DNA of 64,000 bases from Alphaproteobacteria bacterium (GTDB taxonomy: Bacteria; Pseudomonadota; Alphaproteobacteria; UBA6615). Location: the NCBI GenBank assembly GCA_039980135.1, contig JBDXCV010000003.1, positions 963,458 to 1,027,457 on the forward strand, read 5' to 3'. The notes below the pieces were generated by a model. The model was not told the DNA's origin and did no database searches. It saw nothing but the letters and a program-made list of their open reading frames with translations. Below, in pieces: positions 1 to 64,000 of the stretch; position 1 is the stretch's first letter, and the number at the start of each line of letters is the position of its first letter. The position numbers were made by a program, and so were the translations under genes.

Positions 1-40
1 TAGTTACATGGATTCAAGGCCTTATAAGTCTCCGCCTGTC

Positions 41-56
41 TGGCACGAGCTTTGCT
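41..56 (+). promoter_or_regulatory. sigma-54 (RpoN) promoter for the urea uptake/urease block
   Basis: TGGCACGAGCTTTGCT matches the -24/-12 consensus TGGCAC-N5-TTGCW, with the GG (42-43) and GC (54-55) dinucleotides separated by exactly 10 bases. It lies 44 bases before the urtA start, and transcription would begin near position 67. Sigma-54 promoters need an enhancer-binding activator; for urea transport and urease this is normally NtrC. The window starts too close to show upstream NtrC sites. Confidence 0.8.
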
Positions 57-62
57 AATTAT

Positions 63-75
63 GTTGCATCGCAAC
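63..75. repeat. Inverted repeat GTTGC-ATC-GCAAC at the predicted urtA transcription start
   Basis: A perfect 5-bp inverted repeat with a 3-base centre lies at the predicted transcription start of the sigma-54 promoter and ahead of the Shine-Dalgarno sequence. It could be an operator or a short 5'-UTR hairpin. The function is inferred from position only. Confidence 0.4.
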
Positions 76-99
76 AACCATAAAGCCCGGAGGCAGAGA

Positions 100-1383
100 A
101 TGTTCAAAAGCCTAAAGACCATCGCAGCGGCGAGCGTGCTCGCAGGATCGCTGGCGATGAGCGCGTCGGCACAGGCGGCCGACACCATCAAGGTAGGGAT
201 CCTTCATTCCCTGTCCGGAACCATGGCCATCAGTGAAACTGCGCTGAAAGACGTCATGCTGTTCCTTATCGACGAGCAGAACAAGAAGGGCGGATTGCTC
301 GGCAAGCAGCTTGAGGCTGTTGTCGTCGACCCGGCATCCGACTGGCCGCTGTTTGCCGAAAAGGCACGTGAGCTGATCGAACAGCACAAGGTCGATGTCG
401 TGTTCGGCAACTGGACCTCGGTGTCGCGCAAATCGGTGCTGCCGGTCTTCGAAGAGCTGAACGGCATGCTCTTCTATCCGGTCCAGTATGAGGGTGAAGA
501 ATCCTCGCGCAATATCTTCTACACGGGCGCCGCGCCGAACCAGCAGGCTATTCCCGCTGTCGAATATCTGATGAGCGAAGATGGCGGCGCGGCCAAGCGC
601 TGGGTTCTCGCGGGTACGGATTATGTGTATCCCCGCACGACCAACAAGATCCTCGAAGCCTTCCTCAAGGCAAAGGGCGTTCCGGCCGAAGACATCATGA
701 TCAACTACACGCCGTTCGGACACTCCGACTGGCAGACCATCGTGTCGGACATCAAGAAGTTCGCCGCGGCGGGCAAGAAGACGGCCGTGGTCTCGACCAT
801 CAACGGTGATGCCAACGTGCCGTTCTACAAGGAACTCGCCAACCAGGGCATCAAGGCGGAAGACATTCCCGTCGTCGCCTTCTCTGTCGGTGAAGAAGAG
901 CTTGCCGGTATCGACACCGCGCCGCTCGTCGGCCATCTCGCCGCGTGGAACTACTTCATGAGCGTCGATGCCCCGGAGAATTCTGACATCATCGCGAAGT
1001 GGCATGCGTTCATCGGCAGCGACGAGCGTGTCTTCAATGACCCGATGGAAGCCCACTATATCGGCTTCAACATGTGGGCCCAGGCAGTCGCGCAGGCCGG
1101 CACAACGAACATCGATGCGGTCCGCCAGGCCATGTATGGCCAGGAAGTTCCCAACCTGACGGGCGGTGTGGCCGTGATGAACACGAACCACCATCTCTCC
1201 AAGCCGGTTCTCATCGGCGAAATTCAGGACGACGGCCAGTTCGCCACCGTTTGGGAGACCGAAGGTGTGGTCGTGGGTGATGCCTGGAGTGACTTCATTC
1301 CCGAAAGTGCCAAGCTCACCGCCGACTGGACCTACCCCTGGGTCTGCGGCAACTGCGAGAAGCCGAAACACCTGACGAACTAA
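100..1383 (+). CDS. urtA: Urea ABC transporter, periplasmic urea-binding protein UrtA
   Basis: This is the substrate-binding component of the high-affinity urea ABC importer, about 427 residues. An N-terminal signal peptide (MFKSLKT, then a hydrophobic stretch ending in AQA) is followed by a mature part beginning ADTIKVGILHS, typical of the branched-chain amino acid/amide-binding family (Peripla_BP_5 type). The start at 100 is chosen over the in-frame upstream TTG at 52 because GGAGG lies at 89-93 and the signal peptide begins here. It is the first gene of urtABCDE and is directly downstream of a sigma-54 promoter. A GC hairpin follows the stop codon and probably raises its expression over the permease genes. 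Its identity is strongly supported by the complete urt-ure context. Confidence 0.95.
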   Translation: MFKSLKTIAAASVLAGSLAMSASAQAADTIKVGILHSLSGTMAISETALKDVMLFLIDEQNKKGGLLGKQLEAVVVDPASDWPLFAEKARELIEQHKVDVVFGNWTSVSRKSVLPVFEELNGMLFYPVQYEGEESSRNIFYTGAAPNQQAIPAVEYLMSEDGGAAKRWVLAGTDYVYPRTTNKILEAFLKAKGVPAEDIMINYTPFGHSDWQTIVSDIKKFAAAGKKTAVVSTINGDANVPFYKELANQGIKAEDIPVVAFSVGEEELAGIDTAPLVGHLAAWNYFMSVDAPENSDIIAKWHAFIGSDERVFNDPMEAHYIGFNMWAQAVAQAGTTNIDAVRQAMYGQEVPNLTGGVAVMNTNHHLSKPVLIGEIQDDGQFATVWETEGVVVGDAWSDFIPESAKLTADWTYPWVCGNCEKPKHLTN

Positions 1384-1398
1384 GCGCCTACCCGATGT

Positions 1399-1427
1399 CG
1401 GCCGCCCTGTAATTTCCGGGGCGGCCG
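1399..1427 (+). promoter_or_regulatory. Intergenic GC hairpin after urtA
   Basis: CGGCCGCCC (1399-1407) pairs with GGGCGGCCG (1419-1427) in a perfect 9-bp stem with an 11-base loop. No U-tract follows, so this is not a classical intrinsic terminator. Hairpins after the binding-protein gene of ABC operons commonly protect the upstream message from 3' decay and partly attenuate downstream transcription. Similar hairpins follow dctP and tctC in this window. Confidence 0.6.
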
Positions 1428-1482
1428 GTACCGGCCCCAAACAATAAATAATAATTCAAACGCTAAATCGGGACGGTTTCTT

Positions 1483-3180
1483 ATGGCTACGGGCCATTCC
1501 ACGGGCGCAGTGCGTCCAAACGGCATCATTGCCCTCTTGGGCGGTGTGTTGATGTTTCTGGTGCTCATGGCAGCGGTATCGGCGCCCGCCACCGCACAGT
1601 CTGCAACCACCGCAGACGATCCCTTCGCGAATGCGGTCCAGGCACTGGACGAACGCAAATTCTCCGACAAGGCCGCAGCTATCGACGCGCTGGGCGCGTT
1701 GGGCGACGAACGCGCTATAGACGTGCTTCAGGCCATTGCCGACGGTCGGCTTTATCGACGCAAGGCCGACAAGCTTGTCGTCATCGCCGAACGGGCCGGG
1801 GACGTGTTCAACGTAACAAGCCCCGTCACTGCGGAAGCCCTTGAGACGGCGGGCAGCCGTGAACTCAAGAAAATCATCGCCAATAACAAGCTGCGCGGAC
1901 AGATCCGTGGTGTTCTCGGTCAGCTCGCACTCTTCAGTCCAAACGCGGACGACCGGTTGGAGGCGGCACGGAATGTCATTGCCAGCCCGACCGATGATGC
2001 GCTGACGTTGCTAAAAAGAGCGCGGGATCGCGAGACGGTATCCAGGATCCGAGACACGCTCGAGACGGGTATCGCGATGCTGGAGCTTGCGTCTGACGAT
2101 ACAGCCTTGCGCTTCGCCGCCGTCGCGACCTTGGCGGAGCGGAGCGATCCCGACATCAAGTCGGCGCTCGAGCAGCGGCTTCTCGAAATCGATGGTGCGC
2201 CGGTCGAACCGGACGCGGAGGTGCGCGCGGCACTTCAGGAGGCGGTCGACGACATCAACGACCGGCTGGCGCTGTTTGGGATTGCGGAGAACCTGATCTT
2301 CGGGCTTAGCCTGGGCTCCGTGCTTTTGCTCGCCGCGATCGGTTTGGCGATCACGTTTGGCGTCATGGGCGTGATCAACATGGCCCATGGCGAGATGATC
2401 ATGTTGGGGGCCTACACAACCTTCATCGTCCAGGAAATTTTCCGCGCGACAGTATCACCGGAGTTTTTCGGGCTTTATGTGCTGGTTTCCATTCCGGCAG
2501 CCTTCTTCGTGGCCGCCGCGTTCGGTGTGCTGATCGAGCGCGGTTGTATTCGTTTCCTGTATGGCCGGCCGCTTGAGACCCTGCTTGCGACATGGGGCGT
2601 CAGCCTTATCCTGCAGCAACTCGTGCGGTCGCTGTTCGGGGCCAACAACCGAGAGGTCGCCAACCCGGACTGGATTGCCGGTGCGGTTTCGTTCGGCGGT
2701 GGTGTTTCCGTGACCCTCAACCGCATCTATATCGTCATATTCTGCATCATGGTCGTGGCGGCCCTTGCGGCCTTCATCCGCTACAGCCGGTTCGGTCTGC
2801 AAATGCGCGCCGTGACCCAGAATCGCGGCATGGCGTCGGCGATGGGTATTCGTACCGGTCAGGTCGACGCGCTGACCTTCGCGCTCGGCTCGGGCATTGC
2901 CGGCGTCGCCGGTGTGGCGTTGAGCCAGATCTCGAATGTCAGCCCCAATTTGGGCCAGAACTTCATCGTCGACAGCTTCATGGTCGTCGTGTTCGGCGGT
3001 GTCGGCAGCCTCTGGGGCACGATCGTCGGCGCCTTCAGTCTCGGGATCGTCAACAAGTTCCTCGAACCGGTCTCCGGCGCCATCCTCGGCAAGGTGGTCG
3101 TGCTCGTGATCATCATCCTGTTCATCCAGAAACGCCCACGCGGATTGTTCGCCCTCAAAGGGCGTGCAGCCGAGTCCTGA
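1483..3180 (+). CDS. urtB: Urea ABC transporter permease UrtB
   Basis: This is an inner-membrane permease of the urea importer, 565 residues. The first 40 residues hold a hydrophobic signal/anchor segment ending near ATAQS. Residues about 45-260 form a soluble, helix-rich, HEAT-like extension characteristic of UrtB and absent from plain LivH permeases. From about residue 265 to the end it is a LivH-type branched-chain permease with about eight transmembrane segments, including the conserved INMAHGEMIMLGAY stretch. It pairs with UrtC to form the channel. It is second in the operon, 99 bases after urtA, and the spacer carries a hairpin. Confidence 0.94.
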   Translation: MATGHSTGAVRPNGIIALLGGVLMFLVLMAAVSAPATAQSATTADDPFANAVQALDERKFSDKAAAIDALGALGDERAIDVLQAIADGRLYRRKADKLVVIAERAGDVFNVTSPVTAEALETAGSRELKKIIANNKLRGQIRGVLGQLALFSPNADDRLEAARNVIASPTDDALTLLKRARDRETVSRIRDTLETGIAMLELASDDTALRFAAVATLAERSDPDIKSALEQRLLEIDGAPVEPDAEVRAALQEAVDDINDRLALFGIAENLIFGLSLGSVLLLAAIGLAITFGVMGVINMAHGEMIMLGAYTTFIVQEIFRATVSPEFFGLYVLVSIPAAFFVAAAFGVLIERGCIRFLYGRPLETLLATWGVSLILQQLVRSLFGANNREVANPDWIAGAVSFGGGVSVTLNRIYIVIFCIMVVAALAAFIRYSRFGLQMRAVTQNRGMASAMGIRTGQVDALTFALGSGIAGVAGVALSQISNVSPNLGQNFIVDSFMVVVFGGVGSLWGTIVGAFSLGIVNKFLEPVSGAILGKVVVLVIIILFIQKRPRGLFALKGRAAES

Positions 3181-3195
3181 TCGGAGGAACAGAAA

Positions 3196-4338
3196 ATGGG
3201 ACCGATCTCAGCACGGCTTCTGGCCATGGAAAGCAAGCGCGGCTGGACCACCATCCTGGCGCTGGGCTTCGTCGCGATCTTCGTCGTGCCGTTTCTCAAT
3301 CTCGCCGTGCCGGAAGGCTCGTTCTTTCATCTCTCGACCTTCTGGGTCGCGACCCTGGGCAAGTATCTGGCCTTCGCGATCCTGGCCCTGTCGCTTGATC
3401 TGATCTGGGGTTATGCGGGCATTCTCAGTCTGGGCCATGGCGCGTTCTTCGGGCTCGGCGGCTACGCCATGGGCATGTACATGATGCGTCAGATCGGCGA
3501 ACGGGGCGTCTACGGCAACCCGGATCTACCGGATTTCATGGTGTTCCTGAACTGGGATTCAGTGCCCTGGTACTGGTTCGGCTTCGACCATTTCTGGGTT
3601 GCCGCCCTGATGGTGCTGGCGGTTCCCGGGGCACTGGCCTTCGTCTTCGGCTGGCTCGCCTTCCGTTCCCGGATCACGGGTGTCTATTTCTCCATCATCA
3701 GCCAGGCGATGGTGTTTGCCTTCATGCTCGCCTTCTTCCGCAACGAGATGGGCTTCGGCGGCAATAACGGCCTGACCGACTTCAAGGATATCCTGGGTTT
3801 CGAACTGTCGCGCGATACGACCAAGGTCGGTCTGTATACCGCGACGGCCGTCGCCCTCCTGCTTGTCTATCTGATCTGCCGGGCCGTGGTGAGTTCGAAG
3901 CTCGGCCGGCTCCTGATCGCGGTGCGCGACGCGGAGAGCCGGGTCCGTTTCCTCGGTTATTCCGTCACCAACGCGAAGCTGTTCGTCTTCACATTGTCGG
4001 CCATGCTCGCCGGGCTCGCGGGTGCGCTCTATGTGCCCCAGGTGGGCATCATCAACCCGGGCGAGTTCGCGCCCGCCAAATCCATCGAGATGGCGATCTG
4101 GGTCGCCGTGGGCGGGCGCGGCACCTTGTTCGGTGCGATTATCGGGGCGTTCGCAGTCAACGGCGCGCGGACCTATTTCACCGCCGCCGCGCCGGAAATC
4201 TGGCTGTTCTTCCTCGGCGCCCTGTTCATTCTGGTGACCCTCGCCATGCCCAACGGGATCGTCGGGGTCTACAAATCGCTGCGCTCGGGTGAATTGACCG
4301 CGGCGATCGGACGGAGGCTGCGTCGTGCCGATGCTTGA
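3196..4338 (+). CDS. urtC: Urea ABC transporter permease UrtC
   Basis: This is the second inner-membrane permease of the urea importer, 380 residues, of LivM type. It has about ten hydrophobic segments and the family signature DLIWGYAGILSLGHGAFFGLG near residues 62-82. It starts 15 bases after urtB with a GGAGG ribosome-binding site and overlaps the start of urtD by 14 bases, which indicates translational coupling. It forms a heterodimeric channel with UrtB and is powered by UrtD and UrtE. Confidence 0.94.
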   Translation: MGPISARLLAMESKRGWTTILALGFVAIFVVPFLNLAVPEGSFFHLSTFWVATLGKYLAFAILALSLDLIWGYAGILSLGHGAFFGLGGYAMGMYMMRQIGERGVYGNPDLPDFMVFLNWDSVPWYWFGFDHFWVAALMVLAVPGALAFVFGWLAFRSRITGVYFSIISQAMVFAFMLAFFRNEMGFGGNNGLTDFKDILGFELSRDTTKVGLYTATAVALLLVYLICRAVVSSKLGRLLIAVRDAESRVRFLGYSVTNAKLFVFTLSAMLAGLAGALYVPQVGIINPGEFAPAKSIEMAIWVAVGGRGTLFGAIIGAFAVNGARTYFTAAAPEIWLFFLGALFILVTLAMPNGIVGVYKSLRSGELTAAIGRRLRRADA

Positions 4339-5110
4339 TCGAGCGCCCGAGGGCGCCCCCCTGACCGCGAACGAACCATCAATCCTCTATCTCGAAGGTG
4401 TGTCGGTCAGTTTTGACGGTTTCAAGGCGCTCAACAGCCTGAACCTGATCATCCGGCGCGGCGAAATGCGCGCGATCATCGGGCCGAACGGCGCGGGCAA
4501 GACGACGATGATGGACGTGGTCACCGGCAAGACCCGTCCCGATACGGGCCGCGTGCTTTTTGCCGACGACGTGAATCTCACCCATCTCGACGAGACCGAT
4601 ATCGCCAATCTGGGCATCGGCCGGAAATTTCAGAAGCCGACGGTGTTCGAGAGCCTTTCGGTCTTCGAGAATATCTATCTCGCGCAGAAGACCAAGCGGA
4701 CGATCGCCGAGACGTTGTTTGCGCGTATCCGCGGCGAGCAATTGACCCGGATCGAGGCGACCCTGGAAACAATCCGGCTGACGGAGCGGCGCGCGGATCT
4801 GGCCGGCGACCTCAGCCACGGTCAGAAGCAGTGGCTCGAGATCGGCATGTTGCTGGCGCAGGAGCCGGAGCTGATGCTGCTCGATGAGCCTGTGGCCGGC
4901 ATGAGCGACGCGGAGACCGAGCAGACGGTGGCGCTGCTGATGGAGATTGCCAAGGACCATTCGCTGGTCGTCGTCGAGCACGATATGGAATTTGTGCGCA
5001 ATCTCGATTGCACGGTCTCGGTACTGCATGAGGGCAGTGTCCTTGCGGAAGGCTCGATGGACACTGTCCAGTCCGACCCGCGCGTTATCGAAGTCTATCT
5101 GGGACGCTGA
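4325..5110 (+). CDS. urtD: Urea ABC transporter ATP-binding protein UrtD
   Basis: This is a cytoplasmic ATPase of the urea importer, 261 residues, LivG-like. Walker A GPNGAGKT lies at residues 53-60, the ABC signature LSHGQ at about 163-167, and Walker B LMLLDE at about 183-188 followed by the H-loop VVEHDMEF. The longest reading starts with GTG at 4325, inside the end of urtC; an ATG two codons later (4331) is an alternative. UrtD and UrtE form the ATPase heterodimer. Confidence 0.94.
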   Translation: MPMLDRAPEGAPLTANEPSILYLEGVSVSFDGFKALNSLNLIIRRGEMRAIIGPNGAGKTTMMDVVTGKTRPDTGRVLFADDVNLTHLDETDIANLGIGRKFQKPTVFESLSVFENIYLAQKTKRTIAETLFARIRGEQLTRIEATLETIRLTERRADLAGDLSHGQKQWLEIGMLLAQEPELMLLDEPVAGMSDAETEQTVALLMEIAKDHSLVVVEHDMEFVRNLDCTVSVLHEGSVLAEGSMDTVQSDPRVIEVYLGR

Positions 5111-5112
5111 TC

Positions 5113-5808
5113 ATGCTCGAAGCCACCGACATCAATCTCTACTACGGCGCCAGTCATATCCTGCGTGGCGCGCATATTTCGGCCACACGCGGCAAGATCA
5201 CCTGTTTGCTCGGGCGCAACGGCGTCGGCAAGACGTCGTTTCTGCGGGGCCTGACGGGGCACACGCCCATCCGCAGCGGGTCGGTCACATGGGATGGCGA
5301 GAATATCGCCCGCCTGGCGCCGTTCGCACGTGCCCGGCGCGGGATCGCCTATGTGCCCCAGGGGCGTGATGTGTTTCCCCGGCTCAGTGTCGAGGAGAAT
5401 CTGATGACCGGCTTTGCCTGTCTGCCGCGCAGCGAGGCGCGTATTCCCGACCAGGTGTTCGAGTTGTTTCCTGTCCTGTCGGATATGCTCGGGCGCCGAG
5501 GCGGAGACCTGTCCGGCGGTCAGCAACAGCAGCTTGCCATCGGCCGGGCACTGGTAACCCAGCCGAAGCTGCTGGTCCTCGACGAGCCCACCGAGGGTAT
5601 CCAGCCGTCGATCATCAAGGATATCGAGGCGGTGATCCGCCTGCTCGCCGGCAGCGGCGACATGGCGATCCTGCTGGTCGAGCAATATTACGAATTTGCC
5701 CGTGATCTGGCCGACGACGTGGCGGTGATGGACCGGGGGGAGATCGTCCTATCCGGGCCGATCGGCGATTTGCCCGAATCCGAGATTCGTCGGCACCTTA
5801 CGGTCTAA
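5113..5808 (+). CDS. urtE: Urea ABC transporter ATP-binding protein UrtE
   Basis: This is the second ATPase of the urea importer, 231 residues, LivF-like. Walker A GRNGVGKT lies at residues 34-41, the signature LSGGQ at 133-137, Walker B LLVLDE near 153-158, and the H-loop region is LLVEQYYEFA. It starts two bases after the urtD stop. With it the importer is complete, and the next gene starts urease assembly, so imported urea is hydrolysed directly by the products of the same transcription block. Confidence 0.95.
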   Translation: MLEATDINLYYGASHILRGAHISATRGKITCLLGRNGVGKTSFLRGLTGHTPIRSGSVTWDGENIARLAPFARARRGIAYVPQGRDVFPRLSVEENLMTGFACLPRSEARIPDQVFELFPVLSDMLGRRGGDLSGGQQQQLAIGRALVTQPKLLVLDEPTEGIQPSIIKDIEAVIRLLAGSGDMAILLVEQYYEFARDLADDVAVMDRGEIVLSGPIGDLPESEIRRHLTV

Positions 5809-5827
5809 TCAGGCAGGTTGGATACAG

Positions 5828-6652
5828 ATGGCATCGGGGCGGGCAGAGATCGAGTTCGTTGACGCTGGCGGCCGCACCCGCCTGGCGCATCTGTATCAAA
5901 GCGACCCGCTGCGAATCCTGTTTCCGAATGCCGGGGCAGGCGAGCCCGAGACGGGTACCCTCGTGACCACGTCCGGCGGGCTGGTCGGCGGGGATACATT
6001 GTCCATCGAAATTCGCTGTGGCGCCGGGGCGGTGGGACGGATCGTCGGACAGGCGGCCGAAAAAATCTACCGTTCGACGGGCGCGGATGTGTGCATTGAC
6101 ATGTCCCTGATCGCCGAACCGGGCAGTTGGCTCGAATGGCTGCCCCAGGAAACCATTATCTTCGATACGGCGCGGCTACGCCGGCGGACGGTCGTTGAGG
6201 CCGCGCCCGGCGCGCAGGTTCTGGCGGGGGAGATCATCGTCCTCGGACGCACGGCAATGGGCGAAAGCCTGACCGGCGGGCTCATCCACGAGGCGTGGGA
6301 TGTTAGGCGCGAAGATCGCCTCGTCTGGGCGGATGCGGTGCATCTGGATGGCGATTTGCGCGCGATCCTGGCCGCGAATGCCGGCCTCAACGGCGCCCAT
6401 GCCTTCGCCAGTATTGTCTTCGTGAGCGACGACGCATCCTCCGCCTTGCCGCTGGCCCGGGAACTGTTACCCGAAGGCCTGGATCCAGCCGGGCTTTGCG
6501 TGGGTGCGACCTGCGTCGGCGATGTGCTGATCGTGCGCTGGCTCGACCGCGATGCCCGGCGCCTGCGCGACGCTTATGGGAAATTCTGGGCCGAGTTCAG
6601 GCACCATCTGGCGGATTTGCCGGCGGCGATGCCGCGTCTCTGGGCGATCTAG
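5828..6652 (+). CDS. ureD: Urease accessory protein UreD
   Basis: This is a urease maturation scaffold, 274 residues, called UreH in some species. It binds apo-urease and recruits UreF and UreG so that nickel and the lysine carbamate can be installed. The conserved [10 protein letters not shown] block is at about residues 46-55, followed by the beta-rich core with [10 protein letters not shown] and WLPQETIIF. It lies 19 bases after urtE and 13 bases before ureA, the usual ureDABC order. Confidence 0.95.
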
Positions 6653-6665
6653 AAGGAACGACAAT

Positions 6666-6968
6666 ATGCATCTGACACCCCGAGAAAAGGATAAGCTTCT
6701 CGTCGCGCTGGCCGCCGACGTGGCGCGCAAGCGCATGGCGCGCGGCGTGAAGCTCAATTATCCCGAGGCGATCGCGCTGATCTCCGATTTTGTCGTCGAG
6801 GGCGCGCGCGACGGGCGTTCGGTCGCCGATCTGATGAGCGCGGGGGGCGAGGTCCTGACCCGGGCCGATGTGATGGAGGGGATCGCGGAGATGATCCACG
6901 ACGTCCAGGTCGAGGCGACTTTTCCCGACGGGACCAAGTTGGTCACCGTCCACAACCCGATCCGGTGA
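6666..6968 (+). CDS. ureA: Urease gamma subunit UreA
   Basis: This is the small structural subunit of urease (urea + H2O to 2 NH3 + CO2), 100 residues, the standard length. It begins [18 protein letters not shown] and contains the family motif [10 protein letters not shown] and the terminal [10 protein letters not shown]. The start at 6666 is preceded by AAGGA. Gamma, beta and alpha subunits are separate genes here, as in most proteobacteria. Confidence 0.97.
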
Positions 6969-6975
6969 GCCAGAC

Positions 6976-7287
6976 ATGATCCCAGGTGAAATCTTCCCCG
7001 CCGACGGCGACATCATTCTGAACGACGGCCGCGAGACGCTGTCCCTGTCGGTCGCCAACACCGGCGACCGGCCGATCCAGGTCGGATCCCATTTTCATTT
7101 TCACGAGACGAACGGCGCGCTGGAATTCGACCGGGATGCCGCGCGCGGGTTCCGGCTCGACATCCCGGCCGGGACCGCCGTCCGGTTCGAGCCCGGACAG
7201 ACGTGTGAGGTCGCGCTTGTCCGCTATGCCGGATCGGGGCGGGTGTTCGGCTTCAACGGTCGCGTCAACGGCGCGCTGGAGGAGTAG
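6976..7287 (+). CDS. ureB: Urease beta subunit UreB
   Basis: This is a structural subunit of urease, 103 residues, the usual length. It opens [13 protein letters not shown] and carries the conserved [14 protein letters not shown] segment near residues 35-48 and the VRFEPGQT motif. It lies 7 bases after ureA and 3 bases before ureC, so the three structural genes are tightly coupled. Confidence 0.97.
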
Positions 7288-7290
7288 ACG

Positions 7291-9000
7291 ATGGCCTATT
7301 CGATCAATCATTCCGACTACGCCTCCATGTTCGGCCCCACAGTCGGCGACCGGGTCCGACTGGCCGACACCGAACTCGTGATCGAGGTCGAGCGCGACCA
7401 CACGATCTATGGCGAAGAGGTCAAATTCGGCGGCGGCAAGGTCATCCGTGACGGCATGGGACAATCCCAGGCCAGCCGTGCGGATGGTGCCGTGGATACC
7501 GTCATTACCAATGCGCTGATCGTCGATCACTGGGGAATCGTGAAGGCCGATATCGGCATCCGCGACGGCCGCATCACCGGCGTGGGGAAGGCGGGAAACC
7601 CCGACGTCCAGCCGGGAATCGATATAGTCATCGGGCCGGGCACGGAGGTCATTGCGGGCGAAGGCCGGATCGTCACCGCCGGCGCCATCGATGCGCATAT
7701 CCACTGGATCAGCCCGCAGCAGATCGAGGAGGCCCTGTATTCCGGGGTCACGACGATGCTCGGCGGGGGCACCGGACCGGCCGAAGGCACCAACGCGACC
7801 ACCTGCACACCGGGCCCGTGGCATCTGGCGCGCATGATTCAGGCCGCCGAAGGCTTCCCGGTTAATCTCGGCTTCTTCGGCAAGGGTAACGCGACGCTGC
7901 CCGACGCCCTGAAAGAGCAGGTGGATGGCGGCGCATGCGGCCTCAAGTTGCATGAAGACTGGGGCACGACCCCGGCGGCGATCGATGCCTGCCTGTCCGT
8001 CGCCGAGGAGATGGACGTTCAGGTCGCGATCCATACCGATACATTGAATGAATCCGGTTTTGTGGAAGATACGATCGCCGCCTTCAAGGGGCGCACGATC
8101 CACGCGTTTCACACGGAGGGCGCCGGGGGTGGCCACGCGCCGGACATCATTCGTTTATGTGGCGAGGAGAACGTATTGCCGTCCTCGACCAACCCGACGC
8201 GGCCCTACACGATCAACACGGTCGACGAACATCTCGACATGCTGATGGTCTGCCACCATCTGGATTCCCGCATTCCCGAGGATGTCGCGTTCGCCGAAAG
8301 CCGGATCCGGCGCGAGACGATCGCGGCGGAAGATATCCTGCATGATCTCGGCGCATTCTCGATGATCGCGTCCGACAGCCAGGCGATGGGCCGGGTCGGC
8401 GAGGTGGTGATTCGGACCTGGCAGACGGCCGACAAGATGAAACGCCAGCGTGGCGCACTGCCCGGCGAGGCCGGCGACAATGACAATCTGCGCGTGCGCC
8501 GTTATATCGCCAAATACACGATCAATCCGGCGCTGTGTCACGGGATCGCCGACCATGTGGGCTCGGTCGAGGCCGGCAAACTGGCCGATCTGGTGCTGTG
8601 GAAGCCCATGTTCTTCGGCGTGAAACCGGACCTGATCGTCAAGGCCGGCACGATCGCCGGCGCAGCCATGGGTGACCCCAACGCCTCGATCCCGACCCCC
8701 CAGCCGGTGCACTACCGGCCGATGTTCGGCAGTTTCGGCGCGTCGCAGACTGCGAGCGCAGTGACGTTCGTCTCTGCCGCCGCGGCGGGGACGGATATGG
8801 CCGCGCAACTCGGCCTTGCACGGGAGTTGTTGCCGATATCAGGCACACGTTCGGTGACCAAGAAGGACATGATCCTGAACGATGCGACCCCCGATATGGA
8901 GGTCGACCCGGAGACCTATGAGGTGCGCGCGGACGGTGAATTGCTGACCTGTGAACCGGCGGAGGAGCTGGCCATGGCCCAGCGGTACTTCCTGTTTTGA
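7291..9000 (+). CDS. ureC: Urease alpha (catalytic) subunit UreC
   Basis: This is the nickel-containing catalytic subunit, 569 residues. All expected active-site residues are present: His136 and His138 (DAHIHW), the carbamylated Lys219 (GLKLHEDWG) with His221, His248 (AIHTDTLNE), His274 (HAFHTEG), the flap Cys321-His322-His323 (MVCHHLD) and Asp362 (ASDSQAMG). Numbering is offset by two from the Klebsiella enzyme. The protein looks intact and functional. Its stop codon overlaps the TTG start of ureE. Confidence 0.98.
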
Positions 9001-9464
9001 CCCAGCGCCGCGCCATCGAGGTTTTGGGGGCCGGCAGTTGGCCGGAGACCGACGCCGTCGCCACGGTGACCCTGGCGTTCGACGACCGCCATCGCCGCCG
9101 GGTGCGCCTGGTCGATGACGCGGGCGACGCATTCCTGCTCGATCTGGACCATGCCACCCGGATGGGCGACGGGGACGGGCTGCGCCTGGAGACGGGCGGA
9201 GTCGTGCATGTTCGCGCGGCGGTTGAAGACGTGCTCGACATACGCTGCGATGATCCGCGCGATACCGTGCGTATGGCCTGGCATATCGGCAACCGTCACC
9301 TGCCGACCCAGGTGCTCGGCGATGGCACGCTCCGCATTCGCGCCGATCATGTGATCGAGCAGATGCTCGTTCGCCTCGGTGCCGACGTCGAGGCCAGGGT
9401 TGCCTCCTTCGATCCCGAGCCCGGCGCTTACGACGACGGTGCAGGTCACAGCCATGACCACTGA
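8997..9464 (+). CDS. ureE: Urease accessory nickel metallochaperone UreE
   Basis: This delivers nickel for urease maturation, 155 residues. It starts with TTG at 8997, overlapping the ureC stop in TTGA. The peptide-binding N-terminal domain and the metal-binding domain ([21 protein letters not shown] region near residues 83-100, with the core His of the family) are present. The C-terminus is a short His-rich tail, GHSHDH, suitable for nickel binding. Its end overlaps ureF by 11 bases. Confidence 0.93.
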
Positions 9465-10161
9465 AATGTCGCTTTCCGGCGCGCGCCTGCAGCGCCTGAT
9501 GACCTGGCTATCACCGGCTTTCCCCGTCGGCGCGTTCAGCTACTCCCATGGTCTCGAGGCCGCTGTCGAGACCGGCATGGTCACCGACCGGGACGAGCTG
9601 TCGTCCTGGGTCGAGACGATTGTTTCGTCCGGTGCGGGGCGGGTCGATGCGGCCCTTTTCCGCGCGGCGCATGATGCGGCGACGGGGGACGATCCGCACG
9701 GCCTCGCCTGGGTTCTGGAGCGCGGTGACGCCATGCAGCCCACGCGCGAACTGGGCCTCGAGACAACCAGCCAGGGGATTGCGTTTGCCGACGCGGCTGC
9801 ACGTCATTGGCCCAGCCCATCGGTGCGCCGCCTGCAGGAAATGTCCTCGGCCACGGAGCGGGCCATCGCCTATCCGGTGGCGGTCGGCGCGGCAGCGGCC
9901 GATCATGGCATACCGGTGTTGCCGGGCCTCGAAGCCTATCTGCACGGCTTCGCCGCAAACATTGTGTCGGCGGGGGTGCGCGCGATCCCGTTGGGCCAGA
10001 GCGACGGCTTGCAGGTCCTGGCGATGCTTGAGCCGGTAATTGTTGCGGCGGCTGCGGCGGCGCTCGCCCGACCGGTCGAAGATATGGGTTCGGCGGCCAT
10101 TATGGTCGACTGGGCGTCCAGCAAACATGAAACTCAATATTCGAGGTTATTTCGATCATGA
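9454..10161 (+). CDS. ureF: Urease accessory protein UreF
   Basis: This all-helical maturation factor bridges UreD and UreG and gates GTP hydrolysis, 235 residues. The family signature [16 protein letters not shown] lies near residues 18-33. The start at 9454 (MTTEMSLSG) is preferred over an upstream in-frame GTG because it precedes the family N-terminus and gives the short ureE overlap normal for such operons. Its stop overlaps the ureG start in ATGA. Confidence 0.94.
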
Positions 10162-10811
10162 CCAAACCCTTTCGCGTCGGCATCGGCGGCCCGGTCGGTA
10201 CCGGGAAAACCGCGCTCATGGATGCGCTCTGCAAGAATCTGCGTGATGACTACGATATCGCGGCCATCACGAACGACATCTACACCGAGGAGGACGCCCA
10301 GTTTCTGACCCGGTCGGGCGCGTTGCCGCCGGAACGGATCATGGGTGTTGAGACCGGCGGCTGCCCGCACACGGCGATCCGCGAGGATGCCTCGATCAAT
10401 CTCGCGGCGATTTCCGAGATGGTGGGACGCTTTCCTGCGCTCGACATTGTGCTCATCGAATCCGGCGGCGACAATCTGGCGGCGACCTTCTCCCCTGAAC
10501 TCGCCGACATCACGATCTATGTGATCGACGTGTCGGCCGGAGACAAGATCCCCCGCAAGGGTGGCCCGGGCATCACCCGGTCCGACCTTCTGGTGATCAA
10601 CAAGATCGATCTCGCACCGTATGTGGGTGCCGACCTCGACGTGATGGATCGGGATTCGCGCAAGATGCGCGGCGAACGTCCGTTCCTGTTCACCAACCTC
10701 AAGACGGGGCTCGGTCTCGAAGACGTCGCCAGCTTCGTTTTGACTGCGGGCGGGTTCGAGGATAAATCTGGTAGTGCCTCAGGCCATTCGGCCAGTGCCG
10801 CTGCTCAATAA
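10158..10811 (+). CDS. ureG: Urease accessory GTPase UreG
   Basis: This is a SIMIBI-class GTPase that carries nickel to the UreD-UreF-urease complex, 217 residues. The P-loop [11 protein letters not shown] is at residues 10-20, the nickel-binding Cys-Pro-His at 69-71 ([11 protein letters not shown]), the switch/Walker B region IESGGDNL near 97-104, and NKID for guanine recognition near 147-150. It starts inside the ureF stop codon. The tail after about residue 200 is Ser/Ala-rich. Confidence 0.96.
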
Positions 10812-10823
10812 GAAGCCAACAGG

Positions 10824-11018
10824 ATGATCAAGATGCAGAAGTTTTTCGCCGCCGCCGTCACATTTGCTGCAACCATCGCAGCCGTGCCGGCGTTTGCCCA
10901 TGTCACGGGTTTCGAGCACAGTGCCGGTGCGGGTCATCCCGTGCTTGGGATCGATCATCTGCTGGTGCTGCTGGCCGTCGGCGTCGTGGCCGGCGTTATC
11001 TGGTTCCGCCGCCGCTAA
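10824..11018 (+). CDS. Miniature HupE/UreJ-like membrane protein
   Basis: This is a 64-residue protein with a signal peptide ending AFA, then HVTGFEH and the HupE/UreJ core motif GHPVLGIDHLLVLLAVGV, and a terminal WFRRR. Full-length HupE/UreJ nickel permeases have about 190-200 residues and six membrane segments; this one keeps only the first metal-binding segment (HP-x3-GxDH) and one membrane helix. It lies 12 bases after ureG, so it belongs to the urease operon. The region after its stop is the end of a convergent gene, so no remnant of a longer reading is present. It may be a genuine one-helix nickel-binding accessory or a truncated relic. Confidence 0.75.
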   Translation: MIKMQKFFAAAVTFAATIAAVPAFAHVTGFEHSAGAGHPVLGIDHLLVLLAVGVVAGVIWFRRR

Positions 11019-11033
11019 ACTCGCACCGCAACG

Positions 11034-13361
11034 TCAGGCGCGGGCTTCCGCGATCGCCCGCCAGACCCGGTCGGGCGTTGCGGGCATGTCGAGATCCTCG
11101 ACCCCGACCTCCGCGAGCGCGTTCATAACCGCGTTCATCATGGCCGGTAGTGCCCCCACGGTGCCGGCCTCGCCCGCACCCTTGACGCCCAGCGGGTTGC
11201 GCTGGGTCGGGACGCCGTTGCCGACAATCTCGATGTCGGGGAGATTGTCTGCGCGCGGCATCGCATAGTCCATGAACGACCCGCTCAGCAACTGGCCGCT
11301 GTCGGGATCGTAGACCACCTGCTCCATGAGCACCTGGCCGAGCCCCTGGGCGATCCCGCCATGGATCTGACCCTTCACGATGGTCGGGTTGACCATAATG
11401 CCGACGTCATCGACCACCCAGTAGCCGACCGGCGTCACGACGCCCGTGTCCGGATCGATCTCGACCTCGCAGACATGGCTGCCGTTGGGATAGGTGTCGT
11501 CCTCGGGAGAGAATGTCGCGGTCTCGTAGAGCCCCGGCTCGATGCCCGCCGGTAGCCTGGCGGGCATGAACGAGGCCTTGGCCACTTCCTTCAGGGTGAT
11601 TGTCTTGTCCGTGCCGGCGATCGTGAAGATGCCGTCGGCAAATTCAAGATCGGCGCCGTCGGCTTCGAGCAGGTGGGCCGCGATCCGGCGTGCCTTGTCG
11701 ATCACTTTCTCGGAGGCGTAGTAGAGCGCCGACCCGCCGATTACTGTTGAGCGTGAACCCATCGTGCCGATGCCGAAGGCGACCCGGTCGGTGTCGCCGT
11801 CGATGACACGTACTTCACGCGGGTCGAGGCCGAGCCGCTCGCCGACGATCTGCTTGTACATGGTTTCATGGCCCTGGCCCTGGCTCTTGGTGCCCATCAG
11901 GACCGTGGCGCTGCCGTCGGTGTTGAATCGCACCTCAGCGAAATCCGGTGACGGTGATCCCGCCCGCTCGATCGGGTTGGAGATGCCGATCCCCCGGAGT
12001 TTTCCGCGCGCGGATGAATCCTCGCGCCGTGCCGCGAAGCCGGCATAGTCGGCCATCTCCAGGGCCTTCGCCTGGTTTTCCGTGAAAGCGCCGCAATCAT
12101 AGGAAAGGCCGAGCGCCGTTTTCACCGGCATCGCGTCTGACGCGATCATGTTCCGGGCGCGCAATTCGGCCGGGTCGACACCCAATTCGCGTGCGGATTC
12201 GTCGAACATGCGTTCGATCACGAAAGTCGCCTCGGGCCGTCCCGCGCCGCGATAAGGCGCGGTCGGGTTGGTGTTCGAATGTACCGTGCGCACGGTCACA
12301 TGCGCTGCCGGGATGTCGTACACCCCGATCAGGGTGCCCACATTGGCGAATACCGACAGCAGGTTCCGGATCGCCGAGAGATAGGCGCCGATATTCGCAA
12401 TCGTGCTGACCCGCAGGCCGATCACATTGTTGTCGGCATCGAAGGCGAGTTCGGCCTCCGTGACATTGTCGCGGCCATGCTCATCGGCCTGGACGGCCTC
12501 GCTGCGTTCGCAATTCCATTTCACGGGGCGACCGATCTTGCGCGATGCCCACAGCACCAGCCGGTGCTCGGCATACTGCCAGCCCTTGGTGCCGAAGCCG
12601 CCGCCCACGTCGCGCGCCACAACCCGCATCGCCTGCTCGGGGATGCCGAAAATCTTCTCCGACAGGAGCTGGCGGACGCGATGGGGGTATTGGACGTCGG
12701 CATGCAGGGTGTAGCGGTCTTCGTGCTCGTCATAGGTGCCGATGGCGCCGCGCGGCTCCATATACTGGGCGAAAACCCGGCTGATGACGAAGCGGCGTTT
12801 CACGATGCGCGCGGCGTTTGCGAAGGCGGCTTCCACGGCGTCGGCGTCGCCCGCCTGGAACTGGCCCGAGACGTTGTCGGAGGAATCGTCCCACACGAGC
12901 GCCGCATCGGGTTCGACGGTTTTCGCGGTGTCGGTGATCGAGGGCAGGTCCTGATAGTCCACATCGATCAGTTCGGCGGCATCACGTGCCTGATTGAGGG
13001 TGTCGGCGACGACCAGCGCCACGGGGTCGCCCACATAGCGCACGCGGCCCAGCGCCAGCGGCGGCTGCGGGCGATACTTCATGGGTTCGCCGTCGGGGCG
13101 CTTCCACTTGGCGGGCATGCCGGGAACGCCCAGATTGTCCGCGGCGACTTCCTCGCCCGTGAATACCCCCTGTACGCCGGGCGCGGCCTTGGCTGCCGTT
13201 GTGTCGATCGACCGGATTTCGGCATGGGCGTAGGGCGATCGCAGCAGGATCGCGTATGTCTGGCCGGGAAGGTTCACATCGTTTGTGAACAGCCCGCGTC
13301 CGCGCAGGAGTCGCGGGTCTTCCTCGCGGCGCACAGCCTGACCAACACCGAATTTTTCCAT
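11034..13361 (-). CDS. Xanthine dehydrogenase family molybdopterin-binding (CoxL-like, form II) subunit
   Basis: This is the large molybdenum-cofactor subunit of an aldehyde oxidase/CO-dehydrogenase-like hydroxylase, 775 residues. It opens with the FGVGQAVRREEDPRLLRGRG region typical of CoxL. GGGFGTKG marks the cofactor site, and the loop PYRGAGRPEA is the form II type rather than the CSFR of true CO dehydrogenase. GAGEAG near the C-terminus holds the probable catalytic Glu. No FAD (CoxM) or 2Fe-2S (CoxS) subunit gene is adjacent, so it is an orphan. Substrate unknown; an aldehyde or N-heterocycle is likely. A GGAGA ribosome-binding site precedes the ATG at 13361. Confidence 0.9.
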   Translation of the reverse strand: MEKFGVGQAVRREEDPRLLRGRGLFTNDVNLPGQTYAILLRSPYAHAEIRSIDTTAAKAAPGVQGVFTGEEVAADNLGVPGMPAKWKRPDGEPMKYRPQPPLALGRVRYVGDPVALVVADTLNQARDAAELIDVDYQDLPSITDTAKTVEPDAALVWDDSSDNVSGQFQAGDADAVEAAFANAARIVKRRFVISRVFAQYMEPRGAIGTYDEHEDRYTLHADVQYPHRVRQLLSEKIFGIPEQAMRVVARDVGGGFGTKGWQYAEHRLVLWASRKIGRPVKWNCERSEAVQADEHGRDNVTEAELAFDADNNVIGLRVSTIANIGAYLSAIRNLLSVFANVGTLIGVYDIPAAHVTVRTVHSNTNPTAPYRGAGRPEATFVIERMFDESARELGVDPAELRARNMIASDAMPVKTALGLSYDCGAFTENQAKALEMADYAGFAARREDSSARGKLRGIGISNPIERAGSPSPDFAEVRFNTDGSATVLMGTKSQGQGHETMYKQIVGERLGLDPREVRVIDGDTDRVAFGIGTMGSRSTVIGGSALYYASEKVIDKARRIAAHLLEADGADLEFADGIFTIAGTDKTITLKEVAKASFMPARLPAGIEPGLYETATFSPEDDTYPNGSHVCEVEIDPDTGVVTPVGYWVVDDVGIMVNPTIVKGQIHGGIAQGLGQVLMEQVVYDPDSGQLLSGSFMDYAMPRADNLPDIEIVGNGVPTQRNPLGVKGAGEAGTVGALPAMMNAVMNALAEVGVEDLDMPATPDRVWRAIAEARA

Positions 13362-13496
13362 CTGAATCTCTCCGAGGGCGCATGTCTTTGCCGCCGAGTC
13401 TTGATTGGCCCGGCGTGCCGCTACCCTAACAAGGATTGGTCGGCGGACAAGTGTCGGGTTCGGACCGGGAATCTCCGATCTGTTCGCCAGGCCCGA

Positions 13497-14333
13497 TCAA
13501 CCGTCCGGCTTGACGATCCTGTTGGTCAGGGTACCGATGCCGTCGATCGTGACCGTCACGACATCGCCATCATCGAGCGAAGAGGTGCGCCCCGGGGTCC
13601 CCATGAAGATCATGTCCCCGGGGTTGAGGGTGAAATACCGGCTCAGATAGCTGACGACTCTGGCCGGTTTGTGGATCATGTTCCGGGTGTTTTCCTGCTG
13701 CACGATCTCACCGTTCAGTCGGGTCGTGAGCAGCACGTTGTTTGGGTCGAGCCCCGTGACCAGGGCGGGACCCACGGGCCCGAACCCGTCCGCGGCTTTG
13801 GCGCGCATCCATTGCAGGTCGCGGCCCTGCCAGCTGCGTTCGGTCAGGTCGTTGCCGGCGGTCAGGCCGAATACGTAGCCCATGGCATCGGCCTCGGACA
13901 CATTCTTGGCCGACTTTCCGATGACCAAAACCAGCTCGCCCTCGAAATGCACGTTGTTTGCATCCGGCGGTAGCTCAATGTCGCTACCGCTGCCCGTGAG
14001 GGAAGTGGGAAGTTTCAGGAACAGCGGCGGCGGGCGATCCGATGCGGAGGAGATATGACTGGCGAAGTTCATGCCGACGGCGAAGACCTTGCCCGCATCG
14101 GACGGCGGCAGAAGTTTCACGCTGTCGAGCGCGACGGTCTGCCCGGTCGGTTTTGCCCCCGTGATCGGGTCGCCGTCGAGCGTCGCGATACTGGTGCCGT
14201 TCAACTCGCCGTATGAGACCTGCCCGTTGAGGTTGAAGCGGACATATTTGGTGGTCGCGTCCTGCGCCACGGCAAGGGGACCGGCGGCGATCAGGGCAAG
14301 TGCGAGAATTCCGGGAACCAGGACCGAGCGCAT
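13497..14333 (-). CDS. Fumarylacetoacetate hydrolase family protein with signal peptide
   Basis: This 278-residue FAH-superfamily enzyme cleaves C-C bonds in, or decarboxylates, beta-diketo or 2-oxo acids. The FAH core begins at KVFAVGMNFASH (about residue 82) and keeps the metal-ligand pattern FEGELVLVIG (two Glu) and the Asp in GNDLTER. Unusually, residues 1-24 form a clear signal peptide ending in AVAQ, implying export to the periplasm, whereas most FAH enzymes are cytoplasmic. It is divergent from the exported amidohydrolase at 14434, with a 100-base shared upstream region. Confidence 0.85.
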   Translation of the reverse strand: MRSVLVPGILALALIAAGPLAVAQDATTKYVRFNLNGQVSYGELNGTSIATLDGDPITGAKPTGQTVALDSVKLLPPSDAGKVFAVGMNFASHISSASDRPPPLFLKLPTSLTGSGSDIELPPDANNVHFEGELVLVIGKSAKNVSEADAMGYVFGLTAGNDLTERSWQGRDLQWMRAKAADGFGPVGPALVTGLDPNNVLLTTRLNGEIVQQENTRNMIHKPARVVSYLSRYFTLNPGDMIFMGTPGRTSSLDDGDVVTVTIDGIGTLTNRIVKPDG

Positions 14334-14433
14334 CGCGGCGTCTCCGCATGTGAGGTGGAAGTATCCTTTAATCGACGAAAACTAGCATGGGTTGCATGTT
14401 GCGCCATCCCGCTGCGCGCGGCAGGATCGAAGC

Positions 14434-15300
14434 ATGAAATTCGACATGAATAAGCTTGCTCGGCTGCTGGCGGCGGGAACCGTAATCGCCACGTTCCCGT
14501 CCCTTGTGCACGGGGACGAACCCCTCCCCGTCTTCGACGGACATGTGCACTACAACGAGGATGCGACGGTCGCCTATAGCCCGGCCCGGATCGTCGAGAA
14601 GATGCACGCGGCGGGGGTGCCCCGCGCGCTCGTGTCGAGCACGTCGGACGACAACACGCTGGCCCTGCTTGAAGAGGGCGGGCCCGGGCTGGTCGTCCCG
14701 TTCCTGCGTCCCTATGGCGGACAAATCCATTCGGGCAACTGGTATCGGCATCCCGACACGCTTGCCTATCTGCAATCCCGCTGGGACCCGGATCGCTACG
14801 CCGGGATCGGCGAGTTCCACCTCCACCAGCTCGCCGGTGCGGACAGCGCGATCGTTCGCGCCGTGGCGCAAATGACGACCGACGCGGGACGGATGTTGCA
14901 TGTGCATGCGGATTCCAGGGTGATCGAGGCCATCTTTTCACACACGCCGGACGCCCGCATTCTTTGGGCGCATGCGGGTATGGTCGATCCGCCGGAGGTC
15001 ATTGCGCAGACCCTAGAGGCCCATGAAAATCTCTGGGCGGAGATTTCGATCCGGGGGTACGAGATTTTCCCGGGTGGCGCGATCAATACGGACTGGCGCG
15101 AACTGTTCCTGGCCTATCCCGATCGCTTTCTGACGGCATCCGATACCTATGTGACCGAACGCTGGGACGAGTATGCGCGGGTCATCGACCACCATCGCGG
15201 CTGGCTGGCCCAGCTGCCGACGGATATTGCGCGCGGAATCGCATTCGGAAATGCCGTCCGCCTTTTCGGCGCGGGCGGCATCGCGGTGCTCGAGAAGTAG
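14434..15300 (+). CDS. Exported amidohydrolase-family protein (TIM-barrel, metal-dependent)
   Basis: This is a 288-residue amidohydrolase-2-like protein. A signal peptide of about 26 residues ends at VHG, followed by the first-strand motif FDGHVHYNED with the usual HxH. Further barrel residues are GEFHLHQ, LHVHADS, LWAHAGM and TASDTYV. The start at 14434 is chosen because the signal peptide begins there; an earlier in-frame ATG at 14392 only adds unrelated residues. It lies opposite an exported FAH-family protein, so the two may process a periplasmic substrate. The substrate is unknown. Confidence 0.8.
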   Translation: MKFDMNKLARLLAAGTVIATFPSLVHGDEPLPVFDGHVHYNEDATVAYSPARIVEKMHAAGVPRALVSSTSDDNTLALLEEGGPGLVVPFLRPYGGQIHSGNWYRHPDTLAYLQSRWDPDRYAGIGEFHLHQLAGADSAIVRAVAQMTTDAGRMLHVHADSRVIEAIFSHTPDARILWAHAGMVDPPEVIAQTLEAHENLWAEISIRGYEIFPGGAINTDWRELFLAYPDRFLTASDTYVTERWDEYARVIDHHRGWLAQLPTDIARGIAFGNAVRLFGAGGIAVLEK

Positions 15301-15460
15301 GCGTGGCGGATTCTCACGGCGGGCGTCTCGCATCTGTCGTTCGACGCGGCTATGCTGCCGCCATATTCATGCCGGAGCAGATCCGGGGAAATAAGCTCTG
15401 CCCACCAACGGCGGGCGTTTTGGAACCTGCCGCAAGCGGCAGACAAGGGGAGTGGAAATC

Positions 15461-16480
15461 ATGACCGACATCAGCAAAGTAGCGAAACGCCAGCTCGGCG
15501 GCAGTGACCTGAAATGCGCACCCGTCGGGCTGGGCTGCATGTCCCTGTCGGGCGTCTATGGCGCGGCAGACGACGATGAAAATGTGAAATTCGTCCGCTA
15601 TGCGATCGACCAGGGCGTCGATTTCCTGGATTCCTCCGACATGTATGGCTGGGGCCATAACGAAGAGGTGCTCAAACGGGCCCTGGCGGACGGTTACCGC
15701 GACAAGGTGGTGCTGGCGACGAAGTTCGGCCAGGTCCAGCTCGAAGGCGGCGGCATGGGCGTCAACGGACGCCCGGAATATGTCGCGGAGGCCTGCGACA
15801 AGAGCCTGCAGCGTCTCGGAATCGATGTGATCGATCTCTACTACCAGCATCGCGTCGATCAGGAGGTTCCGATCGAAGATACGGTCGGGGCGATGGCCAA
15901 GCTGATTGACGCCGGCAAGGTGCGGGCCATTGGTATCTGCGAGGCCAGGCCCGATACCATCCGCCGCGCCCACGCGACCCATCCGCTGGCCGCAGTGCAG
16001 AGCGAATACTCGATTCTGTATCGCGACGAGGCCGAGCAGATCCGCGCGGCCACCAGCGAGCTCGGCATTTCCTTCGTGGCCTATTCGCCGCTCGGCCGCG
16101 GACTCCTGACGGATCACTTCATCAATTCTGAAACCGTGCCGGAGGATGACCCCCATTATCGTCACCCCCGTTTCTCGCAGGGTAATTTCCAGCAGAACCG
16201 CGAGCTGGCGCTCCGGGTTGCCGAATTCGCGGCCAAGAAGAACTGCACCCCGGCACAGGTGGTTCTGGCCTGGCTGATCGGACAGGGCGATGACGTCGTC
16301 GCCATTCCGGGCACCAAGCGCGCCGAACGGTTCGACGAAAACATGGGCGCGCTCGATGTGTCGCTGTCGGCCGACGAGCTGGCCGCGATGTCTGCGGCAG
16401 TGCCGGTCGGTGCGGCGGCGGGGACGCGTTATCCCGATGCCCAGATGAAAAAGGTCTTCGTCGACTCAGCCGCGAATTAG
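15461..16480 (+). CDS. Aldo/keto reductase
   Basis: This is an NADPH-dependent aldo/keto reductase of the AKR11/13-like bacterial group, 339 residues. The catalytic tetrad is visible: Asp57 (FLDSSD), Tyr62 (MYG), Lys88 (ATKFG) and His130 (YYQHRVD). The C-terminal NADP-binding segment is VVAIPGTKRAERFDEN. An AAGGGG ribosome-binding site favours the ATG at 15461 over the GTG at 15452. The gene stands alone; its end converges on the MFS gene with a 6-base gap. Confidence 0.92.
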   Translation: MTDISKVAKRQLGGSDLKCAPVGLGCMSLSGVYGAADDDENVKFVRYAIDQGVDFLDSSDMYGWGHNEEVLKRALADGYRDKVVLATKFGQVQLEGGGMGVNGRPEYVAEACDKSLQRLGIDVIDLYYQHRVDQEVPIEDTVGAMAKLIDAGKVRAIGICEARPDTIRRAHATHPLAAVQSEYSILYRDEAEQIRAATSELGISFVAYSPLGRGLLTDHFINSETVPEDDPHYRHPRFSQGNFQQNRELALRVAEFAAKKNCTPAQVVLAWLIGQGDDVVAIPGTKRAERFDENMGALDVSLSADELAAMSAAVPVGAAAGTRYPDAQMKKVFVDSAAN

Positions 16481-16486
16481 ATTTCG

Positions 16487-17761
16487 CTAGGGATGATCCC
16501 GCTCGGCAGAAGGCGGGACATCCTCAACCCTGCGATAGATGACCAGCGACGCCAGCAAGGCGATCACCAGCGCCCCGAACATGGTGCGGTAGGCGATCGC
16601 CGGGCTGCGGCCCAGTTCGTCGACCGGGAAGGCGTCGAGGATGGCGCCGGTGCCCATTTGCACCAGGAACACGCCCGACCATGTGCAGACGTTGATGGCG
16701 GTGAACACCCGCCCGGTGTGAGTGTCGGGAAACAGGCTGCGTGCGTGGGCGAAAATGGGTGATGCCATTGGCGCGAACAGCGCAAACCCCGAAAGCAGGA
16801 TGGTGACGACAAGTACCGAGCTGCTGCTGTTGATTGCCAGCACGGCGGTCATGGTCGTGAAGGCCAGCATGCCGCAGGTTACGACGCCGCGCCTTGTGTC
16901 GAACTTGCGATCGAGCGGCCCATAGAGCACGGCGGCGATGATCCAGGTCAGCGAGACCACGAAGATGACGTTGCCGCGCGCGATGATATCGAGATCGAAA
17001 ACGTCGTTCAGATAAGGGCCGATCCACAGATTTCGGATGGTCACCAGTGCGCCCACGGACACGGCGGTGACGGCAGCGAAAGAATAGATGCGCACGTCCC
17101 CGAGGACATGGCGCACGCCCAGGATGGTCTCCAGCAGGGTCTCGCTGCTGGCAGGATGCGGTGCGTCGTCGGGCCGGTCGCGCACCATGATCAGCAGCGC
17201 GACCGCAACCAGAAGCGAGAACAGTCCGACAACAAGCAGACTGGCGCGCCAGCCGTAGAGTTCCACGGCGGCGGCGAAGGGAGAGGCGGACAGCAACATG
17301 CCGGCACCGCCGACAGCGATCGAGATGGCGGTGCCCGTCGCCAGCCGGTCGCGGGCGATCCACCGCGACAGCAACACGATCACACCCATGAAAACCGGGG
17401 CCGCGCCGCAACCGATCAGGAACAGGCCGAGGGCCAGCACGATCACGCCGTGCGCGGCCGAAAAGACGATGGCGCCCAGCGCGGCTAGCGAGAACAACGC
17501 GGCCATCGTGCGCCGGGGGCCGAAGCGGTCGAGGAACACGCCCACGGGAAGCTGCATCAGTGCCGCACCCAGGAATATCGCGGCTGGCAGGCTCGAGAGT
17601 TCACCCGGCGTCAGCCCGAGTTCTGCGCGCAGGTTCGGGGCGATGACGGCCGGCGCGGAGCGCAGGAAATGCGCCAGGATGAACGTCAGCCCCAATATGG
17701 GTGCCATCCGGATTATCGCGGCGCGGCGGCTATAGGGCGCGGAGGGGGATTCGCTCGGCAT
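16487..17761 (-). CDS. MFS transporter
   Basis: This is an inner-membrane major facilitator superfamily permease of 424 residues with about 12 hydrophobic segments. The loop 2-3 motif FLDRFGPRRTMA (about residues 75-86) is the classic MFS signature. It resembles nitrate/nitrite- and cyanate-type MFS members only in general layout, so no substrate is assigned. It is encoded opposite to and convergent with the aldo/keto reductase. Confidence 0.88.
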   Translation of the reverse strand: MPSESPSAPYSRRAAIIRMAPILGLTFILAHFLRSAPAVIAPNLRAELGLTPGELSSLPAAIFLGAALMQLPVGVFLDRFGPRRTMAALFSLAALGAIVFSAAHGVIVLALGLFLIGCGAAPVFMGVIVLLSRWIARDRLATGTAISIAVGGAGMLLSASPFAAAVELYGWRASLLVVGLFSLLVAVALLIMVRDRPDDAPHPASSETLLETILGVRHVLGDVRIYSFAAVTAVSVGALVTIRNLWIGPYLNDVFDLDIIARGNVIFVVSLTWIIAAVLYGPLDRKFDTRRGVVTCGMLAFTTMTAVLAINSSSSVLVVTILLSGFALFAPMASPIFAHARSLFPDTHTGRVFTAINVCTWSGVFLVQMGTGAILDAFPVDELGRSPAIAYRTMFGALVIALLASLVIYRRVEDVPPSAERDHP

Positions 17762-18076
17762 GTGTTCGCAAACGGGGCTGGGGCGAAGTGTGCAGCAACC
17801 ATTCTACATCGGCGGGCGCCGTGACGGACAGACCGGCAGATGAAATACCGCTTGGGAGAATTCGACGCGCGGCAGGCGGCTCGATATCTCTTTCAATCCG
17901 GACGACCACGAAAGTGAATAATCGGCGGGTATGGTCCGTGCGTCTCCCCAATCGACCCGTCACGGTCATCGACGAGATCTTGACGTTTCCGCTCTTGTTG
18001 CCTGAGATGAGTATCCGGTTCAGGCCCAATTGTGCATCGGAGCGAATGCCGCCTGCCGTCCAGGAAGGGTCTGTAT
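17762..18076. other. 315-bp intergenic region with no gene recognised
   Basis: This lies between the divergent MFS and alpha/beta-hydrolase genes. An open frame continues across part of it on the plus strand, but its translation is Arg/Pro/Ser-rich shadow-type sequence with no recognisable domain. The region presumably carries the two promoters. No strong inverted repeat or terminator was seen. Confidence 0.5.
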
Positions 18077-18862
18077 ATGTTGCTTCAACCGATCGTGCGT
18101 CGATTCGAAACGATGCTGGCCTTCGCCTTCGTTGCCGCTGGCTTCGTCCTGCTGGATTCGGCGCGCGCTGACTCTGAAACCATCCCGACCCGCCCCGGCG
18201 TGACGGTGCCGTTCGAAATTGACGTGCCAAGCGGCGCGCCGGCCATCGTGTTGATCTTCGAGGGGGGTGGCGGAAGCATCGAGCGGCGGGCCTTCGGCTG
18301 GGAGATACACGAGCTGCTGGTCGATGACGGGATAGGCGCCGCCTCGATCGGGGCGCCATCAGATCAGCATGGTTTCCTGGGCGGCATGCACCCGAGCTTC
18401 CGCGCGACGGACCAGCACGTGGACGATATCGATATTGTCCTGGGGGCGATCGTGTCGGAGTATGATCTGCCGATCTGGGTTTTTGGTGTCAGCATGGGCG
18501 CGGCCTCGGCCGCCATGTACGGACTGCGCCGTTCCGGGCGGGTTGCGGGGGTCGTTCTGGCTTCCAGCCCGACGCGCCCTCCACGTGGCCTTGGGGTGCA
18601 CGAGCTTCCGCTGGACCAGATCACCGTGCCGCTTCTTGCCGTTGCGCATGCCGATGACGGGTGCCCGGGTACGCCGCCAACGGGCGCGCAGGAAATAGTA
18701 AACGCGGCAAGTTCTTCACCCAATGCCAGAGCAAGAATATTCTCTGGCGGTGACTCGGCAGGGTGGAGCCCATGCCGGCCTCGCAGCCACCATACGTTCT
18801 ACCGGATAGAGCGCGAGGTTGGTCGTGCAGTCGCAGACTTCATCAAGTCGAATACACCCTGA
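18077..18862 (+). CDS. Exported alpha/beta-hydrolase-like protein
   Basis: This 261-residue protein has a membrane-targeting N-terminus (about residues 10-31, ending SARA) and an alpha/beta-hydrolase core. The nucleophile elbow GVSMG puts the nucleophile at about Ser139, after strand LPIWVFG. FEGGGGS near residues 61-67 resembles an oxyanion-hole loop, and VAHADDGCPGTPP probably carries the acid. The His near the C-terminus (SHHTFYRIE) would complete the triad. The start at 18077 has AGGAAGGG upstream and leads directly into the signal peptide. Specific function unknown. Confidence 0.75.
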   Translation: MLLQPIVRRFETMLAFAFVAAGFVLLDSARADSETIPTRPGVTVPFEIDVPSGAPAIVLIFEGGGGSIERRAFGWEIHELLVDDGIGAASIGAPSDQHGFLGGMHPSFRATDQHVDDIDIVLGAIVSEYDLPIWVFGVSMGAASAAMYGLRRSGRVAGVVLASSPTRPPRGLGVHELPLDQITVPLLAVAHADDGCPGTPPTGAQEIVNAASSSPNARARIFSGGDSAGWSPCRPRSHHTFYRIEREVGRAVADFIKSNTP

Positions 18863-18874
18863 TGACAGGTCGGC

Positions 18875-20674
18875 CTAGGCCGCCCGCGCGGCGCGCAGCT
18901 CCTTGCGGCGGGCTTGCGTGGCGGCTTCATCGACTTCGAGGGATTCGTCATCGATTTCGCCGGTGAAGATCACACCATAGATATCTTTCGCCTTCTCCAG
19001 GGTCTCCCAGCCTTCCAGCACATCCACGATCACACGTTCGGTTTCGCGATCGAGCGGATCGCCATAGCCGCCCCCGGCGGAATCGCGGCCGCGGACGCGC
19101 TGGCCCGGATTGATTGTGACCTGTGCCACGTTCGGCAATCGTACCGGCTGTGTTTCGTCCTCGATCAGCCATGTCTCGCCTGATGTGCCCGGCAGGCCGC
19201 CGAGAACGCCGCGCGGTTGCGTGTGTTGGCCGTCGCACGAAATCACGGCCATCATCGGGGCATGTGTGGGACCGTACTCGATCTGCTGGGCGGGGGCGCC
19301 GCGGCGGCGTCCCGCGCCGGCGGAATCGGTCACCAGCGTAAGTGATTCCACGCGGATCGGATGCTTGAGCTCATCGACCTCGACCGAATCCCGGTACATC
19401 AGCCCTGCGATCACCGGAATGGCGTAGTTGACCCAGCCGTCCGCCTCGGAACTTGCCGGGCCGCCGTTGGTCGACAGCATCAGCCGGTTCACATAAGGCT
19501 CGGGCTCGCGCCGCAGGTCCTGGCCTGAAATCACGGCCATGCCGGCGCCCAGCCCGGCGCCGCCCTCCGACAGTCCCATGCCTTCACCCAACTGCGCGAA
19601 CGCGGACTGGGTGATGTTGACCAGCCGCTCGGACACGTTGGTGGTAGAGACCGAGCAGGAATGAGGGAAGGTGGGTGCGGCGACAACGCTGTCCTCGGCA
19701 TATTTGAAATGCAAACGTCGGAACGCCCCCTCGTTGCGCGGCAAATCCTTGTCGAGGGCGTTGAAGATTGCGCCCACCACGGCCGAGGTAGCTGAACCGA
19801 GCGAGGTGTTCAGGCCCGCGTCCACCGACGGCGGGTTGTCCCGCAGGTCGACATGAATGTTGCCCTCGTCCGGATCGATGTCGATCTTCACGGTCAGCTC
19901 CAGGCCGTCAGGCAACAGACCCTCCAGCGGATCCGAACGACCCTTGTTGACAAGGCTCGCCTTGGGCAGCTTGCGGATATTGTCGATCATGCGGCGCTCG
20001 GAATAGTCGAACCATTCGCGCATGAAGGCCTTGACCGTGTCTTTGCCGTATTTCTCGCAGAATGCCTCGAGGCGTCGCTCGGCGACGCGCGCCGAGCCCA
20101 GCCCGGCCAGGTAGTCGCCGTACCATTGGTCGGGCACCCGGATGCGCGCCCGGCACATGCGCATGATGTCCTCGACATTCTTGAAGTCACGCTGGATGCG
20201 CACACCGGGGAAGACCAGCGCGCCTTCCTCATACACGTCGCGGGCGCGCACGAAGTAGCTCGACGGGATCGAGTTGCCGATATCGGCCATGTGGCACTTC
20301 GAGACGGCAGTAAACAGATGCTCGCCCTCGAAGAAGACCGGGACCATGAAGGTGTGGTCGGCCGGATGGGTGTTGCCGCCATAGGGATCGTTATCGAGAT
20401 AGGCGTCGCCGCGCTGGATATCACCGGCGTGATACTCGCGCATATTCGCCGTCTGGATGTGACAGCCGAAGATATGCACCGGCAATCCCTCGGCCGGGGC
20501 GAGCAGCTCGTCATTGCCGGTGACCAGGCAACAGGAAAAATCGCGCGCCGACGAGATCACGGCGGATCGTGCCGAGCGCAGCAGCGTGTTGGTCATTTCC
20601 CGGACGATTCCGTCGAGACGGTTCGCCATCACTGAGATCAGGACGGGGTCGAGGGTGGTTTCGGGTTCAGACAT
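18875..20674 (-). CDS. hyuB: Hydantoinase B/oxoprolinase family protein (HyuB), first copy
   Basis: This 599-residue B subunit of an ATP-dependent hydantoinase/oxoprolinase-type amidohydrolase starts MSEPETTLDPVLISVMANRL. It contains the family segments SARDFSCC, NDPYGGNTHPADHTF and the C-terminal GGGYGDPLDRE. The start at 20674 is chosen because the family N-terminus begins there; upstream in-frame codons are shadow sequence. It follows hyuA by 14 bases, so the two are co-transcribed. Members hydrolyse N-methylhydantoin, hydantoins or 5-oxoproline, or carboxylate ketones; the divergent carbamoylsarcosine-amidase-like gene favours a hydantoin. Confidence 0.9.
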   Translation of the reverse strand: MSEPETTLDPVLISVMANRLDGIVREMTNTLLRSARSAVISSARDFSCCLVTGNDELLAPAEGLPVHIFGCHIQTANMREYHAGDIQRGDAYLDNDPYGGNTHPADHTFMVPVFFEGEHLFTAVSKCHMADIGNSIPSSYFVRARDVYEEGALVFPGVRIQRDFKNVEDIMRMCRARIRVPDQWYGDYLAGLGSARVAERRLEAFCEKYGKDTVKAFMREWFDYSERRMIDNIRKLPKASLVNKGRSDPLEGLLPDGLELTVKIDIDPDEGNIHVDLRDNPPSVDAGLNTSLGSATSAVVGAIFNALDKDLPRNEGAFRRLHFKYAEDSVVAAPTFPHSCSVSTTNVSERLVNITQSAFAQLGEGMGLSEGGAGLGAGMAVISGQDLRREPEPYVNRLMLSTNGGPASSEADGWVNYAIPVIAGLMYRDSVEVDELKHPIRVESLTLVTDSAGAGRRRGAPAQQIEYGPTHAPMMAVISCDGQHTQPRGVLGGLPGTSGETWLIEDETQPVRLPNVAQVTINPGQRVRGRDSAGGGYGDPLDRETERVIVDVLEGWETLEKAKDIYGVIFTGEIDDESLEVDEAATQARRKELRAARAA

Positions 20675-20688
20675 CTTGCTCTCCCTGA

Positions 20689-22764
20689 TCAACGGCAGTC
20701 GAGGATGTAGCTGTCGGCGGCGCTGAGCCGCGCGGACATCCCCGGATAGACGACTATGGTGGTGGTGGGTTCCTCGATGATGGCCGGTCCCGCGACCGTA
20801 TCGCCGGTCTTGAGGTCGGGGCCCCGGAAGATCGGGGTCGCCACGGGGGCCGCACCACCGAAATAGCATTCCCGCGTCGTCGTCGATTCGGACATGCGGC
20901 TATCTGTCGTCGGGTCGGGTGCGGGCGGGGGGTCGAAGGGCTGGATCGAGATGCGGCCCTTCCAGTTCACGCATTCGACCGGGCTTGCCTCGTCGCGCAC
21001 CGCGTAGATGCGTTCGTGGGTCTTGTGGAATGTCTCCACCAGCTCGGCCACGTCCGCGTCGCTTTCGAGCCGCGGCTTGGGAAGTTCCGTGTCGAGTTCC
21101 CAGACCTGCGCGCGGTAGCGCGCCTCGACGAAGAACTCGATGCTGACCTGGGCGTCTTTCGAGGTTTCGAGGCTGTCGCGGAACTGCATTAGTTCGGCCT
21201 CGATCTCGTCGAGCGCGCGGTTCGCGCCGTCCCGGTCGAAACCGTTCGAATCCGTAAACCGCGAACGTGTCGCCTCGAACACGATCGAGGAATACTGCAT
21301 CCCGCAGGCCGACAGCGCCGAGGCCGTGCGGGGCAGGATCACCGTGTCGCAGCCCAGTTCCTGGGCGATCGGCATGATGTTGAAACCCGCCGCACCACCG
21401 CCGGCGACGATGACGCTTTCGCGCGGATTCAGCCCGTCATTGACGGTGATCTCGCCGATCGCCTTGATCATCAGCTCGTTGGCGATGACCATGATCGAAT
21501 GGGCGGTCTCGTCGACGCCCTTGCCCATGCTCTCCGCCAGTTCCGAGATCACCGCGACCGCCGCGTCGCGGTCGAGCGACAGGCGCCCGCCGTTGAAATA
21601 ACCGGGGTCGATATAGCCGAGCACCAGGGCGGCATCGGTGACGGTGGGCTCCGTCCCACCCGATCCGTAGCAGGCGGGTCCGGGCACGGAACCGGCCGAT
21701 TGGGGCCCGACCCGGAGCAATCCGCCCGGGTCCACCCAGGCGATCGAGCCGCCGCCCGCGCCGACCGAACGGACGTCGACGGTGGATGTGCCCATGATGT
21801 CGCCGGTCCACAGCGGGCCGAGCCAGGAATCGCGCGAGTAGATCAGGTTGCCGTCGCGCACGAGGCCGACATCGAAGGTCGTGCCGCCCGTGTCGCAGAC
21901 GATCACATCCCCGCCCATCCGCTCCAGGGCGGAATAGGCGCGGGCCGCGACCGGGGCCATGGCCGGGCCCGATTTCAGCGTGTTGATCGGGCGCTCGACG
22001 AGGGATTCGACCTCTTGGCAGCCGCCGACGGCGGTGGACACGAGCAGATCGCCAGCGAAACCGGAATCGCGAAGATCGGTCTGCATCCCGCGCAGATGGG
22101 CCTGCATCAGGGGTTTCAGCGAGGCGTCGATCGCCGTCGCCGAGGCGCGGCGATACTCGCGCAGGATCGGCGCCAGCCGGTGCGACAGGGTGTAGGGCAC
22201 GCCGGGCATGATTTCCTCGATCAGCTCGCCGAGCCGGGCCTCATGTGCCTCGTTGGCGATCGACCAGAGCAGGGAAACCGCGATGGCCTCGAAGCCGCGA
22301 TGTTTCAGGGTCTCGATGACTTCACGCGCCTGGGCCTCGTCGAGCGGCCGGACGATTTCACCCGACGCGCCGATGCGTTCGTTGATCTCGAAGGTCCGCC
22401 GGCGTGGAATATAGGGCTGCGGATAATCGTAGCTGTAGTCATGGGGGCCGTGTTTGCCACCCTCCTTGAACACCAGGATGTCGCGGAAGCCGGCGGTGGT
22501 CAGGAATGCCGTACGCGCGGTCTGCTTGGTGACGATCGCGTTGGTGGCCCGGGTCGTGCCGTAGATCAGGAGATCCGTCGCGGCGAGCATATCCTTCGGG
22601 GTTGTCTCGAATGTCTCGGCGACGACCTCGAGGGCATTGAACATGCCCTCCGAAATCCGTTCCGGCGTCGTCAGCGCCTTGCCGACATGAAACTGGCCGT
22701 CCTCGCTGAGTACGACCATGTCCGTGAACGTGCCGCCCGTATCGACGGAAATTCGGTAAGCCAT
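20689..22764 (-). CDS. hyuA: Hydantoinase A/oxoprolinase family protein (HyuA), first copy
   Basis: This 691-residue ATP-binding partner of HyuB belongs to the ASKHA-type ATPase fold. The phosphate loop is VDTGGTFTDMVV at the N-terminus, the second ATPase motif CDTGGTTFDVGL is near residue 293, and GAGGGSIA near residue 335. A GGGGGGAG ribosome-binding site precedes the ATG at 22764. ATP hydrolysis drives opening of an otherwise stable cyclic amide. It is divergent from the N-carbamoylsarcosine-amidase-like gene, with 124 bases between. Confidence 0.92.
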   Translation of the reverse strand: MAYRISVDTGGTFTDMVVLSEDGQFHVGKALTTPERISEGMFNALEVVAETFETTPKDMLAATDLLIYGTTRATNAIVTKQTARTAFLTTAGFRDILVFKEGGKHGPHDYSYDYPQPYIPRRRTFEINERIGASGEIVRPLDEAQAREVIETLKHRGFEAIAVSLLWSIANEAHEARLGELIEEIMPGVPYTLSHRLAPILREYRRASATAIDASLKPLMQAHLRGMQTDLRDSGFAGDLLVSTAVGGCQEVESLVERPINTLKSGPAMAPVAARAYSALERMGGDVIVCDTGGTTFDVGLVRDGNLIYSRDSWLGPLWTGDIMGTSTVDVRSVGAGGGSIAWVDPGGLLRVGPQSAGSVPGPACYGSGGTEPTVTDAALVLGYIDPGYFNGGRLSLDRDAAVAVISELAESMGKGVDETAHSIMVIANELMIKAIGEITVNDGLNPRESVIVAGGGAAGFNIMPIAQELGCDTVILPRTASALSACGMQYSSIVFEATRSRFTDSNGFDRDGANRALDEIEAELMQFRDSLETSKDAQVSIEFFVEARYRAQVWELDTELPKPRLESDADVAELVETFHKTHERIYAVRDEASPVECVNWKGRISIQPFDPPPAPDPTTDSRMSESTTTRECYFGGAAPVATPIFRGPDLKTGDTVAGPAIIEEPTTTIVVYPGMSARLSAADSYILDCR

Positions 22765-22888
22765 TTACGCTCCCCCCTGAACAAAATCCCGCGGCTATCG
22801 CTTCGCGTTTGCCTGCGGCGAGACGCGCTCGATGCGTCATGCTTTAATACTCTCTCACCCGTGCTGGGGACGCAACGGAGAACGGAGA

Positions 22889-23515
22889 ATGGATTACGCC
22901 GAACGGGGTTACGGAGACGGCGACGTCGGGTGGGGTGAACGCCCCGGCGTGGTGGTCGTCGACTTCCAGCGCGGTTTCACCGATCCGGAATTCAGGATGG
23001 GCGGCGCGCCGATGATCGATGCTGCGGTCGAGCGCACCGTGGATGTGATCAAGGCCGCAAAGGACGCCGGCTTCCCCGTTGCCGCCTGCGTGATGGGCTA
23101 TCACTCCCGGGCGGCCATGCCCCATTGGAAGATCGCGCCGTTGCGCGAGGAACTGGTCGAGGGGCACCCGTCGGTCGAACTCGACCCGCGGATCGCGGCG
23201 GCGGATCCCGATCTGGTGGTCATGAAGGGCGCGCCGTCGATCTTCTTCAACACCCAGGTTGCGCCGTTCCTGATCAAGCAAGGTGTGGACACGGTCGTCG
23301 TCACCGGCTGCATCACGTCGGGTTGCGTGCGTGCGTCCGTGATCGATGCGTTCAGTCTCGGCTTCCGCACGATCGTGCCGGAAGACTGCGTCGGCGATCA
23401 CGACGAGGAACCACACCAGGCCAATCTGCGCGATGTCGACCGGCGCTACGCCGATGTCGTCGATGCGGATGCTGTCCTGACGGAATTCGAGCGCCTGCGC
23501 GGCCGGAACAGCTAG
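22889..23515 (+). CDS. Isochorismatase-family amidase, N-carbamoylsarcosine amidohydrolase-like
   Basis: This is a 208-residue cysteine hydrolase. The triad is Asp25 (VVVVDFQRGF), Lys113 (VMKGAPSIFF) and Cys146 in the TSGCVRAS motif characteristic of N-carbamoylsarcosine amidases. Such enzymes convert N-carbamoylsarcosine to sarcosine, CO2 and NH3, the step after N-methylhydantoin hydrolysis in creatinine degradation. Divergent pairing with HyuA/HyuB fits that pathway or a related hydantoin route. The start at 22889 follows CGGAGA. It converges on the crotonase gene with a 4-base overlap. Confidence 0.85.
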   Translation: MDYAERGYGDGDVGWGERPGVVVVDFQRGFTDPEFRMGGAPMIDAAVERTVDVIKAAKDAGFPVAACVMGYHSRAAMPHWKIAPLREELVEGHPSVELDPRIAAADPDLVVMKGAPSIFFNTQVAPFLIKQGVDTVVVTGCITSGCVRASVIDAFSLGFRTIVPEDCVGDHDEEPHQANLRDVDRRYADVVDADAVLTEFERLRGRNS

Positions 23516-24324
23516 TCCAGGTCGCGGAACGGCGCTTCGCGTTCAGCAAGCACGTCTTGCAAAGGTTCGTCGCGCATCTTGCGCATCCAGGCACGCCCGG
23601 CGGGCGAAGCGTGCAGGGACGAGATCGCCTCGACGTTATAGAGCCACGAGCTGGTCAGCCCGGCGGTCTCCTGCTGGTGATTGATCGAGGCCTTGGCGAA
23701 CTTGATCGCCGGTCCGGGAATCCGCGAGAGTTTGCGGGCGAGCCGCCGCGCCTCGTCCATCAGCTGATCGCCGGGTACGGCCCGGTTGACGAGGTGAATC
23801 CGCTCGGCCTCGCGGCCATCGACCATGTCGCCGGTGTACATCAGCCAGCGCACATGCCGGATCGGCATCGTCCAGGGCATCATTAGCGACGGCGGGCCCG
23901 AGGCATGCCTCACCTCGGGTTCGCCGAGCATCGCATCCTCTGCCGCCAAGGCCAGATCGCAGCACATGGCGAGTTCCAGCCCGCCGGCCAGCGCGAATCC
24001 GTTAACCGCGGCGATGACCGGTACCTCGGAAGACCAGATCGCCCGCAGCCGGTCGCAGTTCGCCGACATGTCTTCGCGCCAGGCTTCCGTGTCCATCTCG
24101 AAATCGTCGCTGATCAGGTCGAAGCCGGTCGTGAAGGCGCGGCCCGCGCCGGTAAGAATGATCGCGCGGATGTCCGGGTCTTTCTGCGCGTCGCGTACCG
24201 CCGCGTCGAGGGCGTCGAGAAGTTCGAGGTCGAGCGCGTTGAGCTTGTCGGGACGGTTCATGGTCAGGGTCACGAACGCGTCGTTGGGGTCGCGGTCGAT
24301 CAGGAGTACGGGAGCGTCGGTCAT
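23512..24324 (-). CDS. Enoyl-CoA hydratase/isomerase (crotonase) family protein
   Basis: This 270-residue crotonase acts on acyl-CoA thioesters. Oxyanion-hole segments are GRAFTTGFDL (about residue 66) and GFALAGGLELAMCCDL (about residues 111-126). Both Glu positions used by true hydratases are occupied (the Glu in GGLELA and the second Glu in LGEPEVR), so hydration is plausible. It lies 24 bases downstream of a feruloyl-CoA-synthase-like gene, so the pair may activate and then hydrate or cleave an aromatic or side-chain carboxylic acid. Confidence 0.87.
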   Translation of the reverse strand: MTDAPVLLIDRDPNDAFVTLTMNRPDKLNALDLELLDALDAAVRDAQKDPDIRAIILTGAGRAFTTGFDLISDDFEMDTEAWREDMSANCDRLRAIWSSEVPVIAAVNGFALAGGLELAMCCDLALAAEDAMLGEPEVRHASGPPSLMMPWTMPIRHVRWLMYTGDMVDGREAERIHLVNRAVPGDQLMDEARRLARKLSRIPGPAIKFAKASINHQQETAGLTSSWLYNVEAISSLHASPAGRAWMRKMRDEPLQDVLAEREAPFRDLD

Positions 24325-24348
24325 GGTCCGGGTTCCTCGGGGTTGGCG

Positions 24349-26106
24349 TTACCGGGATGCATTGTTTTCGGGACAGATGATGTCGGGCCCGGGCGGGTCG
24401 CCATAAAGCCGCGCGACCAGGTCGGCACGATTTTTCAGGCATGTCTTCTGGACCAGATGGCCCTTGTCGTTGATCTCACCGGCCACGCGGTCGGGTGGTC
24501 CGTCGGCGATGGCGGCGCGGAAGACGGATGTCGAGCTGCCGGGCATGGCAGCGTTGTGGGCACGGAGTGCCTGGACCATACGCGCCTGGAGATCGCTATT
24601 TTTGTCCTCCATGGCGGTTTCCGTAGAGAACAGGATGGTCGCGATTCTGTCTTTTCCAGCGCCGGCAATGGCCACGTCCTGCACATCGGGTGCGCAGGCC
24701 GCCAGGATCGCGTGGCGGAGCGCGCCGACCTTGACCCGGGTTCCCGTCGTGAGCTTGAAATCTTCGGCCAGGCGCCCGTCGAAGCACAGGCCGCCCTCGG
24801 GCTTGTCGTCATGGAGCGCCCGGGCGAGGTCGCCGGTGCGCAGGAACTCCGCATCATCGAGCGACAACATCTTGAGGCCCTCCGATCCGACATAGCCCGG
24901 TGAAACATTTGGCCCCCGAAACCGGACTTCCACCGCGCCGTCGACAGGTGCCAAACGAAGGCTGTGTCCCGGCAACGGGAGGCCGATCTCGTCCGTCTGT
25001 CCGGCCGGTTCATGCCCGAGACACATGGTCGAGCCGGCCTCGGTGGCACCGTAGCCCGACAGGACCAGCGGCGGGCCGCCGGGTCCATGAGGTCCCGCGG
25101 TGACCGCGTCCTGCAGGCGTTGCCATGTTTGCGCACCCATCCCGGCCCCGGCGAAGAAGATCAGGTCGAGCCGCGCAAACAGCGCTGCGCGGGTATCTGC
25201 GTCGTCGGCCAGGTGGTCAAGCAGCAGATCGATGCCATAGGGCACGTTGATATGGATCGTCGGGCGCACCTCGCGGATGCGGGCCGCCAACGCGTCCATG
25301 TTGTCGGGCCCGGGCGGCAGTTCGACATGATAGGTGCCGCCGTACCAGATCATCTTGTGGAAATTGTCGAGCCCGCCGAAGACATGATGCCAGGGCAGCC
25401 AATCGATCAGCGCGGGCCGACGGGCGGCGAGAAACGGCCAGTGAACGCCATAAGCGCCCTGGCAGGACGCGATCATCCGGCGCGTTATCGTGACCCCCTT
25501 GGGGTCGCCGGTGGATCCGGATGTGAAATATATCGCCGCAGGATCGTCGGGCGATGCGACAGGGCGGGAGAACGGTCTTTCCGGGACTTCGTCATCGGGC
25601 AATTCAGCTGAATCGACGACGATTCCACAGCAGGCGGCAAGTTCTTCGGGCAATGTCTGTGCCGGGACAACCGTGAGGCGGGGGCCGGCCGCGGCGAGCA
25701 ATCCTGCCAGCCGGTTGCGTCCATGTTCGGACGTGAGCAGCAATGGTGACAGCGGGACATGCACCATGCCGGCCTTGAGGCACGCCAGCTTGAGCGCGGC
25801 TTGCAGCACCCCGGCACCGTCGATGACCGCAATGCGATCGCCCTTTGCCAGCCCGTGTGCGGCGAGGTCTTCCGCGAGCGCATCGGAGCGTTGATCCATC
25901 GCGCCATAGCTGATTGTCCGGATGGTGCCGTTCGCGCGTTCGCTGATGAAAGCCGCGTCATCATCCAAAGCCACCCAGTGGTCGAACCTGTCGAGGATGT
26001 CGGGCAGCGGCTCGGGCAATGGCGCTCGGTTGTGCAACAGAATGGAACCGTCGGGCCAATCCTCGCGTTCCACTTGGTTGGGTGCCAGTCTGATATCCGC
26101 AGTCAT
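24349..26106 (-). CDS. AMP-binding acyl-CoA synthetase, feruloyl-CoA-synthase-like
   Basis: This 585-residue ANL-superfamily adenylating enzyme has the phosphate-binding loop YFTSGSTGDPKGVT at about residues 193-206, the A5-type motif SGYGATEAGS near 344, and the adenylate-binding RTGDLA region near 415. The N-terminal segment LHNRAPLPEP and the overall layout resemble feruloyl-CoA synthases more than fatty-acid ligases. The C-terminal lysine region is GEINDKGHL. It is followed by a crotonase, a common pairing in ferulate-type side-chain degradation. The substrate is not proven. Confidence 0.82.
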   Translation of the reverse strand: MTADIRLAPNQVEREDWPDGSILLHNRAPLPEPLPDILDRFDHWVALDDDAAFISERANGTIRTISYGAMDQRSDALAEDLAAHGLAKGDRIAVIDGAGVLQAALKLACLKAGMVHVPLSPLLLTSEHGRNRLAGLLAAAGPRLTVVPAQTLPEELAACCGIVVDSAELPDDEVPERPFSRPVASPDDPAAIYFTSGSTGDPKGVTITRRMIASCQGAYGVHWPFLAARRPALIDWLPWHHVFGGLDNFHKMIWYGGTYHVELPPGPDNMDALAARIREVRPTIHINVPYGIDLLLDHLADDADTRAALFARLDLIFFAGAGMGAQTWQRLQDAVTAGPHGPGGPPLVLSGYGATEAGSTMCLGHEPAGQTDEIGLPLPGHSLRLAPVDGAVEVRFRGPNVSPGYVGSEGLKMLSLDDAEFLRTGDLARALHDDKPEGGLCFDGRLAEDFKLTTGTRVKVGALRHAILAACAPDVQDVAIAGAGKDRIATILFSTETAMEDKNSDLQARMVQALRAHNAAMPGSSTSVFRAAIADGPPDRVAGEINDKGHLVQKTCLKNRADLVARLYGDPPGPDIICPENNASR

Positions 26107-26257
26107 GGGGTGTCGTTGTCGGTGCAGGATCGTTTATGCGTTTCCAAACAATGGCAGAGCCGATATCTCTTTCGCAACCAGGCGCGAAGCGGCCTCTCGC
26201 CTTTGAGCGGCGCGTTGGGCTAAATCTGTTCCGGGAATGCCAGGTGGGGGGAATGCC

Positions 26258-26887
26258 ATGACGTCCGGTCCGACCGTGATCGATCACCCGTTGTTGCAGC
26301 ACAAGATTTCGCTGCTCCGCGACAAGGAAACGCCCCCGATCATCTTTCGACTGCTGGTGCGCGAGATTGCCCAGCTCATGTTGTTCGAGGCGTCACGTGA
26401 CCTGGCATTGACGGAACGGGAGATCGAAACACCCCTGACCGGGATGACAGCTCCCGTGTTGGCCGCGCCGGGGCCGGTGCTGGCGTCGATCATGCGGGCA
26501 GGCAACGTGATGCTGGACGCGGCACTGGAAATCATCCCGACGGCCGGGGTCTGCCATCTCGGCATCTATCGTGATCACGACACGCTGGAGGCTGTTGAGT
26601 ATTACTTCAACGGTCCGGCGGATATCGCGGAACGCGCGCTTTTGATCGTCGACCCCATGCTCGCGACTGCCAACTCGTCGATCGACGCGATCTCCCAGCT
26701 CAAGGCACGGGGCGTGACGGACATGCGCCTGATCTGCATCCTCGCCGCCCCGGAGGGACTGGCGGCGCTGTCGAAGGCGCATCCGGACGTCCCGGTCTAT
26801 ATCGGGGCGATCGACTCTCATCTCGACGAAAAGGGCTATATCATCCCGGGCCTGGGCGACGCCGGCGACCGCAGCTACGCCACCTGA
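26258..26887 (+). CDS. upp: Uracil phosphoribosyltransferase paralogue with altered PRPP loop
   Basis: This 209-residue protein has the length and overall sequence of Upp (uracil + PRPP to UMP). The C-terminal uracil-binding block GYIIPGLGDAGDR (193-205) is intact. However, the PRPP loop reads DPMLATANS (132-140) instead of DPMLATGGS, and the usual LRAGLGM reads MRAGNVM (79-85). These changes fall at substrate-binding positions, so it may be a divergent phosphoribosyltransferase rather than a standard salvage enzyme. A GGTGGGGGG ribosome-binding site favours the ATG at 26258 over 26237. Confidence 0.8.
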   Translation: MTSGPTVIDHPLLQHKISLLRDKETPPIIFRLLVREIAQLMLFEASRDLALTEREIETPLTGMTAPVLAAPGPVLASIMRAGNVMLDAALEIIPTAGVCHLGIYRDHDTLEAVEYYFNGPADIAERALLIVDPMLATANSSIDAISQLKARGVTDMRLICILAAPEGLAALSKAHPDVPVYIGAIDSHLDEKGYIIPGLGDAGDRSYAT

Positions 26888-26910
26888 CGCCGGAAGTCCT
26901 TGGCCAATAC

Positions 26911-27441
26911 CTATCGATAGCTTGCGAGCGCCTGGCTGAGAATGTCGCGCGCGCCCTGGGTGCCGTCGATCGGTTCCATGTGCCGGCTCTTGATTCGCCA
27001 GCCGCCTTGTGTGCGAACGAGACTCCAGCGGTTCGCGACGACGCGATGCACCCGGAACCCGTTCGTGGTGCCGTGATTGGGTAGCTCGCGCGGTTCGGAT
27101 TCCCGGTCGGGATGCAGTATCTGGATATAGGAGGTGACGAAGGCTGCGTCGCCGTCGAGCTCAATATACGGCAGGGCCGAAAGATGCGCGATTCCGCCTG
27201 CGATCGCCTTTTGGTGCGCCGGGGTCAGGGTGAAGGCGCCGATCGCCTCGTGACCGACGGCCCCGTCGAGGCCCGCGCCCCTGTCGAACACGCCGTCTTC
27301 CGTGTAGACCGCGCGGGTGTAGTAGTCGGCACCGGTGTCCGCGCTGGGCGGATGGGAAGCGATGAGATTGTAGATTTCCAATCTGTCCTCGATCGCCCGC
27401 AGGCGCTCTTCCAGTGACGTTGTGTTTCCGGTCCCGGCCAT
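26911..27441 (-). CDS. SnoaL-like / nuclear transport factor 2 fold protein
   Basis: This 176-residue protein opens with a helix, RLRAIEDRLEIYNLI, then YTRAVYTEDGVFDRGAG, the pattern of SnoaL_4-type NTF2-like domains often seen in aromatic-ring hydroxylase small subunits and small-molecule isomerases or dehydratases. A charged segment with WSLVRTQGGWRIKSRHMEPIDGT closes the fold. It stands alone between upp (convergent) and a small basic protein. No catalytic assignment is possible. Confidence 0.75.
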   Translation of the reverse strand: MAGTGNTTSLEERLRAIEDRLEIYNLIASHPPSADTGADYYTRAVYTEDGVFDRGAGLDGAVGHEAIGAFTLTPAHQKAIAGGIAHLSALPYIELDGDAAFVTSYIQILHPDRESEPRELPNHGTTNGFRVHRVVANRWSLVRTQGGWRIKSRHMEPIDGTQGARDILSQALASYR

Positions 27442-27632
27442 GTGTGATGCTCCCCGTATGCCAATTTTCGTTCGCTTCTCGATGCCACTTTGGCAGCCGT
27501 TTTGCGCGTCACCAAGGCGATCGTGAAGCCCGATGCAGACCGATGGCGCTCAACTGGCAATGAAACAGACAGGCGGGTATAGGTTAGGCCCCCGGGGTGA
27601 GGCGTCCCGGCTGATCGAAAGGTGGTACTGCG

Positions 27633-27836
27633 ATGACCAAGGAACGGGCCCGGAAACGGGCAAAGGCGAAGGCGGGCGAAAAGGCGAAGAAGCGCGCGGC
27701 ACAAGCCGCCCAACCGGATGCAAACATGCCGGCGGGCAAGTTCGATGCGGGGACGAATTCCATCAGGAAGCCGGGCGGGGCGACGAATAATTCGAACTTC
27801 GCCGAGGCACGGCGCGGTTCCGCACGCTCGCGCTGA
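27633..27836 (+). CDS. Small basic protein, function unknown
   Basis: This is a 67-residue, strongly basic protein. The first 25 residues are almost all Lys, Arg and Ala (MTKERARKRAKAKAGEKAKK), then a linker PDANMPAGKFDAGTNSIRKPGG and a terminal ARRGSARSR. AAAGGTGG stands ahead of the ATG. The composition suggests nucleic-acid or ribosome binding. It lies 19 bases ahead of the M3 peptidase gene and may share its transcript. Real coding is supported by spacing, ribosome-binding site and non-shadow composition, but no family is named with confidence. Confidence 0.6.
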   Translation: MTKERARKRAKAKAGEKAKKRAAQAAQPDANMPAGKFDAGTNSIRKPGGATNNSNFAEARRGSARSR

Positions 27837-27855
27837 TCGCCAGAAGGACCGACAG

Positions 27856-29940
27856 ATGCCAGCCAGAACGACCGCGTCGTCCGACGTCAATCCGGCCCTG
27901 ATCCGCTGGGAGGGCCCCATGGGGCTGCCCGAATTCGCGCGTATCGGCGATGAGGCTTTCGCGCCGGCCTTCGCCGCCGCCTTGCCGGCGCATCTGGCCG
28001 AGATCGATGCGATCGCCAACGACCCGGCCGCGCCGACATTCGAGAACACGATCGTGGCGCTGGAACTCGCCGGCGAGATGTACAGCCGCGTGTCCGCTGT
28101 TTTCTGGATCCTGTCGGGCGCGAACACCAACGCCGCGATCCAGGAACTGGAGCGCAAACTGTCGCCGGAGCTGTCGCGTCACCATTCGGCGATCATGATG
28201 AACGGCGCGTTGTTTTCGCGGATCGACGCGCTCTATCAGGATCGGGACAATCTCGGCCTGGATCGCGAGGCTTCCCGGGTCCTGGAGCTGACCTGGAAGT
28301 CCTTCGTGCGATCCGGCGCGCAACTCGGTCCCACGGATCAGAAAAGACTGGCGGCGATCAACGAGCGGCTCGCCGCCCTGGGAACGGCCTTCTCCCAGAA
28401 CATACTTGCCGACGAGCGCGACTATGCGCTTGTCCTCGAGACAGACGACGACCTTGCGGGGTTGCCGGATTTCCTGATCTCCGGCATGGCGGCGGCGGCC
28501 GAGGAGCGTGGCTACACCGGCAAACATGCCGTGACCCTGTCCCGGTCCATCATCGAGCCATTCCTGACATTCTCGACCCGCCGTGATCTGCGCGAGCAGG
28601 CCTTTCGGGCCTGGGTGGCGCGCGGGGAAGGTCCCGACGAGCGGGATAACCGGCCCCTCGTTGCGGAGATGGTCAAGCTGCGCGCCGAGAAGGCCGCCCT
28701 TCTGGGCTATGCGACCTTCGCCCATTTCAAGCTCGACAACACGATGGCCAAGACACCCGAGGCCGTCCGCAACCTGCTGGAAACGGTCTGGGAGAAGGCG
28801 CGCACCCGCGCGGCGGAGGAGGCCGGGGACTTGTCGGCTTTAATCGCGGGCGAGGGGCATAATCACGCGGTGGCGCCCTGGGACTGGCGGCATTATTCCG
28901 AGAAGCAACGCGCCGCGCGCTTCGATCTCAACGAGGCCGAAATCAAGCCCTATCTCCAGCTTGAGAAGATGATCGAGGCGGCGTTTGATACGGCCGGTAA
29001 ACTTTTCGGCGTCAGCTTCCGCCGGCATCCGGACATCGAGGCCTATCATCCCGACGTCCGGGTCTTCGAGGTGCTCGACGCTGGCGGCACGCGCGTCGCG
29101 CTGTTTCTGGCCGACTATTTTGCCCGTCCGTCCAAACGCTCGGGCGCCTGGATGACCTCGTTTCAGGATCAACACAAGATGGCGGGAGTTTCGCGGGACG
29201 AGGCGCAGATTCCCATCGTCGTGAACGTGATGAATTTCGCCAAGGCCGCCGCGGGCGCGCCGGTTCTGATCACCATGGATGACGCCCGCACCCTGTTTCA
29301 CGAGTTCGGCCACGCCTTGCACGGGATGTTGTCCGATGTCACCTATCCTTCGATTTCGGGCACGTCGGTGAGCCGTGATTTCGTCGAGTTGCCGTCTCAG
29401 CTCTATGAGCATTGGCTGACGGTGCCCGACGTGCTGCAGCGCTTCGCCGTCCATCACGAGACCGGCGAGGCCATGCCGGCGGCGTTGCTGGACAAACTGC
29501 GTGCGGCCGAGAAGTTCAACAAGGGCTTCGCAAATGTGGAGTTCACGTCATCGGCGCTGGTGGACATGGCGTTCCACGCGCTCGATGCGCGAGCGGCGGC
29601 GAAGGTCGACCCGGTGGCCTTCCAGGCCGAAATACTGGCCGGTCTCGACATGCCGGATGCGATTGTCATGCGCCATGCGACGCCGCATTTCGCCCATGTT
29701 TTTTCGGGCGATGGATACTCCGCGGGCTACTATTCCTACATGTGGTCGGGGGTGCTCGACGCCGACGCGTTCGGGGCCTTCACCGAGGCGGGCGATCCAT
29801 TTGACGGCGAGACGGCCCGCAAACTCCACGACCACATCTATTCATCCGGCGGCGCCATGGATCCCGAGGATGCCTATGTGGCCTTCCGCGGAAAGCTACC
29901 GACAGCCGATGCGCTGCTCGAGAAAGAGGGCCTGGCCTAG
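27856..29940 (+). CDS. dcp: M3-family zinc metallopeptidase, peptidyl-dipeptidase Dcp-like
   Basis: This 694-residue oligopeptidase of family M3A removes C-terminal dipeptides from peptides. The zinc motif HEFGH is at residues 482-486, and the third ligand Glu lies in the downstream DFVELPSQ segment. The C-terminal GYSAGYYSYMWSGVLDAD block is characteristic of Dcp and oligopeptidase A. The start at 27856 (MPARTTASSD) is chosen because upstream in-frame sequence is shadow. It is cytoplasmic, as no signal peptide is seen. It sits just after the small basic protein. Confidence 0.9.
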   Translation: MPARTTASSDVNPALIRWEGPMGLPEFARIGDEAFAPAFAAALPAHLAEIDAIANDPAAPTFENTIVALELAGEMYSRVSAVFWILSGANTNAAIQELERKLSPELSRHHSAIMMNGALFSRIDALYQDRDNLGLDREASRVLELTWKSFVRSGAQLGPTDQKRLAAINERLAALGTAFSQNILADERDYALVLETDDDLAGLPDFLISGMAAAAEERGYTGKHAVTLSRSIIEPFLTFSTRRDLREQAFRAWVARGEGPDERDNRPLVAEMVKLRAEKAALLGYATFAHFKLDNTMAKTPEAVRNLLETVWEKARTRAAEEAGDLSALIAGEGHNHAVAPWDWRHYSEKQRAARFDLNEAEIKPYLQLEKMIEAAFDTAGKLFGVSFRRHPDIEAYHPDVRVFEVLDAGGTRVALFLADYFARPSKRSGAWMTSFQDQHKMAGVSRDEAQIPIVVNVMNFAKAAAGAPVLITMDDARTLFHEFGHALHGMLSDVTYPSISGTSVSRDFVELPSQLYEHWLTVPDVLQRFAVHHETGEAMPAALLDKLRAAEKFNKGFANVEFTSSALVDMAFHALDARAAAKVDPVAFQAEILAGLDMPDAIVMRHATPHFAHVFSGDGYSAGYYSYMWSGVLDADAFGAFTEAGDPFDGETARKLHDHIYSSGGAMDPEDAYVAFRGKLPTADALLEKEGLA

Positions 29941-29995
29941 GGGTGCATCGCGATTGTTTGGGCGTCGCTGACGGGACGTGAACGGAGGAAGCGAA

Positions 29996-31051
29996 TTGGC
30001 AGATAGCTACACGATTTGTTTGCTGCCCGGAGACGGTATCGGGCCGGAGGTGATCGACTGCGCGCGCCGCGTACTCGATGCCCTCACGGCGGCGGGCGGG
30101 CCTGCATTCGCCTATGATGTGCAACCGGCCGGCCACGGTACGTTTCTCGAAGGCGGTCATTCCATGCCGGCCGCCACGATGACCGCTGCGAAAAAGGCCG
30201 ACGCGGTATTCCTTGGCGCCATGGACGTTGCCGAAATTTCGCCGGACGGAGGCGACCCGTTGGGGGAGCTGCGCATTGCGCTGGAAGTCGGGGCCAGTGT
30301 CCGCCCGTCCCGGACGCTCGCCGGGATCGCGTCTCCGGCCGCAGATATCGATTGTGTCGTCGTGCGCGAAGTGACCGAGGGGCTTTATACCCGCATCGAA
30401 TATCCGGTCGGCGACGACGCGGCCTGCGCGGTTCGTGTCATCACCCGCGGTGCGTCTCTCAAGACCGCGCGTATGGCGTTTGAGCAGGCGGCGGCGCGAC
30501 AACGTACGCGCGCCGCCGCAGGCATCGACAAGCCGGCGCGGGTCACCGCGGTACACAAGATCGGCGTGCTCAAGCTCACGGACGGGCTGTTTCTCGACGC
30601 CTGCGCCACCGTGGCGCGGGATTATCCGGATATCGAATATGAGACCCGGAATATCGATGCCTGTGCCATGGATATGGTCCGCGAACCGGGCCACTTTGAC
30701 GTCATCCTGGCGACGAATGCCTTCGGCGACATCCTGTCCGATGTCGCGGCGGGCCTCGCCGCGGGCCTCGGGCTTGCGGCGTCGGCGTGCATCGGTGATC
30801 GCTGGGCCTATTTCGAGCCGGTGCATGGCACCGCGCCGGATATTGCGGGCCGGGGGATCGCCAATCCATGCGCGACAATTCTGAGTGCGGCGATGATGCT
30901 GCGCTATCTGGGCGAAGATGCATATGCCGGCGCGGTCGAGCAGGCGGTCTATACCGTGATCGCGGCGGGTGTTGTGCGGACCGGAGATCTCGGTGGCACG
31001 GCGAACAGTTCCGAGATGACCGACGCGATCATCGAAGCCCTGGCCATCTAG
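29996..31051 (+). CDS. Isopropylmalate/isocitrate-type (tartrate-like) dehydrogenase
   Basis: This 351-residue NAD-dependent beta-hydroxyacid oxidative decarboxylase opens with YTICLLPGDGIGPEVI. It contains REVTEGLYTRIEY, the catalytic-lysine region AVHKIGVLKLTDGLF, and the metal/NAD site EPVHGTAPDIAGRGIANP. The isopropylmalate-specific context (leuC, leuD) is missing, and a TRAP transporter gene converges on it, so tartrate or another substituted malate is as likely as 3-isopropylmalate. A TTG start at 29996 with GGAGG upstream is chosen; GTG at 29978 is possible. Confidence 0.82.
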   Translation: MADSYTICLLPGDGIGPEVIDCARRVLDALTAAGGPAFAYDVQPAGHGTFLEGGHSMPAATMTAAKKADAVFLGAMDVAEISPDGGDPLGELRIALEVGASVRPSRTLAGIASPAADIDCVVVREVTEGLYTRIEYPVGDDAACAVRVITRGASLKTARMAFEQAAARQRTRAAAGIDKPARVTAVHKIGVLKLTDGLFLDACATVARDYPDIEYETRNIDACAMDMVREPGHFDVILATNAFGDILSDVAAGLAAGLGLAASACIGDRWAYFEPVHGTAPDIAGRGIANPCATILSAAMMLRYLGEDAYAGAVEQAVYTVIAAGVVRTGDLGGTANSSEMTDAIIEALAI

Positions 31052-32340
31052 GCCAGGAGCCGTGGCAACCAGAGTGCCAGGCCCGGCAGGAACACGACCG
31101 CCAGAAGCCGGACGATATCGGCGGCGAAGAATGGCACGATGCCCTTGAAGATGGCGCCCAGCGGCACGTCGGGCAGCATCGACTTGATCACGAAAACATT
31201 CAGCCCGATGGGCGGGGTGATCAGGCTGATCTCGACGACCATCACCATGACAATACCGAACCAGATCAGGTCAAAGCCCATGGCGTCGACCACCGGCACG
31301 AAAACCGGCACCGTCAGGAAGATCATCGCAAGGCCCTCGATGATCGTGCCAAGCAGGATGTAGATGGCCAGGATCACCAGAATGACGGTGATCGGCGCGA
31401 TATCGAGTGACTGAATGAATGTCACGATCGCGTTGGGCAGGCCTGCGACATTGACGAAATTGTTCAGGATCAGCGCGCCGAAGGCGATGGTGAAGATCAT
31501 CGCCGTCGTCTCGGCCGCCTCGGCCAGCGCGAAAAAGAAGATGCGCAGGTTCATGCGCCGCCGCGCCATGGCAAACAGCAACGCGCCGATGGCGCCGATC
31601 CCGCCGCCCTCGGTCGGGGTGAAGATGCCGAAGGAGATGCCGCCGATGATCGCCAGGAACAGCACCAGCACAGCCCAGATCTTCGACAGGGTGCGCCAGC
31701 GCACGGCCCAGCTACCGCGCTCCGCGCGCGGTGCCATACGGGGCCAGATTCTGGCCACGATCCAGATCACCGCGATGTACAGCAGGACCGTGATCAGGCC
31801 CGGGATCAGCCCGGCGATGAACAGATCGCCGATGCTTTGTTCCGTGAGGATGCCGTAGATGATCAGCGCCGCCGAGGGCGGGATTAGAATGCCCATCGTC
31901 CCGCCGGCCGCGACCGACCCGGCCGCGAAACCCTCATTGTATTCGTAGCGGCGCATGGGCGGAATCGAGACCTTCGCCATCGTCGCGGCAGTCGCCACGG
32001 ACGAACCCGAGATCGACGCGAAGCCGGCGCAGGCCGCGACCGTGGTCATCGCCAGTCCGCCACGCTTGTTGCCCAGCCAGGATTGGGCCGCCTCGTAGAT
32101 ATCCTCGGCCAGGGCCGCCCGGAACACGAACACCCCCATCAGGACGAACAGCGGCAGGGTCACGAAGTTGGCGTTGAGCGCGAGGTCGAGGATCTGCTGG
32201 CTGACGGTCTCGAGCGCGGGACCGGTGCCGCGGATGACGGCGAACCCGGCGAACCCGACCAGAATCATGGAGAAGCCGAGCGGGAAACCCAGAAAGGCGA
32301 TGATCAGCAAGACGCCGAACCCGGCAAGTGAAATCGCCAT
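31048..32340 (-). CDS. dctM: TRAP transporter large permease subunit (DctM-like)
   Basis: This 430-residue inner-membrane protein has about 12 hydrophobic helices and couples sodium gradient to uptake of the solute handed over by DctP. The conserved segments SGSSVATAATMAKVSIPPM and the preceding ACAGFASI identify the family. Its ATG overlaps the dctQ stop (TGATG). The C-terminus overlaps the dehydrogenase gene by 4 bases tail to tail. Confidence 0.93.
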   Translation of the reverse strand: MAISLAGFGVLLIIAFLGFPLGFSMILVGFAGFAVIRGTGPALETVSQQILDLALNANFVTLPLFVLMGVFVFRAALAEDIYEAAQSWLGNKRGGLAMTTVAACAGFASISGSSVATAATMAKVSIPPMRRYEYNEGFAAGSVAAGGTMGILIPPSAALIIYGILTEQSIGDLFIAGLIPGLITVLLYIAVIWIVARIWPRMAPRAERGSWAVRWRTLSKIWAVLVLFLAIIGGISFGIFTPTEGGGIGAIGALLFAMARRRMNLRIFFFALAEAAETTAMIFTIAFGALILNNFVNVAGLPNAIVTFIQSLDIAPITVILVILAIYILLGTIIEGLAMIFLTVPVFVPVVDAMGFDLIWFGIVMVMVVEISLITPPIGLNVFVIKSMLPDVPLGAIFKGIVPFFAADIVRLLAVVFLPGLALWLPRLLA

Positions 32341-32912
32341 CAGCCGTCTCCCCCCGCGCCGGTCGCGCGTTTGGCGAGAAGCATCCGGACCATATAAAGC
32401 TGTGTGAGTACGCTCATCGCGCTGAGCGCCGTGAGCGCAAACAGAAGCGGTGCTGTCTCCACCTGGAGGTGGAGTGAGATTTCGTCATACTCCGCCATCT
32501 CGCGCCCGGTCGCCCACATGCGGGACGTGATGAATCCCAACACGCCTGCGTTGGCGAGAAGGACGATAATCTCGCGGACACGCTTGAAGCCCTCGCTCAT
32601 GAATCCGTCGAACAACTCCACGGTGATGTGGGCGTCCTTCGCGACAACGAGCGGCAGGGCGGAGAAGATGAGAAGCCCGAGCAGGAATTCGATGATTTCG
32701 ACCCCGCCGGGTATCGGGCTTGAAAAAACGTAACGCCCCGTCACATCGACAAAGGTCACGCCCGCAATAGATGCCATGAAGATGGCGGCGATGCCCGTGA
32801 GGATGCGGATCGGCCAGGCGAAACCGCCGGCCCTGGAGGCGGGGACGGCGTAGTCCTCGGCCAGGGCGTCTTCGTTGATATCGAGGGGGTCTGCGGTCAA
32901 GAGATCACCCAA
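32340..32912 (-). CDS. dctQ: TRAP transporter small permease subunit (DctQ-like)
   Basis: This 190-residue membrane protein with four hydrophobic helices forms the helper subunit of the TRAP permease. An N-terminal cytoplasmic stretch of about 33 residues precedes the first helix. Family features include GRYVFSSPIPGGVEIIEFLLGLL. The longest reading starts with TTG at 32912, with a weak AAGAA upstream. It is placed between dctP, from which it is separated by a strong hairpin, and dctM, which it overlaps. Confidence 0.88.
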   Translation of the reverse strand: MGDLLTADPLDINEDALAEDYAVPASRAGGFAWPIRILTGIAAIFMASIAGVTFVDVTGRYVFSSPIPGGVEIIEFLLGLLIFSALPLVVAKDAHITVELFDGFMSEGFKRVREIIVLLANAGVLGFITSRMWATGREMAEYDEISLHLQVETAPLLFALTALSAMSVLTQLYMVRMLLAKRATGAGGDG

Positions 32913-32934
32913 TTCTTGATTGAAGGCAGCGGAT

Positions 32935-32968
32935 CAGCCGCCGTCGGGTTCAATCCCGGCGGCGGCTG
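32935..32968 (-). promoter_or_regulatory. Intergenic GC hairpin between dctP and dctQ
   Basis: Arms CAGCCGCCGTCGGG (32935-32948) and CCCGGCGGCGGCTG (32955-32968) form 14 consecutive pairs with one T-G wobble on the strand shown and a 6-base loop. On the transcribed minus strand it follows the dctP stop. There is no U-tract. It is the counterpart of the hairpins after urtA and tctC. Confidence 0.65.
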
Positions 32969-32996
32969 CGCATGCATCGGCGTGATGCGGCGTTCG

Positions 32997-34016
32997 CTAC
33001 TTCAACTGTTCGCGGAAGAAGGCCAGCGCGGCGGCGCCGTCGATTCCCTTGGCGTTTGCCGTTGCGACCCAATCGGCTTCCATTTTCTCGGCGAACTTAC
33101 GGATTACCGCCAAGACTTCCGCGTCCGCTTCGACCACCTGGCCGCCGTCTTCCTGCAGCTTTTTCAAAGCGCCGTCGGCGATCCGGTCCATGCCCGGCCC
33201 CTTGGCCGAAACATAGGCGCCGGAAACGCTCATCACCTGGGCCTGCTGGTCGGCGGTCAGGCTGTCCCACTTGTCCTTGTTCATGAGCAGGGAGAATGTC
33301 GTGTTCGACATGCCGCCGGGGAAGGTCGTGACGGCCTTGATGTAGGGTTGCATGCGGAACGCCGGGAGTCCGTGTGCCGGAACCGCGACACCGTCCACGA
33401 CACCCTTTGAAATCAGGCCGAAGATCTTCGACGGCCCGGATGCGACCGGCACGGCACCAAGTTCCTTCAGGACATTGGTGGCGACACCCGGTGAGGCACG
33501 CAGCTTGTACCCCTTGAGGTCATCGAGGGTGACGATCGGACCGGTCCCGCTGTGGATGACATTCGGTGTCAGCGAGAAAGAGCCCAGAAGCACCGCGCCG
33601 TCATACTCGTTGGCGGCGGCGAAAAACTTTTCATGCGTGTTCCACAGCGCCGCGGAAGTTTTCTCGGACGATCCCGAGTTCAACGGGATTTCCGCAACCG
33701 GCGGCATCTGGATGCGTTTCGGCTGGAACAGGTTGGCGAGAACGACGACGTCCGCGACACCCTTGGTGACGGTCTGCCAGTTCTTCGGGGGCGGACCGAC
33801 AGCGGCGGCCGACAGCTTCGGCACGACCGCGCCGTTGGTGGCCTTGGCGACATCCTCGACCCAGGGCGCAACGATCTGCGTCTGGAACGGGTGCTTGGGC
33901 GGCAGGTAGTTGTTGATCAGGACTTCGGTTTGCGCCGATGCCGACGAGGCAAAAGCCAGTCCGGCGGCAACGAGTGTGCCCGATAGAATCGTCGTGACAG
34001 TCAATTTCGATGACAT
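32997..34016 (-). CDS. dctP: TRAP transporter solute-binding protein (DctP family)
   Basis: This is a 339-residue periplasmic binding protein. The signal peptide is about residues 1-28 (ending ASAQ), followed by the mature start TEVLINNYLPPKHPFQ. The arginine-bearing segment GYKLRASPGVATNVLKELGA near residues 165-184 corresponds to the carboxylate-binding site of TRAP binding proteins, so the ligand is probably an organic acid. The start at 34016 is chosen at the signal peptide; upstream in-frame sequence is not coding-like. First gene of the dctPQM operon. Confidence 0.92.
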   Translation of the reverse strand: MSSKLTVTTILSGTLVAAGLAFASSASAQTEVLINNYLPPKHPFQTQIVAPWVEDVAKATNGAVVPKLSAAAVGPPPKNWQTVTKGVADVVVLANLFQPKRIQMPPVAEIPLNSGSSEKTSAALWNTHEKFFAAANEYDGAVLLGSFSLTPNVIHSGTGPIVTLDDLKGYKLRASPGVATNVLKELGAVPVASGPSKIFGLISKGVVDGVAVPAHGLPAFRMQPYIKAVTTFPGGMSNTTFSLLMNKDKWDSLTADQQAQVMSVSGAYVSAKGPGMDRIADGALKKLQEDGGQVVEADAEVLAVIRKFAEKMEADWVATANAKGIDGAAALAFFREQLK

Positions 34017-34154
34017 ACGTATCTCCTCCCAGAGAATATTTCGTTCATTGTTGTTCGTCTTCGGCAAATAGATGCCGTGCATCTCCCAGAATGCGGAACT
34101 GTCTACGAGATTACCACTCGCAGGCATCGAAGTAACGGACTCGTGTAATTGCAT

Positions 34155-34170
34155 TTCGTCTGATGACGAA
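34155..34170. promoter_or_regulatory. Inverted repeat TTCGTC-N4-GACGAA, candidate operator
   Basis: A perfect 6-bp inverted repeat with a 4-base spacer lies in the divergent intergenic region. Its size suits a dimeric helix-turn-helix regulator. No regulator gene is adjacent, so the assignment rests on symmetry and position. Confidence 0.4.
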
Positions 34171-34176
34171 CTTGAA

Positions 34177-34189
34177 CCCGGTATCCGGG
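34177..34189. promoter_or_regulatory. Inverted repeat CCCGG-TAT-CCGGG, candidate operator
   Basis: A perfect 5-bp inverted repeat with a 3-base centre lies 6 bases after the TTCGTC repeat in the same divergent region. It could be part of the same control site or a small 5'-UTR hairpin. Confidence 0.3.
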
Positions 34190-34322
34190 GGAGTATTAGA
34201 GGCATCGTATGTTTCCATTGTGACCGGATTATCGGGGTTGGTGGGGGCCTTTTGATTGGCATCCCATCCGGCTAGGATCGGTCGAAAGGCCGGAGGCCGA
34301 AAAAAAATTGGGGAACGAGATC

Positions 34323-35183
34323 ATGACCATCACCGACCTGCCGTCCGTTACCACCGAGGATATCGAGATTTATCGCCACGGCGACCGACCCATGGTCGTG
34401 CGGTTGATCCGCCCTGAGGGTGAGGGTCCGTTCCCGGCCATTCTCGATATGCATGGGGGCTGCTGGTGCAAGGGCGGACCCGAAGAGTGCGGCGTCCGCG
34501 GCGAGGTCTTTGCCAGGGCCGGCATGGCTTCCGCGGCGCTGGATTTTCGCCAGGCGGCCGATACCTATCCGTCGTCGCTGGAGGACATCAATTATGCCGT
34601 GCGCTGGCTGAAGGCCCACGCCGGCGCGTTGCGTCTCGACGCCGGCCGGATCGGCATTCTGGGCCAGTCCAGCGGGGGCCATCTCGCGATGCTGGCGGCG
34701 ATGCGCCCGAACGAGCCGCGCTATGGCGCGCTTGCGCTTGAACCCGATGCGCCCGATGTCGATGCAAGCGTGTGCTGCGTCGGTGTGATGTGGCCGGTGA
34801 TCAACCCCCTGTCGCGCTACCGGCGCGTCATGTCGCTGCGCGCCGCGGGTGACCCGCCGGGCTGGGTCGCCGACCTGCCGGAGCGCCACGACACCTATTG
34901 GGTGACGGAAGCCAACATGGAAGAGGCCAATCCGATGCTGGCACTTGAGCGCGGCGAGGCTGTCGAGACATTGCCGGCCATATGGTTCCAGGGAACGCCG
35001 GACCCGGTACACGACTATCGCGATCCGGACTCGCCCCTCGACCTCAACGAGCCCGAGCGTTTCGCCGAGAATTACCGCAAGGCGGGCGGCGCCATCGAGA
35101 TCGTCCATGTGGCACAGGCCGACCGGTCGGACCCGGCGCTCCTGGGGCCGCTTGTCGCGTTCTTCCAGAAGCATCTTTCCTAG
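34323..35183 (+). CDS. Alpha/beta hydrolase, hormone-sensitive-lipase-like (carboxylesterase family)
   Basis: This is a 286-residue cytoplasmic esterase-type hydrolase. The oxyanion-hole motif HGG is at residues 44-46 and the nucleophile elbow GQSSGG at 114-119 (Ser116), as in HSL/alpha-beta hydrolase fold-3 enzymes. A His near the C-terminus (EIVHVAQAD) would complete the triad. A TTG 15 bases upstream (34308) is an alternative start. First gene of a cluster with an NmrA-like protein, a cupin and a putative selenoprotein. Confidence 0.87.
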   Translation: MTITDLPSVTTEDIEIYRHGDRPMVVRLIRPEGEGPFPAILDMHGGCWCKGGPEECGVRGEVFARAGMASAALDFRQAADTYPSSLEDINYAVRWLKAHAGALRLDAGRIGILGQSSGGHLAMLAAMRPNEPRYGALALEPDAPDVDASVCCVGVMWPVINPLSRYRRVMSLRAAGDPPGWVADLPERHDTYWVTEANMEEANPMLALERGEAVETLPAIWFQGTPDPVHDYRDPDSPLDLNEPERFAENYRKAGGAIEIVHVAQADRSDPALLGPLVAFFQKHLS

Positions 35184-35206
35184 CCGCTTCCAGCGAGGGC
35201 AACGCA

Positions 35207-36076
35207 ATGTCCGGATCTTTGATCGCCGTGACCGGCGTGACCGGAGTCACAGGCCGGCTTTTGGCGCCGCGGCTGGCGGCGCTCGGGCTCGATGTTCGCT
35301 ATCTGGTGCGCGATGTGGAAAAGGCGCGCCGGGCCCTTGGGCCGGAAGCCGAACTGGTCGAGGCAGACCTCGACAACCGCGCGTCCTACGACCGGGCGCT
35401 CGCGGGCGTCCACACGCTGTACCTGAACTCGGGTCACAGTCCGATTCTCGAACAGCAGCAGGCCAATGCGATCGAGGCAGCTGTAGCCGCGGGATGCGAA
35501 CGCATTGTGAAACTCTCAGGCAATGTCGATTCACCCGCGCCGATACCGGAGGCTCACAAGGCGTTGGAAGCGAAGATCGCGGCGTGCGGCCTGCGCTACA
35601 CATTCCTGCGGCCGAATTTCTACATGACCAACCTGCATTACCTCGCGGCGGGGCTGAAGGACGGCGATGTGTTCACCAGCGCGATCCCGCGCGATGTGAC
35701 CATGAGCATGACCGACCCGCGCGACGTGGCCGACCTGGCCGCGACGGTGCTCGCCCAGGACGGCCGACATGACGGCGAGGGTTACTACCAGACCGGCGCC
35801 GCCGTGAGCCTCGACGATGTCGCGGAGACCTTCAGCCGGGTGCTGGGCCGGGCCATCCGCTACGAGATGGTCGATGTCGAGGTCTGGGAAGATATCGTCA
35901 CGAAACGCGGCCTGCCGTCCTGGCTGATCGAGCATCAGGTGAAGATGATCGGCTTCGCCGCCAACGGCGCCTATTCCTACGTCACGAACGTAACGCAAGA
36001 GATTGCGGGTCACCCGGCGCGCACGCTTGAGGAATTCATAACCGACCATGCCGGTGCCTTCGCCCTGGGGGGCTGA
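35207..36076 (+). CDS. NmrA-like NAD(P)-binding protein (atypical SDR)
   Basis: This is a 289-residue Rossmann-fold protein. The dinucleotide-binding motif GVTGVTGRL is at about residues 9-17, and RYLVRDVEKARR follows strand 2. The catalytic YxxxK of classical dehydrogenases is not evident, as in NmrA/quinone-reductase-like members that sense or reduce NAD(P)-linked substrates. The start at 35207 is the first ATG before the Rossmann motif. It follows the hydrolase by 23 bases and precedes the cupin. Confidence 0.85.
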   Translation: MSGSLIAVTGVTGVTGRLLAPRLAALGLDVRYLVRDVEKARRALGPEAELVEADLDNRASYDRALAGVHTLYLNSGHSPILEQQQANAIEAAVAAGCERIVKLSGNVDSPAPIPEAHKALEAKIAACGLRYTFLRPNFYMTNLHYLAAGLKDGDVFTSAIPRDVTMSMTDPRDVADLAATVLAQDGRHDGEGYYQTGAAVSLDDVAETFSRVLGRAIRYEMVDVEVWEDIVTKRGLPSWLIEHQVKMIGFAANGAYSYVTNVTQEIAGHPARTLEEFITDHAGAFALGG

Positions 36077-36120
36077 CGGTCCGTTACATCGCGAGTTTTT
36101 ACCAAGAAAAGGGGAAAAGC

Positions 36121-36780
36121 ATGAATATCGTCCGCTTCGAGAGTGTTCCGTGGCAAGACCGTGTCAACGTCGACAACTGGCCCTGCAAGACCCGGACGCT
36201 CTATGACAATCAGGACACCGGCCTGTCCATGCGCATGGTCAACTATCCGGTCGGCTCGACCGAACCGCGCCATGTGCATGCCGGAATGCATGCCGCCACG
36301 GTGGTGCGGAACCGTGCCATTGTGGATGGCGTCACGCTTCGGCCGCTCGATGTCCTGGTGGGCCCGAGCAACGAACCGCATGGCCCGATCGAGTATCCGG
36401 AAGGGTGCTGGCTGCTGTCGGCATTTCAGGGCAGCAACCATCATTCCGAGGTCGAAAATCTCTCCGAGGAAAAATTCTACAAGCTGGTCCTGCAGGAAGA
36501 AATTCCCTGGCGATCGGAGCCCGGCGGCGGCGAATTCAAGACCCTGGTCGATCGTGGCCTCGGACAGCTCCTTGTCGAGGCGGTCCGCCTGAAGGCCGGA
36601 GAGCGGATCAAGCCGGCCTTCCTTGCGGCGCTGCTGATCGAGGGGGATGTCTCCGTGGGCGATGAAAAGCTCGAAGTCTGGGACTATGTTTACGCCGACG
36701 AGGGTGACCCTCGTGAGGATCTGGTTTGCAACGGTGATGCCAAAATGCTGGCCTGGACGATGCGCGATCTGGATGCCTAG
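36121..36780 (+). CDS. Cupin-domain protein
   Basis: This 219-residue protein has two cupin-like halves. The first has a likely metal site, EPRHVHAGMHA (about residues 41-51), and EPHGPIEYP; the second half (about residues 135-205) keeps the beta-barrel pattern but lacks the histidines (IKPAFLAALLIEGDV). It may therefore be a one-metal bicupin dioxygenase, isomerase or binding protein. GGGGAAA precedes the ATG. Third gene of the hydrolase-NmrA-cupin-CMD cluster. Confidence 0.8.
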   Translation: MNIVRFESVPWQDRVNVDNWPCKTRTLYDNQDTGLSMRMVNYPVGSTEPRHVHAGMHAATVVRNRAIVDGVTLRPLDVLVGPSNEPHGPIEYPEGCWLLSAFQGSNHHSEVENLSEEKFYKLVLQEEIPWRSEPGGGEFKTLVDRGLGQLLVEAVRLKAGERIKPAFLAALLIEGDVSVGDEKLEVWDYVYADEGDPREDLVCNGDAKMLAWTMRDLDA

Positions 36781-36857
36781 GCCCGGAAATTTACGGTGAG
36801 CCCAGGCCGGCTTCGACCGGATCGGGCGGAATGGAAAATCTCGAAAAGGAAACTGAA

Positions 36858-37514
36858 ATGGCGCGTTTGAGTCTTGTCGATATAGACAGTTTTACCGGCC
36901 CATTGGCGGAACGCTACGAGTACATCAAACGGTCCGTCGGACGCGTGAATACGCTGGTCAGAGTATTTGCCCACCTTCCCGAGGTGAGCAAATTCCTGAT
37001 GTTCAATCCGATGGTCATACAGCGCGAGGGGGCCGGCGGAATTCTCTCGACCCGGATCAAGGAGATGGTGGTCATCAAGACCAGCCTTATCAACGGGTGC
37101 CAGCATTGAATTGAGCACAATACGTCGCTTGGTCAAGGGACGGGAATTACAGAAGAACAGTTTCAGGCAATCGAGTCTGACGACTACATGACAGCCGCGT
37201 GCCTGACGCCGCGTCAACGGACCGCCGTTCTGTGGGCCGAACATATGACGCGGAATACGGCGAAGTACCGCAAGGATGTGTTCGAGCAGCTTCAGTCGCT
37301 CTTTACCGAGCCCGAGATTCTCGAGCTCACACTGGTTTGCGGTGTTTTCAACATGAACAACCGGATAGCCGATTCACTCCACATCGATATCCATGAGAGT
37401 GACGTGAAAACGATGAAGGGGTCGATCCGGACAAACCCCGAAGACGTTCGTGGCTATCTACAGAATCTGCTCGACACCTGGCCCGAATCCTTTCCCGAGC
37501 CGTCGGACGATTGA
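36858..37514 (+). CDS. Putative selenoprotein: AhpD/carboxymuconolactone-decarboxylase-family protein with in-frame UGA (Sec84)
   Basis: The frame runs from ATG 36858 through an in-frame TGA (37107-37109) to TGA 37512-37514, giving 218 residues if the first TGA is read as selenocysteine. The context is CQH-U-IEH: Cys81, Sec84, His87, with Glu69 twelve residues before Cys81 as in the Glu-CxxC-His relay of AhpD peroxidases. Sec would replace the peroxidatic cysteine. The cysteine homologue at 47814-48479 aligns on both sides: KTS-x3-x-CNYCTSH opposite KTSLINGCQHUIEH, and later WAE-x3-NTAK, LFTEPEI/LFTEAEI, N-x3-R-x3-SL. No other stop lies in the frame. A SECIS-like hairpin follows. AAGGA precedes 36858; ATG 36831 is an alternative. 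The less likely reading is a pseudogene from TGC/TGT to TGA. Standard gene calling gives two fragments (36858-37109 and 37188-37514). Confidence 0.8.
37123..37142 (+). promoter_or_regulatory. Candidate bacterial SECIS element
   Basis: CGTCGCTT (37123-37130) pairs with AAGGGACG (37135-37142) in 7 base pairs around one G-G mismatch, closed by the 4-base loop GGTC (37131-37134). The loop starts 21 bases after the TGA, inside the 16-37 base range accepted for bacterial SECIS elements. It has G in the first positions and the same GGUC core as the Escherichia coli fdhF SECIS loop. SelB would bind here to deliver Sec-tRNA. Confidence 0.7.
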
Positions 37515-37784
37515 TCGGATGGCGTGACGGGCTCTGGTCGACCGAAAGAGTGTCTGTTTGTCGGGTAATCTCCGGAGCACCGTCACCGACCAGAATGCGA
37601 CCCTCGACGCCACCGTTGCGTGGTGTGCGGCGGCTTTCAGGCTTCTGTTTGCTGCCGCAATAAGCCGCTATGGCATTGGGCAACACAGTGTGCCTACTAT
37701 GCTCGGGCGTACCATGCGGGCAATCGAGAAAGGCTGACGATCTCGGCTCCTGCTTGCAGGGACGCCAGAGGGAGGACTCGCAAG

Positions 37785-38723
37785 ATGGACTTCCGACGGC
37801 TCCGTTATTTTACGGCGATCGCGGAACAGTGCAGCATTAGCAAGGCTGCAAACCATTTGCGTATCAGCCAGCCCGCGCTAAGCCGTCAGTTGCGACTGTT
37901 GGAAGAGGAACTAGGTCACGCGCTGCTCATCCGCCACGGCCAGGGCGTTACCCTCACTGAAACCGGCGCCAAACTTCTTGAACAATGCGAAGTGGTATTC
38001 GAGGCGCTCGACAATGCGCGGCGCGCCATCAGCGAGAGTGTCGACGACAAGACCCCCCGAAATATCGTCGTGGGCCTCAACGGATCACCATCCCGGTTCC
38101 TGTGCCCGTTGCTGGTCGGAGAATTCTGCACCTCCCACCCACATCTGAGCCTCGAATTCAGTGTTGCATCGAGCGAGGCGTTGCAAAGCCAAATTCTCGA
38201 TGGCGAGGTCGATGTGGCCATTCTGTCCAACCCGCCACCAGACAGGAACCTCATCATCACGCCCTTGCTTCTCGAGGATGTCCACATGATCCGTGCGTTG
38301 GATGACAAGGTGGATGGAAGCCCGCTGTCAATTGATGATTTCGCCGAACTGCAATTCACCACCACAGCTTATATGAAGGCTGATGCCGACACGGCGATTA
38401 ACGCCTTGTTCGAACAAGCTGGCCTGCCAAAGCGCCAACCGGTGGTGATCAACTCGGTGCCGATGACACGCGAGGTACTGCTCAACCGTATCGGTTTCTG
38501 CGTCGGTCCGCCCTCGAACTACGGACCGGAGCTGTTGTCCGGTGACCTGGTATCGATGCCGGTGCCGGGCCTGAACGTCACGCGAGCGCTTGCGGTCCGG
38601 CGCGAGTATGTCGTGCTGAGCGCCTTCGTGGAACTTGAGCAGTTCCTGCGCGATAAAACGCGTCAGCTCATCGCAGATCACACATGGCCGGCCGCGAGCC
38701 TGCAGGAGGCGCACGAAATCTAG
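37785..38723 (+). CDS. LysR-family transcriptional regulator
   Basis: This is a 312-residue regulator of standard LysR length. The winged helix-turn-helix is at about residues 1-60 (MDFRRLRYFTAIAEQCSISKAA, then RISQPALSRQLRLLEEELG). The effector-binding domain follows from about residue 90. GGAGGA lies ahead of the ATG. It is encoded in the same direction as, and 118 bases ahead of, the second hyuA, and probably controls the hyuAB-tctCBA-FAH operon. Confidence 0.92.
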   Translation: MDFRRLRYFTAIAEQCSISKAANHLRISQPALSRQLRLLEEELGHALLIRHGQGVTLTETGAKLLEQCEVVFEALDNARRAISESVDDKTPRNIVVGLNGSPSRFLCPLLVGEFCTSHPHLSLEFSVASSEALQSQILDGEVDVAILSNPPPDRNLIITPLLLEDVHMIRALDDKVDGSPLSIDDFAELQFTTTAYMKADADTAINALFEQAGLPKRQPVVINSVPMTREVLLNRIGFCVGPPSNYGPELLSGDLVSMPVPGLNVTRALAVRREYVVLSAFVELEQFLRDKTRQLIADHTWPAASLQEAHEI

Positions 38724-38764
38724 GGCTCTTCGACGGCGCCGCCCTTCCTATGGGGCACATAAGG

Positions 38765-38786
38765 CGATTGTATTGGCCGCCAATCG
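38765..38786. promoter_or_regulatory. Inverted repeat CGATTG-N10-CAATCG, candidate LysR operator
   Basis: The repeat has perfect 6-bp arms (38765-38770 and 38781-38786), with a second nested repeat ATTGG-CCG-CCAAT (38772-38784). It is located between the LysR gene and the operon it probably regulates, 55 bases ahead of hyuA. The spacing is close to the LysR T-N11-A box but not an exact match. Confidence 0.45.
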
Positions 38787-38841
38787 ACCATCTTCCTACC
38801 GTGATTGAAGGCGAACAAATACGCCATCCGGAGAGGAATGC

Positions 38842-40941
38842 ATGCCCGTACTGGTTGCTGTCGATATCGGCGGCACATTCACCGACATTGCGGCGTATGA
38901 TGTTGACGCGCAGCGCTTCGTCATCGCCAAGGCGCTCACGACCTACGACGATTATATTGATTCCTTCGACCAGTCGGCGAAATCATCTGGCGTCGATTTG
39001 GCCGATTGCGCCGTGTTCAAGCACGGTACAACCTTGATCATCAACGCACTGATTCAACGCCGTGGCGCGGCGACGGCGTTGATCACGACTTCCGGCTTTC
39101 GCGATGTTCTGGAGATCGGCCGCGGGAACCGTGCCGATCCGTTCAACTTGCGCTACCGGCGCGACGAGCCGCTGATTTCCCGCGACCTACGGTTCGAAGT
39201 CGACGAAAGGATCGACGGTCAGGGTAAGGTTGTCACACCGCTTGATGAGGCGGGGCTCAGATCGCTGGCTGATTCGATCGTCGCACGCGGCATCGAGACC
39301 GTGGCCGTGTCTTTCCTGAACAGTTACCGCAATCCGGAGCATGAAGAGCAGGCAGTGATGTGCTTGCGACGCTGGTACCCGGATTTGTTCGTGACCTGCG
39401 GCAGCGATCTGTCGCGCGAATGGTATGAATATGAGCGTACGGCCACCGCTGCCGCAAACGCCTTCGTCGGCCCTACCGCGGCACGATATATCGCCAAGCT
39501 GGAGCATGACCTCAAGGCGCGCGGGTATGCAAATAAACTGCGTCTGATGAGTTCCTCGGGCGGTGCATTGTCGCCGCGCCAAGCAGTCAAGGCACCTATC
39601 GATCTCGTTGAATCCGGTCCGGTCGGCGGCTTGGTGGGCGCAGCCGCTTACGCCCACGCGCTCGATCTTGATCGTGTCATCGCCTTTGACATGGGCGGCA
39701 CGACTGCCAAGGCGGCCATGCTTCTCGGCGGGCGATTTGACGTCAATACCGTCTACTATGTCGGCGGCTATGCGAATGGATTTCCCGTTCGCAGCAATAT
39801 CGTGGATATCGTCGAGGTCGGTGCTGGCGGCGGGTCGATCGCCCGCATCGATGATGTCGGACGGCTGCATGTCGGGCCGCAGAGCGCCGGCTCGGAACCG
39901 GGCCCGGTCGCTTTTGGGCGCGGCGGCACGGAGCCGACCGTCACCGATGCCAATATTGTGCTCGGCCGCATTGACCCAAATGGCGAACTCGCCGGCGACC
40001 TTGCTCTGAATGCCGATGCTGCGCTCGAATCGATTCGCAGCAACATCGCGGAACCCCTCGGCTACAGTGGCGAAGAGGGCGAGATGCGCGCTGCGGCGGG
40101 TATTCTTGAACTGGCAAATGTCGAAATGGCGAACGCGATTCGCCGGGTGACGACCGAACGCGGCCACGACCCGCGAAAATGTACGCTGCTGGTCTATGGC
40201 GGTGGCGGTCCAATGCACGCCGTCGACCTTGCCCGCCAACTGCATATTCCTTCGATCATTGTGCCGCGTCATCCGAGCAATTTTTCCGCCTTCGGCATGC
40301 TGATGGCCGACGTCCAGCAGGAGACGGTGCGGACCTTCGTCGACATTGTGAACGAAGATGCGCTCACGCGAACGAACCGCGTCTTCACCGCCATGGCAGA
40401 AGAACTGTCCGACGCGCTGCGCCTCGATTTCGGTGTCGAGGCGACGGCGGAAATTCGACATGCGGAAATACGTTATTTCGGTCAGCAGCATACCGTGCGT
40501 ATCGAACTGCCGCAGGGCTCGACCGTCGAGAGCGTGCGCGCGGCATTCGACGAAGCCTACCGCGTCAGACATGGGCACGCCGATTCGATCTCGGCGATCG
40601 AATTTGTCGGCCTCCGCCTGACTCTCAGCGCACGTGAAATTCAGCCGGTCCTCGCGTCGCCGGACATGTCTGCGGGTGCCGTCGCCGCGTCACGCCAGCG
40701 GTCGGTGTATCAGCCCGGCCATGGTCGCATTGATGTCAGCACTGTGGAGCGTGATACGTTGCCGGTGGGGCACCAAGGCGTCGGGCCATTACTGATCGAG
40801 GAATATGGAACGACGACCTTCATAGGTGTCGATGACACGTTCAAAATCGGTCCCGTGGGTGAAATTCGCATCACCGTGGCCGCGCCCCAGACCGTTGCCG
40901 GTTCTGCTTCCGAGCAAACCTTCTCACGTGTTCCCGCTTGA
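38842..40941 (+). CDS. hyuA: Hydantoinase A/oxoprolinase family protein (HyuA), second copy
   Basis: This 699-residue ATPase subunit of a hydantoinase/oxoprolinase-type enzyme has the N-terminal phosphate loop VDIGGTFTDIAA, the second loop FDMGGTTAKAA near residue 277 and GAGGGSIARID near 330. GGAGAGG precedes the ATG. It is clearly diverged from the copy at 20689. It overlaps the following hyuB and is co-directional with TctCBA and an FAH enzyme, suggesting uptake and ring opening of a carboxylated cyclic amide. Confidence 0.93.
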   Translation: MPVLVAVDIGGTFTDIAAYDVDAQRFVIAKALTTYDDYIDSFDQSAKSSGVDLADCAVFKHGTTLIINALIQRRGAATALITTSGFRDVLEIGRGNRADPFNLRYRRDEPLISRDLRFEVDERIDGQGKVVTPLDEAGLRSLADSIVARGIETVAVSFLNSYRNPEHEEQAVMCLRRWYPDLFVTCGSDLSREWYEYERTATAAANAFVGPTAARYIAKLEHDLKARGYANKLRLMSSSGGALSPRQAVKAPIDLVESGPVGGLVGAAAYAHALDLDRVIAFDMGGTTAKAAMLLGGRFDVNTVYYVGGYANGFPVRSNIVDIVEVGAGGGSIARIDDVGRLHVGPQSAGSEPGPVAFGRGGTEPTVTDANIVLGRIDPNGELAGDLALNADAALESIRSNIAEPLGYSGEEGEMRAAAGILELANVEMANAIRRVTTERGHDPRKCTLLVYGGGGPMHAVDLARQLHIPSIIVPRHPSNFSAFGMLMADVQQETVRTFVDIVNEDALTRTNRVFTAMAEELSDALRLDFGVEATAEIRHAEIRYFGQQHTVRIELPQGSTVESVRAAFDEAYRVRHGHADSISAIEFVGLRLTLSAREIQPVLASPDMSAGAVAASRQRSVYQPGHGRIDVSTVERDTLPVGHQGVGPLLIEEYGTTTFIGVDDTFKIGPVGEIRITVAAPQTVAGSASEQTFSRVPA

Positions 40942-40943
40942 TC

Positions 40944-42683
40944 ATGGACACGCTCAGCCAAGATATTGATCCGATTACGACCGAGGTCATCCGCAAAAAG
41001 ATGACTTCGATCGTCGAGCAGATCGAAACCAATATTGTCCGCACGGCCTACAGTCCGCTGATCTACGAGTATAAGGATTTCGCTGTCGGCGTGGTCGACT
41101 GTGACGGTCGGCTGATGGTCCAGGGATGCGGCGGCATTCCCGTATTCTCGGCGAACCTGCTCGGTCTCGCGGTGCGCGACGGGCTTGAATTGTACGGCCT
41201 CGACGGGTTCGAGCGCGGGGATATTGTCATTTGCAACCATTCCGGCGTGCTCGGCCAGCATCTCAACAATGTTGCGATGTACACACCGATCTTTGCGCCC
41301 GATGGACACGATCGAATTCTGGGTTTCATGGCGATTGTCGTGCATTGGGCGGATGTTGGTGGCCGCACGATCGGTTCTTTTACCTCTTTGCAGGGCACCG
41401 ATATCTACCAGGAAGGCATCCAGTTCCGCACGCTCAAGTTATGGCGGAAAGGGGAACCGGTGCCTGAAATTTTCCGGGTGATCGAGAGCAATACGCGCTT
41501 TCCCGCCGTCGTTCTCGGCGATATCGATTCCCAGATCGCCGGCTGTCTGATGGGCCGCGATCTGTTCGAGGAAATGGTTGCGGAGTATGGGGCGACGACG
41601 ATTCACCAGGTTGTCGAAATCATCTGGGAGCAGTCCGAGCGCGCCGCGCGGACCTTCATCGAGGGAATCCCGGACGGCACCTACTCGGCCGAAGCCTTCA
41701 TCGACAATGACGGGAACGATCTTGTGACGCCCATCCGCATGCCTGTCACCGTCATCGTTTCGGGGGGCAAACTGACCGTTGATTATTCGCAGGTCAGCGA
41801 ACAGGTTCGCGGCCCCTTCAATTCGGGCCGCAACGGCGGGGGCATTACCGCAGCGCGAATGGCGTTCAATTTCCTCGTCAATCCCGACGAAGGTGCCAAT
41901 GACGGGTTCTATCGGCCGGTCGATGTCCTGCTACCGGATGGCAAGTTCCTCAGCGCTGCACCAGGTGCGGCGATGGGGCGCTACAACGCACCGCTTTCGA
42001 CCCTGATCGACACGATCATCAATGCCATGGGTGCGGCCTTGCCGGATAAGGTGGCAGCGGGCCATCACGCGGATATTGGCGGCCACATGTTCACCGGCAT
42101 TGACCCGGTAACGGGCGAAACCTTCAAGACCCAGGATACATCGCTCGGCGGTTGGGGTGCACTTCATGATCGCGACGGCCCCGGGCCGTTCAAGACCTAT
42201 GTCCATGGCGATACGCTGAATGTGCCGGCCGAACTCCAGGAGGCCAAGTATCCGTTGCGGCTCGATCGATTCGCACTCCGCCCCGACTCCGGTGGAGCCG
42301 GCACGTACCGCGGCGGCCTTGGGACTGAGAAAACCTACACCACGCTCGTGCCATGCCGCGTCAGTCTGAATTTTGACCGCACCCTTTGCGCTCCGTGGGG
42401 CCTTGGCGGTGGCGCCAGCGGCGCGACGGGCGAAGCCATTGTCGAGCGCACCGGCGAGGCACCGCGTGTGGTCAAGAAAGGCGAGATTGACCTCGCAGCC
42501 GGAGACCGGGTGCGTCTGTATTTTGGCGGCGGCGGCGGATACGGGCCTGCGGCGGGCCGCGAACGCGCCAGTGTCGCGCGCGATGTGGCGCTCGGCTACG
42601 TCAGCCCACAGTCCGCAGAGCGTGACTATGATTTCACCGGTGAACCCATCGAAACCGGAGAGAAGGCACCGTCGCCTCGATAA
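40944..42683 (+). CDS. hyuB: Hydantoinase B/oxoprolinase family protein (HyuB), second copy
   Basis: This is the B subunit partner of the preceding HyuA, about 579 residues. It opens with the family segment DPITTEVIRKKMTSIVEQ and has EGIQFRTLKLW, NGGGITAARMAFNF and a C-terminal GGGGGYGPAAGRE. ATG at 40944 is chosen; a TTG at 40938 overlapping the hyuA stop (TTGA) is an equally coupled alternative. Substrate not determined. Confidence 0.91.
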   Translation: MDTLSQDIDPITTEVIRKKMTSIVEQIETNIVRTAYSPLIYEYKDFAVGVVDCDGRLMVQGCGGIPVFSANLLGLAVRDGLELYGLDGFERGDIVICNHSGVLGQHLNNVAMYTPIFAPDGHDRILGFMAIVVHWADVGGRTIGSFTSLQGTDIYQEGIQFRTLKLWRKGEPVPEIFRVIESNTRFPAVVLGDIDSQIAGCLMGRDLFEEMVAEYGATTIHQVVEIIWEQSERAARTFIEGIPDGTYSAEAFIDNDGNDLVTPIRMPVTVIVSGGKLTVDYSQVSEQVRGPFNSGRNGGGITAARMAFNFLVNPDEGANDGFYRPVDVLLPDGKFLSAAPGAAMGRYNAPLSTLIDTIINAMGAALPDKVAAGHHADIGGHMFTGIDPVTGETFKTQDTSLGGWGALHDRDGPGPFKTYVHGDTLNVPAELQEAKYPLRLDRFALRPDSGGAGTYRGGLGTEKTYTTLVPCRVSLNFDRTLCAPWGLGGGASGATGEAIVERTGEAPRVVKKGEIDLAAGDRVRLYFGGGGGYGPAAGRERASVARDVALGYVSPQSAERDYDFTGEPIETGEKAPSPR

Positions 42684-42740
42684 GGCGGATGCGACGACGG
42701 CGCGAATTCTATCCGCCATTTGACAGCCCCATGGAGGGGC
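42684..42740 (+). promoter_or_regulatory. Two intergenic hairpins between hyuB and tctC
   Basis: GGCGGAT (42684-42690) pairs with ATCCGCC (42711-42717), and GCCCC (42726-42730) with GGGGC (42736-42740). They lie directly before the tctC ribosome-binding site GGGAGGA and may mark an mRNA processing point that separates enzyme and transporter messages. Confidence 0.4.
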
Positions 42741-42756
42741 CATAAGGGAGGAATCC

Positions 42757-43731
42757 ATGCGTTTAAACAGGATACTTGCTACGGCCGTCGGTATCGCCGG
42801 CCTCATGCTGACAGGGGTGGCTCACGCCGATGATTGGCCGAGCAAACCAATCACTCTGATCGTTCCGTTCCCGCCGGGTGGCGTCGCAGACGTGTTCCCG
42901 CGGCTCGTCACAGGCAAAGTCGGCGAACGCCTCGGACAACCCATTATTGTTGAAAACCGGCCCGGCGGTGCGACGATCATCGCCACGCGCGAGGTCGTGG
43001 GAGCCGCACCCGACGGCTACAAGCTGCTCACCGGTGTGACCCAGCTTGCCATCAATCCCCCGTTGCGTGGCGAACTGCCATATGACGAGAAAAAAGATCT
43101 TGTGCCGGTCATCTTCCTCGGTGACGCGCTGGGTCTCGTGGCCGTACACAAGGATCATCCGGCAAAAACCCTGCAGGACCTGATCGACATGGGCAAAGAT
43201 ACGTCGAAGACGGTCAATATCGCGCTGCCCGGCGTCGGATCGCCCTACCATGTTGCGCTGGAACAAATGAACCAGGTGGCGGGCAGCAAGTTCGTCAACA
43301 TCAGCTATCGCGGCAGCGGCGCGTCGATCAAGGACGTCATCGGTGGCCATGTTCCCGTGACGGTCGACGGTATCGTGACTTCGGCACCACATGTGAAGGC
43401 AGGCACGCTACGTGCGCTTGCCATTCTCGGGCCGCAGCGCGCACCGCAACTCCCGGACGTGCCGACGACGGCCGAGCTCGGATTCCCCGATATCGTGCTC
43501 AAGACCTTCATTGGCATCATGGCGCCCGCCGGAACGCCGCAGGCGGTGATCGATCGCCTCAACAAGGAAGCGAACGCGGTCCTGAGCGAACCGTCCATTC
43601 AGGCGGAAGCCGTGCGACTGGGGCTGCGTATTGGTGGCGGCACGCCGGAAGAGGCGGCCGCCCAGCTCGAAGGATCGCGAGTCTATTATGACCGCGTCAT
43701 CAAGGCGGCCGGCATCAAGCCGCCGAGTTGA
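42757..43731 (+). CDS. tctC: Tripartite tricarboxylate transporter (TTT) solute-binding protein (TctC/Bug family)
   Basis: This is a 324-residue periplasmic binding protein. A signal peptide of about 25 residues ends at HADD, followed by WPSKPITLIVPFPPGG, the hallmark of Bug proteins, and later the PGGATIIATREV region. Bug proteins bind small carboxylates. GGGAGGA precedes the ATG. First gene of tctCBA; a very stable hairpin follows it. Confidence 0.93.
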   Translation: MRLNRILATAVGIAGLMLTGVAHADDWPSKPITLIVPFPPGGVADVFPRLVTGKVGERLGQPIIVENRPGGATIIATREVVGAAPDGYKLLTGVTQLAINPPLRGELPYDEKKDLVPVIFLGDALGLVAVHKDHPAKTLQDLIDMGKDTSKTVNIALPGVGSPYHVALEQMNQVAGSKFVNISYRGSGASIKDVIGGHVPVTVDGIVTSAPHVKAGTLRALAILGPQRAPQLPDVPTTAELGFPDIVLKTFIGIMAPAGTPQAVIDRLNKEANAVLSEPSIQAEAVRLGLRIGGGTPEEAAAQLEGSRVYYDRVIKAAGIKPPS

Positions 43732-43786
43732 TCAATCCGCGTCGAGCCGGCCGGGTCGCGAGATCCGGCCGGCGATCGCGATTGAT
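43731..43786 (+). promoter_or_regulatory. Long GC hairpin after tctC
   Basis: Inner arms GCCGGCCGG (43746-43754) and CCGGCCGGC (43765-43773) pair perfectly over 9 bp with a 10-base loop. An outer stem, ATCAATC-C-GCG (43731-43741) with CGCGATTGAT (43777-43786), adds 10 pairs with one bulged C. No U-tract follows. It starts at the tctC stop codon and resembles the post-binding-protein hairpins after urtA and dctP. Confidence 0.65.
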
Positions 43787-43828
43787 GTGTAAACTGGAAC
43801 TCACACCCATTTCAGGCGCAGGAGCGTG

Positions 43829-44275
43829 ATGCTTGCATTTCTCAAACGTCGCGACGTCGTCAGCGGACTTTCTCTCCTGACGCTCGGGCTGTTTGCCCTT
43901 TGGGAAAGCAGCCATTACAGGTTTGGTGCGCTGAGCCGGATGGGGCCCGGTTTCTTTCCGTCTGTTATTTCGTTTTTGATCGCTGCGTGTGGCGGGATTC
44001 TGGTGATCCGGTCAATCGTTGGCGCCGATGAGCCTCTCGACAAACCGGAAATTCGATCAGTGCTGGCTGGTGCCGGCGGCGTGGTTGCCTTTGCAATTTG
44101 CCTGCGTCCCCTTGGGTTGCTCATCGCGACCGCCGCGCTGATTCTTGCGTCCAACCTCGCCGGGCGTCCATTGCGGGTACGCACCCTGCTCGGACTTTTT
44201 GTCGTCCTGTCGGCACTCATCTACGTCCTGTTCATCGAGGGGCTTGGCATGCCGATTCCGTTGCTGCCGGGGTGA
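43829..44275 (+). CDS. tctB: TTT transporter small membrane subunit TctB
   Basis: This 148-residue membrane protein has about four hydrophobic helices and the TctB N-terminal pattern LGLFALWESSHYRFGALSRMGPGFFP. GGAG lies just ahead of the start; a GTG codon immediately upstream (43826) is also possible. It ends 4 bases before tctA. Confidence 0.88.
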   Translation: MLAFLKRRDVVSGLSLLTLGLFALWESSHYRFGALSRMGPGFFPSVISFLIAACGGILVIRSIVGADEPLDKPEIRSVLAGAGGVVAFAICLRPLGLLIATAALILASNLAGRPLRVRTLLGLFVVLSALIYVLFIEGLGMPIPLLPG

Positions 44276-44279
44276 TGGG

Positions 44280-45806
44280 ATGGAGTTGATCGATAATCTG
44301 GCGCTCGGTTTTTCTGTCGCCCTGTCTTTCGAAGCGCTGCTGTTCTGTGCCCTCGGTGTAACCGCCGGGATGGCAATCGGCGTGTTGCCTGGCGTCGGGC
44401 CACTTGCCGCGATCGCGATGCTGCTTCCGTTGACATTCAATCTGTCGCCGATGTCGGCATTGATCATGCTGGCCGGCATTCACTATGGCACCCAGTATGG
44501 CGGTTCGATTGCCGCAATCCTGTTGCGGCTGCCGGGAACAGCATCCGCTGCCGTGACGTCGCTCGACGGCTATCCGATGGCCCAGAACGGGCGTCCTGGA
44601 CCAGCACTATTCTTGACGACAGTCGCGTCTTTCTTCGGTGGCTGCGTTGCCGTCATCGTCATCGCCGGTTTCGCGCCGCCGCTCGCCCGCATGGCGCTGG
44701 CGTTTGGCCCGGCGGAATTCTTTGCGATTATCGTGCTTGGTCTGATCGCCGCCTCGACCATTTCGAGCGGATCACCGGTCAAGGGTCTGGCGATGGTGTT
44801 TGTCGGACTGCTGCTTGGTCTGGTCGGCACGGACATCAACAGCGCCGTGCTGCGGTTCACCTTCGATTTCCCCGACATTTATGATGGCGTCGGTCTCGTG
44901 CCGCTTGCCGTGGGCCTGTTCGGCATTTCAGAAGTGATTGCAAATATCAGCCGCACCGACGGTGGCGGTATCGTCACCCAGCGCATCACGCTCCGGTCGC
45001 TGATTCCGACAGGCGAGGAAATGCGGACCAGCGGGTGGCCGATCTTTCGCGGCACGATCGTCGGGTCGATTTTCGGCGCGCTCCCCGGTGCCGGTACGGC
45101 GATCGCGTCGTTCGTTGCCTATGGCGTGGAGAAGCGTATATCGCGGTACCCCGAGAAGTTCGGGAAAGGGGCCGTAGAGGGCGTCACGGCCCCCGAGAGC
45201 GCCAACAACGCCGCCGCGCAAACCGCATTCGTACCGACCCTGACCCTTGGTGTGCCCGGCGATCCGGTGATGGCGCTGCTGCTCGGTGCGCTGCTGATCT
45301 TCGGCATCACGCCCGGGCCCGGCGTCGTTACCAACGAGCCGGAACTTTTCTGGGGCCTGATCGCCAGTTTCTGGATCGGCAATCTGCTGTTGCTGATCCT
45401 CAATGTGCCGCTGATCGGCGTCTGGGTTTGGTTTCTGCGCGTGCCTCAGCGATTCCTGTATCCCGCGATCCTGCTGTTCATCTGTATGGGTGTGTACAGC
45501 ATTCGATCATCGCCCACGGACCTTCTGCTGGCCGCCCTGTTCGGTGTTATCGGCTATGGCATGCGGCTGATGAAATTCGAGCCGGCACCACTCATCCTGG
45601 GCTTCATCCTCGGCCCGATGATCGAGGAGTTCGCGAGGCGTGCGTTGCTGATCTCCGGCGGCGACCTGACGACCTTCGTGACCCGGCCCATGAGCGCAAC
45701 CTTCCTGGCTGTTGCCTTGCTGCTGCTCCTGCTGTCGTTCCGACGCCGACCGAAATCGCAGACTACCCAGATTCCTGAACCAGAACAGAACGAGAGAACA
45801 TCATGA
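44280..45806 (+). CDS. tctA: TTT transporter large membrane subunit TctA
   Basis: This 508-residue permease has about 11-12 hydrophobic helices. Two family motifs are visible: GVLPGVGPLAAIAMLLP near residues 37-53 and the GALPGAGTAIASF region near 265 followed by VTAPESANNAAA. The start at 44280 (MELIDNLALGF) is the family N-terminus. Its end overlaps the following FAH gene in ATGA, so transporter and enzyme are coupled. Confidence 0.93.
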   Translation: MELIDNLALGFSVALSFEALLFCALGVTAGMAIGVLPGVGPLAAIAMLLPLTFNLSPMSALIMLAGIHYGTQYGGSIAAILLRLPGTASAAVTSLDGYPMAQNGRPGPALFLTTVASFFGGCVAVIVIAGFAPPLARMALAFGPAEFFAIIVLGLIAASTISSGSPVKGLAMVFVGLLLGLVGTDINSAVLRFTFDFPDIYDGVGLVPLAVGLFGISEVIANISRTDGGGIVTQRITLRSLIPTGEEMRTSGWPIFRGTIVGSIFGALPGAGTAIASFVAYGVEKRISRYPEKFGKGAVEGVTAPESANNAAAQTAFVPTLTLGVPGDPVMALLLGALLIFGITPGPGVVTNEPELFWGLIASFWIGNLLLLILNVPLIGVWVWFLRVPQRFLYPAILLFICMGVYSIRSSPTDLLLAALFGVIGYGMRLMKFEPAPLILGFILGPMIEEFARRALLISGGDLTTFVTRPMSATFLAVALLLLLLSFRRRPKSQTTQIPEPEQNERTS

Positions 45807-46738
45807 AGATTGGCAGATTTGGAGCAGCAAACGGTGATGTGTCGACCGGCGTTCTCGTTGATCGAGATGACGGGGTACATGTGCTCGACCTGACCCGTGC
45901 CGCCGAGGCGTTCGGAGATCCGGCCGCGGGCCTGATCCTGTGCCTGATCGCCGGTGGCAATGACCTTTTGGAACGTACCTATGCGCTCATCGAGCGCGCC
46001 AGGCGCGACGGGGAGGATACCTGGTACCACGCGCCGGACAGTGGCCGATGGGCATTGCCATGTACGCCGCATACGGTGCTGTGCGCCGGACGAAATTTTG
46101 GCCGGCATGACGCCGAGAGTGCGAAAAGCTGGGCGGCACGCGGCGACGACGCGACCGGACAGCGCGAGATACCATCGGGTTTCACCAAGATTCGTGCGAG
46201 CCTCGTCGGCGACAATGCGGAGGTCAAGCGGCCGGATGGTCTCGACACGCTGGACTACGAAGTCGAGATCGCGGTGGTCCTCGGCGCGCGGGCCCACAAT
46301 ATCAGCGAAGCCGATGCGCTCGACACCGTGTTCGGTTACACGATGTTCAACGACCTTTCGGCGCGTGCCTGGCAATTCCAGGAAATGAAGAACCGCATGA
46401 TGATGATCGGAAAAAACTTTCCCGGCGCAGGGCCGCTTGGGCCGTGGATCGTCACCGCCGACGAAATACCCGACCCCCAGACACTCGACCTGTCGCTGAC
46501 CGTCAATGGCGAGCCACGCCAGAGTTCCACCTGCGAGGACATGATCTTCAGCTTCGCCGAGATGATCTCATTCTGGTCGATGCTGGAACTCGAGCCGGGC
46601 GACGTCATCGCCTCGGGCACGCCTGAAGGCGTGGCCCATGCACATAAGCCCGACCCGCAGGAATGGTTCCTCAAACCCGGGGACGAGGTGGTTGCATCGT
46701 GCAGCCGGATCGGCGATCTGACGACGCATATCGTCTGA
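45803..46738 (+). CDS. Fumarylacetoacetate hydrolase family protein
   Basis: This 311-residue cytoplasmic FAH-superfamily enzyme has the core LCAGRNFGRHDAE, metal ligands in YEVEIAVVLG (two Glu), and NDLSARAWQ with the Asp. The C-terminal EPGDVIASGTPEGVA is typical. It probably acts as a 2-oxo-acid hydratase, hydrolase or decarboxylase on a product of the HyuAB pathway whose substrate enters through TctCBA. The overlap with tctA supports membership of that operon. Confidence 0.9.
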   Translation: MKIGRFGAANGDVSTGVLVDRDDGVHVLDLTRAAEAFGDPAAGLILCLIAGGNDLLERTYALIERARRDGEDTWYHAPDSGRWALPCTPHTVLCAGRNFGRHDAESAKSWAARGDDATGQREIPSGFTKIRASLVGDNAEVKRPDGLDTLDYEVEIAVVLGARAHNISEADALDTVFGYTMFNDLSARAWQFQEMKNRMMMIGKNFPGAGPLGPWIVTADEIPDPQTLDLSLTVNGEPRQSSTCEDMIFSFAEMISFWSMLELEPGDVIASGTPEGVAHAHKPDPQEWFLKPGDEVVASCSRIGDLTTHIV

Positions 46739-46759
46739 TGTCACGCCTGTCGTGCGCCG

Positions 46760-47788
46760 TCAGTCACGGCCCGCGAGGCGGTAGGCGTCCTGGATGAGGT
46801 CCATGGTCCGCGCGGCGGCGCGCGGCGGCACCGGCGGGCCGTCGCCCCGGGCAAACGCTTCCAGGTAATCTCTGGCCAGGGCCTGTGCCCCGATCTGGTA
46901 CGGCGGCAAGCTCTCGACGAACTCTTCATGGTCGGGCTTGAGAATTTGTAGCCCGCCGCCGAACAGGCGCAGGATCGCCTTGTCCCCGACCACTTTCATT
47001 TCCTGCTCGCCGCTGTTTTTGGGCCATGTGGCAAGGCCCGGCCAGGCCGGCATCAGGTAGCCCATTTCATTGTTGAAGATGATGCCGCTCGGCGTGCGCA
47101 TCGTCGCCAGCGCGTATTCTTCGACGTCGCGCCCATCGACATGGTTGCTGATCACCGCAGAGAGAACGTCAGGCTCTTCGCCCGTGAGGTGGCGGGCAAG
47201 GTCGAACCCGTGGCTGCCGATGTTGATCATGACACCGCCGCCGGCCGCCTGGCGATCATACATCCATTCGCTGTCCCAGGGCGCGTAGCGAAGCTGGCGC
47301 GGCCGCATGCTGCGATACTGCATGTGCGAGATGGTGCCGAACTCTTCGGCCTCGATCATCTCCCGCGCCTTGAGGGTAAAGCTGTTGTAGCGGGATGAAT
47401 AGGGAATCCCGGTCCACGCGCCCTTGCGCTCGGATTTCTCCACCATCTCATTGACCGTTTTCGCGTCGGTGCCCCATGGTTTTTCCATGAGAAACGGCAC
47501 GCCCTCGTCGACGAGGAAGTGGAACCGCTCGGGCATATCGACATGCCGCCCCATGGCGACGACGAAATCCGGCTTCGTCTTGTGGATCATCTCGCGATAG
47601 TCGGAAAACACCTCGCCGCCAAATTCTTCGGCCCGGGCCGCAGCAACTTCCTGCTTGGGATCCGACATGCCCACAAAGGTCGCGCCGAGATCGCGGAATG
47701 TCGGCAACCATGCTGAATCGTAGCGTGCATGCCAGTGGCTTACATCGACCGCCGCCACGCGCAGCTTGTTTGCCGGTTTATCCGCCAT
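46760..47788 (-). CDS. Gfo/Idh/MocA-family oxidoreductase
   Basis: This 342-residue NAD(P)-dependent oxidoreductase has an N-terminal Rossmann fold (LRVAAVDVSHWHARY) and the family signature EKPWGTD with the likely catalytic Lys near residue 98. The C-terminal alpha/beta domain contains GGGVMINIGSHGFDLARHL, which carries the usual His. Substrates in this family are sugars, inositols or related polyols. It is co-directional with and 25 bases downstream of the CMD-family gene. Confidence 0.9.
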   Translation of the reverse strand: MADKPANKLRVAAVDVSHWHARYDSAWLPTFRDLGATFVGMSDPKQEVAAARAEEFGGEVFSDYREMIHKTKPDFVVAMGRHVDMPERFHFLVDEGVPFLMEKPWGTDAKTVNEMVEKSERKGAWTGIPYSSRYNSFTLKAREMIEAEEFGTISHMQYRSMRPRQLRYAPWDSEWMYDRQAAGGGVMINIGSHGFDLARHLTGEEPDVLSAVISNHVDGRDVEEYALATMRTPSGIIFNNEMGYLMPAWPGLATWPKNSGEQEMKVVGDKAILRLFGGGLQILKPDHEEFVESLPPYQIGAQALARDYLEAFARGDGPPVPPRAAARTMDLIQDAYRLAGRD

Positions 47789-47813
47789 CGGTCAGTCCTT
47801 TCAGGTCGCGCGT

Positions 47814-48479
47814 CTATTCGGCTGCCTGTCGGCGTGATGCCTGACCGACGGCAGGAAACCGTCCGGCATAGGCTTCGATATCGTCGATTGTCAGGCCCGA
47901 TACGGCGCGTCCCTGCCGGCGGTTGTAATCCGCCGGCTCGAGCTCGACCCACAAACTGTCGTTGAAACGGTTCAACAGGTTGAAAAGGCCCGAACACATC
48001 GTGATTTCGACGATCTCGGCCTCCGTAAACAGACGCTTCATCTCGGCAAAGAGCTTCGAGTCCTGCTTGGCCGTGTTGAGGGTGTTCGCCTCGGCCCAGG
48101 CGATTGTCGCTTTGTCCCGTTCGCTGAAGGTCGCGCTGGTTTTCCAGGCATCCGTCGTCATTTCCTCGAGCTCTTTTTCTGTCAGGCCCAGCGCTTCACC
48201 ATAGAGCGACGTATGCGACGTGCAGTAGTTGCACTCGTTGGTCATCGACGTCTTGATCGATGCCAGCGCGCGCAGGCGCGGCTCGGTGGTGGCGCCCAAA
48301 CCAGGCTGACGCAGGGATGCGACGAGGCCGATGAACCAGCGTGACACATAGGGGCTGTGCTTGAGCAGCACCCGCGTCGAGTTCGCCGACCGCCCCAGAA
48401 GAAGCGCACAGGCATCCAGCACTTCGTGGTCCAGCACATCGGCTTCTTCGTCCGTAAGACCGGAGATACGTTGGGTCAT
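47814..48479 (-). CDS. AhpD-like carboxymuconolactone decarboxylase family protein (cysteine form)
   Basis: This is a 221-residue CMD-domain protein. The redox motif is Cys83-x-x-Cys86 with His89 (NECNYCTSH). It is the in-window homologue of the putative selenoprotein at 36858-37514, with the TGA of that gene opposite Cys86. The start at 48479 (MTQRISGLTDEE) is chosen as the natural N-terminus after GGGAGAA; the upstream extension is not supported. Two perfect 14-bp palindromes lie 30-95 bases upstream. Confidence 0.88.
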   Translation of the reverse strand: MTQRISGLTDEEADVLDHEVLDACALLLGRSANSTRVLLKHSPYVSRWFIGLVASLRQPGLGATTEPRLRALASIKTSMTNECNYCTSHTSLYGEALGLTEKELEEMTTDAWKTSATFSERDKATIAWAEANTLNTAKQDSKLFAEMKRLFTEAEIVEITMCSGLFNLLNRFNDSLWVELEPADYNRRQGRAVSGLTIDDIEAYAGRFPAVGQASRRQAAE

Positions 48480-48508
48480 GAATTTTCTCCCTGGATTCGA
48501 CCTGATCA

Positions 48509-48522
48509 GTCCGAATTCGGAC
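48509..48522. promoter_or_regulatory. Perfect 14-bp palindrome GTCCGAATTCGGAC
   Basis: This self-complementary sequence starts 30 bases upstream of the CMD gene start. It is a probable dimer-binding site for a transcription factor at the core promoter, with TGATCA immediately beside it. The regulator is not in the window. Confidence 0.45.
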
Positions 48523-48560
48523 ATCGGCATTTGCGCAAGCGGAAACGCCGGCAGCATTTC

Positions 48561-48574
48561 GTCAAATATTTGAC
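48561..48574. promoter_or_regulatory. Perfect 14-bp palindrome GTCAAATATTTGAC
   Basis: This AT-rich self-complementary sequence lies 82-95 bases upstream of the CMD gene start. The form, with a TCAAATATTTGA core, is typical of MarR/TetR-type operators. Confidence 0.5.
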
Positions 48575-48847
48575 TTCACGATAGGCAGGTGACCACGGGC
48601 ATGCCAATACAATTGCTTTATCCGCCCCATAAGTATCTCGCTGCGGGATGCCTCGATACCGGGGCCTGCAGCCGCGCCGCCAGCCTCCGACGTTCCGGCA
48701 CGCCTGAGCTCCGGGAGATGTTGCCGTTATCCAGATCTAAGGCCCGCCTGTACCTTGGCGCCCTGACCGGAATTCGTTCAGTTATTACAATAGGTTGTGA
48801 TAATACTTCGGGAGACCAGAAGTGACCGATATCTCGAGAAGAAAAGT

Positions 48848-48937
48848 TGGCGGAGGGAGAGAGATTCGAACTCTCGGAACGCTTGCACGCTCAACAGTTT
48901 TCGAGACTGCCCCGTTCAACCACTCCGGCACCCCTCC
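48848..48937 (-). tRNA. tRNA-Ser (anticodon CGA)
   Basis: Read on the minus strand, the acceptor arm GGAGGGG pairs with TCCCTCC, followed by discriminator G and an encoded CCA. The anticodon stem-loop is CAGT-CTCGAAA-ACTG, giving anticodon CGA (48901-48903 on the plus strand). A long variable arm of class II type and a T-loop TTCGAAT are present. The length is 90 bases with CCA. Confidence 0.95.
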
Positions 48938-49077
48938 GCCGATTTCCGGATATCGTTCGTGATATCAGAAACGGGCCTGCTCTGTGTGCAGGCGCAGGGT
49001 TTCTACCCCACCCGGTGATAAACCTGCAACCCGCTGTGGGTGGGGGATTTTAAGACGTTTCCGCGCGCGTTGGGCGG

Positions 49078-49105
49078 TTGACACGCGGCGCTGGCGGCGT
49101 ATAGT
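49078..49105 (+). promoter_or_regulatory. Sigma-70-type promoter for the rplU operon
   Basis: TTGACA (49078-49083) and TATAGT (49100-49105) are separated by 16 bases. The near-consensus hexamers fit a strong housekeeping promoter. The predicted start near 49112 gives a 5' leader of about 115 bases before rplU. Confidence 0.75.
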
Positions 49106-49137
49106 CCGCCCGCAATTGACGGGCCGCCGGATTTATT

Positions 49138-49186
49138 CGCGGTCCGCGTTGTTTTTGCTGGAACATTCGGCACTCGTAGGACCGCG
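49138..49186 (+). promoter_or_regulatory. Stem-loop in the rplU 5' leader
   Basis: CGCGGTCC (49138-49145) pairs perfectly with GGACCGCG (49179-49186), enclosing a 33-base loop. It sits between the predicted promoter and rplU. Ribosomal protein operons are often autoregulated through leader structures; that role here is only inferred. Confidence 0.4.
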
Positions 49187-49227
49187 CTTCGGCGTGGCGC
49201 GATGGCCGCGACACAACGGATGCGAAT

Positions 49228-49773
49228 ATGTACGCAGTCATTCAAACCGGCGGGAAGCAGTATCGCGTCGCCAATGGTGATGTGATCACCGTCGAGAAGC
49301 TCGAAGGCGAGGCCGGCAGCACCCTGGCAATCGCACCGGTGCTGATGCTCGACGACGGCAAGGAAACCCAGGTCGGCACGCCGATCGTCGAGGGGGCCGC
49401 CGTCACCGCCGAGCTGGTCGAGCAGACCCGCGGCAAGAAGATCGTGGTGTTCAAGAAAAAGCGCCGCCAGGGCTATCAGCGTACTCACGGGCATCGCCAG
49501 GATCTCACGGTCCTGCGCATCGTCGACGTGACGGGCAAGGCGAAGGCGCCGGCGAAGAAAGCCGCCAAGGCGGCCCCGAAAGCCGCGCCGAAGACCGAGG
49601 ACGCGCCGGCAGAGGCAGCACCGGCTGCGGAGGCGAAACCCGCCGCGAAGAAGCCTGCTGCAAAGAAGCCGGCCGCCAAGAAGGCCGCGTCCAGCACGGC
49701 GAAGAAACCTGCGGCCAAAAAGCCGGCCGCGAAGAAACCTGCGGCCAAGAAGCCGGCTGCGGACAAGGAGTAA
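49228..49773 (+). CDS. rplU: Large ribosomal subunit protein L21 with long Lys/Ala/Pro-rich tail
   Basis: Residues 1 to about 103 are a normal L21 ([18 protein letters not shown] ... [13 protein letters not shown]). The remaining roughly 75 residues are a low-complexity basic tail built mainly of the repeat KKPAA, with an acidic patch [12 protein letters not shown]. The total is 181 residues against about 103 in most bacteria. The tail resembles histone-H1-like nucleic-acid-binding tails and is probably flexible on the ribosome surface. First gene of the rplU-rpmA-obgE block. Confidence 0.96.
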
Positions 49774-49779
49774 TCAGAG

Positions 49780-50037
49780 ATGGCACATAAAAAGGCAGGT
49801 GGCAGCTCACGCAACGGCCGCGATTCAGCGGGCCGTCGGCTCGGCGTCAAGAAGTATGGCGGCGAAGCGGTCATTCCGGGCAACATCATCATCCGCCAGC
49901 GCGGCACCAAGTTTCATCCCGGCGAAAATGTCGGCATCGGCAAGGACCACACCATCTTCGCGATGAGCGAAGGAAAGGTCGAGTTCACGCGCAAGCGTGG
50001 CGGCCGGAACTTCGTGTCGGTGGTTCCGCCGGCCTAA
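49780..50037 (+). CDS. rpmA: Large ribosomal subunit protein L27
   Basis: This is an 85-residue L27. It has the N-terminus [16 protein letters not shown] that reaches the peptidyl-transferase centre, then [11 protein letters not shown] and [12 protein letters not shown]. There is no N-terminal cleavage extension of the firmicute type. It lies 6 bases after rplU and is followed by an intrinsic terminator. Confidence 0.98.
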
Positions 50038-52334
<2,297 letters not shown>

Positions 52335-52344
52335 GCGCCGCACG

Positions 52345-53250
52345 ATGGCTGCCGCCCGTACCGAAAGCCCGATCACCTATACCCTCGTCCTTGTCGCTTC
52401 GCTGATCGCGGTGGCCCACGCTGCCATCTTTGTGCGCATGGCCGATGCAGATCCGCTTGTGACGGCCGCCTGGCGCATGGCGATTGCCTCGCTGGTGTTG
52501 TTGCCGCTCGCCGGCGTGACGGCGCGTGATGAAATACGGCGGCTCGGGGGACGCGAATGGAAGTTGATCGCCGGGGCTTCGGTGTTTCTGGCGCTGCATT
52601 TCGCGACATGGATTGCGTCCCTCGATTTCACGTCGATCGCGAACTCCGTGGTGCTGGTCACCCTGACGCCGGTGTGGCTGGCCGTCTGGGCGGTTTTGGC
52701 GCTGCGCCAGCCGCCGGGCCGCCGCACCTGGCTGGCGGTCGGGCTCGCCCTGGCGGGCAGCGCGGTCATGGGATGGGGCAGTGCCCGGGTCGGGTCGGCG
52801 ACCCTGTTCGGTGACGGGTTGGCGCTGCTCGGCGGGATTCTGTTTGTCGGGTTTCTGCTGCTGGCCGAGGCCGCGCGGCGGACCGTCGGCATCGTCGCCT
52901 TTGTCACATTGGTCTACAGCGGTGCGGCGATCCTGCTATGGGCGGCGGTATTCGCATTGGCCCTGCCGCTTGTCGGACTGTCGCTGGAAACCTATCTGGC
53001 ATTCATCGGGTTGGGGCTGGTCAGCCAGATCATCGGCCATACGGGCTTCAACTGGGCGGTGCGGGCCATCTCGCCGATGGTGCTGGCCTTGCTGCTTCTT
53101 TCCGAACCCCTGCTGAGTGCGGCGCTCGGCTGGTTCTATTTCGGCGAGGGATTTACCCGGGAGACAGCCATCGGCGGCGTGCTGATCCTCACCGCCATCT
53201 ATCTGGGTGTACGGGCCGGCGGCGCGCATGTGACGGAGCAAACGGGATGA
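52345..53250 (+). CDS. DMT-superfamily (EamA) transporter
   Basis: This 301-residue inner-membrane protein has ten hydrophobic helices in two EamA repeats, as in RhaT/YdcZ-like drug/metabolite exporters. The first repeat contains FVRMADADPLVTAAWRMA, and the second ends SEPLLSAALGWFYFGE. It is inserted between proB and proA. Export of an amino acid or proline intermediate is possible, but the substrate is unknown. Confidence 0.88.
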   Translation: MAAARTESPITYTLVLVASLIAVAHAAIFVRMADADPLVTAAWRMAIASLVLLPLAGVTARDEIRRLGGREWKLIAGASVFLALHFATWIASLDFTSIANSVVLVTLTPVWLAVWAVLALRQPPGRRTWLAVGLALAGSAVMGWGSARVGSATLFGDGLALLGGILFVGFLLLAEAARRTVGIVAFVTLVYSGAAILLWAAVFALALPLVGLSLETYLAFIGLGLVSQIIGHTGFNWAVRAISPMVLALLLLSEPLLSAALGWFYFGEGFTRETAIGGVLILTAIYLGVRAGGAHVTEQTG

Positions 53251-53252
53251 TA

Positions 53253-53264
53253 TTTGCCGGCAAA
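53253..53264. repeat. 12-bp palindrome TTTGCCGGCAAA
   Basis: A perfect palindrome just after the DMT transporter stop and 59 bases before proA. A partial repeat of its right half (GCCGGCAAG) follows 20 bases later. Possible operator or small hairpin for proA. Confidence 0.25.
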
Positions 53265-53322
53265 TTGACTATCGTCGCCGGCAAGACCGCACAAACGGCC
53301 TGAGAAAGTAAGCGGAACGGAT

Positions 53323-54612
53323 ATGACGGCAGCACATGACATCGCGGCGGACGCCGCCGACATTCGCGCCTTGATGCACGACATCGGTGCGGCGGCGAAG
53401 GCCGCTGCCAATGAATTGGCGACGGCCACGCCCGAATCCAAGAATGCCGCGCTGCACGCGGCGGCGGCGGCTATTCGTTCGCGCAAGGACGAGATTCTGG
53501 CGGCGAACGCCAAGGACGTCGCGCGCGCGGAAGCCAATGGCGTGAAGGGGTCGTTCCTCGATCGCCTCGTCCTGAACGACGACCGTGTCGACGCCATGGC
53601 CCGGGGCCTGGAAGAGGTCGCGGCGCTGGACGATCCCATCGGCACGGTGCTGGCGGCGTGGGACCGGCCAAACGGGTTGCGGATCGCACGGGTGCGCGTG
53701 CCGCTGGGCGTGATCGGCGTGATCTATGAATCACGCCCGAACGTCACCGCGGACGCCGGCGGCTTGTGCCTCAAGGCCGGCAATGCCGCGATCCTGCGCG
53801 GCGGCTCGGAAAGTTTTGAATCCTCCAACGTGATCCTGTCCTGCCTGCAGGACGGGTTGCGCGCAGCAGACTTGCCCGAGACGGCCATCCAGGCCCCGCC
53901 GACGACTGACCGCGAGGCCGTTGGCGCGATGCTCACCATGGTCGACTTCATTGACGTGATCGTGCCGCGCGGCGGCAAATCCCTGATCGAGCGCGTACAG
54001 ACGGAGAGCCGGATCCCGGTGTTTGCCCATCTCGAGGGGCTTTGCCACACCTATGTGCATGGCGCGGCCGACCCGCAGATGGCCAGGGACATCGTGCTCA
54101 ATGCCAAGATGCGCCGGACGGGTATTTGCGGGGCAACCGAGACCGTGTTGATCGACCGGTCGGTGGCCCCGAATTTGTTGCGCCCCATCGTCGATGATCT
54201 GGTCGGCGCCGGTTGCGAGGTGCGCGGCGATGCGGCAGCCCGCGACATCGATGATCGGATCGTCCCGGCCAGTGATGCCGATTGGGATACGGAATATCTC
54301 GATGCCATCGTCTCGGTTCGCGTCGTCGATGACGTCGAGGCGGCCATCGACCATGTGAACAGTCATGGGTCCAACCATACCGATGCGATCGTGACGTCGG
54401 ATACGGGCGTGGCGGAGCTTTTCCTCGCGCGTATCGACAGCGGCATCGTGCTGCATAACGCATCGACGCAGTTTGCCGACGGGGGCGAGTTCGGCATGGG
54501 TGCCGAGATCGGTATCTCCACCGGCAAGATGCATGCGCGCGGCCCGGTCGGGGCCGAGCAACTGACCAGCTACAAGTATGTGGTGCGCGGCGCCGGGCAG
54601 ACCCGGCCCTGA
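53323..54612 (+). CDS. proA: Gamma-glutamyl phosphate reductase ProA
   Basis: This catalyses the second step of proline synthesis, reducing gamma-glutamyl phosphate with NADPH to glutamate semialdehyde. It is 429 residues with the aldehyde-dehydrogenase fold. The catalytic Cys is in [12 protein letters not shown], and the signature [19 protein letters not shown] and the C-terminal [17 protein letters not shown] are present. Its stop codon overlaps the likely beginning of nadD. Confidence 0.97.
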
Positions 54613-55256
54613 TCTCGGTACCGAGTTCCCGCCATCGGCTCTCCCGGCCCGGCAGCCTTCGCCATCGCGGCCGGCGGATCGGCCTTTTGGGTGGGTCCTT
54701 CAATCCCGCGCATGACGGACACCGCTATATCAGCCGGGTCGCGCTGACCCGACTGGGGCTCGATGAGGTCTGGTGGCTGGTGTCCCCCCAGAACCCGCTC
54801 AAGTCCGAAGTCGGGATGGCGCCCTTCGAGTCGCGTCTGGAATCAGCAAAACGGGTCGCCCGCGACCGGCGAATCCGGGTGTCCGCAATCGAGACGGCGC
54901 TTGGCACACGCTTTACCGCCGATACCCTGAATGCCCTGCAAAACCGGTATCCGGCGGCGAAGTTCGTGTGGTTGATGGGGGCCGACAATCTGGTCCAGAT
55001 ATCCCGGTGGCGCGCATGGACACAAATATTTAGCACGATGCCCATTGCCGTATTCGCGCGCGATTCATATGATTCGAAGGCGTTGTCGGCTCTCGCGTCT
55101 ATTCGTTTTCGTCGCGCGCGACTTCCGGAACGTGCGGCAAGGCTGCTGCCTGACGCCGCGCCGCCTGCCTGGGTGTTCTTGCGGATCGAACCGCACCCGG
55201 CGACGGCGACGGAACTACGTCAGAACGGGGCCTGGCCGGCCAGTAGCGATGAGTGA
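54609..55256 (+). CDS. nadD: Nicotinate-nucleotide adenylyltransferase NadD
   Basis: This makes deamido-NAD from nicotinate mononucleotide and ATP. The conserved strand [17 protein letters not shown] spans 54672-54722, so translation must start before the TTG at 54687 (the first conventional start codon, which would give 189 residues and cut the strand). Upstream in frame there is no ATG, GTG or TTG back into proA; a CTG at 54609 overlapping the proA stop (CTGA) would give 215 residues, a normal length. The start is therefore uncertain. Other motifs are the ISRVAL helix, the [11 protein letters not shown] region and the nucleotide-binding [10 protein letters not shown]. Confidence 0.88.
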
Positions 55257-55362
55257 ACGCAGCGGGGCGTCCCGACTGCATTTGGAGGCGTAGTTTGAAA
55301 ACGAGGATCTCGTTATAGCACGCAAGCAAAAGGCGGCTCCGCGGCCATCAGCGGAGGCAATC

Positions 55363-55704
55363 CTGGCTCTCGTCGAAGAATCCCTGGACGAAGACAAGGC
55401 CGACGACATCAAGGTCGTACCCCTCGTCGGTAAATCGGACATCGCAGACTTTATGGTCGTCGCCAGCGGCACGTCATCGCGTCGGCTGGACTCGATCACG
55501 GAGCATCTCATGGCGCGACTCAAATCCGCTGGCGTGAAGGATACCCACGCCGAAGGGCGGCGTTCGGGCGAATGGGTCCTGGTGGATGCGGGTGACGTCA
55601 TCGTCCATCTGTTTCGACCGGAATCCCGCGAGCATTATGCCATCGAGAAATTGTGGGAAGCCGAGTTCCAGAGCGCGGCCTCGCAGGAGGCGATGCCTGC
55701 CTGA
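55363..55704 (+). CDS. rsfS: Ribosome silencing factor RsfS
   Basis: This binds ribosomal protein L14 and blocks subunit joining in starvation. The family core GKSDIADFMVVASGTSSR, then GRRSGEWVLVDAGDVIVHLF and REHYAIEKLW, are clear. The first ATG in frame (55453) lies inside the core, so the real start is upstream. The frame is open from 55294, but it contains no ATG, GTG or TTG there; CTG at 55363 with GGAGG at 55353-55357 is the best candidate and gives 113 residues. A well-spaced GGAGG-TTG (55295) exists in another frame but stops after 7 codons, so a one-base frameshift is possible. Confidence 0.85.
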   Translation: MALVEESLDEDKADDIKVVPLVGKSDIADFMVVASGTSSRRLDSITEHLMARLKSAGVKDTHAEGRRSGEWVLVDAGDVIVHLFRPESREHYAIEKLWEAEFQSAASQEAMPA

Positions 55705-55719
55705 CAGCGGAGGCTGGCA

Positions 55720-56181
55720 TTGCAGATAATGATCGGCGCGATCGGCCGCCTGCGGGCGGGACCCGAGGCCGCGCTCCTTGACCATTTTCGAAAGCGGATC
55801 ACCGCGTGGCCAGTGGAGCTGCGCGAGTTTGAACTGAAGCGCAAGGTTGCGCCCGACCATGTATCGGACGCGGAGGGGGAATTGCTGCTCGCCGCGATCC
55901 CTGATGGCGCCCATGTCATTGTCCTCGATGAGACCGGCAAATTGTCGACCAGCGCCGGTATCGCGCGCGATATGTCCGACCTGCAGGATTCCGGCTGCCG
56001 GAACCTGGTGTTCCTGATCGGCGGGGCGGACGGGCACGGGGATGACGTGCGCGCGCGGGCCGATAGAATGATCGCGTTCGGCCGCAACACCTGGCCGCAT
56101 ATGTTGATGCGAACGCTGCTCGTCGAGCAGATATACCGCGCCCAGCAAATTATTGCCCGGCACCCTTATCATCGGGCCTGA
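55720..56181 (+). CDS. rlmH: 23S rRNA (pseudouridine1915-N3)-methyltransferase RlmH
   Basis: This SPOUT-class methyltransferase of 153 residues modifies the helix 69 loop of 23S rRNA. The SAM-binding knot is represented by FLIGGADGHGDDV, and the C-terminus ends IARHPYHRA, the hallmark of the family. TTG at 55720 is preferred over ATG at 55729 because GGAGG at 55709-55713 is correctly spaced only for the TTG. Confidence 0.94.
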   Translation: MQIMIGAIGRLRAGPEAALLDHFRKRITAWPVELREFELKRKVAPDHVSDAEGELLLAAIPDGAHVIVLDETGKLSTSAGIARDMSDLQDSGCRNLVFLIGGADGHGDDVRARADRMIAFGRNTWPHMLMRTLLVEQIYRAQQIIARHPYHRA

Positions 56182-56277
56182 ATCCTATCCTTGCGTGGTG
56201 CTGGCGAACCGCGCTCGAATCGGGCAAAACGACGCGCATACGGACGTGTCAAACCGCACAGACATAAGGGATTGCGG

Positions 56278-56919
56278 ATGAACTATCTGATCATCATGCG
56301 CCACGGCCAGAGCCAGTGGAATTTGGAGAACCGTTTCACCGGCTGGGAAGATGTCGATCTGACCCCGGCGGGCGAGGATGAAGCCCGGCATGCCGGCACG
56401 CTGTTGAAGGGTTTTCCCATCGATGCGGTGTATTCCTCGACTCTCAAACGAGCGCGACGGACCGTTGAAATGGCGCTCGATTCCGCGGCCGGGGCGGGCG
56501 CCGACCTGTCGGCGCTGCGTGCCGGGGATGGCTGGAACATCACCCGCGACGATGCGCTGCGCGAGCGCCACTATGGTGACCTCGTTGGGCTGAACAAGGC
56601 CGAGACCGCCGAGAAATTCGGTGACGAGCAGGTCCATCTCTGGCGGCGCGGTTTCGAAGTCCGCCCGCCCAACGGCGAAAGCCTCGCCGACGTGGTCGAG
56701 CGGGTGCGTCCGTACTACGAAGGCGAAATCGAACCGCTGGTGCGCAGCGGCAAGAATGTGCTGGTCTCGGCGCATGGCAACAGTCTGCGTGCGCTCTTGC
56801 TCATTCTGGGCGAGTATACGGCTGACGAAATCACCGGCGTGGAATTGCCGACCGGCAGGCCGCTGGTGTTCGAGTTCATCGATGGCGCCAAACAGAAGAG
56901 TTACTATCTCGGCGAGTAG
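56278..56919 (+). CDS. gpmA: 2,3-bisphosphoglycerate-dependent phosphoglycerate mutase GpmA
   Basis: This glycolytic enzyme of 213 residues belongs to the histidine phosphatase superfamily. The phosphorylated histidine is in IIMRHGQSQWN (His9); NRFTGWEDVDLT, RERHYGDLVGLNK and VSAHGNSLRALL complete the active site. The ATG at 56278 follows AAGGG. In many relatives with this gene order the slot before envC holds the unrelated cofactor-independent GpmI, so this may be a non-orthologous replacement. Confidence 0.95.
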   Translation: MNYLIIMRHGQSQWNLENRFTGWEDVDLTPAGEDEARHAGTLLKGFPIDAVYSSTLKRARRTVEMALDSAAGAGADLSALRAGDGWNITRDDALRERHYGDLVGLNKAETAEKFGDEQVHLWRRGFEVRPPNGESLADVVERVRPYYEGEIEPLVRSGKNVLVSAHGNSLRALLLILGEYTADEITGVELPTGRPLVFEFIDGAKQKSYYLGE

Positions 56920-56932
56920 GCAGGGATACCGC

Positions 56933-58234
56933 ATGGGCCGCGTCTTGTGGGGCGCGGTCGTCATGACGTTTGTCGGCGTTATCGCGGTCGACCCTGCAAC
57001 GAATGATGCCCTTGCGCAGTCCGGTGAACCCGATGCGGTGGAAGGGCGCCTCGAATCGGTCCGCGAGGCAATTGAGGCCGATCGGAAGTCGGCCGACGCT
57101 CTGGCCCGGGCCGCCGAAGTCCAGGCGCGTGAACTCCAATCCCTTCGGGCCGAACTCCGCGCCGCCGCGCGCGCCGTGCAATCCCACGAAGCGGCTCTCG
57201 ATACGATCGAAACTGAGCTTGCCGTGCTCCGCGGCGATGCCGCACGCAAGGAAGGCACGCTTGAGCGCCGTCGTGCGCAGCTCGACGGCACCCTGGCCGC
57301 GCTGCAACGCCTGTCCCTGCGCCCCACGGCGGCCCTGCTGGTCAGTCCCGGTGACCCGAACGACGTTGTCCGCAGCGGGTTGCTGTTGCGCACTGCGGTA
57401 CCGGAGATCGAGCGCCAGGCCCGAATTCTGCGCGACGATATCGCTGAACTCGCCGCGTTGCGGAACAGGATTGAACTGCGACGCGGCGCTCTGCAGCAGG
57501 CGGCGGTCGATCTCAATCGCGATCGGGGCCGGCTGGAAGCCCTGTCGAAGACCAAGAACGACATCCTGCAGCAGACCCGCGGTGCCCGGTCCGCGGCCGA
57601 TGCGCGGGTCTCCGAGTTGCGCCGGGAGGCGCAGACGCTTGAAGAATTGTTGTCACGTCTGCGTGACAGGACAGCTGCCGCGGCCCCTCAACCGCGGCCC
57701 CGGCCGGGCTCTCCGCCGGCGGATTTCGTGACGCCGACACTGGCGCCGTCTGGTCCGTCGATCGCCTCGGCACGCGGAAACCTGACGCCACCGGCCCATG
57801 GCCGGGTGATTCAGGGCTTCGGAGACGAGACCGATGCGGGCCCGCGTGCGCGCGGCGTTACCTGGCAAACCCGGGCCGAGGCGTCAGTGGTGGCGCCCTG
57901 GGACGGCCGGATCGCGTTTGCCGGGCCGTTTCGGCGCTTCGGGCAAATCTTGATCATCGATCATGGCGAGGGATATCATACACTTATCGCCGGGCTGGGG
58001 CGCATCGAGGCGGAGGTTGGCCAATGGGTCCTCGCGGGAGAACCGCTGGGCCGTACGGTCGACGGCTCAAATCAGCCTCAGGGCGCCGGCGAGGGCACGA
58101 AAAGCGGGGGGCAGGCCGCGAGGGCCGAAAACCGATCGAGCGGGTCGAAGCTCTATGTTGAGCTCCGCCACGACGGAGAACCGATTAACCCGTTGCCCTG
58201 GTTGGCAGCGCAAACGAACAGGACACAAGGCTAA
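56933..58234 (+). CDS. envC: Murein hydrolase activator EnvC-like (coiled coil plus degenerate LytM)
   Basis: This 433-residue periplasmic protein begins with a signal peptide (about residues 1-31, ending ALAQS), followed by a long coiled coil (about 35-245) rich in Glu, Arg and Ala heptads, and a C-terminal LytM/M23 domain (about 285-425). The zinc ligands of active M23 enzymes are missing: the HxxxD position reads GVTWQT, and HxH is replaced by YVELRHDG. This matches EnvC, which activates amidases at the division septum rather than cutting murein itself. The stop overlaps ctpA in TAATG. Confidence 0.9.
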   Translation: MGRVLWGAVVMTFVGVIAVDPATNDALAQSGEPDAVEGRLESVREAIEADRKSADALARAAEVQARELQSLRAELRAAARAVQSHEAALDTIETELAVLRGDAARKEGTLERRRAQLDGTLAALQRLSLRPTAALLVSPGDPNDVVRSGLLLRTAVPEIERQARILRDDIAELAALRNRIELRRGALQQAAVDLNRDRGRLEALSKTKNDILQQTRGARSAADARVSELRREAQTLEELLSRLRDRTAAAAPQPRPRPGSPPADFVTPTLAPSGPSIASARGNLTPPAHGRVIQGFGDETDAGPRARGVTWQTRAEASVVAPWDGRIAFAGPFRRFGQILIIDHGEGYHTLIAGLGRIEAEVGQWVLAGEPLGRTVDGSNQPQGAGEGTKSGGQAARAENRSSGSKLYVELRHDGEPINPLPWLAAQTNRTQG

Positions 58235-59502
58235 TGCGCAAACTGATTACCGCGTTCGCATTTTCGGCGATGCTTATCTCCGTTCCCGCCGCCGCGATTG
58301 CCGCGGAATCCGACGAGGAAACATTCCGCCAGCTCGAGTTGTTCGGCGACATCTTCGAGCGCGTGCGTTCCCAGTATGTCGACGAGACCGAAGACGGCGA
58401 TCTCATCGAGGCGGCGATCAACGGGATGCTGCAATCCCTCGATCCCCATTCGAGCTACCTGAACGAGGATAATTTCCGCGACATGCAGGTGCAGACCCGA
58501 GGCGAGTTCGGCGGTCTGGGCATCGAAGTCACGATGGAGCAGGGCTTTGTCCGGGTGGTATCTCCGATCGATGAAACCCCGGCGGCGCGCGCAGGTATCG
58601 AGGCGGGTGATTTCATTACCCATCTGGATGGCGAGACGGTGCTTGGGCTGACCCTTTCCGAGGCGGTCGACAAGATGCGCGGGCGTATCGGGTCGGATAT
58701 CAAGCTGACGATCCGGCGCGAAGGCGTCGATCCCTTCGATGTCGCGGTCACGCGGGATGTCGTCCGCATCAAGTCGGTACGCAGCCGGGTCGAGGGCAGA
58801 GTTGGCTACGTCCGCATCACCACGTTCAACGAGCAGACCAGTGACGGCCTTGAGGCCGCCATGGCAGACATCAAGCAGGAACTGGGTGACGAGTTGATTG
58901 GTATCGTTCTCGACCTGCGGCGCAACCCCGGTGGCCTGCTCAATCAGGCTGTACAGGTTTCCGACGCGTTTCTGGACCGCGGCGAGATTGTCTCGACCCG
59001 GGGGCGCGAAAAGGACGATTCGCAGCGCTTCAACGCGCGTGAGGGCGATCTCGCGAATGGATTGCCGATGGTGGTCCTGATCAACCGCGGTTCGGCCTCG
59101 GCATCGGAGATCGTCGCCGGCGCCCTGCAGGATCACAAGCGCGCGGTCGTCATGGGAACCGAGAGCTTCGGCAAGGGGTCTGTGCAGACGATCATGCCCA
59201 TTCCGGGCCATGGCGCGATGCGCCTGACGACGGCGGCTTATTTCACGCCGAGCGGGCGCTCGATCCAGCAGACGGGCATCACGCCGGACATCAAGGTCGA
59301 GCAGGCGAGGATCGAAACCCAGAACGTGCAACAGGGGCCGCGTGAGAGGGACCTGCGCAATGCGCGCGACAATGAGGGATTGGATCGCGAAGGTGACGCC
59401 GATGGGGTGGTCGAGACAACCGCGCAGCAGGATTATCAGCTTGCCCGTGCGCTCGATCTCCTGAAGGGCATCGCGACCTACAATGTCCGGGCGACGAACT
59501 AG
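58234..59502 (+). CDS. ctpA: C-terminal processing protease CtpA (S41 family)
   Basis: This is a 422-residue periplasmic serine protease. The signal peptide is about residues 1-23 (ending AIAAE), and the PDZ domain, from GGLGIEVTMEQGFVRV, is near residues 92-170. The catalytic dyad is Ser289 (GSASASEIVAG) and Lys314 (ESFGKGSVQ). It is translationally coupled to envC. A lipoprotein such as NlpI/LbcA often delivers substrates, but none is visible here. The C-terminal region is charged and of low similarity. Confidence 0.95.
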   Translation: MRKLITAFAFSAMLISVPAAAIAAESDEETFRQLELFGDIFERVRSQYVDETEDGDLIEAAINGMLQSLDPHSSYLNEDNFRDMQVQTRGEFGGLGIEVTMEQGFVRVVSPIDETPAARAGIEAGDFITHLDGETVLGLTLSEAVDKMRGRIGSDIKLTIRREGVDPFDVAVTRDVVRIKSVRSRVEGRVGYVRITTFNEQTSDGLEAAMADIKQELGDELIGIVLDLRRNPGGLLNQAVQVSDAFLDRGEIVSTRGREKDDSQRFNAREGDLANGLPMVVLINRGSASASEIVAGALQDHKRAVVMGTESFGKGSVQTIMPIPGHGAMRLTTAAYFTPSGRSIQQTGITPDIKVEQARIETQNVQQGPRERDLRNARDNEGLDREGDADGVVETTAQQDYQLARALDLLKGIATYNVRATN

Positions 59503-59526
59503 GCAATCCGGGGTACGGATCAAGGT

Positions 59527-60846
59527 ATGAGCGAGGAATTCGCCGAACCGGCGTTCCGATTGAACTGGCGTGTAATTCTACCGTCTGCCGTTGCCCTCAC
59601 GCTCTTTGTTGTGTTGGCCGGATTGATCGCTGCGGTCGTGGTCGGCATCACGGCCGATCCGCCGGAAGAGCCGGAGATCGCGGCGGCGCAGCCGCCAGCA
59701 GCGACGACACCTGAAGCTGCACCGGATGAGCTTGCGGGGCAGGCCGAACCGGCGCCGGCAGACCAGGCCGCCGCCCCTGCGGAGACGGCCCCCGCCGTGG
59801 CGAGCCCGGATATGTCTGCTGGCACAGCTGACGCGCAATCGACCGAGCCGACGCCGGATGTGACCGCCGGGGATGTGGCGGTGCAGAGCGAGGCGCCTGC
59901 GCCTGAACCGGCCGCCGAACCCGCTGCCGCACCGACCGTCGGCAAGCCGCCGGAAGAGCCTACCGAAACCGCCGCGGCGACGCCGCCCGCCGTGCCGAAA
60001 CCGCCAAATGTTCTGCCCCGCGCGCAGACCGGCGGCGGTCTTCGCCCGGCCCCCGACCCGGCATTGATCGAACAGTCGAGCTTCGGCCCCTTGCCCCGGA
60101 TCGGTGCGAACGGACGCGAGCCATGGCAGGCCTATGCGCGGCCGGTGCCCGGTGGCGATGATCGCCCCCGTGTTGCCGTTATTCTCAGTGGGCTCGGGCT
60201 TTCGAGCGCGGCGACCGAAGCCGCAATTCAGGGCCTGCCGGGAGAGGTCACGCTCGCATTTCAGCCTTTTGCCGACAATATCCAGCAATGGATCAGGCTC
60301 GCGCGTGCGGCGGGGCATGAGGTGTTGCTCAATCTGCCCATGGAGCCGGTCGATTTCCCGGCGAACGATCCTGGCCCGCGTGCGCTTTTCGTAACCCTGT
60401 CACCCGACGAGAACGAGGAGCGGCTGCGTTGGGCGCTGTCGCGCGTGACCGGCTATGTGGGAGTGGTCAACCATATGGGGTCGCGGTTCACGACCTCGCG
60501 TGAGGCGATGCAGCCCATCCTGGCCGAGATCAAGGCGCGGGGGCTGCTCTATGTCGATGCGCGTTCTTCGGCCCGCAGTATTGCCACGGTGATGGCGACG
60601 CAGATGCAGGTTCCCCGTGCGATCAATGACCGTTTTCTGGATTCGCGTGAGGTCTCGCGCGTGACAATCGATGCGCGGCTGATAGAGCTTGAACGGATCG
60701 CCAAGGATGCGGGTGTCTCGATTGCCATCGGGCAGGCATTTCCGGTCACGATCGAGCGTGTGCGTGAATGGGCCCAGACCCTGGAAGGCAAGGGCCTGGC
60801 CCTGGTGCCGGTGTCTGCGGTGGTGAATACGCAGGCCGACCGGTGA
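59527..60846 (+). CDS. Divergent polysaccharide deacetylase family protein (YibQ-like)
   Basis: This 439-residue protein has one N-terminal membrane anchor (about residues 16-41), a long Pro/Ala/Glu-rich linker (about 45-180), and a C-terminal NodB-related domain (about 205-430) beginning PRVAVILSGLGLS. Segments LNLPMEPVDFP, VNHMGSRFTTS and YVDARSSARS match the divergent deacetylase family that usually follows ctpA. The domain is periplasmic and probably acts on envelope polysaccharide, but activity is unproven. Confidence 0.88.
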   Translation: MSEEFAEPAFRLNWRVILPSAVALTLFVVLAGLIAAVVVGITADPPEEPEIAAAQPPAATTPEAAPDELAGQAEPAPADQAAAPAETAPAVASPDMSAGTADAQSTEPTPDVTAGDVAVQSEAPAPEPAAEPAAAPTVGKPPEEPTETAAATPPAVPKPPNVLPRAQTGGGLRPAPDPALIEQSSFGPLPRIGANGREPWQAYARPVPGGDDRPRVAVILSGLGLSSAATEAAIQGLPGEVTLAFQPFADNIQQWIRLARAAGHEVLLNLPMEPVDFPANDPGPRALFVTLSPDENEERLRWALSRVTGYVGVVNHMGSRFTTSREAMQPILAEIKARGLLYVDARSSARSIATVMATQMQVPRAINDRFLDSREVSRVTIDARLIELERIAKDAGVSIAIGQAFPVTIERVREWAQTLEGKGLALVPVSAVVNTQADR

Positions 60847-61331
60847 GCGCACTGGTCGCGACCGACGCCGACGCGGAATTCTATCGTCCGTGTGCCGGGG
60901 TCATGCTGGTCAATGGCGAAGGCCGGATATGGGTCGGTGAGCGCAATGATTTTCCCGGGGCCTGGCAGATGCCCCAGGGCGGCATCGATGCCGGCGAAGA
61001 CCCGCGCCTGGCGGCCCTGCGCGAACTGGCCGAGGAAACCAGCGTCTCGAATGTCACCCTCCTGGCCGAGGCGCCGCACTGGCTCAAATATGATTTGCCG
61101 GCGGATCTGGCCGGGCGGGCCTGGAAGGGGCGATGGCGTGGCCAGATGCAGAAATGGTTCGCCTTTCGCCATCTCGGAGGCGATTCGGAGATCGACGTGA
61201 GCGGTGTGGAATCACCCGAATTCGCGCGCTGGCAATGGGTCGACCTCGACGAGGTTCCGCAGCTCATCGTCGAATTCAAACGCCCGGTGTACGAGACGCT
61301 GGCGGAGACCTTCCGGCCCTATATCGGCTGA
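60843..61331 (+). CDS. rppH: RNA 5'-pyrophosphohydrolase RppH
   Basis: This Nudix hydrolase of 162 residues removes pyrophosphate from 5' ends of mRNA and starts decay. The Nudix box runs from GGIDAGEDPRL to ALRELAEET (about residues 41-62) and fits Gx5Ex7REUxEExGU. The invariant surroundings AWQMPQGG and the later KWFAFRH are present. The GTG start overlaps the stop of the deacetylase gene (GTGA). Its 3' end overlaps the convergent gene at 61319 by 13 bases. Confidence 0.94.
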   Translation: MSALVATDADAEFYRPCAGVMLVNGEGRIWVGERNDFPGAWQMPQGGIDAGEDPRLAALRELAEETSVSNVTLLAEAPHWLKYDLPADLAGRAWKGRWRGQMQKWFAFRHLGGDSEIDVSGVESPEFARWQWVDLDEVPQLIVEFKRPVYETLAETFRPYIG

Positions 61332-62167
61332 GTGCCCGCGGTCGCCGGTTCGTCGCGATTGTTGGCGCGCAGGTTCATGAACCAGCAAGTGACGCGTGCA
61401 ATCCAGTTGGCGATCTTGCCATGGGGTGAAAAGCCGACGGCCTTGAAAATCAAGGTCACCGCGCGTTCGACATGGTGGGTCTCGTAAAACCCATAGGCGC
61501 GTGACATATAGGCGCGAATGCACCGTTTGCGGTTATACGGTTCGCCATTGTTGTTCGCGGCGTAATAGGCGTAGGCGAGTTCGTCGTCTTCGCTCTCGCC
61601 GATCCGGCCGATTCCGACCATGAGCCGCTTGATTTTGCCCAGCCGCTCGATCGTCCGGTAGCGCTCCATATGGGTATAGAACAGCTTGTAGTGCCGGATT
61701 TCGTCCTGGGCGATGTAGCGGCAGATTTCCCGCAACACGGGTTCGTCGGTCGCTTCACGCAGCGCGGTGTAATAAGACGATGTCCCGACTTCGACCATGC
61801 ACCGCGCGACCAGCTCGCCACAGCGCGTGCCGCGGACGGATTCTTCCGCGGCCATGGGCAACTGTATTTTCTTCGAGAAATCCGCAAACCGGGTTTCGAA
61901 ATCGAAATCGGGGTCGGCGATCTGTGCCCAGCGTGACAGCACCTGACCATGCTGGACCTCTTCGAGCGACCAGCGCCGTGCGGCGTTCTGGAACTCCGGG
62001 TCGTCGTTGAAGACGTTGCACAGATAGTCGGCGTAGGTATCGCCATTATATTCGACCATCGCAGCCGCCTTGACGATACGGAGCATTTCCGGATCGACCT
62101 TCGACGGGTCGAACCGGTCCCACGGGATATCGTCGGGTGTCCAATGTCTGCTCTGATCTTCGATCAT
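61319..62167 (-). CDS. Ferritin-like diiron protein, function unknown
   Basis: This is a 282-residue mostly helical protein. A full diiron ligand set of the ferritin-like superfamily is visible: Glu39 (MVEYNGD), Glu70 and His73 (EEVQHG), Glu126 (MVEVGTS), Glu156 and His159 (DEIRHYK). The arrangement suggests an oxidase, desaturase or hydroxylase rather than iron storage. The C-terminal part is basic and includes a hydrophobic segment (IANWIARVTCWFMNL). It is separated from atpC by 121 bases and is convergent with rppH. Confidence 0.8.
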   Translation of the reverse strand: MIEDQSRHWTPDDIPWDRFDPSKVDPEMLRIVKAAAMVEYNGDTYADYLCNVFNDDPEFQNAARRWSLEEVQHGQVLSRWAQIADPDFDFETRFADFSKKIQLPMAAEESVRGTRCGELVARCMVEVGTSSYYTALREATDEPVLREICRYIAQDEIRHYKLFYTHMERYRTIERLGKIKRLMVGIGRIGESEDDELAYAYYAANNNGEPYNRKRCIRAYMSRAYGFYETHHVERAVTLIFKAVGFSPHGKIANWIARVTCWFMNLRANNRDEPATAGTQPI

Positions 62168-62288
62168 GACGTCACATCAACGATTGGCATACGGACCCCA
62201 CGATCCGCGATACCATTATATATCGTCGGAATCGTCTCGCAGTCAAAACCCTGTGCACAGAAGTGCAAATTTGGGCAATTTGTTGATT

Positions 62289-62711
62289 CTACTGGTAAAC
62301 CAGATTGTCGAGCGAGGTGAGTTTTGCACGGGCCGTGGCCGCACGCGCCTCTGCCAGGGCCAACTGGGCCTCGTCGCTGCCCGCGTCACGAATATCTTCA
62401 TTCGCGTCCTGCAGGTCTTTCTCGACGCCCGATCGGTCGATCTCGTCGAGCGGGATGGCTTCCTCGGCCAACACCGTGCACCGCGCGGTCGTGACCTCGG
62501 CAAACCCGCCGGCCACGAAGATACGCGATTTCACCGAACCACCCTCAAACACATGGATCACGCCGGGACGAACGGTCGAAATCATCGGGGCGTGGCCCGG
62601 CAGGACACCGAAGTCGCCCTCGGCGCCGGGCACCACCACCATCTCGACATCGTCCGAGAGCAACAGCTTCTCGGGTGAAACAAGTTCGAACTGAACCGCG
62701 TTGTCCGCCAC
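62289..62711 (-). CDS. atpC: ATP synthase epsilon subunit AtpC
   Basis: This 140-residue epsilon subunit of F1 has the N-terminal beta-sandwich (VQFELVSPEKLLLSDDVEMVVVPGAEGDFGVLPGHAPM, split here as recognisable blocks FELVSPEKLL and GDFGVLPGHAPM) and a C-terminal helical hairpin from about residue 90. It couples rotation and inhibits ATP hydrolysis. It lies 21 bases after atpD and is the last gene of the atp operon. Confidence 0.95.
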   Translation of the reverse strand: MADNAVQFELVSPEKLLLSDDVEMVVVPGAEGDFGVLPGHAPMISTVRPGVIHVFEGGSVKSRIFVAGGFAEVTTARCTVLAEEAIPLDEIDRSGVEKDLQDANEDIRDAGSDEAQLALAEARAATARAKLTSLDNLVYQ

Positions 62712-62732
62712 GCGCTATCTCCCGCTTGGCCG

Positions 62733-64000
<1,268 letters not shown>

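Follow-up and report, generated by a model that had tools for sequence, protein, structure and literature searches.

The 64,000-nucleotide stretch of DNA analyzed here (hereafter, the window) carries on its plus strand an AhpD-like (CMD family) gene at 36858..37514 that is predicted to encode a selenoprotein of 218 residues with selenocysteine (Sec, U) at residue 84. The reading frame starts with an ATG at 36858 and runs for 218 codons to a terminal TGA at 37512-37514; the only stop codon inside it is another TGA at 37107-37109, codon 84. This codon is found in the context INGCQHUIEHNTSLG, where it replaces the second Cys of a CxxC motif (C81-Q-H-U84-I-E-H87), and its coordinates, frame and codon number are those given in the initial annotation of this DNA. 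The read-through protein matched PF02627 with 33.7 bits (gathering cut-off 23). Neither of the two halves (36831-37106 and 37113-37511), when taken singly, had a Pfam match at E 0.001, which would explain the loss of the gene in routine annotation. A paralogue of the same family with Cys in place of Sec (CNYC) is encoded on the minus strand at 47814..48557. It is 33% identical to the window protein over 163 residues and has Cys opposite the TGA codon, as previously proposed from the sequence; its open reading frame, however, spans 47814-48557 and not 47814-48479.

Directly upstream of the CxxU gene is a plus-strand cupin gene (Cupin_7, ChrR type; 36121..36780), preceded on the same strand by a gene for an NmrA-like NAD(P)-binding protein (longest open reading frame 34982..36076, although the actual start is probably close to 35207, the position at which the orthologue starts) and by an alpha/beta hydrolase gene (BD-FAE/Abhydrolase_3; 34308..35183), the first of this four-gene set. 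The order hydrolase-NmrA-cupin-CxxU is kept on the contig of the closest orthologue, with identities of 87%, 85%, 92% and 98%, respectively. TRAP transporter genes (DctM, DctQ and DctP; 31048..34262, minus strand) diverge from the set in the window, and a divergent DctP gene (88% identity) also stands beside the orthologous set. The downstream genes differ, with LysR and hydantoinase genes in the window versus an FMN oxidoreductase gene next to the orthologue. The CNHU paralogue from the same genome is flanked by a gene for a TPP enzyme on one side and by TRAP transporter genes on the other, a Cupin_2 protein is encoded nearby, and no obvious common partner of the other Sec genes was found among the neighbours scanned. 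Elsewhere in the window, the Rfam model 5_ureB_sRNA matched positions 7443-7732 of the minus strand (78.9 bits); this match falls inside the urease alpha-subunit gene (7291-9000, plus strand) and may thus reflect coding conservation.

We retrieved 61 homologue matches at E 1e-20 from 22 of 95 genomes, the window's own included, and read 55 of them, the six unread ones all being listed without internal stops. Together with a distant paralogue (L008), these gave an alignment of 56 rows. A TGA occupied exactly the codon-84 site in 19 of the 55 matches, which came from 13 genomes of a single family and included, besides the window's gene, two more paralogues of its genome (CFYU and CNHU). The residues before the TGA were CQH, CRY, CFY, CNH, CAH, CKY or CNN. 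All of the remaining 37 rows had Cys at the site. An internal TGA was listed for 20 of the 61 matches and lay at the Sec codon in 19 of them, so the relatives do not show random stops elsewhere in the gene. The one exception (G023:C73:797-1405, L075) is a Cys homologue whose frame contains a TAG and, away from the Sec site, a TGA, and appears decayed or misassembled. In each of two genomes of the same genus (contigs G002:C42 and G006:C49), a CFYU gene and a CNNU gene, both of them Sec genes, are separated by about 12-15 kb.

The closest orthologue (in G004) is 98% identical to the window protein and keeps the TGA; over the gene, it is identical to JAQCFD010000040.1 of MAG casp40-mb.141. As this orthologue comes from another assembly, a sequencing error for TGC or TGT, which the initial annotation had named as a possible objection, is not borne out. 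Of the changes that separate the two genes, those preceding the TGA comprise 22 synonymous and 1 non-synonymous, and those following it 29 synonymous and 3 non-synonymous (dN 0.0097, dS 0.418 for the latter part). The gene is under purifying selection on both sides of the TGA.

With the full query, a search of 5.8 billion proteins at E 1e-20 returned 66 homologues, of which 45 have Cys, 4 Trp and 2 Ser at the Sec position, while 14 start after the site and 1 aligns there with an unrelated start. In the Trp-bearing homologues (P0016, P0025, P0032 and P0037; CKYW, CSYW), the Trp may stem from gene prediction under a different genetic code, in which TGA is translated as Trp. P0004 and P0005 have Ser for the first Cys but retain the Cys at the Sec site, which agrees with residue 84 being the one that reacts. 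The reverse is seen in P0052, where the first Cys is retained and Ser takes the Sec site, and in P0050 the two residues are Ala and Ser; both of these proteins speak against that assignment. Thirteen fragments of 134 residues (P0054-P0066), two of them named Nitrospinota, start about 5 codons after the Sec site; they are likely the downstream halves of selenoprotein genes, perhaps from another phylum. When the first half alone was searched at E 1e-5, it gave 38 clusters (including that of the window), every one of which ends in C-x-H or C-x-Y, exactly where the TGA would follow. Thirty of them are 83 residues long and 11 (own counted) show an identity of 65% or more across the entire query. 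Because full-length proteins were excluded by a length filter, it is by construction that all 38 are fragments, but their common end is not. The suspicion that normal gene calling splits or misses this gene thus holds for its relatives as well.

In addition to the recurrent TGA, we found a SECIS-like hairpin at 37123..37142 of the plus strand, with 4 + 3 pairs around a G.G mismatch and the loop GGUC at 37131-37134. Its small apical loop with a G shortly after the UGA is what is expected of bacterial selenoproteins. A hairpin with a GGUC loop could be formed in all 19 TGA genes, the loop being located +22 to +25 nt after the UGA, and in a free hairpin search it was the best one in 18 of the 19; in the exception, L069, another hairpin scored better, yet the 51-nt fold of this gene contains the GGUC hairpin. 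Seven to eight of the 8 pairs form in every Sec gene, versus 1-6 in each of the 37 Cys rows, and the GGTC loop is present in 19/19 Sec genes versus 5/37 Cys rows (Fisher p 1e-10). Folded alone, the window hairpin was unremarkable (z -1.45; 16 of 200 shuffles as stable).

We analyzed the covariation of this structure in 16 distinct Sec sequences, leaving out three duplicate downstream sequences, and in 35 Cys sequences as a control, leaving out one duplicate and L008. The shuffles used leave the relatedness among the sequences in place. For the Sec set, the score was 0.582, which none of 500 shuffles reached, and structures slid along the alignment scored at most 0.103. The number of cells changed on both sides (21) was reached by 16 of 500 shuffles, and further pair types were no more frequent than in shuffles (354 of 500 reached the count). 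The same structure gave a score of 0.114 in the Cys control, as high or higher in 183 of 500 shuffles, and showed no excess. When 13 sequences from outside the window's subgroup were used to build a covariance model, 37107-37148 ranked first in the window with 37.7 bits, the next match having 12.7 bits; part of this score is due to conserved coding sequence. The held-out hairpin model scored 37.1 bits for L036 and 30.2 bits for L037. It also gave 15.9 bits for L080 (G022:C52:7189-7728), a Cys gene (TGT at the site) that has the GGTC loop and can form 6 of the 8 pairs, which is possibly a former Sec gene with a decaying hairpin and might reflect a recent Sec-to-Cys change.

All four genes for selenocysteine synthesis and insertion that the initial annotation had proposed to look for were found in the window's genome (3.76 Mb, 15 contigs, 98.81% complete): selB (467 bits), the adjoining selA (583 bits), selD (284 bits) and tRNA-Sec (71.2 bits, anticodon tca). 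In the selD reading frame (G000:C3:827020-827928; L025:901-3123), SelD is preceded by a pyridine nucleotide-disulphide oxidoreductase domain at the N terminus, a fusion that resembles the Ndh-SelD proteins described in PMC2398784. Among the 13 genomes bearing TGA genes, selB was present in 12 and tRNA-Sec in 11. We found neither in G003 (87% complete) and no tRNA-Sec in G023 (84% complete), both of which have a TGA gene. The three other members of the family without selB (G008, G010 and G016) had no homologue match at E 1e-20. Formate dehydrogenase was considered as the main Sec user of the window's genome and rejected, its best and only match above the cut-off having no internal stop. A search of the same genome with a hairpin model (R1) yielded no match above noise other than the three CMD genes, the next one having 15.0 bits (E 0.83); this model was trained on these three genes among others, and selenoproteins with other hairpins could escape it.

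A tree of the 56 rows needs 4 changes between Sec and Cys, at least 2 of which are forced by well-supported branches, exact counts being unsafe because of long branches. In a sample of the class, 8 of 385 genomes had matches at E 1e-30, five of them from the window's own family (own included), and in a sample of the phylum the only match at this threshold among 398 genomes was in the window's own genome. In these searches, at most 7 candidates per genome were scored under a strict threshold and weaker relatives were not counted; in the genomes sampled, the group is found mainly in a single family. The protein-database search shows more homologues in metagenomes than the genome samples do.

Both the sequence and the structural model place the window protein in the AhpD-like superfamily. 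It scored 28 bits against the AhpD core domain model TIGR00778 (cut-off 27.8), and the best NCBIfam model by score was TIGR01926, peroxidase-related enzyme (64.8 bits, residues 3-176), whose cut-off of 81.8 it misses. With AhpD proper (TIGR00777), the score was 12.2 bits (E 0.12), below the cut-off of 191.95. The AlphaFold (AF2) model (pLDDT 92.4) has an all-helical AhpD-like fold, and the best PDB matches found with Foldseek are AhpD-like (2gmy, 2prr, 6k40, 3c1l and 2pfx), with Bmp8 slightly lower. We counted conserved residues in 53 aligned homologues, leaving out L008, L075 and L077. Cys81 and His87 are present in all 53, Glu69 is matched by Glu in 32, and the position +4 from the Sec site, Asn88, is Asn in 49, the conserved His being at +3.

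Given the TGA at the same codon in relatives, the matching hairpin and the complete Sec gene set, the TGA is very likely a Sec codon. In the mechanism that we propose, the predicted SelA, SelB, SelD and tRNA-Sec of the same genome would decode the UGA as Sec, with SelB binding the hairpin and inserting the residue. Sec84 would act as the attacking selenolate and would be resolved by Cys81 as a selenylsulfide, which a thiol reductant would then reduce. The enzyme may thereby reduce a peroxide or another electrophile arising from a catabolic route of the hydrolase-NmrA-cupin set. Its most likely function would then be that of a Sec-dependent thiol (selenol) peroxidase or reductase serving this route; the weak activity described for the Cys protein PA0269 (PMC3141380) counts against the peroxidase step. 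Taken as a whole, from Sec decoding to selenolate chemistry and reduction of a peroxide or electrophile in the route of the gene set, we regard this explanation as highly probable.

A selenoprotein that uses its selenol for reductive dehalogenation or disulfide exchange instead, in the manner of Bmp8 with its Cys, is rather unlikely. The debrominase Bmp8 is among the PDB matches of the window protein both by profile (4.1e-17) and by fold, the two have the CxxCxxH spacing in common, and the title of a PDB entry names a complex of the C82A variant with 2,3,4-tribromopyrrole. The Bmp8-type reaction is akin to deiodinase chemistry. However, PA0269 and Atu0492 outscore Bmp8 in the profile search, no halogen-related gene was found among the neighbours scanned, and the context is instead a hydrolase-NmrA-cupin set beside TRAP transporter genes. 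Bmp8 (6ohi, 6ohj) is a Cys enzyme with 15-16% identity to the window protein in the fold alignment. A limited literature search found no paper on Bmp8, nor any that combined 'peroxidase-related enzyme' with 'selenoprotein'.

We also considered a subfamily of AhpD-like selenoenzymes that existing models do not cover, expanded in this lineage, with its own SECIS and a dedicated selenium-dependent step in the hydrolase-NmrA-cupin set, maybe a deiodinase-like reductive dehalogenation and not a general defence against peroxides; this is an improbable reading as a whole. The window protein's group has up to three Sec paralogues per genome. If the reading were true, the subfamily would be a main reason for keeping the Sec machinery in this lineage, because the best formate dehydrogenase match lacks a TGA.

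Read-through of the UGA as Trp or another standard residue would agree with the Trp found at the site in 4 of the 66 database homologues, but Cys is found there in 45 of them, TGA also serves as a terminator (it is the final stop in 18 of the 56 rows), and both the Sec genes and the SECIS-like hairpin are present, all of which makes this reading very unlikely. A genuine stop or a sequencing error in a broken or miscalled gene has an even smaller chance of being correct: Cys homologues are common (37 of 56 rows) and the relative on G023:C73 does look decayed, yet 19 genes, the orthologue of another assembly among them, have the TGA at one and the same codon, selection extends beyond it, 7-8 of the 8 hairpin pairs form only in TGA genes, and the Sec machinery is complete. 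Sequencing error, pseudogene and stop reassignment were accordingly rejected on the recurring TGA, the selection, the hairpin, the Sec genes and the TGA terminators.

With Sec decoding as the preferred reading, a selenoprotein type so far counted mostly in metagenomic surveys is now linked to genomes with a complete set of Sec genes, with paralogues and with a defined gene context, which makes its function testable. As the group is present in protein databases as broken pieces, it can escape both homology searches and counts of selenoproteins. Since Sec paralogues coexist with related Cys paralogues in the same genome, a direct comparison of the benefit of selenium would be possible.

The relay of AhpD is described as Glu118, Cys130, His132, Cys133 and His137 (PMC3141380). 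According to this numbering for Mycobacterium tuberculosis AhpD, and in PA0269, the spacing Glu-x11-Cys-x2-Cys is that of the window protein, and the His before the second Cys in M. tuberculosis AhpD corresponds to His83. The second Cys of these proteins is replaced by Sec in the window protein, their His at +4 is found at +3, as in Bmp8, and the Glu is not conserved in the window's subgroup. Thus, of the AhpD relay layout proposed in the initial annotation, the spacing of Glu69, Cys81, His83 and U84 stands, whereas Glu69 is found in only 32 of 53 homologues and the last His is at +3, not +4. The term peroxidatic for the second-Cys position is taken over from the family.

Two other NCBIfam models, NF041238 (AhpD_rel_CFYUT, 357 positions) and NF053654 (GroundWater_YciW), are named for (seleno)proteins and have a domain homologous to that of the window protein. 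NF041238 gave 35.2 bits for the window protein and 30.1 bits for the CFYU paralogue L004 (cut-off 175), and NF053654 gave 53.5 bits, with a maximum of 66.3 among six homologues tested (cut-off 310). Compared with TIGR01926, the window protein has 42 residues beyond the matched part.

The precedent cited for the family is real: AhpD-like CxxU selenoproteins have been known since 2005 from the Sargasso Sea and GOS surveys (PMC1088965, PMC2398784), a 2006 survey of sequenced genomes (PMC1794560) included two COG2128 cases, and such proteins also appear in reviews (PMC9312934, PMC13188914). As described in those surveys, the Sargasso Sea and GOS forms (COG2128 and pfam02627) share the superfamily and the CxxU Sec position with the window protein, and part of them likely belong to its subgroup. 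What is added here is evidence at the genome level, the expansion of paralogues, the covariation in the hairpin, the shared gene set and the scores below the TIGR01926, NF041238 and NF053654 cut-offs; the window gene differs from the survey forms in that the Sec genes of its own genome, its paralogues, the covariation and the gene set are shown together.
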